Assembly (NCBI GenBank): GCA_947561715.1
Contig: OX387202.1
Span: forward strand, 9,375,001 to 9,439,000
DNA length: 64,000 bases
Source of the DNA: Ascidia mentula
Lineage: Eukaryota; Chordata; Ascidiacea; Phlebobranchia; Ascidiidae
Direction: 5' to 3'
A program made the translations under genes and the position numbers. This document shows positions 1-64,000 of the stretch, one piece after another (the first letter of the stretch is position 1; each line of letters opens with the position of its first letter). The notes under the pieces are model-generated. The model saw nothing but the letters and a program-made list of their open reading frames with translations. It did no database searches and was not told the DNA's origin.

Positions 1-60
1 ATCTGGCCCCTCCATTGTCCACCGCAAATGCTTCTAAGAAGCCACGGCAAAAATCATTCA
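1..60 (-). CDS. Possible exon, unknown protein, cut by window edge
   Basis: An open stretch follows a plausible splice acceptor (TTTCCATAG on the minus strand at about 61-70) and runs off the left edge of the window. In the phase that reads through, it encodes about 19 residues beginning with N-D-F-C-R-G-F. It may belong to the same transcription unit as the exon at 215-490, but the phase of that exon's best donor does not join to this frame without an unseen exon or another donor. The product is not recognised. This rests only on splice consensus and an open frame. Confidence 0.2.
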
Positions 61-214
61 CTATGGAAATATCCTTATTAACACAATTATTTATCAATTT
101 ATCAGTGTGTGGGCGTTTTTCTGTGCATAGTTGTGCAGTACTGGCTTTCCTACTGTAAATAGTGTTTGGCGAAAGCAATATTACATTGAAACAGTTTGCA
201 ATAAATTACTTTAC

Positions 215-490
215 AAAATACTGGTGGTTGTCCTCTGTCTCTAACCCAGTGTGATCCAGTCGATCGTTTCCATTTGTGAAATTTGAGCGGATAAAGGAAT
301 TTACGTCATAGTTTTGCTTCTGCAATTCAGCTGTTAATAGAATGAAAGGGTCACACTCTTGCATCCAAATTATACGTCCTGGAATTAGCACGAAAAGGAG
401 AATAAGTCGGAAGCATTTTCTGCTGTTTTTAACATGACATCGGCCGGAACAGGATATGTTTGCAATGGGTTTTGCTTTATTCTTCCACAT
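215..490 (-). CDS. Possible first coding exon of a type II membrane or secreted protein
   Basis: From the ATG at 490 the frame gives 92 codons, ending at a donor GTAAAG (exon end 215). Basic residues (KNSRKC) are followed by a hydrophobic run of about 15 residues (F-R-L-I-L-L-F-V-L-I-P), then a polar stretch with an N-F-T glycosylation site. That is the layout of a Golgi signal anchor or an uncleaved signal peptide. I do not recognise the family. The frame is open upstream of the ATG to 643, so the start could lie further up or in another exon. No partner exon is firmly linked. Confidence 0.3.
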
Positions 491-805
491 GACTAATTTT
501 CCATTTTGGTGTTGGTTATTCTGGTATTTTGTTGCGTTTGTCACCCGAGGGTAGAAACATAATATTGCGGTAATGCATTTTTTTCTCTCAGACGTCAAAA
601 CTACAAAACCGTTCAGTGTAAGACTGTGCTTTAAAAATATCAAGCATTCTTTGCAGTAATATATTCAATGAGGCAAATTTCACTAATGTAGTTGCGCAAT
701 TGCGAAACTGCATAGTACCGTAGTCAATAGGTGGCCAATCCCTTCAAAGTTGGTATACCGTTTTCCTGGGGCCTTTATGACCGTTTTTTTCCATATCAAA
801 CTTAC

Positions 806-1052
806 CCATCCGTCATAAATTCTTAATACATCAACACTACCGTGCCATTGATACTGCATAACAGTCACACAGTCATTCTGTAGGGTGCTGTTATTGCAGT
901 AAGAACTGCTGTTGCACTGCGCTGAGGTTAAGCGAGGGCGACTTGCGTACAGGATGTTTTGGTGTGCGTGAGACGTTATGATGCGCCTTAATTCGTAACA
1001 ACTAATGATATCCTGAAGGCAAACACGTCCTCTGCACACCATATTATTACCT
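806..1052 (-). CDS. Possible exon of a Cys-rich extracellular protein
   Basis: Between an acceptor (GGCAACAG, exon start 1052) and a good donor (TGG|GTAAGT, exon end 806) lies an open frame of about 80 codons. It has six cysteines and two N-x-S/T sites (NSS, NNST), which suggests a secreted or lumenal module. The frame remains open for about 13 further codons upstream of the acceptor, with one more Cys pair. The orientation matches the exon at 215-490, so the two may be parts of one gene, but which comes first is not shown. The family is not recognised. Confidence 0.3.
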
Positions 1053-2423
1053 CTGTTGCCATTACAGGACGGATTTTGTAACCATATTTGGTCATGTGTG
1101 CAGTTGATTTAATTTAGCGTTTCGCGTGGGTACAGAATGAACTATAAGATGACGTATGTGAATGGCTGTTGTTATTATTGGTGATAAAGGTTGCCAATAG
1201 TTGTACGGAGTCGATTATCTTGGACTTTGTTTTTAAAGTAACCTTTCTAATTTCAGCACATGACGTCACGGCACAACGATTTTTCTGTAAGGTTGTTGTG
1301 ACGTAACAATCTTATTGCAGTTAATTTAAAGAACACTGAGCTGTAGTTAAACAATCAAGTAGGACAAACACTTGAAAAATAAAAACGTAACTTGCACCAA
1401 ACTATGCTCGTTCTTTTTTGCAAATTTAAGATCTTGATTCAATTAATGAATATAATTTGATATGAAAAATGTATAAACTGTTGATGTATTATGTCACTGA
1501 CCTCTTTAATTTTTGAACGCATGCAAAAATATAACTTTGAGAGTTTCGAATAAATTTCTGGAAATATTTTTTATTTTCAAAGATTTAACCGCTAGGTAAC
1601 GCTGTTGTGTTGTTTTAATTTAAATCACTTTTATTGTGAGCTTATGACTGACGCAAAAAGGACTAGCGTATATTTAGTGCATTCTAACCAAGAAAATCTA
1701 TAGTGACTATATGTTCTGCGTTGGACTTGATTCAACAAGCCCAGAGGTAATAACTTGTTGTCTTTTTTTCGGTGGATGCAGAAAAGAAATTGCCACGGGT
1801 TTGAGATAAACTTGACTGTTTTTTCAACCAGAACAAACGTGAACACGTGCAGTACATGTTTAATCGTTCAATTTAGACTTTGCACTTGTTAGGGTTATTT
1901 TTTCATAAGTATAGTTGTGTTTAGGGTATTATGCAATTTACCCTATCACCTAAACCTTCGTAAAGTTGTGCAACTTTCGAACAAGAAGACTAAAAAATGT
2001 TTACACCACCATACCTAACTGTTTGTTTAGTAAAAAAACTTGTTGATTGGAACTGCGCGTTATGACAGTCAAGTTTGCCAGCACCAAACACGTGGAGTTT
2101 TGGGAACTTCTTAATTAAACGGAAGTTGGGGCGAGTTTAAATATCAAAGTGAAGCAATGGAATGACGTCATTCAGTTCCAATGTACACCGGATACCACGA
2201 GAGTTGAACGCAGGTATTAATAAATGGACAGGGGTTTTCCATTCATGGTTTGGTTAAAGGAAATTTATCTGCCAGACGTGTATGACCTGCAAAGCGTTAG
2301 TCAGCACCAACGATGGCCCTCTAGCTGGCAAATTATTGCGAAAAAGGAAAATTTAAGCGATCACAAACAAAACAGCCCGAAACGACTTTATTAGCATTTT
2401 TCCAAGCTTCGTCATATAGAAGA
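1053..2423. other. No gene seen
   Basis: About 1.4 kb of AT-rich sequence with frequent stops in all frames. I see no conserved domain, RNA gene or clear repeat here. It may hold promoter sequence for the minus-strand exons at 215-1052 or be plain intergenic sequence. Confidence 0.5.
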
Positions 2424-2909
2424 ATGTTGCGTGATAATGTCGAATTTTGTTTGATAAAAAGGATTACTGAACCCGGAACACTATTTTACCACATGCAGCC
2501 ACATGGTGCAGTGGAAGCTAATCAACATTGTCGGGTTATTCACGATGCAAGGTTGGCGATATCTGCTGCGAAGGCGCAGGGACGCAAGAATTTTCAACAC
2601 AACAGACTGTGACAGTATGCAAGATCTAGATGAGAACCCTTATGCAACGGCTGCGGATGGTTTTGCAAGCCAGGATACGTTGGAAGTGACGCAACGAACA
2701 ATGTCGTTTTCCCTCTCCCACTGGGAGTAACCTCCAGGAATAATGAGGGGCTTGACGCAACTACTACTGTCTATTACTCCTCTGTACCACCAGGTACTGA
2801 AGGGAACTCGTCTAAAGCTCCCGATGTTTACGCGCAAGTTCATACGGAGAAGAAATTGACTGAAGTTTACAGTGAAGTTAAAAAGAAAAAAACTAAAAAG
2901 TTAGGTTAA
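2424..2909 (+). pseudogene. Broken copy of the lectin-like receptor family, middle deleted
   Basis: The first part (2424-2560) translates to a family-like N-terminal piece: G-T-L-F-Y-H, then A-N-Q-H-C and A-R-L-A, matching the start of the lectin-like domain of the gene at 17522-18502. It then jumps to cytoplasmic-tail sequence (N-P-Y-A-T at about 2633). The rest of the lectin domain, the stalk and the membrane helix, roughly 500-600 bases in the intact genes, are missing. A length difference of 2 bases relative to the intact gene shifts the frame before the last tail block. That block (about 2745-2909) still reads Y-Y-S-S-V, V-Y-A-Q-V, V-Y-S-E-V and a stop. The same strand and close similarity of the 3' end to the plus-strand gene suggest origin from that lineage. 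Confidence 0.75.
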
Positions 2910-4033
2910 TCCGATGCCATCATCAGGTCATTAATTTGTTTTCTTATGTTCAAATTTTGCAGGATAAAAATGTTTGATAAAAGCGTATCGTGTCTTCATC
3001 ATAGTATTGGTCATTTTACTATTCAACTGTTTCTGCACTTTTTTTGCTATATTCTATATGACTTATTATTTCGGTTCCTTAGAATTGTTGTTTTGAAAAA
3101 ACATGAGCAAAATGTGATCAGAAACTTTAATAATCGGAAAACAACTCAATAAAATACCTTTTACTGTTGGTTTTCTAACAATAAGTGTAGTGATGCAACG
3201 ATTTGCGCACTAGGTGGCGCTTCACATTTTCAGTGCTAATTGTAAGTCGAAAACTTTGACTTCCTCTTGTTATAAACGTTCTCTTCTTCCAAACCATATG
3301 TACATTACAATTTATTCTTACCAAGTGCGGTTTATCGGAACGCAACGCAGGTACGATAATTTTTCTCTGGTTACACAGCAGTTGACGTGAAAAGCATGCA
3401 CAACAGAATACCTGACATTGAACTTAAAAAGCGAACGATAGAAAGGAAATGATCAAACCAGCGGAGTGAGAACAGCATTTGAAATGCGACCGTCATTCGA
3501 CCGAACAGCGACCGTCGCTAGTGACGTAACATTATGGTTATTTTACACACAGTAATGATAATAATTATCAAACCCTACCGGTGACGAAATACAACTATGT
3601 TTGCTGTTTACGATCTTGTTACGTCCGATGCTAATCTACATGGTTTCATCAGTGACCATGCATATTCTTATTTTTATGTTTGTTGTTCATGTGTGTAGCA
3701 GTTTATGGGGAAAAATAAAAATGGCCATCAGCATAGTGATACGCGAAACAGTAATCACATGTTCGAATTTGTCCCAATGCCACTTCAGTTACTGATTACT
3801 GAATTCTCACCGAGGTTTGTGAGCCATAGGAAACAAAGGTTCAGCTTGGAAATCAACAACAACACTAAGAGGATTATGCAAACATTTCCATTCAAACAGC
3901 GAAAAACATTAAAATTCAAGTTCTTGATTGGTTTAAAAACATGTACAGTGACTTTGATTGCAATAAAACACAAGACTGTAACCAAAGAAGTGAGGACAAT
4001 AACAGCGATAATATATTGTAAAGTCCTGGAAAT

Positions 4034-4225
4034 GTTCGGCTTTTTCACTTCACTGTAAACTTCAATCACTTTCTTCTCCTTATGAACTTGCGCGTAAACA
4101 TCGGGAGGTTAAGAAGTGCTTGCGTTGGCGGTAAGAGGTGCGGAACGTACGGTGATCCCTTCATCAGGCCAAAAATTATTGCGTGTAGGCGTAGCTGGAG
4201 CAATATAGCTGTAGGTATGTCCATT
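4034..4225 (-). other. Dead cytoplasmic-tail sequence downstream of the truncating stop
   Basis: This stretch still aligns with the tail exon sequence of the sister gene at 6763-7782, including the codons for the last V-Y-A-Q-V and V-Y-S-E-V motifs near 4050-4105. It lies behind an in-frame TGA at 4226-4228. A second in-frame stop (TCT TAA where the sister has TCT AAA) occurs before the Y-A-Q-V block. The final residues of the family (R-G-D-S-T-T) are also lost, because the sequence diverges after K-K-P. It is transcribed 3' UTR at best. Confidence 0.7.
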
Positions 4226-5035
4226 TCAACTGTCTGTGGGCGCCGCCGATACTTCCTGGATGTTTGCGTAGGTGGGGTCCTCCCGGTTTTGCATGTTGAT
4301 GTACACACTTTCCACATTTACCTGTTGTTGTTGGTGCTGTTGTTGCCTACGACGCAAGAACTCCACCAAAGCCAACACAGCAATGATGATCACGACCCCA
4401 ATAAAAACAATCCCGGCAGTCATTCCTACAACAGAAGATAAAGCTACTGAGCTGCTGTGATTTGGCAAACCGGATGAGCTGCCGACTTTTGGCCGAGATA
4501 TTTCGCTGCTAGTTGTTTTCAAAACTGTTATGCTGCTGGTTTTCGGGAGAGTGTTTTTGCTTGTAGTTTTTGATGAGGAAGTTGTGCTGGTTACTATACC
4601 CCATGTGTGACTTGATGACTGTTTGTGTGGCTTGTAACAAAGAAATGCTAGTCGTTCACTTGCATCTCCCAACAAAATACCTTTTGCATTTCGACCTATT
4701 TCACCGTAATCCTCCTTTATTCTTGTTGCTCTATCAAGTATAATTCTTTGCCCTTCTGCAACACATTGAAATTTTTCTCCAGTGATCCAAAAAGCATCAA
4801 CGTCACTTCCTTTGTCAGTTAATCCAATGCGGTAATAGTTTCTTCCACATTGATGCGCGGGTGGAAAAAAATCCACTGCATCTTTAAACTTCTCACTTGT
4901 GTTTAAAACTGCCAACCTTGCACCGTGAACATCCTGGCAATGTTGATCTGCATCACTCGCATTCAAAGGCTGTTGGTGGTAAAACAAAATGCCGTGGGTC
5001 GTATTTCTTGTTTGTAAGCATTTATCAACATCCAT
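4226..5035 (-). CDS. Lectin-like receptor with truncated tail
   Basis: A 269-residue frame from the ATG at 5035. Residues about 6-145 form a C-type-lectin-like domain: T-H-G-I-L-F-Y-H, A-D-Q-H-C-x5-G-A-R-L-A, C-G-R-N-Y-Y-R-I-G-L and a closing A-F-L-C-Y-K. No WND or EPN/QPD sugar-binding signature is seen. A Ser/Thr-rich stalk follows, then a membrane helix near residues 205-230 (G-M-T-A-G-I-V-F-I-G-V-V-I-I-I-A-V-L), basic R-R-R and a Gln run. The tail keeps V-Y-I-N-M and T-Y-A-N-I but ends at A-P-T-D-S, because one codon reads TGA where the sister gene has GGA. The usual Y-x-x-V motifs further on are lost. No signal peptide lies in this exon. The frame is open upstream through an acceptor-like TTTGCATAG, so an upstream exon is likely. 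It may be a natural short-tail receptor or an early pseudogene. Confidence 0.7.
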   Translation of the reverse strand: MDVDKCLQTRNTTHGILFYHQQPLNASDADQHCQDVHGARLAVLNTSEKFKDAVDFFPPAHQCGRNYYRIGLTDKGSDVDAFWITGEKFQCVAEGQRIILDRATRIKEDYGEIGRNAKGILLGDASERLAFLCYKPHKQSSSHTWGIVTSTTSSSKTTSKNTLPKTSSITVLKTTSSEISRPKVGSSSGLPNHSSSVALSSVVGMTAGIVFIGVVIIIAVLALVEFLRRRQQQHQQQQVNVESVYINMQNREDPTYANIQEVSAAPTDS

Positions 5036-5694
5036 TCTACTGTTTCGATAAACAATAATAACAGAAACTATGCAAAAAACACTTCTTTGTTCAATTCATG
5101 TAAAAATGCAATACTCAATATTTTCTTGACTATTGTTTTTTCAGATCTCAAACAACTTTCTGCAAAACCTACCTTGATTTAAAACCCATTTTTCGAACAT
5201 TGAATCACACGGGAATGCAAAGTTTGGAATTACGTCAACGCCGATATCCCTTTCATTTAAACCCAACAGAAAGCAAACCGACCCTTCCAAGTAAGTTAAA
5301 CAACTGTGGATCAAACAGCTTCCTTCTCTTTGAGCTGGATTTTCGCCACAGTTATCACAGCAATACCTGCACTAAAACAGAAACAATAGCAGGGTTTCAT
5401 AATAGTGACGTAAAGTTATTATGAGAAGTTTAACATTCTAAAGAATTAGCGAAAGAAGCTTAAATGAAAAATCGGGATTTTTCTAAGTCACTTGTGTCAT
5501 ACCACGAGGCATGCAAGAGTAAGTTAAATCAAAATAATATACTACGCATAAACAATACATTTGTCTAAAACAAAGTCTTTTAAAAGGAATCAGTTTATCT
5601 GTAGTGGTAAGACATGAGTGACCTTTAGTAACCGCAACAGACTGTTTCGTTACGAGGCGGTTTAAGTCTCTTCTTTAAGTACGATCATTCTTCA

Positions 5695-5948
5695 AGCAGG
5701 ACATTATTGCTTGTAGACCCAGCTGCAGCAGCAAATCTGTAAGCAGGTTCGTTTCCACTTTTTGTGGGCGCCGATTCTTCCTGGTTGGTTGCGTAAGTAT
5801 TGTCACCATGGTTTCGCATGCTGATGAATACACTTTCTATATTTGGCAGTTGTTAATGCTGCCGAATGTTTTCCGAATAAAAACGCCACCAACGTCAACG
5901 CCAGCAATGATGATCACGATTTCAACAACAATATCAGACAAGGTTGTT
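5695..5948 (-). pseudogene. Tail and membrane-segment relic of the lectin-like receptor family
   Basis: The minus strand carries a decayed copy of the transmembrane-to-tail part of the receptor genes, including sequence equivalent to L-A-L-T-L-V-A-F-L, the E-S-V-F block, T-Y-A-T-N-Q-E-E-S-A-P and the start of the tail after it. It is the unit-A counterpart of the relic at 8351-8790. Frame-breaking differences and the absence of a lectin-like domain make it a pseudogene. Confidence 0.6.
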
Positions 5949-6762
5949 TAATGTTAGTCGTAAAGCTTGACTAACTTTTATTATGAACGGTCTTCCAAAT
6001 TATATTTACAATACAATTTATTCTTACTAAGTGCGGTTTATCGGAACGCAATGCAGGTACGATAAATTTTCTCTGGTTACACAGCAGTTGAGGTGACAAG
6101 CATGCACAACAGAATACCTAACATTGAACTTACAAAGCGAACGAAAGAAAAGAAATGATCAAACCAGCGGAGTGTGAACAGCATTTGAAAACACTTCACT
6201 GTGTTCACAGTAGCGTTGACACGACCGTCGCTAGTGACGTAACATTATGGTTATTTTACACACAGTTATAATAATAATTATCAAACCCTTGCGGTGACGA
6301 AATACAACTATGTTTGCTGTTTGCCATCTTGTTACGTCCGATGCTAATCTACATGGTTTCATCAGTGACCATGCATATTCTTATTTTTATGTTTGTTGTT
6401 CATGTGTGTAGCAGTTTATGGGGAAAAACAAAAATGGCCATCAGCATAGTGATACGCGGAACAGTAATCACATGTTCGAATTTGTCCCAATGCCACTTCA
6501 GTTACTAATGACTGAATTCGCACAGAGGTATGTGAGCAATAGGAAACAAAGTTTCAGCTTGGAAATCAACAACTACACTAAGAGGATTATGCAAACATTC
6601 CCATTCAAAATGCGGAAAACATTAAAATTCAAGTTCTTAATTGGCATTAAAACATGTACAGTGACTTTGATTGAAATAAAACACAAGACTATAACCAAAG
6701 AAGTGAGGACAATAACAGCGATAATATATTGTATAGTCCTGGAAATGTTTTGACTGCCAATA

Positions 6763-7782
6763 TTAAGTTGTTGAATCGCCTCGTTTCGGCTTTTTCACTT
6801 CACTGTAAACTTCAATCACTTTCTTCTCCTTATGAACTTGCGCGTAAACATCGGGATCTTTAGAAGTGCTTGTGTGAGCGGCAAGAGGTGCTGCAGAAAG
6901 TACGTTGATCTCCTCATCAGGCCAGAAATTATTGCTTGTAGACCCCGCTGGAGCAGCAAAGCTGTAAGTAGGTTCGTTTCCACTGTCTGTGGGCGCGGCC
7001 GATTCCTCCTGGATGGTTGCGTAAGTATCGTCACCCCGGATTTGCATGTTGTTGAATGCACTTTCTACATTTGCCTGTTTGTGCTGTTGTTGCCTTCGAC
7101 ACAAGAATGCCACCAAAGCCAACAAAGCAATAATGATCACGACCCCAATAACTACAATCCCAGCAGTCATTCCTACAGCAGAAGATGAAGCTACTGTGCT
7201 GCTGTGATTTGGCAAACCGGTTGTGCTGCCGACTTTTGGCCGAGATATTTCGCTGCTAGTTGTTTTTAAAACTGTTATGCTGCTGGTTTTCGGGTGAGTG
7301 TTTTTGCTTGTAGTTTTTGATGAGGAAGTTGTGCTGGTTACTATACCCCATGTGTGACTTGATGACTGTTTGTGTGGCTTGTAACAAAGAAATGCTAGTC
7401 GTTCACTTGCATCTCCCAACAAAATACCTTTGACATTTCGACCTATTTCGCCGTAATCCTCCTTTCCGCTTGTTGCTCTATTAAGTTTAATATTTGGCCC
7501 TTCTGCAACACGTTTAAAATTTTCTCCACTGATCCAAAAAGCATCAACGTCACTTCCTTTGTCAGTTAATCCAATGCGGTAATAATTTCTTCCACATGGT
7601 TTCATGGAAGGAATTAAATCCACTGCATCTTTAAACTTCTCACTTGTGTTTAAAATTGCTAACCTCGCACCGTGAACATCCTGGCAATGTTGATCTGCAT
7701 CACTCGCATTCAGTTGCTCGGTGTGGTAAAACAAAATTCCGTGGGTCGTATTTCTTGTTTGTAAGCATTTATCAACATCCAT
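6763..7782 (-). CDS. Full-length lectin-like receptor with Y-x-x-V/I tail
   Basis: 339 residues from the ATG at 7782. An in-frame ATG at 7803 is an alternative, and the frame stays open through an acceptor-like TGTGCATAG, so an upstream signal-peptide exon is likely. The lectin-like domain spans about residues 6-145 with the same landmarks as its paralogues (A-D-Q-H-C, G-A-R-L-A, Y-R-I-G-L, F-L-C-Y-K) and no sugar-binding triplet. A long Ser/Thr stalk leads to a membrane helix (about 205-230) ending in C-R-R. The tail holds T-Y-A-T-I, T-Y-S-F-A, V-Y-A-Q-V and V-Y-S-E-V, then K-K-P-K-R-G-D-S-T-T. Such spaced Y-x-x-V/I motifs resemble immunoreceptor inhibitory or switch motifs that bind SH2 phosphatases; the role here is inference. 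The Y-I-N-M of the sister copy is changed to F-N-N-M. Confidence 0.85.
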   Translation of the reverse strand: MDVDKCLQTRNTTHGILFYHTEQLNASDADQHCQDVHGARLAILNTSEKFKDAVDLIPSMKPCGRNYYRIGLTDKGSDVDAFWISGENFKRVAEGPNIKLNRATSGKEDYGEIGRNVKGILLGDASERLAFLCYKPHKQSSSHTWGIVTSTTSSSKTTSKNTHPKTSSITVLKTTSSEISRPKVGSTTGLPNHSSTVASSSAVGMTAGIVVIGVVIIIALLALVAFLCRRQQQHKQANVESAFNNMQIRGDDTYATIQEESAAPTDSGNEPTYSFAAPAGSTSNNFWPDEEINVLSAAPLAAHTSTSKDPDVYAQVHKEKKVIEVYSEVKKPKRGDSTT

Positions 7783-8350
7783 TCTACTGTTTCGATGAAC
7801 CATAATTACAGAAACTATGCACAAAAACGTTTATTTATTTAATTCATGTAAAAATGCAATACTCAATATTTTTTTGACTATAGTTTTTTCAGATCTCAAA
7901 CCACTTTCTGCAAAACTTCCCTTGATTTGAAACCTTTTTTCAAACATTGAATCACACGGGAATGCAAAGTTTGGAATTACGTCAACGCCGATTTCCCTTT
8001 CATTTAAACCCAACAGAAAGCAAACAACTGTGGATCAAACAGCTTCCTTATCTTTGAGCTGGATTTTCGCCACAGTAATCCCAATACCTGCATGCACTGA
8101 AACAGAAACAATAGCAGGGTTTCATAATAATGACGTAAAGTTATTGTGAGAAGCTCAACATTCTAAAGAATTAGCGAAAGTGACTTAAAATGAAAAATCG
8201 GGGTTATTCTAGGTCACTTGTGTCATACCACGAGGCTTGCAAGAGTAAGTTAAATCAAAATAATATACTACGCATAAACAATACATTTGTCTAAAACAAA
8301 GTCTTTTGAAAGGAGTCGGTTTATCTGTAGTGGTAAGACATGAGTGACCT

Positions 8351-8790
8351 TTAGTAACCGCGACAGACTGTTTCGTTACGAGGCAGTTCGAGTCTCTTCT
8401 TTAAGAAGGATAATTCTTCAAGCAGGAGATTATTGCTTGTAGACCCAGCTGCAGCAGCAAATCTGTAAGTAGGTTCATTTCCACTGTCTGTGGGCGCCGA
8501 TTCTTCCTGGTTGGTTGCGTAAGTATTGTCACCATGGTTTCGCATGCTGATGAATACACTTTCTATAATTGGCTGTTGTTTATGCTGCCGACTGTTTCCG
8601 CATAAAAACGCCACCAACGTCAACGCCAGCAATGATTATCACGATTTCAACAACAACAATATCAGACAATGTTGATATGAATTACTCGCATCCACTTGTC
8701 TTCGGTGATAAAACAAAACACTATGGGTCGAACTGCTCGGTTCAATGCAACTATCAAGATTCATATTCCACTGTCTCAAGGCACCAACTA
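8351..8790 (-). pseudogene. Broken lectin-like receptor: domain start fused to membrane segment and tail
   Basis: On the minus strand, about 8790-8680 gives decayed sequence for V-L-F-Y-H, A-S-N and Q-H-C of the lectin-like domain. It then passes directly into the membrane segment (L-A-L-T-L-V-A-F-L-C near 8610) and a tail with E-S-V-F-I-S-M, T-Y-A-T-N-Q and P-T-D-S-G-N-E-P-T-Y-R-F. Most of the lectin-like domain and the stalk are absent, and stops interrupt the frame between the two pieces. The tail then departs from the family and ends at 8351. It is the unit-B counterpart of the relic at 5695-5948. Confidence 0.65.
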
Positions 8791-8849
8791 TGCAGGGACT
8801 GTGCATACGAATGTAATTTTATACAAGCCATGTAAATGTGACGCATGCT

Positions 8850-10340
8850 AGACTGTCACATTTATTGAATACAAGCTTTATTTTCTTGAACTGGAGGTCC
8901 ACAATGCGAAGGCTTTCCACATCCAAAACACCAAACAACAGCAGATATGCTTAAGTTTCGTATCTAATGTTGAAACGTCAAATTGCGAATTAAAGCAGAA
9001 AACGACTTTCACAAATACTCGCGTTAAAAACTGTTGAGAAAAAATACAGAAGAATTTCGCATGACCACCGTATTTTCATTTTACGAATCTAACTTTGAGA
9101 AACATAATTCTCGACAGGGAAACCGAAAAGTTGAAAACAACGTCACTTGATTTCGTAAGGTTTACAGGTTTCGCAGCCAAGGCACTGCATCCAAAGATCA
9201 GTCACTTTTCCCGACCATGGTAATACTTCTGCGTCACTTGATTTCAATTTGTAAAAATCCTCGTTTTACAACAAAACACAATAAATGTTCTTTTCCCTGA
9301 GCACCAACAACTGCTCGGTAATTCTGCCTCAATTCCTCTAGGGTCGCGAAGTGTTGATTAGTAACACGCTTTGTCGCAATCACTTTGGATTAATGTTGTT
9401 GTTATGTTTGTGCGTCTGATTATCGTTCTTTCTTGATCCATTTTCGTAATTTTTGTGCGTTTACATTTTCGTAAGGTTTTTAGTACACTTTTTTTGAGTA
9501 AACTGCATCAACACCTTGTCACCAATGTTTACTCTTGACAAATTTGTTTCTGTAATCTATGCAAGAAACGAACGCATACAACTTTGGTATGTTCATTTTT
9601 TACTTTAAACTCTGTTTAAAATCACTTGCGTATTTTTTAGATAACTACTACATGTAAAGTTGGAATGTTTGCGTGGCATTGGAATATTTCTTTTAATTTT
9701 GGAAAATATTGACATTTTACTGATCTTAATCTAAACAGGTGAGTCGCGAAGACATCGAAATCAGAACAATTTTGTGTTCTGTTCCGTTTGCGGATTCTTG
9801 ATAATGTTTTCCGATAAATTTTAAATTTACTTTGAAAATTTGTATTTTTCGGGCAAAATGCGCATGAAAGATGAGTGGTGTAACCGGTGCAATGTAACTA
9901 CGGGCCCCTGTCTGTCTTTAGGGCCCAAGAATAGCAAATAGGGACCCACAAACACAATTATTGGCTTTGAAACTGAGGAATTTCTGTAGTATAAAGGTTG
10001 GACTTCACCAAAAATGTTTTCGCACCAGCAATGCAAATATGCGAAATTGTTGCTTCGAAAACTGATGTCGGGGATTCTCACCTACAGGTTTGTGAGCAGC
10101 ATGAAGTGAAAATGTGTCGCAAGGTCAATAAAAGACATAAATACTAGGGGAGATATGTATTGGCTTGTTTAAATGCAATCACTTCCAAACAAATCAAACA
10201 AAGAAAACATTTAAATTCCAGTGATTAATTTGCATGAAAACATGTACAGTGGTTTTTAGTTAAACAATATACACAAGACTAACTACAGAAATGACGACAA
10301 GAACAGTGGAATACATTATATTATCCGAAGAAAACCTTAA
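8850..10340. other. No gene seen
   Basis: About 1.5 kb between the duplicated block and the next receptor gene. Frames are short and unconvincing on both strands. The right end (about 10190-10340) resembles the sequence downstream of the other minus-strand receptor genes (for example 3890-4030 and 6590-6745), so the flank was carried along when the genes duplicated. I see no RNA gene. Confidence 0.5.
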
Positions 10341-10349
10341 TTAAGAATA

Positions 10350-11312
10350 TTAAGTTGTTGAATCGCCTCGTTTCGGCTTTTTCACTTCACTGTAAACTTC
10401 AATTACTTTCTTCTCCTTATGAACTTGCGCGTAAACATCGGGAGCTTTAGACGAGTTTTCTTCAGTACCTGGAGGTACCGAGGAGTAATATACATTAGTA
10501 GTTGCGTCAAGCCCACTACTGCCGCCTGTACCGACCGCAAGTTGCGGCGGATTAACAGCACTGTAAGTTGCGTCATTTCCTGTGTCACAAGCAGTTACTG
10601 CTGAACTTTCAGCAATGGTTGCATACGTGTTTGTGTCATCCACGTTTCGCACATCGTTACTTACTGTTGTTACCTGTTTGGCTTGGCGGCGATTTCGCTT
10701 CAATAAATACACAACCAAGGCAATCAACGCAATTGCCAGCAATATTGCCAAGATTGTTAATCCAGCCAACATTCCTGTGTTAGTGGCGACCCCTGCTGAA
10801 ACACCAGAGGCAGTCGTAGACGAGCCGATAGGTTTCGATGATTTTGTTGCAATTTGTGGAATTTGATTTCTACCATCGATGTTTGGAGACTGTTTGTGTG
10901 GCTTGTAACAAAGAAATGAACGTCGTTCACTTGCAGCCCCAAACCAAATATCTTGTTTATTTCGAGCTATTTCGCCGTAATCCTCCTTTCCGCTTGTTGC
11001 TCCATCAAGTATAATTCTTTGCCCTTCTGCAACACGTTGAAAATTTTCTCCAGTAATCCAAAAAGCATCAACGTTACTTCCTTTGTCAGTTAATCCAATG
11101 CGGTAATAATTTCTTCCACATGGTTCCACGGATGGAAAAAAATCCACTGCATCTTTAAACTTCTCACTGGTGTTTAAAACTGCCAACCTTGCACCGTGAA
11201 CATCCTGGCAATGTTGATCTGCATTACTCGCATTCAACATATGTCGGTGATAAAACAAAATTCCGTGGGTCCTGTTCCTTGTTTGCATGCAGTATTCCAA
11301 ACCAACAACCAT
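10350..11312 (-). CDS. Full-length lectin-like receptor, mosaic of two paralogue types
   Basis: 320 residues from the ATG at 11312; the frame is open upstream through GTGCAG, again suggesting an earlier exon. The lectin-like domain (about residues 8-145) is nearly that of the minus-strand copies at 4226-5035 and 6763-7782. The stalk is short. The membrane segment (T-G-M-L-A-G-L-T-I-L-A-I-L-L-A-I-A-L) and the middle of the tail (D-A-T-T-N-V-Y-Y-S-S-V-P-P-G) instead follow the plus-strand gene at 17522-18502. The last residues (E-V-K-K-P-K-R-G-D-S-T-T) are again of the minus-strand type. The tail has T-Y-A-T-I, T-Y-S-A-V, Y-Y-S-S-V, V-Y-A-Q-V and V-Y-S-E-V, the most motifs of the set. Gene conversion or unequal exchange is the likely reason. 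Confidence 0.85.
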   Translation of the reverse strand: MVVGLEYCMQTRNRTHGILFYHRHMLNASNADQHCQDVHGARLAVLNTSEKFKDAVDFFPSVEPCGRNYYRIGLTDKGSNVDAFWITGENFQRVAEGQRIILDGATSGKEDYGEIARNKQDIWFGAASERRSFLCYKPHKQSPNIDGRNQIPQIATKSSKPIGSSTTASGVSAGVATNTGMLAGLTILAILLAIALIALVVYLLKRNRRQAKQVTTVSNDVRNVDDTNTYATIAESSAVTACDTGNDATYSAVNPPQLAVGTGGSSGLDATTNVYYSSVPPGTEENSSKAPDVYAQVHKEKKVIEVYSEVKKPKRGDSTT

Positions 11313-11399
11313 TTTATTGTTTGGTATAATCACTCTTTGATCCAAAATATTTTCATCCACTAGTAACCCCTGCACATAAGACTGCCAAAACCAAATCAC

Positions 11400-12010
11400 T
11401 TATGTAAGGCTGGGCATCCGCTGGTAAGTTTCTTGCCTTACACAGCTCAACGTTACGTCGTTACGTCATCCTAAGGGTGTTTCACGCTCATGAATGATAC
11501 CGGCTGCAGATCGATCAAAGTACGAGTGAGGTGGGACTGCCCGAATAAGGAAATATGAATTAATTTCAATTTTATCACAGTGTGTATTTAACGCAACCTG
11601 GTCTAATTTTGACATAAGTTTGGATTTTTTTGAAGGGGTAAAAAGTGATCAACATGTGACAGTCAAATTACTCATAAGCCTTGTGACCAAATACTTCCTT
11701 AAAGTGATATATGCAAAGACCCAACGATAATTTCCTTTTCTCTATCAAAGGAAATAACCTGTAGTAACCTCTTCCATGACGTAGTGTTGCGATACATGGT
11801 ACAGTGCACCGTTACCATGGTTACAAACTTAGCCTCCTTCATTGTTGTGCTGTATATGCAGCTGTAGCTCGGATACAATTTATGTAAACAAAGGACGTGA
11901 ATGTTTTTGTTTATTAACGAATGTTTATAGGCAGCAATAAGCCGAAGGACAGAGGAATTTAAGTCTTATTTAACTTTACAAATATGAACACTAAATAAAA
12001 AATAAATAAA
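11400..12010. other. No gene seen; presumptive upstream region of the receptor at 10350-11312
   Basis: No supported coding frame. It contains the region where a signal-peptide exon or promoter for the minus-strand receptor gene should lie, but I could not pick one out. Confidence 0.4.
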
Positions 12011-12019
12011 AGGACACAT

Positions 12020-12344
12020 TTGCTTACAATCCCATATTACTGCATTAATTGTGGTGAAAATTTTGATGCAGCGAATGTGCTACTTGCTCATGAATGCAAA
12101 GCATATGCAGGCAAAATCCTATCGTCTTGTAATAAAGGTGGTGCTTGATGAAGATATGGAGTTACATGAGGATGTGATTGATCTGGAAGATGTACTTAAC
12201 ACCACAATGCTTCTCAGGAAGTTTGACGGCCGAGGCAGGAAACCACGTATAGTCACTCCACGCGTTATAGTTTTTCGACAGAGGTTTGCCTTTGTTAAAC
12301 ATAGTGGTTATAAGGGACGTCGTTTATGCTTGTGTCAATTGTGA
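12020..12344 (+). pseudogene. Zinc-finger / AT-hook fragment with a frameshift
   Basis: One frame (about 12030-12135) reads a C2H2-like half: Y-Y-C-I-N-C-G-E-N-F followed by L-L-A-H-E-C-K, then stops. A second frame (to 12344) reads an acidic stretch (D-E-D-M-E-L-H-E-D-V-I-D-L-E-D-V-L) followed by D-G-R-G-R-K-P-R, which fits the AT-hook core. The two pieces sit in different frames with no intron signal between them. The likeliest reading is a fragment of a zinc-finger gene or retrocopy that has lost its frame. A real exon joined by unseen splicing is possible. Confidence 0.35.
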
Positions 12345-12739
12345 AGCGCGGTATTTAGAACTTGGTAACAAAAAATAAACAATTGTTTATTGACAAGCGT
12401 TTGTGTAAACAATGAAAATGGCAAAAACCTGTTCATGGAATGAAAAAAAGTTTAAATAATATCGTGTTACTTTACACTTAAGCATCACTTGTAATGATCC
12501 GACTTATATTTTGATATACACCTTTGTTTTAAACTTCAATTAGGGCTGTGGAGTGTGTACATTCTGAATGTCACAGGACATCCACGCAATACAACCGCAA
12601 CTTGAAGCAGATTAAATCATTTACACATTTACACGAGTTTATTTTGGTTAATCTTCTTTAACTTTTGCTTGTTGTAAGGATGTCATTTATCTACATCTAT
12701 TTACAATGTCGAGCATTTCAGCTCAAGCGGTATAAATTT

Positions 12740-12850
12740 TAGTTTGGCCACACCGGGGTTTGAACTTAGGACATCCTGGGCACGAATCTCGATCAGGTTT
12801 TCATCTAGATATATGGGTCGGGCGCTTGAACGATGTTAACAATCACCCGC
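12740..12850 (-). repeat. Possible tRNA-derived short interspersed element
   Basis: The minus strand holds AGTTCAAACCCC (12755-12766), close to the polymerase III B-box consensus. It lies in a context like the T-arm and acceptor stem of a tRNA. No convincing A box or complete cloverleaf can be drawn, so a functional tRNA gene is unlikely. Confidence 0.3.
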
Positions 12851-13023
12851 CCAACCACCCGCCCACTTTGTTATTCCCACTGTGTTTTTGGAGTTTCGCC
12901 ACCCCATCTAGCGGTGGAAGCGAAATGGGATATTTTAATCCTGCTTATGGACAGACTATATCATACAAAGCAAAAGAGAAATCCTAAATTGGTGATCAAA
13001 GACAAAAATATCGATAAACTTTG

Positions 13024-13029
13024 TTTATT
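13024..13029 (-). terminator. Poly(A) signal of the Arg/Trp-rich peptide gene
   Basis: AATAAA on the minus strand, 27 bases beyond the stop codon at 13056-13058. The spacing suits a very short 3' UTR. Confidence 0.6.
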
Positions 13030-13055
13030 TTGCCGATGAAAGAAATGCCCACATT

Positions 13056-13620
13056 TTACTCGTCTTCATCTAAAAAGTCATCTTCATCGTCCATTGCTTC
13101 AACTGCGTCTATTCCAAAAGTAAAAAAATGTGTTGAATGTGAAAACAACCATAGCCAAAAGGGTCGAAAACTTTTGGTATCTCGAAGGAAAGTATTATAA
13201 ACTGTAAACATGCAAGTCAAGCATTTGCTATCGGTTAGTTGCTGCCGTAAAATTAAGACGTTTGTGTAAAGGTTGTTTGACAACAAGCAGCATGTGACAG
13301 TTTAGACTCTAATCAACTGGTTAACCCAAAAGACTGAAGCATACACACAAAACTACAGAAACATGGCACTAAATATATTTAAATATAGAATATATGAAAG
13401 TTGAATTAAAGGCTGTAAAGTTTTCTTGATGATTTGTCTGCTTACCTTCATCTCCCTTTCGGTATTTTCGTCTCCATATTCTTCTCCACACCCTTCTATT
13501 CCACCACCTTCTGCGAATCCAGCAACGTCTACTGCGACAGTAGTAGCGTAAGGACTCGGCTGAGTCTGAAGCAAGAAGGACGAGTCCCAGAAGAAGAACG
13601 ATCAACAACAGTTTGTTCAT
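13056..13620 (-). CDS. Arg/Trp-rich antimicrobial peptide precursor
   Basis: Two coding exons, 13620-13446 (58 codons plus one base) and 13108-13056, give 75 residues. A strong signal peptide (M-N-K-L-L-L-I-V-L-L-L-G-L-V-L-L-A-S) is followed by a core of about 32 residues with 14 Arg, 2 Lys and 5 Trp, including W-I-R-R-R-W-W and one possible disulfide pair (C-R-S-R-R-C). The second exon supplies an acidic end (M-D-D-E-D-D-F-L-D-E-D-E). Signal, cationic core and anionic tail is the layout known from tunicate haemocyte antimicrobial peptides such as clavanins and Ci-MAM/Ci-PAP; the core is not one I recognise. The intron is phase 1 after D-E, donor AAG|GTAAGC, acceptor GGAATAG. The ATG sits directly behind a TTTTTTGCAG acceptor. 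A noncoding first exon ending at 13676 (ATAAG|GTAAGC) and a TATA box complete the model. Confidence 0.8.
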
Positions 13621-13739
13621 CTGCAAAAAACGACCATGTAGAAAAACTTTACATCACAATAAGTAAGTTGCTTACCTTATCCTTTGCGTTGCGAGTTCCA
13701 CAATGCAAAATGATGATTTTCAGACTTTAAGGTTTCTGG

Positions 13740-13747
13740 TTATATAG
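13740..13747 (-). promoter_or_regulatory. TATA box of the Arg/Trp-rich peptide gene
   Basis: CTATATAA on the minus strand. A start about 30 bases on, near 13713, would give a 5' leader exon ending at the good donor at 13676/13675. A 55-base intron then leads to the ATG exon at 13620. Confidence 0.5.
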
Positions 13748-13749
13748 AG

Positions 13750-16700
13750 TTGAAAAACATATGTTGCCGGTGATCGTGTTTCTCTTGATAACCGTTGTTA
13801 GACGAGTCTTCCTTCCCAAATAAAAACTCGTAGTCACTCCACGCGCATCCTTCATTTAGCGCGGATAATTTTGCGAAAGTTATTTTTGCAGCTGCATTTG
13901 CTGCATCAGGCAATATTAAATAATTCTTTGCACAAGATATGTTAAATTAGTTTAGGGGTTTATTGGTTTAATGTTTCAAAATGTTTTGCAGTATATACAG
14001 AAATAAAGAACAGAAATACGCCTACAAATCAATACAATTGTAATTCCTCTCCACAAACAAATTAGCTGATAATAGAGAATTTGAGCAGGCAGAATTAAAA
14101 GTACATTTACGAAAGGTTGTGTAAAGCTGATTTTATCGTAATGCAAATTAAAATACTTTCCAAAAATAACTCCACTTTTTGCTCTGAGGCATCGGAATTC
14201 ACGTTTTGGCGATTATCCTGTTTACGATGTATCAGGCAACATATGACACAGCGTCGACCAATCAGGAAGTTAGGTGGAAACACGTGACAAGTTCCTGAGA
14301 TTTTCAGGCGCAAGAAATCCCAACACAAATCTCATTAGGGACCGTATGGAAACTGTTGGTGGTTGAGACGATTAACAAACAAGCTTAATCATATTTGTGT
14401 TATACGTATATTGTCAGAAGGCTCTTGTAAAAAACCAAAGTTTTTTTTGTATGTGAGATATTTTGTGATGTGATGAATATACTTCAAACAAATAACGTAC
14501 AATTGTGGATAGGAAACCAAAAACTGACATAAAATTTTGTTGAAGTGCTGGATATACGTTTTGCATGCACATGTACACGATGACATGTATTTGCCGTCAA
14601 TTTCTGACAATTAAAACAATTAAAAACTATGCTTGTGCCGATTTTTTTTTTAAAAAAAAACGTCCATATGATATTCTTTCTATTTATTTGAGGAAAACTG
14701 CACATATTCGTCTCGATATCAAATAATGTAGATGTTCGTATTTCAGAATTGTGATTTCATGAACATCTTTCTGATCATTGTCTGTTTGAAATCATCCCGA
14801 AATGAAAAATAGTTAAAATTACACAGTTAAGGTTTTTTAGTTCCATGCTTAATTCATCACATGTTACCGGTTCGTCGACTTTAACTCTGGTATTCATCAA
14901 TATCTAACATTTCTTCAAGAATCACTATAGCGTAAAAATTTATCGTGAGTAAGTGTGTGATCACGTGGGTGAACAATTTGTAAACCAAATCCACTCAGCA
15001 CATACAGTAGGTGGTTGTGCAAGTCCCAAACAATCTAGATTTTGGGGGTTTAATAATTTATTTTATGTTTTTTGAAACACTTTGTATAGAACGTGTACGA
15101 TTTTTTGCAGTGTACGGTTGATCAAAGTCGCAATACAAAACATATTTTATCAAGGTGGTAGTAGTTTAATAACGTAGCCATCGCGGAATTTTGTTGGGGG
15201 TTATGAATTTTAAGCGATTGAAAGTATTAAAATTAAGGTTTCCTTGTATTGTTGATTGGTCTCCACCAAACCAATTAGCTCTCCAAATGGACAAGTGATT
15301 TGGCTAACACCGCGGCATCTGAGCATCCGCATAATCGGATGACAGAAAAACAATTCCAAGGAAAATTGAAATCATAATCAGTTTAGCCAAACCTTAAACT
15401 CAAAAAATGTTTTAGTCCTGAATACAAACAACAAAAACGTTGTGCACATGACCATAAAACACGCACATATTTTTAACTGAAATTGTTGACAAAGCGTCCA
15501 GCTAAAATCGAGTTCTTTACGCCGAAAAATGTTATATTCCTTCCATGGCAACTTACACTGTAGCGTCCTTTTAATTTAACTTGTATACAGTCCTTCATCC
15601 TGTAATTCGAGAATTTCTTCCTTCCAACACTGTGTCTCAGCTTTTTACACGACAGCACCAGCCGGGCGTACGTGACGTTTTCGCGTCATAAAATGAACAC
15701 GTTTAAATCTTAGCCATAAAGTTGGCAATTGTACACGTCATTTGAACTTACGAACACTGTTTTTAGGTGTCAGCATTCCAACTGAACTGCTTGTAGTTAG
15801 TAAATAGCGTTATAAAATTTTTCTTCAAAATTGGCGCCATTATTCGACGACATTTTCACCACGTTGTTATATGTATGTGACGAAGTAATATCAGTAAGTT
15901 AATAACAAACTCTCGTGTCAGCCAGGAAAAGAAGTGCGGGGAAAAAATTATTTTCTTCATTTGGGAGCCAATATATATTCGCAACTTTTTCCGAAACCTT
16001 AACAAAGACGCAAGTTGGATTAGAACCGATGGTTGCAACTGATAATGTTGGACTTGGTTTTAGTTCCAGTCGATAGTTTTAATAATATTATATTAATAAT
16101 CTTATCAACGAGAATATAAAATATAAGTAATCGTGCACACATGGGCAAGATTTTGTGAAGCGCGGATTCTAAACAATTTTCTCGTTTCTCGCAAACCCCG
16201 CATGAAAACTTGACAACAACTTGTTAAAGTGAATATATCACGTGTTTCCCTACCGTTTCCTGATTGGACTCACTCCAATTTGCTTGGAGCTCAAAAACAG
16301 GAAAATCGCATCAAAATTACATCCGATGTTTTACATAAACGTGAATTGATCATGAACATCAAGTTTTCTCGATATCCATTTGCGGTTTTCTCGGCCCCAA
16401 TGACATTTTGCCTTTTGTACAGTTTATTTATTTATGTGGTACTCATTATTCCCCAAACTTAAAAAATACACAAAAACCTAATCACGGCAACAGGGAATAA
16501 GTCAAATAGTATCCAACATGTTTGTGTGGAAATATAGACTAATTGACAATACAGTGTATACTGGAAGTAGTGGGAATCAGTTTTTTGGAATTTAATGACC
16601 CAAGCGAACCGGCTGTTAACAACCGTGTGTGTAGGCGTATGTTTCACTTTAAGCAAATGTATTTCCTCGGTTTCCCTGACATGCTGCTGATGAGAGAACA

Positions 16701-17480
16701 GGATGAAAAAATATTTAAATCCCACCACTGTACTTGTATTACGTTCCTTCGCAACTGCTAAATGGGACAGCACCTTGTGTTTCTGCCAGTCGAATGTTTG
16801 GTGACGTTATTGCACAAACTATCACATGTTATAGCAAGCGGTGGGCGTGATGTAACTTGGCAACAATTTGCCGCTCAGACCAGAGTAGGTTGAAACTATA
16901 TGGGAACTTAAGTTTTTATACCACGCGCTCCGATTGGTTGAGGAAGAAGTGGCTTTAACATAGCTGCGATGTCACTTGTTACCCTGAATGCAAACCATTT
17001 TTGCACAAAAAATGTTTTTCTTGTCGTATCTATGAATCCAGTATTATGGGCTTACAAGGAATACATCCACATTGTTGGAGCTGTTGAAATCCACAAAGCT
17101 ATTTTTACGCGGCAATACCAGTAACATTTTATTTCGCAGAGCAGAGCTTTTTGTTTGCAAAAAAACGGCATCAAAATAAACAAAAGTGTCCCCTGCATCT
17201 TGCGAGCAGTAAACAAAAACATCCAACGCGCGGGACGCATGTTCCGTTTGTTACCAAGGCAAAATTTCCACATTGCAAAAGTAAAACGATCAGTAACCTA
17301 ATGACGAACATCCCGTTGAATAGTTCGAGATTGCTGTGAATGTTTTACTTCCTTCATATGACGTCATCCATACATTGTGATTGCAACGTTTCGTTTTCAG
17401 GCATTGGTTTGTTTGAGGTGTCGAGGCTAATTTGATTTCTTGAAACTCTTCAAGTGATTTTGTTTGGTGTTGAGTGGCAT
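13750..17480. other. No gene seen in 3.7 kb
   Basis: Frames on both strands are short and look random. Notable local sequence includes a T9/A9 palindrome near 14641-14660 and an AT-rich palindromic stretch near 16080-16100. A CCAAT-type box (GATTGG) lies near 16932, followed by GC-richer sequence. No tRNA, repeat family or protein domain is evident. The right part should include regulatory sequence of the receptor at 17522-18502. Confidence 0.5.
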
Positions 17481-17482
17481 TC

Positions 17483-17490
17483 TATAAAAA
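17483..17490 (+). promoter_or_regulatory. Candidate TATA box of the plus-strand lectin-like receptor
   Basis: TATAAAAA lies 39 bases before the ATG at 17522, so a transcript could start near 17512. A splice-acceptor-like GTGCACAG lies between them at the place where the paralogues also have acceptor-like sites. This could therefore equally be intron sequence before the receptor exon. Confidence 0.35.
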
Positions 17491-17521
17491 GCAAATTTTG
17501 TGCACAGGGCAGGATAATAAA

Positions 17522-18502
17522 ATGACTTGCCAAATAAATAAAGCAAATGATGAAATTTGTTTGGAAACAAAGTGCACAGAACACGGTGTTCTGTTTTATC
17601 ACGGAACAAGATTAAATGCAAGAGACGCTGATCAACAATGCCAGGATATTCACGGTACAAGGTTGGCAGTCTTAGACACAAAACAGAAGTTTCTGGACGC
17701 AGTGGAATATATTCCTAAATCTAAACCATGTAAACGAACCTATTATCGCATTGGTTTGGTTGAAGACAAAAGTGGGGAAGTATCTTGGCTCAATAATAAA
17801 AAATTTGAGAAAATTGATCAAAAACAAAAGATTTTGATGACAAGTGCCACGTCCAAAACCGTAGACTATGGTAAAATTAAAGCTGGGATAGAAGATATTA
17901 CTTTGGGAAGCCCAGAAGAGAATGTTGCGTATGTATGCTACAAGTCCAACACAACTAGGCAGCAGTTAAGTACACCATCGCCAAACCCGACAAGTTCGAG
18001 AAATTTTGCGTCGGCAAACATCACAAATATCATATCTTTAAAATCAACCACACTTGTGACCAGCATTGGGAAAATTCAATCAACCGCAACAGCTATGTCA
18101 GGCACAACGACAAGCACAGGAATGTTGGTAGGACTAGTAATACTGGCCACAATCTTAGTCCTTTTTATACTGGCTTTGGTGGTCTACTTATTGAGGAAAA
18201 GACTTGGACTTGCCGAACAGTCAGCTGCTCGTAACAATGACAGAATTTATGCAACCATCGAGGAAGCATCAGCACTGGGAGTCGTTGGGAGTGACGCAAC
18301 ACACAACGTCATTTCCCCTCTTCCACTGGCTACCAGGAATAATGAGGGGTTTGACGCAACTACTACTGTCTATTACTCCTCTGTACCTCCAGGCCCCGAA
18401 GGGAACTCGTCTAAAGCACCCGATGTTTACGCGCAAGTTCATAAGGAGAAGAAAGTGACTGAAGTTTACAGTGAAGTGAAAAAAAAAACTGAGAGAAACT
18501 GA
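17522..18502 (+). CDS. Full-length lectin-like receptor with Y-x-x-V/I tail (plus-strand member)
   Basis: 326 residues from the first true ATG at 17522; the frame is open upstream through GTGCACAG. The lectin-like domain (about residues 10-145) has H-G-V-L-F-Y-H, A-D-Q-Q-C, G-T-R-L-A-V-L, C-K-R-T-Y-Y-R-I-G-L, a Trp in V-S-W-L-N-N and a closing V-A-Y-V-C-Y-K. No WND or EPN/QPD motif is seen. A Ser/Thr-rich stalk leads to a membrane helix (about 203-228, G-M-L-V-G-L-V-I-L-A-T-I-L-V-L-F-I-L) and R-K-R. The tail has I-Y-A-T-I, V-Y-Y-S-S-V, V-Y-A-Q-V and V-Y-S-E-V. The whole product lies in one exon. It is the most diverged of the full-length copies in the lectin domain, while its 3' end is almost shared with the others. 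A poly(A) signal follows. Confidence 0.85.
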   Translation: MTCQINKANDEICLETKCTEHGVLFYHGTRLNARDADQQCQDIHGTRLAVLDTKQKFLDAVEYIPKSKPCKRTYYRIGLVEDKSGEVSWLNNKKFEKIDQKQKILMTSATSKTVDYGKIKAGIEDITLGSPEENVAYVCYKSNTTRQQLSTPSPNPTSSRNFASANITNIISLKSTTLVTSIGKIQSTATAMSGTTTSTGMLVGLVILATILVLFILALVVYLLRKRLGLAEQSAARNNDRIYATIEEASALGVVGSDATHNVISPLPLATRNNEGFDATTTVYYSSVPPGPEGNSSKAPDVYAQVHKEKKVTEVYSEVKKKTERN

Positions 18503-18516
18503 ATGATGTTTAAAAT

Positions 18517-18522
18517 AATAAA
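18517..18522 (+). terminator. Poly(A) signal of the plus-strand receptor
   Basis: AATAAA 15 bases after the stop codon ending at 18502. A second one lies near 18680. Confidence 0.5.
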
Positions 18523-18689
18523 TCAGTAAAAGTTATTTCCGTCTAGTGTATATATTAAGTCATAATTTTGTGTGCATGGTATATGTATCCTACGATGTCC
18601 ATCTCCAACAAGTAATTAATTTGTAATTAAAGTGTTCAAAATATCGATTTAATTTACTTAATTGTCGTGTATAAATTCAATAAACGGGA

Positions 18690-19600
18690 TGTAAAAAAAT
18701 GTGTGCATTTTTGCAGAATAGTTTATCTCGAATTTATTCGGTTTGCTGTCAATTAGGTACCAAGTACCAAAGTTTTTTTGTGATGTCTACTACCTACATC
18801 GCCTTTGTTAATTTACAACAGTCACAATGTCACCTACAAACTGTTTTTAAGTATTTTCAAAACTTTTGTCCATTGTTCGCCGTGTTCGATGTGTTCGAAG
18901 AATGTGGAGATTGTCGTGGAACAACATGGACAAAAGTTCAAAATGGAAAAACTTTGTCATTTGCTAGGTGGAAAAGCACGAAGGTACCAGCTAAGAAAAA
19001 AGCAAAAAAAAATAACTCAATGAAAACTATCCAAACATGATACGAAAATAGGAACGCTCATATCGGATTTACTCATAATTCTAAAAATAAACCGAATGGT
19101 GCCGAAAACATTGACAAGTTTGTACGGCCAAAACATTTCAAACCGATAATGGCATAAGTTTTTGTGGAAACGTTTCGACTAAGTAAGACATGTCAACGTT
19201 TTCAGCACTATGGGCCAGTTCTGTTTATTCTCAGAACAAAACCAAAAATTCTGCATAGTATTTTTTATTTGTGCGAAGACTGTTTCCAGCCTTGCAGCGG
19301 GGTTCTCAAAAGACAAATTGCAGAAGCGAACAAAAGCACGAGGCCAGCAAAACGGAAAGACCAGTCATAAGAATGAGTTGCATCTACCACTGCTCCTGTA
19401 AATACGAAAGAGTTAAATTACCCAATGAACTGCAGGCAGTAGTGTACACTGTTTCAACTGGAATGATATATAGCACTAGCTGTTAAACTGGCAGGAACAG
19501 AATTTTAGACTTTATGGTATTTTTCAGTCTATGCCGATTCATTGATTTGCGAGTTGAAAAACTAGTCTACAAAAAAAAACTAGTTGTTGTTGCTCTTTTT
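18690..19600. other. No gene seen
   Basis: Short open frames only, with no domain. At 19429-19475 lies a piece of the dispersed repeat that recurs in the introns of the neighbouring transporter gene (see 20917-22212). Confidence 0.45.
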
Positions 19601-22577
19601 TTAGTAAAAAGCTGGACTCAGTAGTTGTAAAATCACAAAGAAACAACCACGCAGCAAACACCAAAACGAACCTGCAATGAACGGACCCGCAACCATTCCA
19701 ACACCATTGACGAGAAGCATCCAACTGTACGCAACGACAAAGTTTTCCCTTCCGAGTAATTCAGCAATGCTTGTCTTTATAAACCCACAAGTGTTGCTAA
19801 AGAAGCCAGCCACAATCGCTACAGCGAAAAGACCGTAGACGTCCGACCAAAAGGGGCTTAATACTGTTGCCATGCCAACAATGAACTGCGCAAGTTATTT
19901 GTCATTTTTGGGAAATAAGAATGGGAAGTGGTTTTTATAAGTACCAGTTCACTGGTGTAGGCCCAGAATGCGTCACATTTGAAGTAAGTGCACATCCAGC
20001 CAGTCACGATTCTTCCTACTGCTCCAGCCAAGCCCCATGTTGAAGATAACCAAGCGGAGACACTCGGATCTATACCAAGATCTCTGAAAATGTGACAGTA
20101 GAAAAATATTAGACATCATTATATGGATTTGTAATGCGACCCTTTCTATCCCTCAAACTCTCACATGGAAAATTTATAATACGTTGCGAGCTCATTCCAA
20201 GCCGTGTAATGAGAAGAGTATTTTAACAAGGCGCTATTACGACATATCCAATGTCCATCCACATCCATAAGAAACAACCTTTCTACTTGGTTGGATTAAA
20301 TAAGAAAACGTATTTTATTGCGTGGCCAATTTTTGCGACCTAACAGTGTTACAGATAGTTTTCATATGTTTGTTGCAACGATTAAAGTTCGTAATCACCA
20401 AGTAGTATCAGAGAAAACAAGCACTTCTATTTCTTACTTTCACACTAAAACGCCATAAGAGAAAAAATAATATGAACCAACCTCCCTCTTTCCACTAAAT
20501 GCACGATGGGAACAATCATCGCCGACCAACACAAAAAATCTGCAGAAGCCATCAGAAGAAACAAAGGTCGTCGCCACAGTAACATTGAACGTTTAATGAA
20601 ATTTTGTGTTCTCTCAGGAGTAATATTTGCAGTCTCGTCGGTTTTCTTGACACTGTTTTCTTTATCAACCGCCAAACTTACCCCATTTCCTGCGGATTTC
20701 CAAAAATTAAGTGGATGAGCTGAAATTTCATTTTCCGGAATAAAAAACATGGCAAACAGGCAAAGGTTGAACGAATAGCCCCCTGTTAACAGCATGGCAC
20801 CCTGCGAGCAAAAATAAATTTAAAACTTTTAATTGTGAGATGACAAAACACAAAGAAAATACACGCAAGTAAGAGATAATGATCAGTGGACTGTAGACGG
20901 TGGACACTGGTTTTAACCTCTCATTTCAATGCAGGTGGAGACGGGCATGGTCTTTGCAGGCTAACCATGGTGTAACACACTATGGTTAAAAATAAATGGT
21001 GAGCATTGAGACTGACTTGCTTGTACATGATTAACTTGACACTGAGCAGAAATATTAGGCTTATTGGTTTCCAATCAGTTTGTTTGGTCATGCTTTGCTC
21101 CACGGTACATGATGTCCAGCGGATCAACGTTTAATGCAAAGTACCATAAAGTGAAAAATCTGTTAGCCAGCAAGACCATGCCCGTCATGATCTGCACAGC
21201 TGAGACCTGAGAGGTCGAAACTCTGTACGTGGTCTGCAGCTCACAAACAAGTTATTTTTTACAATTATTAAAAATGATGTGAAAGTGATTTTTTACTGCA
21301 AAAACGCAGTTTCATTCACAAATGCAGTGACTTCTGCGGTACAGCCCTGTTTTAATGTGCTGTCTGTATCTGCTCAAAACTCAAAAAAAAATGCATACGT
21401 ACTCTCCATGTAAATCTTTCCACGAGGTACTGCAATAAAATGGAGGTGCAAAAAATTCCAAGACACAATCCACTTCCTGTCACACCTTCCGCCATTGAAC
21501 GATCCTCAATAAAATATTGATTTAATACAGAACTGAACGAAATCATAGTGAGACCCGTACCGATACCTGGACAATATAAACCAACATATTATCCTCGTCA
21601 CTATGGATTAACGACTGCTACTAACCAGGCGCAAGTCCGTATGAGATGGCAAGGAAACTAACGCTATTCGAAAAATAGCACAATATATGCCCAAGAAAAA
21701 ATAATAGTCGGCCCAGTAACCCACATACCCGGCAACCAAGTTTTTCCATAACAACTGCATATATCGGACCTATATAACGAAACGTAGAAGATAAGAAAAA
21801 AGTTCAACATACAAATATTGCTGTTACAGCTTCACATCATCATCCAAAGGTTCAATAAAGTATATCTTGGTGAGCTGCAAACAGTTGTGCACACTGTTTC
21901 AACTTGTAATGTCCCATTAGTGTCGCTAGTGACGGAGACGGTCTTGTAGGCTTAACTAGACTGAGACTACTCGTGGTACTTTTCAGTCGATTTGTAATTC
22001 AATAATCATTATTGCTTCTATATATGATACACATGAAACAAAGCCGATAACACTATTGGTTTAAACCAGTCGTTTGACCATGGTGTGTTGCACGATGGTT
22101 CTTCAATGATGGTTTATGCCTATTTTGGTACCGAAAGCTTTGGCGTCGAGACCAAGTTGGAATGAAGAGACCATAGTTCGACACATTGAGCAAACTGTCT
22201 GCGGCTCGCTGATCATTTATGGCTAATTTGATTCTATAATTTTTCCAATTAAAGCAAATTGTTCTATACAGGCATATATTTTTTGACTAAACTATTGTAA
22301 TATTCCGAAATATAAAATCGAATGGCCTTCAATTCCATTAATTCGGGATTTTGCTCATGACGAACTAATCATATAAAGCGTAAATTTTCTCACCCAAACC
22401 ACATGCGAGAGCCGGAGGCAAACTTCCAACAAGCGACATAATACTTGCCGAAGAATCAAAGGTCCTCAACCACTCCGGATATAAAACTCCCACCGAATAA
22501 AGAGTGCCGAAAGATAACCCGTAAGACAGGGTGGCTACAGTCAATGCAACCCACTTAAACCTATTTATTTTAGCCAT
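19601..22577 (-). CDS. SLC16-like monocarboxylate transporter family protein
   Basis: Six coding exons joined on splice consensus: 22577-22394, 21769-21626, 21566-21403, 20801-20482, 20083-19945, 19885-19601. The phases agree and give 411 residues. Family signs are the first helix pair (W-V-A-L-T-V-A-T-L-S-Y-G-L-S-F-G then S-L-P-P-A-L-A-C-G-L-G), the Y-G-L-A-P-G-I-G-T-G-L block before helix 5, a long charged loop, R-R-P-L-F-L-L-M-A-S-A-D-F-L after it, and a late G-M-V-A-G-P-F-I-A-G. Proteins of this family move monocarboxylates or related small molecules across the plasma membrane. The usual D-G-G-W-G-W start of helix 1 is replaced by R-F-K-W. The protein ends soon after G-P-F-I-A-G, about where helix 11-12 should be, so a missed 3' exon (donor-like GCAG|GTTCG) or a shortened protein is possible. 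The substrate cannot be told. Confidence 0.75.
20917..22212. repeat. Copies of a dispersed repeat in transporter introns
   Basis: A motif close to GAGCTGCAGACAGGGTGTA followed by CACTGTTTCGACCTGTAAGG recurs at 21871-21935 (plus), 21194-21246 (minus) and 22163-22212 (minus). Relatives lie at 19429-19475, 22690-22732 and 42779-42832. Neighbouring blocks around ACCATGGTGTAACAC and GAGACGG..GTCTT are also shared (20930-21020, 21936-21975, 22071-22160). This looks like an old interspersed element of several hundred bases, too decayed to delimit. Confidence 0.5.
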
Positions 22578-22739
22578 ATTTCGTCTCCAACTTGTTACAG
22601 CATTTGTTCTGTACATCACATAAAAGTAAGTATTTATGTTGAACATATTCCTGTACAACTGGTAGTTTGCATGTTTACATTTACTTCGCAGCAAAGCTGC
22701 AGACAGGGTGTGTACACGCACTTCGCAGCATTTGTTAAA

Positions 22740-23830
22740 CCGCTAATTAGAATGAAATATATCCACCGCATCCTTTTAACATTTCATAAATTAACAAACA
22801 TTGTTGGCCCGTAGTTTTAAGCATAGCACTGTGCCCGTACTGCGCGAGCTTCGATAAATTTGTTATAATTCACACTTTAATCGACTTGATATAAGAACCT
22901 CTCTCGAAAAACTTCCTAAGACTTGCATTACTAATGTTCATAACTATTAGTTTACTTCACATTCAATGAGTTTTTGTATGGAATCTAGCTCGTTTTTTGT
23001 AGCACTTCCGGGATGTGGGTTTCCTGCAGCAAAGTGTAATTACCAACCACAAACAACAGTAAAGCTGTCTTACGCTGCCAATTTATTATGCTTGTACGCT
23101 TGTATGCTGTACCATTGCTAATAATGGATTGAGGCAATGCTTGCATAACTTCAGTGCAGCTGATTGCCCGGGGCTCTGAATGCTATTTCTGGTTTCCTTT
23201 TAACAAAAACCCAAACTCTCAAAAGGTGCAATTATTCGTGTATTTGCATGTTTTCCGACAACTGTGGTCGGTTGATTTCAGATCGATTGATATTTACGCT
23301 GCGTGTAAAAGTGTGTGGAATGAACAAAACATGATAGAAATTGTTTATCACTACATTGCATACATGGGCATCAACTCATCAACCGACCAACAAAACAATG
23401 TTAATAAAAAGTCACAATGAGTTTGGATGGCAACTAAACTCATTGCCCCCTACAGAACATTTCTACATCCGCCCCTGGCAGCGACGGATCGATGTGTACG
23501 CTCCACAGCAGCGCCATATGGTATCAGCTAGACGCCGTGGAAGTGCAGTCACACCTCATCAATAACCGCTGCTTCAACATGTATTTTAACTTGGTTTGGT
23601 GGTTTTTTAGTCTTTGATTTGGAACACAGTGTATGTTTTTGGCAATACAAAAAGGCATGATTTCGGTTCGGGAATGAAAATGGGGTATGGCTGTATTTTC
23701 AAGTGTGGGCAAGATAATCTACACTGGATTTCACAACACATGAAGTGAATCATTGCATGAACTTTTCCAAGTAAAAGAGTCTGGTCTGGAACAACTGTGT
23801 GCTGATTGCATTTTCTCCATCTACAAGACA
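22740..23830. other. No gene seen
   Basis: Intergenic sequence between the transporter and the Trp-rich peptide gene, which point away from each other. It should hold both promoters. No supported frame or RNA gene. Confidence 0.45.
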
Positions 23831-23832
23831 AC

Positions 23833-24295
23833 ATGGAGGTAAAAGCGGTTTTATAAACTAAATTTAAACGGAATTCTAACAAAACGCTCATAGTTCAGTC
23901 TGAAGTGTAGAATGTTTTTTTAAATGTTAAAGTGTTTGTCTTTTTCTTTGTTTTAGATTAACAAGTTGCTTATGGTGGCTCTTATCATGGGACTAGTCGT
24001 CCTTTCATCCGTCGAAGCTAACACGTGGGCCGATTTGCCACAGTGGGGAGGAAGCATGTGGAGGTTCTGGATTCCATGGTTTCAGACAAAGCAAGATGGT
24101 GAGTTGGTTTACTTCGGAATAAATTTGACTCTCAATTTTCAGCGACATTTCTTTGTCGGAATAGAACTGAATTTAATACAACTTAAACTTAATTTGACGA
24201 TAAAAAAGCATTTTAGTTTTATGGACTTTTGCGTTTAATAAAATGCTTTTCTTGAAGAAATTTACGATGCAAAGGAAGACACTGAAGAAAGATAG
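23833..24295 (+). CDS. Trp-rich secreted peptide precursor, same family as 13056-13620
   Basis: Three coding exons: 23833-23838 (M-E), 23957-24098 and 24258-24295, total 61 residues. A signal peptide (I-N-K-L-L-M-V-A-L-I-M-G-L-V-V-L-S-S) is followed by a Trp-rich core with six Trp (W-A-D-L-P-Q-W, M-W-R-F-W-I-P-W). The last exon is a short acidic end (D-A-K-E-D-T-E-E-R). The phase-1 intron after Q-D, just before the acidic exon, is at the same place as in the genes at 13056-13620 and 26299-26661. The core is hardly cationic, unlike the Arg-rich paralogue. Further splice sites (donor near 24332, acceptor near 24400) and AATAAA at 24469 and 24480 suggest an intron in the 3' UTR. I infer an antimicrobial peptide-like precursor. 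Confidence 0.7.
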
Positions 24296-25012
24296 CAATA
24301 TTACAAAGTTTTGAGTGCCCTGCAGAACTGGTAAGGTTTTTGTCGTTAATATTCCTAATCACCCTTTGGAAACCAAAATAATCGACATTTCATTTTCAGG
24401 TGTTGCGAGAAGTTAAACGAAGAACAAACCTGTGTCATTTTGCATATGATTTGATCAATCATGCGTGAAATAAAAAGTGAATAAAATATGTGTGTTTTTT
24501 CCGCTTTGTGCAGATCGGGATGTTGCTGCAAGAAACCAATTATGACAAGGCTTCCGACCTGCGTGTCGCAAAGATCCTAAAAAACATTTTATTGTACTAT
24601 TTCGTTAAGTACGACCCTTTTGAGAATTTTGAAGTCGTTTCATTGCAATCAACTGTTGCCAAAAAATGTCTAAAATATTATAGTCAAGCTTGAGGGGTTG
24701 TGAAAAATGTGAACCTGGATCGCGAGCAAAAATGTTGGGAAACCCTGATTTATAAAACCGCGAGTTTAAGGCGTGCGGAGGTTTTCCAAACCACGTTGTA
24801 ACATCGAAAATCACTCATGCACAACCCCTGCGTCACACAGTAAACATATAATTGTATTTCAACACAATATCAATTTTGCCTTGTATGTGACATCATAATT
24901 CAAGAGAACTTTTTTCCTTCTGCCATGCTTCGTAAAACTGAGTTGTTAGGTACCACGTGTAGCGTGCTGAATTTAATGTCAAGCTTATTTTACTAAAGCT
25001 AGAGTTGCCTTG

Positions 25013-25028
25013 ATTCTATTTGAATAAG
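25013..25028 (+). ncRNA. Exact match to the Ciona spliced-leader sequence, followed by GT
   Basis: ATTCTATTTGAATAAG is identical to the 16-nt leader that, as I recall, is trans-spliced to many Ciona mRNAs, and the next bases are GT, as at the leader donor. A chance match in 64 kb is unlikely. It could be a stray or decayed spliced-leader RNA gene, or the 5' end of an mRNA copied back into the genome. I see no convincing Sm-type site in the next 40 bases. TTGAATAAG is immediately repeated, so local slippage is also possible. Confidence 0.4.
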
Positions 25029-25073
25029 GTTGAATAAGTTGCTGTAAGATATATTAATCGGATTGGTGTGTTG

Positions 25074-25408
25074 ATGTTTCGTGTGATCTGGCTCAAAACT
25101 CCGGTAAGGGTATTTTTATTAACATTGCTTAACTGGAATCTTAGTGTACGTTTTCTTCACAGAAAACCGTGTTCGTGTTCTTGCTCGTATCCGTGTACGT
25201 GCTCGTGTTCTTGCACGTGTACCTCGTACGTGTTGTCAAGTGCCTGTGCCCGTGTGGCAAATACACGCGTTTTTGGAAATTGACATTCCTTCTTGGTGTG
25301 ACGACGGCGCGGTGCCAGACGCGCAAATTCTGCCGTTACACACGTAAACATATGTTAAAGACTGGAAGCTTCCCGCTAGCTTTTGATATGGAAGGAAGTA
25401 ATAGATAA
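25074..25408 (+). CDS. Doubtful two-exon small membrane-like protein in a simple-repeat region
   Basis: ATG at 25074, 10 codons, donor CCG|GTAAGG, acceptor TTCTTCACAG and 81 more codons (25163-25408) give 91 residues. They include a hydrophobic run (V-F-V-F-L-L-V-S-V-Y-V-L-V-F-L) and a Cys/basic part. The hydrophobic run comes from a degenerate CGTGTTCTTG-type repeat at 25165-25240. In another frame the same repeat gives alternating Val/Arg. The splice sites are good, but the coding quality is poor. It lies 45 bases after the spliced-leader match. Confidence 0.2.
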
Positions 25409-26298
25409 AGGCGGGACGTTAAGTCTCAATTTCTCCAAACAGCATTTTCTACTCCCGAATATACGTTGAATTTTCATAAATAAAAAGCCGAACAGTTTGA
25501 TGCAACCATATGGACGCTAAGTTGTGGTTGTTCCCTGTAAATTCACGTTTACGTAATTTGGAATGATGTTCATTGCACACCATATACCCTTGCACAGTTT
25601 AATGTTTACTAAATGTTTATGTCCAACCGAGTTTGAATATGTGTTATTGATAAAATCCCTACGAAAATGGTTGTTGTTGTTGTTGTTCATGCTGAAAGGT
25701 AGCAAGCCTTATGTATGCTAAATAACTTGATGTTTTAACATTTAAGCTGTAGGCAAAAGTTTGTTTGGGGTTTAACTAGACCGCTGATTTAGTAGTTAAA
25801 AACTTTGCTTGTTTTTATTGTTAATTTAAGCGTAACTTGGTAATTGATAAAATACGCAGGAGACCCGTTGTACTTATTACTTAAACTTTTAGGGATATAA
25901 AGGAAAAACGTTCGGGGAAATTGAATTTCCGTAATACAGGACTGGCTTAAGATAAGAGAACACGGTGCCAGTATCAGCATATTGACATTAGCATTACTAC
26001 GATAAAGCTTAAAGGTAAGTGCTATTGTATAAGTTAAAACATACTGTACAAGTGGCACTAAAAAATTTTAGAACAAGGACTATGTGAAAAATATGTGAAT
26101 CAAGAGTATGGCCGCCCGAATATCACTACTGCGTTTGAATATAATACTGTAGATTCTCTTAGAAATATTTGTATTAAAAACTAAAAAAGTTTGATAAAAT
26201 ATAGTTTATTATTTTGTCATATTAAGGACGGCTTTGCAAAACAAGTGTTGCTGCAACTAATTGCATTTTATTTATTTATTTTTATTTTTTTTACAGAT

Positions 26299-26661
26299 AT
26301 GAATAAGTTCGTTTGCCTCGTTTTTCTTCTCGGAATTTTCCTTCTTTCATCGAAAGAGGCAAAGGCAGATTGTACAAAAAAGGATAGTCCGTGTTGGTGG
26401 TTTTGGGGGGCAAAAACTCCAAAATACGACACTGATGACGGAGCTGATGGTAAAATAAAACAGTTTTTAAACAAACCAAACAGTACATCTAAGGCATCAA
26501 TATTTTAGTTATAAAAAGGATATTTATGTTTACTGGTGTGGGTTTAGTACGAAGTCTGTGGCTGCGATGACTAGACCTAATCTTTTATTCGTTTAACATT
26601 TTTTTCAGCAATATTGCCTCTCCAAAACGATATGTTCGACACTTTCGATGAACACTCCTAG
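26299..26661 (+). CDS. Small secreted Cys/Trp peptide precursor, third member of the family
   Basis: Exons 26299-26449 and 26609-26661 give 67 residues. A signal peptide (M-N-K-F-V-C-L-V-F-L-L-G-I-F-L-L-S-S) closely follows those of the genes at 13056-13620 and 23833-24295. A short core, C-T-K-K-D-S-P-C-W-W-F-W-G-A-K-T-P, has one possible disulfide and a W-W-F-W run. The end is acidic (M-F-D-T-F-D-E-H-S). The intron is phase 1 after A-D, at the family position. The ATG follows an acceptor (TTTTTTTACAG at 26296), so a 5' leader exon or trans-splicing is likely. A donor (TAG|GTATGC) overlaps the stop and an acceptor lies near 26900, so the 3' UTR is probably spliced; AATAAA at 26983. The function is inferred from layout only. 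Confidence 0.65.
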
Positions 26662-28359
26662 GTATGCACAACAATTATTGTTTGTATTTTTCAAAAAAAT
26701 GTAACAGGGAGCAGATTTTTCCGATATATAGCACGGTATTCTGTAACATTTTAAACAATTTCAGCATATTAAACAATTTAAGAACGCATTCTTCCAATGG
26801 AGTGTATTTGTAACACCACTTTACCAATAATTAGTTTTTTGTCAACTTCAAACTAACACATTTAATGAACAGTCTTTAACATCTGCTGCGCGTTTTGCAG
26901 AAGAAAGCATGATGAAAGCAAGAAGCACAGCAACCACTCGACGTATTGTGTGAGGGTATTGTGCTAGTCCCTAATAGAATGAAATAAACAATACAAGCGG
27001 AAAGATTGGTGTGACTTTCCTAACAAAATATTATTTATGACAAACCAGTTGCTCTTCAATCGTTGAAACATATGGAAACAAATGTGGGCTGAGATTCTGA
27101 GGTCTGAACCAACATGACAAGTATTTTATGTATAGCAGAGGTTCCTAAATGGTGCATCACAACGCAAACGTGCGTCCCTAAAATGTTGTTTGGCGTCGCA
27201 CGTTTACTTAGAGACTTTAGACGAACTTGGTTTCAACAACAAATTTAAGTCGCTGAACTGATACCAAACCAATTATCGCATTACGCAAACAAATTATTCA
27301 CCAATGAACGTTCAACTCTATAAATATCCCCAAGAAGGGTCAAAGTGTTTTGTGTGTGGAGGGATACGTACGTCACCGGTTTGTAGCAAACATGATATTC
27401 CTTTATAAAATCTATTAAAACCAGTTTCTACTGCTGTATGACCTGGCTTAAAGGCAAGTCATATTATAATAAGCAAAATGACTTTTCTTTCTTATATAAT
27501 GGGCCTGCGTTCTGTTATGATGGCGATGGATAGGAATGGCAACAGTGTTGGTCACGACAGACTGACCTGTTATGACGTAAAACAATAACTTTGGCAAAGA
27601 CTGCACAGTTACTCTGAACAGTCTTCAGTAGAAAACCTTCTGATATGGAGATGATAAGAACAATATACACACATTCAACTAAGCACGACACACAATATTC
27701 TACAGGTTCATGATAGTCGGGAACCACGGATCTATGCATGTTAGCCATGTCCTATTATGACTGCAAACCCTTAACCACGGGTGTTTAGTCTAAATAAAGG
27801 CATTTACCTCCATGCAAACATATTTCGGTAATTTAATATCATGATGAGGGAAGTGATGACGAAGAATCGGCTGCTGAGAAACGTGACGTCAGCATCTAGC
27901 CGGAAAATCATCATCAAACACGTGTTGTTTGGATTGTGCTATTCAACATTTTCCTCAACGTGAAAACGAAAGTTAATTGTTCGGCAATGTATGTGGAAGA
28001 TTGAAGATTCTTGCTACCTAAAAATTTTTGTTTTATGTCTTTTAAATCGGGATAAGAACCGGGCTTAAATAAAGGAATAAGTTTGATAGAACTTGGAACA
28101 ACGTTTAAATATGATTCTGGAACATATATAGCTTTTAAGTGTTGGTTACGCTGTTAAAAATTTTCATAATTTTTACCGCTTTCAGCGCCGTATAATTTTA
28201 CGAAACATATTTGTAAAACATTTTACCGCATATAACCAGTGAATTATATTATATTTTACGTAAGCTTCTCGTATTGTTTATACCTGTCTGCTAAAGTTTA
28301 TTTCATCCAATTTATTGTTTTTTAGCAGCCGGATACATTTTTTTACTCTTTTAAACACT

Positions 28360-28440
28360 TTCGGTCAGATTCGAACCGCCCAATCCCTACAAAAAAATAC
28401 GAAACTAATCCCCAACCTTAGTTTACTAAACTACCTGCAA
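28360..28440 (-). repeat. tRNA-like element (SINE head or tRNA pseudogene)
   Basis: The minus strand has GGTAGTTTAGTAAACTAAGG (28416-28435), similar to a polymerase III A box region. About 45 bases on comes GGTTCGAATCT (28367-28377), a near-perfect B box. The spacing and stems do not make a clean cloverleaf, so a tRNA-derived repeat is more likely than a working tRNA. Confidence 0.4.
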
Positions 28441-28684
28441 TTGATAAACACAAATACCATCTGAAGCTGCTTTCCTTTGCATGACAACACGTAAAAAGAC
28501 GAGGAATTTTTTTGGTACTCTGCGATCAGTTGGTGAGTTTAGTGAAAAGTTGTTAGTGGCAAATGATTCGTAAAAAAACACCAGAAAGAAAAGATTTCTT
28601 CCAGAAGAAAAAAAGCGTTACGGAAACGACAAAGGGGAATACCCGAACACGAATATTCCCTTCAACCTTGGTGACAAACGAAAC

Positions 28685-29110
28685 TGCACTGGCATGTGAC
28701 ACGCGCAATGGTGGCACGCTGCACGAATGCGAAGCGAGATTTTTGCGTCAAAAGCATGAGCATGACAGATGGCAATCACAATGAGGATATAATTTACGCA
28801 TGGCAAGCGACTGAGACACTGCTGTCATGTGGCACAGCAGAGCCCGATAAGATGCTACAGTGCCATGTGCCACCGTTTTGGTGACACCTTCTCGCATTTG
28901 TTAAGTTGCCACCACGCTGTTACTGACATGTGACACAACAAAAGCTAAATATATTTACACAAAATAAGAATAATAAAAGTAACCACTGCTAAAAATTTCA
29001 CCAGCTTTTAAAAGCAACACTAACAAAACATGAAAACCCAGGGCAAGTTGTTGACACGTGGCTACAATAATTACCACTTTTCACATGCCACATATGTCTA
29101 CTGCCACATG
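28685..29110. promoter_or_regulatory. Cluster of CATGTG / CACATG E-box-like motifs
   Basis: Seven copies of a TG(G/A)CA(C/T)ATG(T)-like word or its complement occur in about 420 bases (near 28691, 28822, 28857, 28925, 29051, 29083, 29103). Several sit inside TGCCACATG/CATGTGGCA. It may be a binding-site cluster or remains of a decayed satellite-like repeat. Confidence 0.25.
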
Positions 29111-30655
29111 ATAGTAAAATTTGGTGTCAACAATTTCAAGTTGAAACTATTTCCAGTGATTGACAAAGACAACTGGAAATTACATTAGTGATAGCAAGTT
29201 TGTAATGCAGCTTTCAAAACAAAGTGATGGAAAAAATAAAACAAATACACAACGAAACGCAAATTATGGTAAAATTCCGTATTGTGAGCACCAATGTTCA
29301 AGTTATCTGTACTATCATTCCAATAATATTGTAGAAAAAAGCACCATGGCTGCGAGCTAGCCAGCATAAAGGTAACATTCGCGTTAAAACTGAAGAAATT
29401 GTAGCGACTTTTACTGAGACACCGAATTTGCAACATCAAAAATCGTCTTGGTCATTAGTAGAAACCGTGGTTTGGATTGTTGGCAGAATTGAAACAGGAC
29501 TTGTACCAACTTAAGTTTCAAAACCTAAACCACCATAGCATTGTGACGTTTCAACAAAACATTGTAAATTAAAACACTTTGCTACTGTACTATGGAGGAA
29601 AAGACGAACCACACAGGCAGCATAAACACACGAACGTCGTAATAACCAAGAACAAAATGTGGTTAGCAGTTAAACACGGTACATCTACGCAAACAATTCA
29701 ATATATATATATTATATGCGTTACAAAATGACGAGTGTTCGGTGGATAAATTTGAGGTGATGTTTTTTATCAGAAGGTAGTCCCGACTTTCTGGCCTCCA
29801 TGACGTCATCAACATAACGCATTTATTGGAGCTATCCGAGAACCAGTAATAACCTCAGAGCTGGAAAAAAAATATATATGAGTGGTTTTGTATTCGCAAA
29901 ACGTACGTGATTGTATGAGGAACTGATGAACGTTTCCGTGCAGTAACATGGCAGTTTCAACAAAATCACTCGACTGATTACCGCAATACATACAGAAACT
30001 TTTAGACAGTTGAACAAACAATTTTAAGGGAAAACTGTTTTCCACAACAGATAAAAGGCGTTTTTACAACATCAAAGGAACGAAATTCACGTATTTATGC
30101 AAAAAAAGAAGGAAATGAGGGTACACCTTACAGTAAACTGGGCCGCATTAAATAAATACATAATTTTCTTTTTACCTTCACGTTTCTTTTGCTACGATCT
30201 GAGCTCCTCCGCTTTACTGACGTCACTGTCGATGACGTACTCGGTAGCTTGCTACGCAATGGGTTGGCGGCAATGTCGGGTTGGCTTCGAGATTTCTGGA
30301 AATCTGCGATGAATTTTTAAAGGTTAAACGAAAGCAGCCTTCACACCAGTAGCTCCCAACCCGAGAAACGAGGACTGTGAATGTTTCTCAACCGATGCCC
30401 AATATATATTCTTTTCACGTTAAATATATTTCTCTGTGCAAAGTGCATAGTTTTGCCTTATTAAATGTTATTTTTTATAAAAATGTTTTCTTCATTAAAT
30501 TTTACAAAATCACCGGCCATAAGTGGAAAAACAGTAAGGACCGTTGGACAAAGGGCTCCATTGGATCCTGGTTCCAGGGGTTCGTGACTGAGTAAGAACA
30601 GTCCTTTTATCAACATTGTTCTTATCTTTTTTCTGTTTTTTCGTAATGTTGATTT

Positions 30656-30661
30656 TTTATT
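30656..30661 (-). terminator. Candidate poly(A) signal of MPRIP
   Basis: AATAAA on the minus strand about 305 bases after the stop codon at 30967-30969, in a T-rich context. It is the first clear signal downstream. Confidence 0.4.
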
Positions 30662-30966
30662 ATTTTCAATTATTTTTTGCAGTCTGATCTTCCCTCTCCT
30701 TACGTCACACCCGTTGTTTGTTTAAAGAAATGCACAACTAGGTTTGTCACAAAAACTTCAGGCAAATTTTGCGCAGGGACCACATTTGATAATTTTTTGA
30801 GAGTTTCGTGTATGCAGCAACAAATCTATTGATTTGTAAGAAACAAGAATGTTGGATAAGATTATTTCGCCCTCGCCTCTTTCATTTACCCACCAAGTAA
30901 CCCTTCCTTCACATGATTTGTGAAACAAAATGTTAATGACTTCTTTAAAGTCATGTCAGTCCACAT

Positions 30967-33775
30967 TTAACGAAACATTTCGAATGTACCGTAACCACCG
31001 CCTTTGCGATCAGCTGTTCCATCACGCGCGCCCTCTCCCTCGCTACTGGAGCCTTCGTCTAGCTGTTCCTTCAGGCGAGCAACCTCCCTCCTTGCCATCG
31101 CTTCTTTGGAGCGAGCCAGCGTTAATTCGTCAAAGAGAGTTTGAAGTTTTTTCAGGGTTTGCTTTTTCTCCTGAGAAAATTATTGAACATAAAGGTTTTG
31201 TGTGGTGAGGTTGCCTAAAGAAAATTAACAAATGATTCGCCAACACTTAGAAAGCGAAGTTTTAATGTGGGTCATGAAAGGGCATTCCCAAATTCAAGTC
31301 GAAACACAAAAGCAACAATCAAATCACTTTCATGAAATACCTGGAACATTTCTTCGAGTTGTTGTTTGAGGGAATTTACTTCTTGTTTCAAATAATCGAT
31401 CTCTGATGCTTTTACTCGCAACGTCACCTAATAAAAATTAAAAAAAAAACTCGTAAAAATAATATTTAACGCAACACTCGGGAGCAAGTTTTGTGTCAAA
31501 GTACAGACAACTAACATGTATATAAAAATTAAAAGTTTAACGGAGCATGTTGCAAGTTGGTTCCATATCTAAAGTATATGAAAATTACCTGCAGTTGGTA
31601 AAGTTTGCCAGCTTGCATTTCATCTTCATTGTCATCGTCAACCGAGTCACCAATATGTCGGATTCCAACCTGAGTGAAATTGATCCATTAATTCTGACAT
31701 ACACTTGGTTCAGTACAAGTTAATACCATAAGTCGACTGATACAAGACTTTCTTTCATAAATGCATTGTAAATTTAATTAAGCAACTAACACCAGACTCT
31801 GATTAGAAATTTATCGTGAAGAAAATTTGTCATAATTTTTTGTCCCTGAAACAAATATTTTCGTTCTCAATCAGTGTGAGTTTAAAATACCTGAAGTTGT
31901 TTTCTCAACTCTTCGTTTCTCGATTCCAGCAACTCGTTGTCACGCTCCAGTGACCGCAACTCGTCATCGGCCTTTTCTATACGCTCCAGTGCACCCGCAA
32001 GTTCAACGCATTTTTTGGAATAATGTCCGGACAAAGTCTATGAGACAAAAAATAATGTTTTATTATCACAAAAATAAAAGCTTGAGCTATAATACGTGAC
32101 GGGTTCGGGTTGTCTAGATATGTCTTTTAACGTCAATCAAAATATTGATTACCATAATATAATGCTCTGCGCCGTACAATAAGCAAGTTCGGCCTTATAG
32201 ATAAGGAACTAAATTCTACGCGAAACCGCTTAGCATTCAAGTTAGAAAATTGTTTTTTACCCTTTAATGCACACGAAATAAAAACATTTTCAGCGAAGAA
32301 ATCATAAAACACAAGTCAAACTATGATAAATTATCTCTTTTTCCTCAATGAGCTTGGCGTCTTTATACAGACAAAACAGGGGGTTTGCCGATGTCTGCTC
32401 TACGCAAATACGTTTTCATTGTAAGAGCGCATATTCGTCGTTAAGAAGGTAAAAGCACGTGCACACTTTACAAAGTTTTGACAGATGTAAGATAATTTTT
32501 ACCTCAATGGTTTCGTTGAGTTTGGCGACTTCCGCAGATACACCGCTTTTTCCTCGAGTCCCGCTGTTTGACATTCGTTCCTCCAATTCCTTCAATTCAG
32601 ACGCGTGATGCTGCAAGGAAAGAAATTGTTCGAAAATACCAAAAACTGCTTATTACCAACAGTCAAGCTTATATTTTTTATCAAAGTAGGAATGAATGAC
32701 ATGTAAAAATTTTGGTGGTGAACGGATATATTTGGGGCTATTTTGTGGTTTGCCAATCACTATCATGAAACGAAGCTACACAACGCAGGTGTATGATGCT
32801 GTCGCAGGATAAGGAAGGATCGCCCTACAGGAAAAGGCATCACAACTATCGTTTAAAAAGGAGAGCCAAAGCTAGCATGCTACCTATGCTGAAGCAGTTG
32901 TTTCAAAAACCACTGTGTTCATCATCAGTGCTAATAAGTAAGGATGAGTTGCAGCAAGGTGCGCGCAGAGGTAGGTAAGCACCCACCAGAACTGACAAGA
33001 ACACGTCTGATTCGACATGAGTAGCAAATTAGCTTTGGCTTTCTATTTCAAACTAGCTAACTTCAAGATTTTTGCACCTAACAGCTATCGTATTGAAATT
33101 ATTCGCTTGAACGGCGTCGCAGCCAGGGCATAAAAGTCTGGCTGGATTAACCACTTATTTCCCCTCAAGTCAAAGCAAGTTATGAAAAATCTACAGTAAA
33201 CAATGTATTTAACATGTAATTGGATAAAACAAAAGTGGGACAACATTCATTAAACCTCTGTGCGTGCACATTTTAATAACAGATATCCAACAACAAAACT
33301 TACTTTTCTCATGGATTCAATAGCTCGCCTTGTGTCCTCTCTGTCAGTTTTCATTTCAGCTTCGTGATCAACATGAAGCTTCGCTAGCTCCCTCTCGTGG
33401 CCAGAAACAATTTCTTCAATCTGGTCACAAAAAACACGTAAATTAATGAGAATCCACAATCCTCCATTGTAAAAAACTGTTAGAACTCTGGTCAGACCGA
33501 ATTATGTAGTTGGTTTTAATTTAAACCAACCAGTTTTTCAAACGATAATATAATTATTAAAATTAAGTTTTTCATAAAATATTGTGACGTCACTAATCGT
33601 TGATTTGGTCAAATATTTAATTGGAAAAATACAACGGGAAATTGCGAACCTGTTTCCCATGAGATTCCTCGATGGCTGAGAAACTTTGATCACACAAAGT
33701 TTTTATATCTTGGAACTGCTGTTGATATGAGTGGTTGAGTTGTTCATCTGCCATCTTACCATTAATTGAGTCAAT
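30967..33775 (-). CDS. MPRIP: MPRIP C-terminal conserved coiled coil (exons 45-51)
   Basis: Residues about 2092-2380. Recognisable blocks are F-S-A-I-E-E-S-H-G-K-Q, R-R-A-I-E-S-M-R-K, L-S-G-H-Y-S-K-K-C-V-E-L-A, L-R-V-K-A-S-E-I-D-Y-L-K-Q-E-V-N-S-L-K, and near the end L-F-D-E-L-T-L-A-R-S-K then V-A-R-L-K-E-Q-L. They match the vertebrate MPRIP tail in order. In vertebrates this part binds the myosin phosphatase targeting subunit. The end, G-Y-G-T-F-E-M-F-R and stop, differs from vertebrates. Confidence 0.88.
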
Positions 33776-36700
33776 CTAAAAAATCATCATTCAACTTTTA
33801 ATAACTACTTTGGAAATTATTTCTGTTACAAATTTACAAAATGTTTAATATAAACTGCTCCAACAACATCTGACATTTCAATCAAACATTTTCACGAAAC
33901 AAAAGCTATATAAAGTGTACAACTAAATTGCACCATTTACAATCCTTTGTCGAAAGTGCCACAAACTTACATATCTAAAACACTTCTTTAAGCATATATC
34001 AATAAATTGGACAAGTCACAATAAAATTTGGTGCAAAAAACGCTTGTAAAAGTTATTAAAATTGGTGACAATAATTTTACCTGTTCCTCTAGAGCAGATA
34101 TTCTTGCTCTTAAAACATCTTTACTCTCACTTTCTGACGTCAGAGAACTCTGTCTGACGTGTAACGCAGATAAAGATTCCTCCATTTTCCGTTTCTCTTC
34201 GTTTTCAGCTTCCCACTAAAATACAAAGAAACATTTAACAGAAAGTAAAATAACAAAAATATTTTTATAAATCTGGTCGATAACTTTTCAGGAAATAGGT
34301 TGTCAATTAAGGTTTCGGAAATGCTCGGATTTTTTCGAATAAGTTTCGTTAAACATCGGATTTCCGATCTACCTTCTCTCGGAGTTCTTTCGTCCAAGCA
34401 GCTTTTTCACGTTCAAGTTGTTCTTTGTGAAGTTTGTTTCGATTTTCAAGAATTTTCTCGTGATCCTGAAAAAATGAAATTGTAAATGGAACAAGTTTTG
34501 AACAAATTGAACCATTTGAATGTTGACAACATCGGGGCTGTCCTAATGCGCATAATTTAGTGCTTTTTAGTTGAAAAACTGCGCTTTGTCAATGGTGTAA
34601 AAATGGTTGCTGCCACAATACAAAAACGACACTTATAAGCAGGATATAACATTGTACACATTACAGTCCTACCATTTTTAACTCGGCGGTCCTGCTTTTT
34701 AGCAGGTCACGTGATCTTGCATCAGCTTCTTCCCGCGCTTTCTTTAGCGCCCCTTGGTGGTCAGTCTCTGTCTTTTTCAGAGTTTCTTCGCGTTCACGTT
34801 CGAGTGATTCCAGTTTAGATTTGTGTTCGCGTTCAAGGCGAGCCAACGACCTCGCATGGTCTGTGACGTCACAATGGATTGATTAAAGAAAAACAAATCG
34901 GGATTTTAATCAAAATAATTAAATATTCCTGGTTTATTCAGTAATACAGATTTTCAGTTACCTTTTTCAAGTTGTTCAATCTCTTTCTTGTGTTTTGTTA
35001 ACATCGTGCCTTTTTCTTCTTCTTTCTCTCGTTTTAGCGTCGAAACTTCTTCCTTTCTCTTTCTCTCGGTTTCGCTTATCTTTGCGTTAAACTCACTCTG
35101 CAAAGCAACGGATTTAGAACAAAAAAAAAACACAAAAAAATTCACAACAATTTGACAGGACATTAAACTTGGAATCAGTTGAACCCTGCGTTAGAATTTT
35201 TATTGCAACAAAACCCACCTTTTGTCTTTTCATGTCATTGTGATGATTTTCAACAACTCGTTTGAGTTCCTTCTCATGTTCCAGATTTTCTTTCTCGAAC
35301 TTTCTCTCGTAGTCTTCTCTAATCTCGATACCTTCTTTACTGTTGGGGGTAAAAAAAGAAATTTTATATCACAAAAAAGTCACAGCAGGAATTTGAATCA
35401 GAGTTGTTCCAGTTTGGTTATCAGACTACAGTCACAAGTAGGTTGGGAAATATTGACAAGAAAACTCGCAAACTATTTAAATAGCGTTGGTGTTTTAAAG
35501 AGTAATATAAATACAACAACATAAAGTTAAGCAAAGATTAAATCATTTATCGGTTTCCAAATGAGAAAAACAAAATCACTACAAAAATATGTATGTTAGC
35601 TGTAGAATATTTCCAACATTAGTATTTCGGTTTTCCAAAAGATCTACTTTAGGCCATTTTGAAATTGTGAACAACTATAAAGTAGGACAACTTTTTAGTC
35701 TAACAACACCAACCTGTGTTGTTCCTTTATCTCATCCAGTCGTCGTGTGAGCGCCTTCACCTCATCCATGTATTCATTAGTTTTGGTTTGAAGTTGATTT
35801 TTGGCGGTGGAAAGATCTTTACGCAAAGTGGAAAGTTCCTGAAGACAAATGTTAACAATCACATCACTAAGCATGTATACTGCCTTCCAGCATCGAATAA
35901 TAAGAAGCCTACTAATGCAAACTTTTCTACACACGGCAGATATGTTTGCGGGCCAATGGTCCATGCTACTATAAAGCAGGCAAAGAGTGTTTATTTATTA
36001 ATTAACCTACTTTCGGCTATTTACAATAATTAACGTTTGAAATCTGGAACCGCAAAGCAAAAAAGTGCACTTAAACGACATTCAACTGCACTTCTAACCA
36101 ACAATAGTAGGCCAAATTATAAACCAAACAGAATAGATTTGCCCACGTCTGGTGTAGCCTCCCTCCTTACGTTCACACATTAAACTTTTACATTAGTAAC
36201 TAACATAAAACATCTCGGCTCAGACTTTCCAACCTTTTCGTGTTTAGCATTAACTGTCGCCACATCCTGTTCATGTTTCCTTGACAACCGCGTGAGACGT
36301 TCCTCCATGTCACGTGACATTTCAACGCGCGTTTGTTCGAGTTTCGCCTCCTCCTGCATCAGGCGCTCCACCTAGCGGAAAAAATGCAGTGTTAGCTACT
36401 GGATTTTCAACGCCAATAAAACTTTAAGTTGGATGTTTCCAATCTCACCTTGGCATTGTGTTCCTCTGTAATTTTCTTCTTTTGCATGGCAGCGCTCTCT
36501 TCCGCTTGCTTCATTTCTTTCTTCAGTTTGTCGCAGTGAACTGCTTGATCTGAAACTGCCGCTTTTGCCTTACGTAACTCTTCGTCGTAGTCTCGCCGCA
36601 GTCTGCAATATAAGCGAACGAAGCTAGGAACAGGGGTATCGCATACTTAGCACAAGAAAAGTGAATTTTCACATATCTTGCGTCATTTTATTTATAAAAA

Positions 36701-39700
36701 GCCAATACAATGTTACTAATGTGCATAGCTACGTAGCGATTTTGGTAAAGTCACAGTTATAAATCGACTTTGCAAAAACTTAGGACTCCGTGCATCACCC
36801 AACACACTTTAGGGAGATTCCCTATACAAGAAGTCAACAATTATCAGACCTGTGGGAGATGTAGATGATTTCGGCTTGAACGACCGCTTCCTTCGCAACT
36901 GTGGACGCGTGTTCACCTATTAAACTTGGCTGGAGATATCTGTGCAAAAATTACGCGTTTTTGTGTACGTGTGTTTACATAGAAATTTAACAACTTTCAC
37001 CAAGGCGTGTATTTTTTAAAAGCAATATTTTTCAACTTAATTAATTCTTCATGTTCTTTTCGTTGAAAACCATTGGGAAATAAACCAGGAAATACCACAA
37101 AGCTTGAATACCTTTGGAACTCTCCGTCAGCGAGCATGTGTTTTACACCGAGATTCGACAAGGTTTGAACATCGCTCGACATACAACTAAGATCTTCAGA
37201 TAAATGTTGAAAGAAAGTTGCTTCTTGATCGAGAAACATCGACTCACTCGCCAAAGTGGAAGATACGGATTGTGCGCCATGCAACGTCCCATAATCAACC
37301 TGAATGGTGGTGAAGTTAACAGGGATGAAAGCTGCAATATTCTGATGACACGACGAAGAAAAATTACAACAGAAATATTAGACCATCTCACAGTGTTGTG
37401 ACGTAAACATCAATTATTCGATTCTGGAAAATACTTCGGGCAAAAAAAACAATAACATGGGTCAGCCTAACATGTGATGACATATTGCTTTAATTAATGT
37501 GAATTCGGTAAAAGGATTAAAATATCCACGTGACAAACTACACCGACCTGTTGTTCCCATGGTGATATATCTGAGTAGGGTGGGGCGATCGAATCGGTGT
37601 CAACTTGAACAGCAAGTATCGACACAGCTTCCAGATCACGTGTTTTGCACGCTTCGACGAGCTCGCGGAGTTTACGCATGGCTGCGTCCGCACGGTGGCG
37701 GGCTTGCCTCGCTTCAAGTGACAAGCGGGAAATTCGCTCGTTGTAAACCTGAGATATGAATAGTTTTAAGGTGTTAATTCATTATTTAGCCATCTTCAAT
37801 ACATTGGCCAGATTTCTTCCAGTAAAATTTATTTGTCCCATTAACTTGGTAGCTTCGCGACAACTGTTTTAAGTATTTAAACGTATTTTTACTTGCCTCC
37901 GTGGCCCACGCTAAAACCATGAAGGGTAAGCTTATTAGTTAAGAAGTACGGGTAATACGTCAGACAGCCACGTAAACTAACCTGTAAGACATAACTGACA
38001 TGTGAATGAACAACCATCGCGCTCGCCACATCCGCCTGTTGCACGCCACCTAGTGAACGATGTTGGGCACCTGAGCGTGACCGTGACGTCACCCAACCCT
38101 CGCGCAAACGCGCCACCTCCCGCATGAGCATGCCCTCTAGTGTCAGTTTTTGAGCGAGAGCGTCCACATGCTGTAGGAGTCCCCCAGTTGTCGTATGATG
38201 GGCAATGGTGTCAGAAAACTCAGCTGACGTCAGTTGTGGTGACGTAGCGGTCTGACGTGTCTTAGGGCGGGTGAAGGTTGGGAGTGATGGGGAGGATTGA
38301 CTTCTTCTTAGAGTCGCCGCCATTTCAGCAAGAAGTAAGGCTTGTGTGCTGACCTATGAAATGAAATTCGTGTATTAGATTTGATTTTATCACTTTAAGG
38401 TTTTTCAAACATTTTTGCCCGAGCCTTGTTAAAAGGAAGCAATTTCACCCTCAACCCCTCAGTACGTTTCATATTAATATTTGGATATGTTATTGCAACA
38501 GTTAATTGTGATGAAACGACTGAAAAACTGTCAGGTGGTACAATTAAATGTTGTACTTTGTGTGATCACAATAGTGACTTCTTACGACGCATAAAATTCG
38601 GCCCTGCAGGGTTGCAACCCCCAGTTTTTGGACGTCTTCATTCACATGATAATAAACATGCTCCGAGGGAAAATTTACTGCTAAGTAATAATTTTGTAGC
38701 CATTTATGTATAATTTTCTAGTAGTTCAACATGGACTGTCACAAAACCAAGATATTTTGAATTTTGACTCAATCTTACTTGTTTCGCGAACAACTGCGCT
38801 GCATCCTCATCAGTTAACGGCATCTTATCGCTCCTTTTAGCTTGCGACATCGCTGGGAGTCCAAGGAAAGAAAGCGGAGATCCCGAAGGACTCACCAACT
38901 TCCCATCGGAGTTTTTCAACTTTTCTGTTAACTGTCGGAGTCGTGACATCGTCTTCTGATGTTGTTGCCGCGACTCAGCATTCGTCACTCTCTGCCATTT
39001 CCTCTCCGATGTGGGAGAGTCTGGAGGAGTCTCGGCAGATGAGGACTTTGTGTCACCCGTAGAAAGACAGAGGATGTCCTGGAGCGTCTTCTGGAGCAAG
39101 GAGGCACATTCCACATCAGGAGCAAATGTGTTGGAGGAAATATTGGTTGCACGATGATGAAGATGATGGAGGCAGGATTGCGTGGCGTGCAGTTTTTCTT
39201 CAAGGGCGTCAACTTTCTTCTTTTCGTCCCCAAGTTTGGTTTCATATTCGCTGGATCTAAGAAAGTATTTTAAGTGAAAAAAAATTTCCTACGCTGTTGG
39301 TAGTTCTGTTCATAAATTATGCAGAAATGTTTCTTTAACAAATAATGTCCATAATTTCATAGAAAAATGTATAAATATACAAGCATATGTGTAACTCTTA
39401 AATCTTCTTAGCTTGTAACACTAATAGAAATAATTTAGTGATTTGGAAACTGTGCATTGAAACAAGTAACACTGTGTTCTACTTCGCAGCAGACAAAGCC
39501 ACGTGGCGTTGTATCAATGAATGAAACGATTTTGTCCTGCCAACCCATGAGACATATTGGTACCGTACACATGGCTAGTGGTTTTATTTGTGTTCTGAAC
39601 CGTGTTAACTTCTACATCACATACTTGGTTGTAATGAGTTGATTATTTTCAAGTTCTTTCTCTTCAAATTCACGTAATTTTTCTTCGAGTATTTGGATCA

Positions 39701-42700
39701 GTTTGATTTTTTTCTCCAATTCCATTTCAATCCGCTGATTCTGATAAATATAAACATATATAAGATCATGTGAGTTACGTACAGATGACCACGGTATCGA
39801 CCTATCAGCTCTCGTCAGTTCAATCTGACGTTGCTCCTGTACACGATCTCATATTATTGAATTCACGTTTCGAATATATAGGAGATCGTTGTTGACAACA
39901 AACAACATGTTTTTGGTCCGTTACGATTTTATGTCAGTTTGCAAGGACTATGTGCAATATATTTTGCATTTACTGTATATAACCATTTAAGGTTTTTGGA
40001 ACAAAAGCAAATTAGTTAAAATTACGCCATTTATTTTAATGTAAATTCTTTTAACAATGCACCAGACACAGTTAAAAGTCAAGCAAAAATCTTAACCCAA
40101 ATGTGTGAACGATGTCTTTGCAATTCAAATGCAAATACGCGACTACCAACTTTTAAACTTCCTTAAACGAAGATGCGTATACGTTTCCGCAATTAGTTGT
40201 TGAATAAACCAGTGTTGTTAATGTGAATTTAGAAAGAAATACCTTGTGTGATTTCGCGTCTTTATCTGAAGTATTCGACGAATCAGAATCCCTTCTCTGC
40301 CGCTCGAGGGCGCTCAAACGCGCGGCAATCATTTGACTCGTGTCTCCCATTTCAGCTTCCAACTCATTCATCTTCGCCTAGGTGAAAAATATCATTTTGA
40401 ATAGGAAAAAATACCATATAATATCCGTCCATACCAGTGTTTCACATAAATTGTTTGCACATATTTTGATTTCAAAAAAAGCCTACAGAAGAAACCGTGT
40501 ATGTGGGTTTAGATTTGGCGTTTGAGGAAAAACTTATAACGAGTTGCTTCTTTGCAGATATTTTTTTGCATTAAATATTTGTACCTTAAAACTACTCGAT
40601 GTTGATTTCGATTTTGATTCGTTGCTTTTAATCTCATCAATAACCACGAGTTGCTTCTCGGCAGTGTGAAGCCGGTCTTGCAATTTTGAAATCTGAAATT
40701 CAAGAAAAAAACATCTTAAATCCTTAGGTTGCAAAATAAGTTGTTTCAACGCCGTGGGTGCAGAGTCCACGTTGCAAAATTTACCATGTGAAAAACATCG
40801 TTTCACTAATATTTTGTGCAAAGTTGCTTGATTCGCTTTAAAACTGATGATGGGATTAATCCAAAAATTATCTCTTTTTACAACATCCATGGTTTTTTGT
40901 ATGTTTAAGCTCTAACAAGAGTTGGCCAAATAGAAATCATACCTCTTCCTTCAAGCCCTTCGATTCTTTTGTTGCAACATTCCAGTTGTTAACAGCAGCT
41001 ATTTTCGTTTCATCTGATTTTCTCAGTTTATTTGTCAACTGTAAAAGAATTTAACGTTACATCTGCAATTTGGTTCAATAAATAATCACGTGAACATTTT
41101 TCTAACAGTCTAACAAACGTTGTACACTAAAATCGAACACCAAAAACGTATGAAAAGACGTAATACACGAATAAAGACTGTCTGTATTTAAGAGTTGATG
41201 GTTATCTTCCAAAATACAAGTCGAATTATCCAAGTCCAATGCCACCAATTATCGTTTTTGTGGTTTTGTGATCGAAATTTATCAAACCATAAACGCAAAA
41301 CAAGCATAGCTCAAACATGAATACCTGTTCTAACTCTACTTCCAAACGTTGTATGTCGGCATCACGTTCGTCCAGTAGTTTTTTCGTTTGCTTTAAAACT
41401 CCTTTTTCACGATGAAGTTCGTCCTATGATAAATAGCAAAGGAATTGTTTACTGGTTGTTGCATTTCCACAAAAACAGAAAACATAAACATGGCACAGGT
41501 AATTACAAATAGTATTCTAGCGTGATAAGTAAATAAAAACTGGATCAAAAAACCAAAGGCCCCTGGCAGGCTGTCGATCGCACACCGTATCAATAATAAT
41601 GTATTAAAATCCCAACAAATCGATCTTTAGACAGCTCAGATGGATTTATTAAGAGAAAAATATATTTCACCTAAAACGGCATCATCAGTTTCTCCATATA
41701 CCAAAACTTATTCAAATCTATTTCTAGCGTTCAATGAACAAAGGATTTTAACCATAAACTGCTAGACGAACGCCTGGCGATCACTTCCACTTCCGCAAGA
41801 ATATACACACAAGCAGGTGCTTTTTGTGTAAAGTGATGACAAAATAACTGATTGGAACTTTATATTGAATTTGTTCACAATTGTTAACTTACTTGTAAAG
41901 ATTCATTGCAATCGTCATCAATTTGGCTTTGTTGGATGAGTTTAGCGATCTGATCCTTGAGTTTCTTTTCTCTGTCTTTTGAAGCTGTAAGTTGATCTTT
42001 AATTCCCTTCATATCTGATTCTGCTTGAGATCTATTGCAAAAAAATACCTGGTCACTATTTTCAACAAATTAAATACTTTTGTCAGTGTACAGGTTTTCT
42101 ACTAATGTCACTGTTTTTTGGCATTTTTGAACACTGTTTTTATACATTTTTATGACATTGGTATTATGGTGTATTGTTTCAGACATGACAATAATCCTTA
42201 AAGAATAATATTCTTGCCTGTATGTGGTAGCAGCATTCATATCTTGGTCAGAAGAACGTAGAGTAGTTTTCATTTCTGTCACTTCTTCTTTGAATCTAAA
42301 CCAGAAAAACACAAGAAGGACAAAAGTTCAAAAGCTACAATGCTTCCATAACAGATATCTCCAAATGTTCTAAACACAGCTATGCTAATTTGTGATTTTA
42401 TCTAAGAAAATTCAAAACAAGCATGATGTATTTGTGTTGATTGTTGTAACATGTATTACTTTGTGATCTGATCGTTCCGTTCACTTAATTTGTCTTCGAG
42501 CAGCTTCTGGTTCTGACATTTTGCTTCGTACAAAACTTGCAATTCCTGCATTTCTGCCTCTTGTTCATTCTCATGTTGACGAAGTTGGTCGATGTGTTCT
42601 TGTAATCGACTCATCTGAAATAAACACATGACAAAATAAACATTAAAAGTGTGCAACAATAGCTGATGGATAAACTCATAGGGATTTGTGCTAACTAAGG

Positions 42701-45700
42701 GTAAAATTTTAAACTATTCTGTTGAAAATTTAATAACACAAATGATACAATATGCGCAATAGAGCCATAATAATCAATGAGAGCTGCAGACAGGGTGTAT
42801 ACACGCACTGTTTCGACCTGTAAGGTCTCACAAATGATACAATTGTTCCACCATACAAATGTAACTTCAGTTGAATTGGTAACAGATGACTTTTGCAAAC
42901 CATCTGGTTTAAGTTAATGCTACATGTTAACTTATTACGTAAAATATACACAATCTGAGCCACAGGTTTCCACTTTTGTAGCCAATATTAAAAAAGTTTT
43001 TTTGAAAAACTTTGGTACATCTTTTTATGAATAAAGATTAGTAGTTTTAAAAAGTAGTCTTTAAAATAGATTGGCTTGTACTTCCATAAAGATATTGTAT
43101 TTGTATAACATTGAAATAACTACAGTTGTATTAACAAAAAGAAACAGATTAATTACCTCTTTGTTATGATCGTTGTGCATGCTGACTTGTCGTTCCAACT
43201 CTCGAACTTTTCTCTGCGACTCCAGATATTGAGTTTCAGTTTTCTTCAACTCAACATCGTTTGTCTCCAGTTGTTTTGTCAGAGCTGTCGTTTTTCTGTG
43301 AAATATAACAAGTTTTTTAGACTCTCCACATTCACTGATCTTCTGTGAATAGCACAGATGTGTTGGTACCACTGAAATCTCACCATGCAAAAATGGTTAT
43401 GTTAGTTTAAATTTGAGCAAAGTTTATTTGAAAAAGCTCCAAAAAACATTTCTGATGTAATTTAAAAGGATAATTTAGGTTTAAAGATGACACATGCTAA
43501 AAATTGCAACAAATTTTATGTGAATCCAGGCACGAACCTCTCATGCTCTTTGTCTTCTTCTTTCCTCCTCATCTTCTCAATTCTTAACTCATCCTTGGTT
43601 TTACTCAGTTGGTTTTCGGTTATCTGTGATTCGGAGAGTGTTATTTCAAGTTGCATCGTGCATTCACGAAGTTCTCCACTCTGCTTGCGAAGTGCTTCCT
43701 GGGCGATCGACAACTCCTAAAATAAATATATATTGTTGACCAACATTCAAGGAGCTTTTGTGAATAATTACAATCATTATTTAAAAAAATATATTTTTGT
43801 AAATAGAATAATTTGTTTTAAACTTTACAGAAAAGTAAAATAAAGGATTAACATATTTTTGTGTTCCTTGTTCTTATTATTAAAATATAGACTTGCAATG
43901 ATCCAGCTAACCTGTTTTAGTTTTTCAATGATTGTATTTTGATGATCAAGTTTTTCATGTATTTTGTTGTCGGTCTGTAATTCAGATGAAAGAAGTTGTT
44001 TTGGGGAAGGACTGCTTGCATCCGTCTGAAAGAAAACATATTTTTTTACCACAGTTGGAATAAATTAAGTTCAACATACATTCATACATTTGAGGTTTCA
44101 CTTACATTTCAAAAATAATTATATTTATATTTCAAATTATATAAAATGTTAAATTGACTACAGCTTTTGATGTTTTATTAGCAGGTAAGTTTGGCATTTA
44201 TATAAATTATTCACATAAAATGTTTTAAAAAGTTCTAAAAGAATTGTAAAAAAACATGTACAAAGTTGCAGTCAAGTGTCAATACTTGGTGGGCATTAAT
44301 GTTGAAAAATTTCGACAGAATAAGTTTGTTTGCGACAAAATGTAATTTTTTTTTCGAGAAAATAAATGACAAACCGTGGTTATTCCTCCTTCACTGGATG
44401 GAGTGTTTTCTGTATTAACTCTCTCCATCTGCTTCCGTAATGAATCAACCTTGACAGAAAAACATCAATATTTTATGAACAGCAGAACACCAACTGATTT
44501 TAAATTCAAGATAATAAAAGATAATCTGACACAGGTGCAAAATAATCCAAATCTCCCTCTATGACTTTTGTGATCACAATTAGCTAAGTGCTGAGATTGG
44601 GTTCTACACAGCATTATCTTGTGATTTATTCAAGTAAGTTAAAGATAACAGTTGTTCAAACAAAAAAACAATATACATTGGTACACAGAAAAAATGTATG
44701 TAAAAAAGACAAAAAGAATTACAAATTTATTCCACCAATCAATATAACCCTGATAATGCAAAGAGTTTTTTTTGAATAAATATGAACTCATCCGCATACT
44801 GAAAGAGATTCAAGATTTTATTTAAACAACACTAATCATGTAGCTTATGTGGTTCAAGTGAATATATCCTCAAACAAAGCTATTAGTTTTTGGAATGTAC
44901 ATGTACAGGTAACAAGTGGTTGTCGAGGAAATCACCTCAGATTGAAGAGCTTTCACCATCGTGGCAGTCTTGTTGCGGCTTGCTGGAGTGGGGAGATCCC
45001 CATTAACAAGAACACCTTCATAATCAATTTTCTCAATTTTCTTCCAGGCGTGTTCTATTGAACCACCAACCTCCACAGGGGACTGATTGTTTGGTTTCTG
45101 TAAACCCAACAACGATCAAATAAATGACATCTTATAATTCCAAACAGTGGCCATTTGTATGCAGCTCACAGATATCATATTATTGGCTTCACTTGATAAA
45201 AACGATCAAATGCATTTTTGCTACATCCGAAAAGTATGTGAAACCATGAAAATGATTGTAGTAGGCAAATTGTTTTTGTTAAAACTCAATACAAACCACA
45301 AACAATAATACCATTTTAGGCTGATCCTTCGATTTTACTGATGAAGGCAAACTTGCAGTTTTTGAAGTATCATTATTACTTTTGATATCTTTCAATAAAC
45401 TGTCAGGATCAAACGTACGACTTCTTGCCTGCAAAAGTCAAATTTAGTTTTAGAAAAAAACATTATAATTGAATTTCTATAAATTACAATTTTAATAAAC
45501 TGTATAATGAAGAAATCAAAAATTCATTGTTATCAATCATGAAATGATAACTTACAGTGAAAATATAAGGCAAGACATAGAAAACATATAAATACAAGAC
45601 ACACACAACTTTTTTATTTTAAAATTTTATTAAATGTTGTTTCAACTGAAACTTTCACCAACCTTAATGTCAGAAGCAGACCTTCCTATCATGTCAATGT

Positions 45701-48700
45701 TGTCATCTTTACTTGTCGCCAATCCAAGTGCTTGCTCAGCTAGAGGTCTGCAAACAAACAAATTCTTTGATGACCTAACCACTTTTTCGAGATCTAAAAA
45801 GTTGCTGTGATATTTCCATCCAATAACGCAACATTCCTAATATAATGTGAAACTCAATTCAAAATTATATCTCATATCTTTTACAATTAGTTATTAATTT
45901 GTCAACTTTTGGTGTTTAGGAACACTTATAACGGATATACTAGAGACTAAACAGACATGTTTTTTTTAGTTAAAAGTTTTGGCAAAATCTTATGTCATCA
46001 ACAGTTTCGTGTTTAACCACAATTTCACCTGAACTCAGCGAAATCAAATGTCCTCGCTCTTCCCTTGTTCCTGCGATCTCTGATCCTCTCTCTCCTCCTC
46101 TGGGATCTCTCAGTGATGTTTGCATCATCATCCAATACTTTCTTCTCAGAAGTCTACCAGAGTTTTAAAATTTTGTTTTAAAAATAGTTTTTCAATTTAA
46201 ATTCACAGAAAGTAGTTTTTTCTGGGTTTGTGTGAATTTGGAAATTGGGAGGGCGTTTTCACCAGCTAACAAAAGATAATTTTTTTAATACATTCTTCCT
46301 AAAATAAAGCAATAGAAAAATAAGATTAAAAAAGCTGTCTTGAAAGAAACGTAACAAAAGGTTTTGTCTGTTATGTGCAAAGTCATTTATTATGCAATGA
46401 CATAAAGTAATGAATTACACAGACAACCAGAGCACGTTGTCAGTGTCAAAAAGCCGAAATTCCATATTAACTGGAGTACTTCCTAAGGTGTAAGACCCTT
46501 TTATAAAAACACTAAAATAAGAAATTGAAACACATGGATTTTTTAGTTGATCATTTATGCAATAATACATTATTGCATGAGAACAGGTTTAACAAATACA
46601 AGACATGTAAACAGTACTAAACACAATTACTGAATTTAAACCGAACCAAAAGGGCCACAACAGACAAGTATACAAGCATTTACACTCCATTAGGCAGAAC
46701 ATTTGATTGATTGCAAGATGTGCAAGCACAAGTAATACCACACAACATCTGCACTGGGGCTTAAAATGGATCTTACCTCATCCTTTTGGGTGATATTGAC
46801 GTCCTTCGCTTGTGCTTTGGAGGTTGAATCGGGATTCATTTCTTCATCTGTGGACTGGGCTGACGTTGTAATGGCACGGACCCAATTGTTTCTAATGCCT
46901 TGAGTCATGGCAGCAAACATATAGACACTGCTTTCAATCTGAAAATAAGAAATTTACTAGAAAAACTAAAGAAATTGAAAACAGTAAATTTTTAAACAAA
47001 TCTTTTCATAATAAAAAAAAATTACTTGATATTGATATGGTGGTTTTCACTACAAAAAATGTTTAAAAGAGGATTTTTTAATCAACAACAGATTGGAAGT
47101 TGACCATAATGTCATACAATAATGTGCTACAAGCACAAACTTGTTAAATTTACGACAATAAAAAGTACTAATTCAATTCTGGTTATTTTAACACTTAGCA
47201 CACATACTTACTTTAATTTGAAACCCATAGTTACGTTGCACGTCAACTTCAGTGACATTTACAAATCCATTTAACTCAACAACACCTTGAAGTTGGGACA
47301 ACTGCAAATACAATGCAGATTATAATCAATTATACACACGTCTGTAACTAGAGCTGCCAGTATCAGAATTACAGTTATGGTATGGACTGAATGCAAAGGC
47401 AAAATACGAGTGATTCACACAGGAAATAAGTTGCCTGTTAGGTTTAAACAAGGTCAAAATTTATTGCTTAGTTTGTTATTTTGGCAATCAAAAAAAACTT
47501 TGTTTCTGTTTGGCAGTTTTAAATGGAAGCAAAAACTTTTTTGCGAAACATGTTCCACAAAATAAGTAGTTACATCAAAAGTATCCCATGACCAATTATA
47601 CTGCTGAAGATTATATTTTGTTATTCATGCAATATTGCCATATAATCAGTAAAGATATTAATAAACTTTATACAAAAAATTCAAACATATTTTGGGTATT
47701 ATTTGAGACAGAAAATGATAAATAGTTGTCGTACCTCTTCTGAAGATGAATCAGTGAAATATTTGAGGAGTTTACTTCCCAAAACAAACCAATATTTACT
47801 CCACGACTTAGTGTCAGGATTCTGCATCGTCAACCAGCCTTTCTTCACATTGAACAATTCAGGCTAAAAAAAACAAGAACAATTTATAATTAGAATGTTT
47901 TGTTATTAATTGCAAGGGATGGTGAGAATGTTGGCTAATGACATAGGTATGTGAATATAATGAAGTCCTGCACATTTTCCTGTGAAACTAGTTTACTTGA
48001 CCTGATATTAAAGTATATACAGCCTATACACACCTGACATTGGAAAATGTTGAAGACAGACATATAAATGTGATATTATTCAAGCCAACTTGAGCTTATC
48101 CTTATACTTTAAGATTGTACCAAATAGCATATGAAAAAGTACTGTTATTTTCCTTGCTGCACAACAAGTTAAAGTTCACTATTTGCACCCATTTGGCATT
48201 TAGCCAAAACCACTTAAAAGTCTGAGTGTTGCTAATTGTTATGCAACAGCAACATGCAGAGTGGCAAATTGGTACAAACAATATTAATAATTTCAACATG
48301 GGGGGTTACAAATACCACAGTGGATTTAATGCCGCTTGCAATGTTAATTGGGTCCAGAGCAGCTATATTAAGAACTTTATTGTATCAGGGTCATACAAGT
48401 TCATAAAATATGGGATTTGGACATAAACCAGGATTATGCAAATTGTACAACAGCACTCTGAGCAACCATTAAACTGCAGGAAAGATTTATTGGAACTTAA
48501 AACAATAAACATCTTAACCATGAGCAAGAAACTGAGGCGGTCGCTGCTTGAAAAGTACTAGACGCCAGTGAAGTACCACTTGGACGCGCGAACTGAGCCT
48601 CATGATAATTGAACAGAGCTTTTCACTTGCTCTATTCTGAGCAGTTTCTTGCACCAAGCTAAGCTCTTGATGGTGACCCAGTTTGTGTTAGAATGAAATT

Positions 48701-51700
48701 AACTGCTAGTGTGGTTTTTAGTAGGTTGTGCAAATTGAAGTTTTTTTCATATTTCACTTAAATGTTGGACTGTGCACATTTTCTCTAAAATTTTCCTCAT
48801 TACAATTATAAACATATACTTTTGTGTAATAAAACTTACAGGAAAAATAAAGTTTCCTATATTATGCCATAGGATGATCTTTTTTAAAAGTAAGTGCTTT
48901 GTATGTGTGTGTTATTTCTATTTAGACATTGAAGCAAAATGCACAAAAAATTGCTTTTCAGTTTAATTGTAATTAAAAATGAGGGATAATATTATGCCAA
49001 TATGTTTATACATGTATAAAATTAATGAGACTAAATAGCTCCCTAAAATCAATACCAACCATAAATATGAATGGCAATAGATCCTACAGTTGGAATATGG
49101 ACCAGCATCATACAAACATAATGATAGTAATGAAGATTATAACAATAGGGTGTTAACTACAATTGATGAAACCAACAAAAAATATATTTTTAATCAAATT
49201 TGATATCATGCTTCTTACCGACAACGTGATGGAGTCATAAGATCTTCTATCGAGTGACTTAGCTCGTCGAAGAGCTGCTCCACTCATTTTACTTGGATGT
49301 TCAGACTGAGTGCCCTGAACATCAATACAATTGTTAAAATGAAGTTACTTTGAGTTAGAAAGACAATCTTGCATCAAAATGTAGAGTTTTTCTGCTAAAA
49401 GGCAAATATCTAAAAAGTGGTTGCCACTATTTATTTTATATTTTATACACGATATTTCCGTGCTTCTTTAAATTCAGCATATTTTCTATAATAATTTATG
49501 TTTGGGACAAAATTCAATGAGTTAACATACAATAGAAGGTAAAAAAAACAACAACCAGAAATATGTGAAAGAAAATTTATCATAAATTATCCCCAATTTT
49601 CTGGAAGAACAAAATATAATTTTTTTATCAACCTGTTTTTTGTCGGTTGATCTTCGAGTTATTGCCCTTCCTCTTCTTTCCGCATCACGAGGAGTGGGAA
49701 CAGGAGTGATCGAGGATGAATTGCTGAGATCTGCAGGATCAGGTTCATCTGCTGCTGGTTCATTATTCTCCTTGTTATTTTGATCAGCCTAAATGTCATG
49801 AGTTACATTGTGGGGGTGATATGTTATATTTTATCAATAAGTAAGATTTTTTATATCTCATTATAAACTTACTCCTGACAACAATGATGTAGAACAACAT
49901 TTCTGATATAAAGAATTATGTATATATAAAGAGAGAATTACATTTACAATAAATGCATTCCCTTGAAACGCTGATAATCACAATAAATTAAGTTTAGAGT
50001 TGTTTTAACACAACACAACAACATCAAAATGGTTTAAACACCAAATTAGAAATCATATCAAAACAAAAATTATAACTTTTTGCAAACAAAATATCTGCAA
50101 ATTATAGCTCATGCAAACATAAAAATATTTGATTGATTTTGAACAAAACCACACAAAAATTTACATAAAATTGTTTTGTTGTGTGCAACTTAAGGTAAAG
50201 AGTGTTTGTGAAACAAAGATAACATGAAATTTGTGAGAAGTTTACAACTACATGACATCTAAGCAAGCATGTCACTAAGTGCCGAGGAAACGAGAAACAA
50301 ACGGTGACAATTTTACCTGCATGACCTCAAACTGTTCAATAACACGTGAACGGCGACGCTCGCGACCAAAAATTCTATCTATTTCCTCTCGACCAGGACT
50401 TCGGGCTCTCGACCTTCGTTCCATTTCCTTGTTTATTGGTTTCAGGTTTGGGGATTTTGGAGCAGGGATGAGGGAAAATGTGAGAGGACGAAGAAAAACA
50501 AAATTGGAAACATGCTGAGTTTTTACAAAAACCGAAAACATGAATGTTGTAAAATAAGATGTTACATGATGAGAGTTGCAACAAAAAATGTGATATTTTA
50601 ATTGGTATGAAGTAAACATGTGTTTTGTATTTTTTAATTTGATATTAAAACGTAACATTCATTTTCATCCAGTTTGAAATTTTTGAGTTATCGTGAATCA
50701 ACAAAAAAGTGTTTATTGTTTTCGTGTACAACAAATATTGTTTTCATTAGTTGAAGGCAAACCAAAAAAACGGCAAAAATGTCATAAAATTTGGGAGTGA
50801 ACACAGTTAAGAAAGGCAACACAGCACACAAGATACAAGCCATTAATTCCAGCAAGTCAGTTATTATGTGCAGTGTGCATGTTAAATTGGGTCAAATGAA
50901 GATTAGGCAAAAGGTGGCCAGTGCCCAATGGGTGTTAGCAGTTGATAAGTGGATTATTGTTTGTGACCATGGGCATATTACAAATGACCACGAATACAGG
51001 GTTGTTGATGTTTCATTATGGGGAAAAATGACAAAGTTTGAAACATGTCAGTTATTTTCATGTTTCAGGGGGCAAAAGTTCAAAAAACAGAGTTATCTTT
51101 CACTTATTTATCCACAGTTAATTTGCTTTAGTCATGTTTTTGTTTAGATTCCCCCAAAAAAATATTGTTATCTTCCTAAATAACCAAAAGAATTTAAATC
51201 TTTTCAATTCAATAAAGTGTGAAATAGATGTTTATAGCTAACATCTTCTAAAAGGCCATAATTGGAGAATACACTACTAAGAAAAATCCTAAATACAAAT
51301 ACCAACATATTTGTGTGGCATGCATAATCAATGTTGCAATTCCAATTAAAATATCAGCAAATTTTAATTGCACCTCTACTCTATTCAACACATTCACGCA
51401 GATGTTCAAGCTATTCCAAGAAAATCTCTGATGTCATGCAAACAACTTGCTACAGCCCTTAGCACTTACTTTTTTCTGTTCTTTGTAGTGCTTACTGGAG
51501 ATTCTCTTGGCTTTTGGAACATCGGCCAAATTATGATAATCTTTGAAGTGTTTTTTCTTGCCACTGCAACAAAATAATTATGTTACAGAAATAAGTTGGA
51601 AAATTTTACGATACTATTGTGGTGTTTTGTTATTAAAAACAGGTAATATTGTTTGAAGTGATTAATTCACCACAAAACCATGTTTATCTTGATTAGAGAA

Positions 51701-54700
51701 TTGCAATCTATAGTCTTAGCTCAACAAGCAATACAAGTCAAAAATAATCTAGTTTAACCTTTAAAAGTCTTTTAATGCCTTGCCCAATTATCATGTCAAA
51801 GCACCAGTATAAAACTAACTTGCAGTTACACAAGGGCATCGTTTCAATTGGAGAGAGGTTGAATTCCCAGAATATTTCGGATTCAAACCAAATAAAATAT
51901 TATAATCCCACTTTACCTATTCTGTGTTTGACTTCCATCAGTGCTTTCACAATAACTGTGGTTGCTGTTTGTTGAATCCAGAGAACTAGTGGAGATGCTG
52001 ATGTTTCTCTGTAGTCTGTTGCCAGGCAACTGAACTGGTGCAATGTCAGATTTTGGTTTCCTGCAAAATATATTTCAATCAATTACTTTCAGTAAGGAAT
52101 TGTAAAATTAAGAATTGCTTACAATAATGATTGTAATAACTTAGGTTAGAATAAATTAGTGGAAGCAAACATTTTAACAACAAATCAAACCTACAAAAAA
52201 ATCTTACTATTCTGAGTGGTGTATAATGTGCTGCTGTATAGCTATTTAAAATGTTAAATAATGGTTATGTGTTTATATTTATAATTAGATTGGTATATGA
52301 CATAATGCAAATAAAGCACACTATACACCACTGAAGGTCAAACAGTAAATACCAAAACATGTTCCATACAGTGCACGTGCAGCCTTTGCGACCATAATGT
52401 CTCATGGCATTTGTATGTTTGCAATTATGTAATACATACCATGCAGCGAATCAGCCAAATAATCTGAAGGGTAATTTCATACTGTTGAGTTTGTATTTAT
52501 ACAAGTCATCATAATAAACCTTTGGTCCCTTCAAAAATCATTTGAAATCATTTTGTACAAGAAATTGTTTTTTAAGGACTAGCAAAAAATGTTTCAGTCA
52601 AACTTGATAATATGAAGTAAGGCTTTGAAATAAAGCTATGGTTTCCTTTAAACAGTTATAAAGGGTTCCTTGAACAATAAAGTTGTCACTGGTTTAAAGA
52701 CACATTATGTTGTGTTGTGGTACACAAAAAAATGTTTTAAAATTTTTTACATTGAACTGGAGTCATTGTCGCTGGGTGTAGACTTGTGATCGATTGTAAA
52801 ATAAGAAGCATCCAACTTGTTTGCTGTCTCATCTGAGTGAAGCTGAAAAACGAGTAAACAAATAAATCATTACGTCCAGCGTGCTTCAGGAGAAACTCGA
52901 AAAAGGGAGAATCTCGACAAACAATTTGTCTTTTTACATCAAACACAGGCTGAAATCATGACAGGCACGTGTATCATTCGTGGAAAGAATATTATCCTGC
53001 ATGCTCTCTTGAGTACTTTGTTTACAGACAAACATGTTGACTTTAAGGTGTGTTTATCAAGAACAAACAAATTTCTACCACTGGTAAAGAGATTTCTGTG
53101 ACAAACTAGATTTCACAAGATTTTTTTAAACTTATCTGTATGCAAACTGTGTTTACTCAAATAAAAATTTTCCACTTTTAAGGAATACACTTTGTACTAT
53201 GCAAAGAATGTTGTTGTATTTGTTATGTTAAATACTTTACAAAGTAATGTAGTTGGTGGAAAAAGTATTAAAAAGAGACACATAAAATGTACAAAAAGTA
53301 ATTGTCTTGTGAACATTAATGTTGATTAATGTTTCAAAGCGAATGCTTTACTGTCAAACATGAGCCTATCTAAACCAACACAATCACACACCTCAGGGGC
53401 CCTTGTGTGGTCTTGTACAGGTTTAAAATCTTTTTCATGTTTCCGGTATGGCTTGTTCGAGTGAGGAGTAGGTGATTTTATCTGGTGTGACATAAATCCA
53501 CCACGCTCAGATGATGGGCTCTTGATTCCGGAACTAACAGACGAGGATGTGGAGCTGTTTCTTGAACGGGATAATCTCGGGCTTTCCAGTGGATAGTTCT
53601 TGGGTTGGGGTTCCTCAGTCTGCATTTCACACAACCTATGTTAATTTCCACTCCCTTCCAGTTAACTTTATATGTTTATGTTGGAAAATAAACTTCACAA
53701 TGGAAAGTATTTAATGAGCAGTTGATCACATCTATGAATGACAAAACTTCATGAAATGTACGTCACAAATTACAATTGAGTGCAACCAGCAAGTAAAGTA
53801 GCATAGTCAGTTTATGCATTTTACTCATTGTTTACCATTATTTTGGGATGTCTTGTTATGTGTTAGCATAAAAACTTCTAGGTTGTTCACTATTATAAAT
53901 ATGTAGCCTAATATTTATTTCTTTGGGTTAATAGTCTTCCATTAGCAGATTAGTGTCATTGGATCACAAACAGTAGTTTAAAGAAATTAATTAAACATAT
54001 TTGCAATCCACACTCAGTAAGTATGGTACATATATACCCTATAAACAGAAACAAAATAAATAAAATGAAACAACAAGCAATCATGCAACCTTAAACCAGA
54101 TATAAACTAAACTTTGTCTGTACAAGGGGACGTTATTTCTTTTTACAAGTTTAAAAGAAAGCATGGTTCCCAATAAGAATAAACTACCACCAAGTATGTC
54201 ACAAAAATATGCATTAACACACCTTTGAAAGGGGCGAACTGGTGTAAGCATTTTTTGTGCCAGTCGAGTGACTTTTTGTTTTACCAAGTGGAGTATTTGG
54301 AGCGGAGAAGCTTGTGGTGACAGGTTTGTTGTTCTACAAATGAAAGCAAGGAAAGCATGCACATATGAGTTGAAACGTAGAGTTCATGATTGATTACATG
54401 TGAAAAAATCAGAGAAAAAGCTGTGATTTTTAAGTGTTGCCAGAAGTGAATATCTTTGTATTCAACAACTTGTAGGCACCACCTACACATGCAAAATATA
54501 AAAACTCAACCAAAGAAGCGTAATTTCAAATAATTAATTAAAAAACAAAAATCTTCTTTGCAAAGTTAATTTACAAACAAATATATCTAAGGATAAAACC
54601 TGCAAAATGTATTAGGTGTGTAATTATGTTAAATATCATGAACTGCACAAATAAATGTATAGATAGTTGCTTGGGCATTTAAGTGCAAATGTTAAGGACA

Positions 54701-57637
54701 AGGTAACAGTTGAGGTAATGTAACATGGCCTTGCAGGTGACTGCAGAAAATGAACACCCAGGCACATCTGGTGGGTGGCATTATGAATGGTGTTATAAGA
54801 AAACATTATGAAGCTTTAGTATATTAAGGAAGTAATTAAATGCAACGATCTTCCTAAGTATCTATTCATGGGTGTGTGTTTCACATAATATACGTTTAAC
54901 TCCCTGAAGATTATTAAATATTTTTGTCTCTCTAACCCACAGGATTATTCTTGTCATAATCATAAACTATGATATATTTGATAACTGATTAACTGGTTAT
55001 AATTATATTTCAACAATCAACGTTACATTTTTGATGGTTGGAGCCTGTTTTTTGTATTTTTGGACCTGGGAGTTTATTGTAACAGCAAATTATGCAGTGC
55101 AATGAGAATACTTTGATGTATTTAAGATGTTTTTCCAAAATGTTAAACCACCCTAAACTACAACATACCATGCCAACCATTATCAACTACACATTTTACA
55201 TCAGCTCCTCAAACATTGGTGCAAAATTAATTTGCCAAAAAGGTGTTTCTAACAAGTTTGACTCAGACTTTATAAGGGAATGTCACACAAGGTGGATTTC
55301 AAGCAACCACAACAGTACACTATACTAATTAGGCCTTTGTTATGTGCCAGTCGTGTTAATTAATGTCACGCCAACTACAACAGGCACCAAGTCAGCTTAC
55401 AAATTCTGTCACGGTCAAATGGACAACAAAAGCCCAGCAAACGCAGAAGCAAAACAAAAGGTTAAATCAGAAAGAAGCATTTATAGTAAATTGGTAGTTG
55501 GTAGACTGATGCAACATTAGCAAAGCATGTGAATATAATGTCATAAGAATACATGGGCTAATTTTTCAAATTAAATTTTTTGCAAATTTATTGGTTGGAA
55601 AAGTAACCTCCTGCTTGACACTGGTTATCATAAAATTGCCAAAAGTGAACTGATGTCTACAAATTTTGAGCTTACATTTATCAACAATGTTTAAATAAAG
55701 TGCTGACATTTGTGTGACATAGTAAAGCAAACAAGGTGGGGAAGGCAAAACAAGCTCTTCACTACATAAACACCAACGAGTGCAGTGTAAGCCACGAACA
55801 ACTTCACCACCTAAAATGGTATTGTGTTGATGCTATAATGATAAGGGGGCTCAGGTAATGAGATGCCGCCATTAGCTGTTAAAGTCTTAGTGAAAATTCA
55901 TATTTGGATATAAGTGGTGTGTGGTCACAATGCCGTGCAGACTAACATTGTTGAGGTTCTGCATTTTTTATGTTCTAAAAGATAGATTTGCATTACCAAT
56001 GAATTATTTTTGGCAACATTACATGGACATTTATGCTTGTTTAATCAATGATACTTTTACTATTTAATGCAAAATAATTGCCAGGTTTGTAATCGGTTGC
56101 ACATAAAAAAGCATTGCATTGCATTCCCTCCTCGCATGATGAAATACATCACTGACCACACATGTGCATGTAACATAACTACTAGACAAGTTAAATAAAT
56201 GCCCCAGGGGCATGATTGTGTCACTCAAACTAGAAATACCTCATAACAAAACATGTCATTTCCTTAAGCAATTATGTACAGTTGCACCTGAAGGAAAAAT
56301 GGGAACATGCAAACTTGCATTAAGATAAACTAACCTGTTGTGCACTGGGTGGCATGCTTTTCCGCTTGCGTTTCTTTATTCGCATTTCCTCCTTAATTGT
56401 TTCGGGATAGACAAGAAGTGTATCATGCCACCTGAATATATAATAGAATAAAAATGTTGTACAAGACCCATATTTTAAGATTTTTACTATTTCTGACACA
56501 ACAAATTTAAAGGTTAATTTATTTTGTATTTGAAAAGTTTTGCCAAATTGTCAACCTCAAACAAAGCATCACTTAACCTATTTTAATTGCTGCACTACAA
56601 GTTTAATATAAAAATAACAAAGTAACTGGATATACACATATTAACACACCACACTTACCCCATTATATCCTCTTTATTTTCACCCCGCATGAAATAGCGC
56701 TCCGAATCTTGCATGAAAATACACATGGAGTGTTTCTGATTGGTAAGGGGATCAGCATACTTCACATCTGTGCTCAGATTCATGTCAATTGTACCTTGTG
56801 CTACTGTAGTTGGCTGCAAAAAGAGACATTCAAAAATTATTTAGAAAACAATTGATGGGAAACTGCATAATATATAATTAAGATGTCAAAAGACTAAAAA
56901 GATTTAAAAAAGAGCAATATGACCATGTGGGTATGGATTGCAAATGAAAAAAAATGAAATGTACAATGTCTTCTACTACTTACAAGGCCTGATATCACAC
57001 TGAAGTTTAAAGGTCTAGGGCATAACACCATGGAACGATTTGCTTCCTTTACAATTTTTTAGATAAATACATCTGTTCACATAAATCTTGTTGCTTCAAA
57101 AGACATAATATATACCACTTACATTGTCATCAAGTGCATATCGAAGAGCTCCATGTTCAAATAAGACAAACCAGCGACGTTGCCATTTCTTAACAAACAA
57201 CAAAGACTAGTCAATTTTGTTGCTATTTGCAGAAATAAGTTTTTACATCAGCAACTCAATGCAATAGAACCAAACCAAATATTATATACACTACAATTAG
57301 GATTTGTATTTAGGACAGCATTTGGTTTGTACAAAATATTAAACAGCTATTCACAAATTGGAACAATATGTGGTCCTTTTACATCACTAGTAGTTTACAA
57401 CACTTCAATATAAAATTATAAATTATGCCGACTCACTCTGTTTTTGTGCATGGGGTTGGTGAAATCAGTCCCAATTGGGGCAAGCAGCAACCATCCACAA
57501 TACACAGGTTTTGCCTTACTTAAATCCTTGTCCGACTGCAAATGGGTCTCTCTGGGCCGAAAGCAGTTTTGGCACTTGTTCTTGTTGAAAATGTTTGGTG
57601 CAAAGTTTTTACACGGGTTGTCCTTCAAACCTTGCAT
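30967..57637 (-). CDS. MPRIP: Myosin phosphatase Rho-interacting protein (MPRIP), long form, 51 coding exons
   Basis: Scaffold that binds F-actin, RhoA and the myosin phosphatase targeting subunit in vertebrates. Assembled exons (high to low): 57637-57437, 57188-57123, 56813-56659, 56431-56335, 54333-54223, 53619-53392, 52842-52751, 52060-51917, 51563-51470, 50427-50317, 49788-49633, 49314-49219, 47863-47735, 47301-47212, 46938-46777, 46153-46029, 45747-45663, 45428-45312, 45097-44936, 44449-44375, 44025-43912, 43716-43538, 43295-43157, 42614-42460, 42295-42218, 42031-41893, 41423-41325, 41038-40943, 40692-40585, 40377-40243, 39740-39625, 39256-38779, 38353-37982, 37748-37548, 37299-37112, 36939-36850, 36602-36449, 36371-36234, 35838-35714, 35339-35219, 35097-34962, 34860-34673, 34465-34373, 34215-34081, 33775-33650, 33420-33304, 32610-32503, 32037-31891, 31669-31589, 31427-31341, 31170-30967. 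They total 7143 bases, in frame throughout, 2380 residues. All introns are GT-AG except one GC-AG (donor at 42217). Family-typical vertebrate short forms are about 1000 residues, so the central coiled coil is greatly extended here. Confidence 0.9.
34081..44449 (-). CDS. MPRIP: MPRIP central extension, exons 20-44 (about 1280 residues)
   Basis: Residues about 808-2091, nearly all heptad-like, Glu/Lys/Gln/Leu-rich coiled coil. They are interrupted by a Ser/Pro-rich, non-helical island in exons 32-33 (38779-39256 and 37982-38353; D-T-K-S-S-S-A-E-T-P-P-D-S-P and R-R-S-Q-S-S-P-S-L-P). Exons 34-36 are less charged. From memory the short vertebrate isoform has no counterpart to this block between the post-PH region and the C-terminal coiled coil. 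A long vertebrate isoform may have one. Phases across every junction agree, which argues against two separate genes. Confidence 0.75.
42779..42832 (+). repeat. Dispersed repeat copy in an MPRIP intron
   Basis: GAGCTGCAGACAGGGTGTAT followed by ACACGCACTGTTTCGACCTG is the best-preserved copy of the element seen in the transporter introns (20917-22212). Confidence 0.5.
45312..47863 (-). CDS. MPRIP: MPRIP second PH domain and following basic region (exons 13-18)
   Basis: Residues about 518-754. The PH fold is seen in F-N-V-K-K-G-W-L-T, W-S-K-Y-W-F-V-L, V-Q-R-N-Y-G-F-Q-I and the closing helix A-A-M-T-Q-G-I-R-N-N-W-V-R-A-I. Next comes a basic strip, R-R-R-E-R-I-R-D-R-R-N-K-G-R-A-R-T-F-D-F-A-E-F, characteristic of MPRIP. 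These are among the best-conserved blocks and fix the orthology. Confidence 0.9.
52216..52331. repeat. Short inverted-repeat element (MITE-like) in MPRIP intron 7
   Basis: A 17-base arm, GTGGTGTATAATGTGCT (52216-52232), is repeated inverted with one mismatch at 52315-52331, enclosing about 80 AT-rich bases. TGA flanks both ends and may be a 3-bp target duplication. It fits a tiny non-autonomous DNA element. Confidence 0.45.
56335..57637 (-). CDS. MPRIP: MPRIP N-terminus and first PH domain (exons 1-4)
   Basis: The ATG at 57637 opens with D-N-P-C-K-N-F-A-P-N-I-F-N-K-N-K-C-Q-N-C-F, the MPRIP signature, followed by PH domain 1: G-W-L-L-L-A-P, K-W-Q-R-R-W-F-V-L-F-E-H-G-A-L-R-Y, G-T-I-D-M-N and closing H-D-T-L-L-V-Y-P. 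The first PH and actin-binding part localises the protein to actin filaments in vertebrates. The start matches the vertebrate N-terminus within a few residues. Confidence 0.92.
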
Positions 57638-57639
57638 GA

Positions 57640-59000
57640 TGCTTTTAAATTTGCAGCTTGAACAATCGCAACAATTTTCTTTTTCCCAGAATCAATAGAT
57701 TATGCTTTGCTAACTTCCCAGAGATATCATTACCCCTTATTTACAAAACAATTAGCCTACTAACCCTTTACATAGTTATCCTTCAATTTAATGAAAAAAA
57801 AGTAATTTGATGTTAAGAAATTCATGTTTCTTAAAAACAAAACGCTTAAATATAAAATTTAAATAAAAGAAGTCATGTTTTTATGTAAACCTTACAAAAA
57901 CCCCAAACACTATATGCGGTAGACATAATAATTACGTTCCTATTTTTGCAACTCGCCTTCAAAGCACCTTGATTACATGAAAAACCTCAAAACTCCACAA
58001 AAAAAGATTAACTTATACTTATTAAGGTAAAATGAGATTCCACGAACGTCGATGATTTCAATTGCAAACATTAAGCACTGCATCCAAACAAAAAAACAAC
58101 TGACACCGTGCCAATGGCACTTTTTGTGACGTAACAGTGGCAACAAGCGGGACGGTTTTGTCAAAACGCCGGAAACTCGAGAAATGATTTCCTAAAGTTT
58201 GACTCTCCAATTGATCGACACCCTTTCTTAAAATTCTTTTTCTTGTCAAGTGTCGCTTGTTGCTCTCTAGCGCTTGAGGTGTTTACGCTGCAAAACAAAT
58301 AAAAAACAATCATATTTTGTGTGTTCATGCAAAAAAATGGGTACCTAAATAACTTATCAACAACAATTAAAGTTAACAAGGCAAAAGAATTTTTACTTCG
58401 CACCTGAAGAAATCCATTTCATGCAAAATTAATATGTTTTGATGCCCGATATGAACATGAACCGGCACGAGTGAACCGGCGGTTGGAAAGCACTGTCAGT
58501 CTTTGCTGGGCAAGTCGCACGTTGACAACCCCTTATGTAAATGAGAGCAACGCCCTTTCGCTAAAGCTTGGAGAGCAACAAGCGAGCGTGGGACAAGCTT
58601 CTTCCAGCTGCAGATTTTGCACTGGCCACATGAGGCAACAATTACATAAAATACCCACGTTGCTCGCTGTCGTGAACACACAGGTTGTTTTGGGGAAGTG
58701 GAGAGCCTTTCTGAAAAAGGGCCTATGTGATAATGTAAATTCAGTTCATTTTCCTTCACAAAAAATGATGCAAATTTCCTAAAAATGAAAAAAAATGCCA
58801 CGGGCACATGGATTTAAATGAAAATGTGAAACGCCCATAGTTGATAGTTTGCAGCCTTAACAGGTCTAAAGTCTTTCAAACTTGCCGACTTTTGACCGCA
58901 ACGCAAAAGTCTAGTTTTTTTTCGTTTTGTGACGTCATCCGTCATGTAGCAATCTTTACGGTTCAATGATTGCAAAAGACAACTCGAAAGTCGAAACATG
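57640..59000. other. Upstream region of MPRIP, no other gene seen
   Basis: No supported coding frame. It should contain the MPRIP 5' UTR and promoter. No clear TATA box was picked out near the ATG. Confidence 0.4.
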
Positions 59001-59001
59001 T

Positions 59002-59009
59002 GCTGCTGA
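59002..59009. repeat. Target site duplication, left copy
   Basis: GCTGCTGA, identical to 61392-61399, directly abutting the element at 59010. Confidence 0.7.
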
Positions 59010-61391
59010 ACCACCCTCATTCTGGCAGAATTCTGGCAGAATAATTTTGCAAATTTGCCACATTTTCAAAGGTACAACAGGCATTTACTCAAAAATTGGT
59101 TTCTTTTGGATTAGAATCAAATTACAGAGATAAGCAAGCAGTTCAAACCTCAAAAAACATTTAAACAAATTTTTTCGCAGCTGTATCAATCAAAAAAATC
59201 GCGAATTAAAAAAATCGCCTGGTTTTGCGATTCAGCATAATGGCGGCATGCAAAAAACTTCCATAATACAAAGAATTCTGCTCGGCGTTCTTGCAATAGG
59301 TGCCAATATTGACCAACATCACGAGAACGGAAATTTAATGCTCTACCACATGCAATTAACAAATTTGAAATTAAGGTGCCGGATGACCTTCAAATCGCCC
59401 ATCGAAGACGACCCGCTTTTTTGCGAATCAGCAGCATAATGGCGTAATGTCGGCATGCGAAAAACTTCCCTATTAAAACAATTCTGCTCGGCGTTCTTGC
59501 AATAGGTGCCAATAAAAGATTCAATTTTGTGCTTCATCCCCTTGAACATTTTGATGGTTTTTCAACTAAACTTTTCACAGCACCCTTCACCAAACGTCTG
59601 ACTGACTGAGAAGAGCAAAAATTTGCACTAAAACTGCACCAAACACGCTGAAAATCGCCCTGGCTACACCACGTGACTTCTTGCTCATTAAACAGAAAAT
59701 TGACCCCAATGCATCACCGGTTGCCTTGTGACGAAACTGAGACTCTCTATGACGCAGGAGTACAAGACGGGCATTCCCCGCGGGCAAAACTATTTTAATA
59801 GAATTGCTGATATGCGGTCTTTAGTCCTATTTTGATAAAATAAAGTTTGGTCCTGGCATTGAAATTCGTTTTGGTCGAAGATTGCCTTTCTTTCTGTTTG
59901 TCCCTTATGACGCAATGACTTTGATGTGGACATATTTCACGCGTTATCGTTTGACTGTACTGTTGCATTCTATTAGGATTTGATCTCAGATACCGAAGGG
60001 TTTATCAACTCGTATGGATTCGTGGTACCTAACATGAAAATTTTATTAACCCCTCTCCTATTATCTCCTGACTCCCCTACCAATGACACTTTTGCAGGAA
60101 TTTGTCAGGTGTAGTATGAACTACACTACATTTTCAATTTTCTTTTTCCTCAAAAGTAACCATAACAATTCAACATTTCCTTTTTTTCGAACTGAATACG
60201 ACCTGCACAGAAAATAGAGCATATTTTTTTTACAGTATTTTGTCACAGAAATCAATTATGCAACACATGTCACAGGATAAACAGTAAATACATATGTTTG
60301 TGTGTATTAGAAAAAATAGTATTTAGCGTTATATATGTCACATATCTCTAAAATTTGTTGCCATTTTATCCAAAGAGCACATGAAAAAGAAATGTAGAAA
60401 GCAATCCATCATCTAAACATGTAGCAAAAATGTTTTGTATTTGTTTACACCAAGAGTGTACAAACTGCAGTCCGCAAATCAATATTTTGTAGCATGTCGA
60501 AGGCTGCTACGTGGCCCGGCCCCGGAAGTCAACAAATACAATTTTTTACAAATAAAGTTGTGTATTATTGCCAAGTTTGCTGATTTGTGCAAATGTACAT
60601 GATTGAACACATGTTGTACTTGCATACTGCTAAAGTTATAAATTTAGAAGGCTTATTGGTCAATATGGTCAAATTTGGTCAATATTGGCACCTATTGCAA
60701 GAACGCCGAGCAGAATTGTTTTAATAGGGAAGTTTTTCGCATGCCGACATTACGCCATTATGCTGCTGATTCGCAAAAAGCGGGTCGTCTTCGATGGGCG
60801 ATTTGAAGGTCATCCGGCACCTTAATTTCAAATTTGTTAATTGCATGTGGTAGAGCATTAAATTTCCGTTCTCGTGATGTTGGTCAATATTGGCACCTAT
60901 TGCAAGAACGCCGAGCAGAATTGTTTTAATAGGGAAGTTTTTCGCATGCCGACATTACGCCATTATGCTGCTGATTCGCAAAAAGCGGGTCGTCTTCGAT
61001 GGGCGATTTGAAGGTCATCCGGCACCTTAATTTCAAATTTGTTAATTGCATGTGGTAGAGCATTAAATTTCCGTTCTCGTGATGTTGGTCAATATTGGCA
61101 CCTATTGCAAGAACGCCGAGCAGAATTCATTGTATTAGGGAAGTTTTTTGCATGCCGCCATTATGCTGAATCGCAAAACCAGGCGATTTTTTTAATTCGC
61201 GATTTTTTTGATTGATACAGCTGCGAAAAAATTTGTTTAAATGTTTTTTGAGGTTTGAACTGCTTGCTTATCTCTGTAATTTGATTCTAATCCAAAAGAA
61301 ACCAATTTTTGAGTAAATGCCTGTTGTACCTTTCAAAATGTGGCAAATTTGCAAAATTATTCTGCCAGAATTCTGCCAGAATGAGGGTGGT
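59010..61391. mobile_element. Non-autonomous DNA transposon with long inverted arms, 2.38 kb
   Basis: The element begins ACCACCCTCATTCTGGCAG and ends with its inverse. Arms of about 506 bases (59010-59515 and 60886-61391) are near-perfect inverted copies. GCTGCTGA occurs on both sides, an 8-bp target duplication as made by hAT or P-type transposases. The middle (59516-60674) has no transposase-like frame, so it depends on another copy. Inside each arm a 205-base unit recurs: the left arm has one full unit and part of a second, and the right side has one extra full unit. The inverted arms could fold into a large hairpin. Confidence 0.8.
60675..61084. repeat. Two tandem 205-bp units in the right part of the transposon
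   Basis: 60675-60879 and 60880-61084 are near-identical direct copies, each starting TTGGTCAATATTGGCACC. A third copy begins at 61085 and then diverges into the terminal arm. The extra unit relative to the left arm points to slippage or unequal exchange after insertion, or to variation between copies. Confidence 0.8.
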
Positions 61392-61399
61392 GCTGCTGA
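61392..61399. repeat. Target site duplication, right copy
   Basis: GCTGCTGA, identical to 59002-59009. Confidence 0.7.
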
Positions 61400-62080
61400 C
61401 GAATCAATGAATATCTCGCCCGTCGAATGTTTTCCTTTAGATTCAGTTGATGTGAAGTTTGTTGTACTATAAACCTTTGTTGGCGCCTCCCTATTCAAAA
61501 CTGTCGATGCAACAAGTGTCTAGTACAGTGCTTTTCAGCCTTTTAAAGACTATGCGCACTTTTCTGTGGCACGAAAGTTTCACCCGCAAAATGCGGCCTT
61601 ACGCGTAAACTGTTTGTTTGAGAAAAAGGATGACATAACTAGTACTAACAGCCAGGCGGCATGATAAATTGCCCTTTCTTTAGCGTTTCGAAATTTAAAC
61701 GATTGGAAACCTAACGACCATTGAATAGGATTGGCGTTGCTTCCAAGTAGTGTACATAACCAAATACAAAAAAATCCTAGACTAAAAAGCCTATTTATTG
61801 AACGATTGTCATCCGCATTCCGCACCATGTTACCCATCCACACAATATATTTTCATATCCGCCCCAGTGCATATTGGCGAAAGTTCAGTATATATATATA
61901 TGTATGTATTACCCCAAAAAGATAGCCTACGCTACAGACTAAATGTTTTAGACCCTAAATCACAAACTTACTGTAGGATGGCGAATTTGGTAAAATAGTA
62001 CAATTGTTTTTGTGGACACCAGACTACATAGCGATTAGAAATGTACATAGTTTATCTGCCATTTCATTCCTCATGTTTTT
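61400..62080. other. Upstream region of DUS2, no other gene seen
   Basis: No supported frame. It ends in a pyrimidine-rich TTTTTAG acceptor at 62082 that starts the first seen DUS2 exon. Confidence 0.4.
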
Positions 62081-62086
62081 AGGTAA

Positions 62087-63855
<1,769 letters not shown>

Positions 63856-64000
63856 GTAATGAAAGTTGTATTTACTTAGAATTAGGTTTACAGTGTGTTT
63901 GGTGCATAGGCGCCTAGTTTTCATTTTTCCAGAGGGGGGCGGCTATATTATGACAACATAATTTGTTACTATGATGTCACCAAATATCGAAAAACTGTGT

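Follow-up and report, generated by a model that had tools for sequence, protein, structure and literature searches.

A candidate host-defence peptide gene in Ascidia mentula from a large family of Arg/Trp/Tyr-rich precursors

The best-described counterparts of the gene analysed here come from the ascidian Ciona and from mussels. PMC7387483 describes 22 LCAMP candidates of Ciona; 17 have an anionic part, and in most a signal comes first, then a cationic and then an anionic part. Five of the candidates were active there as synthetic peptides, including KH.C1.640, KH.C7.94 and KH.S921.1, whose cores are Arg/Trp or RRR-spaced. KH.C1.640 and KH.S921.1 have a MIC below 3.125 uM on E. coli (PMC7387483). 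Four other Ciona cationic segments, all with strongly negative aggregation scores, were inactive or weakly active against E. coli (PMC7387483), so cationic charge alone is no guarantee of activity. In mussels, the accounts of PMC5577615 and PMC12294457 describe myticalin genes in which exon 1 is untranslated and an intron ends right before the ATG. Exon 2 encodes the signal, the core and the first acidic residues, the second intron is in phase 1, and exon 3 supplies the rest of the acidic tail. These genes form a multigene family with pseudogenes (PMC5577615, PMC12294457).

We examined a gene with a similar plan in the ascidian Ascidia mentula. The animal is not a Ciona, and the Ciona EST and haemocyte RNA data first suggested as a check would be no test of this gene. 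The window, meaning the whole 64-kb stretch of DNA that was analysed, is C70:9,375,001-9,439,000 of a genome of 195.84 Mb in 79 contigs. On its minus strand lies a compact three-exon gene with an intact reading frame and a 75-aa spliced product. Its features are as follows, in window positions.

13740..13746, minus strand: TATA box TATATAA (one copy of a seven-copy alignment has TAGATAA)
13676..13715, minus strand: untranslated leader exon, its 3' end set by the donor GATAAG/GTAAGC
13621..13675, minus strand: intron 1, GTAAGC...TTTTGCAG, ending directly before the ATG at 13620
13446..13620, minus strand: exon 2, 175 nt, with the ATG at 13620; signal, core and start of the tail
13552..13620, minus strand: putative signal peptide, 23 codons, MNKLLLIVLLLGLVLLASDSAES, cleavage site placed by eye
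13456..13551, minus strand: cationic Arg/Trp-rich core, 32 codons, LRYYCRSRRCWIRRRWWNRRVWRRIWRRKYRK, with a possible Cys28-Cys33 loop
13446..13455, minus strand: start of the acidic tail, Gly-Asp-Glu (the Asp nearly invariant in the family alignment), and phase-1 donor
13109..13445, minus strand: intron 2, phase 1, GTAAGC...GAATAG
13056..13108, minus strand: exon 3, coding part, remaining acidic tail and stop
13024..13029, minus strand: poly(A) signal AATAAA
12955..14365, unstranded, in pieces: stretch resembling the tandem copies described below (blastn), main block about 13040-14365

The 5' start of the leader exon is the presumed transcription start, about 25-30 nt behind the TATA box. Because exon 2 runs 175 nt from the ATG, intron 2 is in phase 1. 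The original prediction had listed a TATA box, a leader exon, two coding exons and a poly(A) signal; all were located, the poly(A) signal just beyond the predicted span of 13056..13747.

The 75-aa precursor reads MNKLLLIVLLLGLVLLASDSAES, LRYYCRSRRCWIRRRWWNRRVWRRIWRRKYRK and GDEDAVEAMDDEDDFLDEDE, in that order. The 32-aa core (R14 K2 W5 Y3 C2) has a net charge of +16, and the counts given for it beforehand (about 32 residues with 14 Arg, 2 Lys and 5 Trp after the signal) are right. A single possible disulfide had also been proposed, and the core does hold two cysteines, Cys28 and Cys33. Likewise, the strongly acidic tail is present: GDEDAVEAMDDEDDFLDEDE has 20 residues, 13 acidic and none basic, for a net charge of -13. 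The CR[SG]RRC block of the core recurs in the two closest relatives of the gene, L019 and L020. Arg-Lys stands directly N-terminal of Gly-Asp-Glu; the same place is not dibasic in several relatives. Judged by eye, most signals of the family show Val or another small residue at -3, and at -1 the residue is small.

An amphipathic helix was considered as the mechanism and is disfavoured, since the helical moment of the core (0.363, the 18-residue maximum) is no higher than in shuffled sequences: 73% of 2,000 shuffles equal or exceed it, and at 170 degrees 92% of shuffles reach the core value. The window precursor matched 0 Pfam families at E<=1, and the other proteins among the seven submitted gave only matches under the curated cut-off. 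In the PDB the precursor had nine matches to E 10, the best at E 0.34, which we judged to be compositional.

The gene is no single oddity. Among the 22 matches of a DNA search of the genome is a tandem cluster that lies about 4.4 Mb from the window gene, at C70:4.92-4.97 Mb, and is 69-81% identical to the query. Individual blastn blocks between window and cluster exceed 1,100 nt and are 74-77% identical. Six intact tandem copies (L021-L026) yield complete gene models with the exons of the window gene and can be aligned with it over the entire gene; two of them, L021 and L022, encode an identical protein. The leader donor GATAAG/GTAAG is kept in all seven aligned copies, and the other six have no poly(A) signal at this place. 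Three degenerate copies with stops, at C70 4.95-4.97 Mb, belong to the cluster as well; the stop lies at codon 3 in L019, in the core in L020 and in the signal in L038.

Protein searches of the genome with three different member queries returned 32, 33 and 34 rows. Merging leaves 67 places at a limit of E 10; of these, 48 pass E<=1e-3 and 40 pass E<=1e-5, so the window peptide is one of dozens of relatives; the counts are lower bounds, yet Arg-rich composition may flatter the E-values. Four of the 48 places at E<=1e-3 contain an internal stop. Because of the possible effect of composition, we inspected the loci themselves. From 60 loci (L018-L077), 45 were distinct in their first 150 bases and passed a filter that asked for an ATG where the match lies, a length of 25 codons or more and a hydrophobic start. 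The remaining 15 were duplicates of place or sequence or failed the filter, including L019 and L038 with their stops. Some of the 45 are weak matches, with E above 0.05. Their common MNK start is not independent evidence, as the queries themselves start with MNK. The titles and abstract openings of the papers listed, few of them from subscription journals, described no such family in Ascidia.

The cores vary across the family. Arg/Trp cores are found in the window gene and in others on C70, C72 and C67, and cores with Arg/Tyr runs on C2, C52, C73 and at 12.39-12.40 Mb of C70. Other types include an Arg/His core with two Cys (C2) and a short Arg/Trp core (C69). Gly/Trp-rich, Cys-containing cores replace the Arg runs in L035, L039 and L040 (C70, about 4.28 Mb), where the signal is similar to that of the family and the candidate tail is mildly acidic. 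A weak match at C73:10,935,321-10,935,473 (L076, E 0.07) has a longer open frame in which repeats of LRRPLLRIGPLG come after a poly-Arg stretch.

Within the 64-kb window, the three member protein searches found no second family place. The peptide gene sits inside an array of receptor-like proteins, at 4037-5095, 6763-7830 and 10350-11399 on the minus strand and 17474-18502 on the plus strand, with fragments near 2439-2879 and 8666-8764. The other array members are 45-53% identical to the protein at 10350-11399. For that protein the match to C-type lectins is weak, at E 0.0033 and under the curated cut-off. At least three of the array proteins have paired Tyr motifs (VYAQV...VYSEV) at the end, preceded by a stretch that, by eye, is likely transmembrane.

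We compared the layout of the 45 loci with controls. In 27 of 45 loci the ATG is immediately preceded by CAG, versus 1.2% of 2,685 control ATGs, which were the other ATGs of the same loci. An AG within 6 nt before the ATG occurs in 43 of 45, versus 23% of control ATGs. A strongly acidic tail exon, defined by a net acidity of at least 0.30, is reached in phase 0, 1 and 2 by 0, 23 and 1 of the 45 loci; the figures for 159 control frames are 3, 1 and 1. Under these strict settings 22 of the 45 loci lack a strongly acidic phase-1 exon, some having milder tails and some none that was found. The shared gene architecture is far above control, and the gene is real.

The nearest known systems are most likely the Ciona "novel LCAMP" precursors, for signal and layout, and the mussel myticalins, for gene structure. 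The window precursor resembles the former in its shortness, its signal-cationic-anionic order and its 23-aa signal starting MNK. Scored against the consensus of the Ciona novel family, the best of three consensuses tried, its signal is matched by none of 300 shuffles. Among the 45 loci, 35 signals lie at or below 1% of shuffles for this consensus, 18 for Ci-MAM and 14 for myticalin, and the median shuffle fractions are 0.003, 0.030 and 0.027. These scores support kinship without proving it, because a shuffled sequence also loses the overall make-up of a signal peptide. One Ciona mature part searched against the genome gave a single match, at E 2.9 and with stops, which is not credible; a second gave no match, an empty answer that by the search's own warning is uninformative. 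Kinship with the Ciona precursors therefore rests on signal and layout only.

Several features of the LCAMP screen are found in the window precursor and others are not. It has a signal and a precursor length within 50-100 aa (75 aa in all, with a 23-aa hydrophobic start judged by eye and conservation) and an anionic C-terminal part (20 aa, net -13). Two cysteines, Cys28 and Cys33, follow the signal, where the screen allows none. The lower limit that the paper sets for the moment is 0.1; the core has 0.363, the value that 73% of the 2,000 shuffles reach. The gene is not filed as LCAMP, because the screen excludes cysteines and demands an amphipathic helix. A comparison with Ci-MAM and Ci-PAP had been proposed at the outset. 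The order of parts and the anionic C-terminal part are indeed those of both precursors, whereas the Ci-MAM consensus fits the window signal less well than that of the novel family (shuffle fraction 0.04 versus 0). Ci-MAM-A and Ci-PAP-A are moreover described as amphipathic helical peptides, without the Arg/Trp make-up of the window core (PMC7387483). The novelty claimed for the core stands in part: Arg/Trp-rich cores are known, those of KH.C1.640, KH.C7.94 and KH.S921.1 being reported as active in vitro (PMC7387483).

With the myticalins the window gene shares the whole plan, that is three exons, an ATG that opens exon 2, a phase-1 intron and an acidic exon 3. Other properties differ. Myticalins and modiocalins are mussel peptides described as lineage-specific, of Pro/Arg/Tyr-rich and other classes (PMC5577615, PMC12294457), and myticalins, in the account of PMC5577615, are cut at a dibasic Lys-Arg site and have a longer tail (35-75 aa). 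On the myticalin signal consensus, MKGXXLLLLTIXXALCMIXECEG, the window signal scores a low 15, reached by 2 of 300 shuffles; L041, L044, L052 and L059 score 27-32. Styelins, clavanins and botryllin, from stolidobranch ascidians, are likewise blood-cell precursors with a signal and a propart, and the likeness to tunicate haemocyte peptides seen in the original prediction holds for the order of parts. Against curated family models the window precursor has 0 Pfam matches at E<=1.

We propose, with a probability of roughly 73%, that this gene codes for the precursor of a host-defence (antimicrobial) peptide destined for secretion; blood cells or some other secretory cell type would be its probable source. 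This reading is favoured because a +16 core is paired with a -13 tail, because very different cationic cores stand behind a conserved signal across a large family, and because Ciona and mussel precursors with the same part order or gene structure are active. Against it stands the abundance of RR/RRR sites in the core, at which a convertase might cleave. The precursor would enter the secretory path and lose its signal after Ser23 (AES). The acidic tail may then neutralise the core until secretion (charge 13 versus 16) and would be released by a cut between Gly and Asp, the Gly being a possible donor of a C-terminal amide. This cut is the likeliest release, because the Asp is nearly invariant and, according to PMC7387483, cleavage of styelins and clavanins occurs before D and DD. 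Botryllin offers a model for the window precursor, since its proform is described in morula-cell granules, is thought to be converted outside, and furin is reported in the granules (PMC9966394). The freed 32-mer, with Cys28 and Cys33 possibly bridged, would bind anionic microbial surfaces via Arg, and its Trp residues would seat in the membrane interface. As the helical moment is not above that of shuffles, the product is probably an Arg/Trp-rich interfacial peptide rather than a classical amphipathic helix.

A different use of the peptides is suggested by blood-cell chemistry in the same animal family, Ascidiidae, to which Phallusia belongs along with Ascidia. Morula cells of Phallusia mammillata yield morulin Pm, a polypeptide that carries both TOPA and 6-bromotryptophan; for blood cells of Ascidia ceratodes, polypeptides with DOPA/TOPA have been reported (PMC3039461). 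The family could supply such hydroxylated and brominated polypeptides, with Tyr converted to DOPA/TOPA and Trp to 6-bromo-Trp, for cross-linking in clotting, tunic repair or metal handling, and with killing as a side effect. This would overlap with an antimicrobial role. Trp and Tyr abound in the family cores, and in one subfamily runs of Tyr alternate with runs of Arg, as in WWWARRRRYYARRRRYYYYRRRRYDQQEG. This subfamily comprises L056, L058, L062, L064, L065, L068, L072-L074 and L077, partly in tandem groups, on C2 (0.79, 3.62-3.63 and 15.56 Mb), C52 (22.83-22.84 Mb) and C73 (9.75 Mb), and is a possible source of Tyr-derived blood-cell peptides. The family is a candidate for the modified-polypeptide genes because of its composition and the kinship of the animals, nothing else. 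The tie to morulin Pm is a hypothesis drawn from composition, a weak kind of evidence; tests so far do not support antibacterial activity of morulin Pm, as reported in PMC3039461. We regard it as unlikely. Among the papers listed (titles and abstract openings, few subscription journals) we found no genes for morulin-type polypeptides. A bolder version, somewhat less likely again, holds that the genes of this family encode the TOPA/DOPA and 6-bromotryptophan blood-cell polypeptides of Ascidiidae and that the gene plan is ancient and shared with mussel myticalins; tunichromes would possibly be added as products of the Tyr-run subfamily.

We compared the window copy with its relatives region by region. 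Against the six intact tandem copies, dN is 0.02-0.04 and dS 0.11-0.25 in the signal, and intron 2 has diverged by 0.16-0.19. In the core dN is 0.45-0.51, with dS saturated in five of the six pairs and 1.58 in the sixth. The tail has dN of 0.15-0.21 and dS of 0.19-0.20, so that constraint on tail residues is not visible in these pairs. Against L019 and L020, respectively, the core has pN of 0.16 and 0.15, below pS of 0.41 and 0.33; intron 2 differs by 0.205 and 0.222, and the 400 bases before the ATG by 0.26 and 0.20. The signal has no synonymous and at most one nonsynonymous difference from either. Nonsynonymous change is greater in core than in signal (Fisher p 0.003 for L019, 0.027 for L020). 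The signal is highly conserved; the core evolves fast at all of its sites. Gene conversion could be an alternative cause of the constant signal. Positive selection on the core is unproven, with dS saturated against the tandem copies and pN below pS against L019 and L020.

These comparisons bear on whether the gene is a dying duplicate of the tandem cluster that has lost expression. It stands isolated about 4.4 Mb away, its nearest relatives L019 and L020 carry stops, and the tail has dN near dS. However, frame, splice sites and TATA box are kept at about 16-22% divergence of intron 2. In the DNA alignment all coding gaps of the window copy are multiples of three, and most gaps in intron 2 are not. 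Compared with the six tandem copies, the exon-3 acceptor has shifted 6 nt downstream, and the frame is intact. An intact frame, coding gaps in threes and an acceptor shift that keeps the frame argue that the window copy is functional, and we consider a dying copy improbable. No NF-kB-like site was found in the 745 bp upstream of the window copy. A palindromic NF-kB-like site, GGGATTTCCC, lies 696 bp upstream of the ATG in L021-L024; it is present in these four of the eight other copies and absent from the window copy and the other four.

A secreted basic protein of another role, in tunic matrix, egg coat or as a neuropeptide precursor, might also resemble an antimicrobial precursor. The window precursor has no Pfam or PDB family match, and its antimicrobial role is read from sequence. 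Differing cationic cores under a conserved signal, a charge-balanced tail, many gene copies with some degenerate among them, and active counterparts in Ciona and mussels make such a role very improbable. Least probable of all is a polyprotein, in which convertases would cut the RR/RRR runs into very short aromatic peptides (WWN, VW and IW here, YYA and YYYY in sister genes) modified as in tunichromes: Arg runs do alternate with a few aromatic residues, most regularly in L056, L068 and L077, and several tunichromes consist of three Tyr-derived units (PMC3039461), but the window gene has irregular spacers, unlike those of the tandem copies, and Ciona KH.C7.94, with similar RRR spacing, is reported active as a whole synthetic peptide (PMC7387483).

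A single odd peptide has led to an extensive set of chordate precursors rich in Arg, Trp and Tyr. Much of the family follows one gene plan, nearly identical to that of the mussel myticalins. Three questions become testable: do sea squirts depend on a diversified array of cationic peptides, which genes encode the modified peptides of Ascidiidae blood cells, and did animals evolve this gene plan once or twice?
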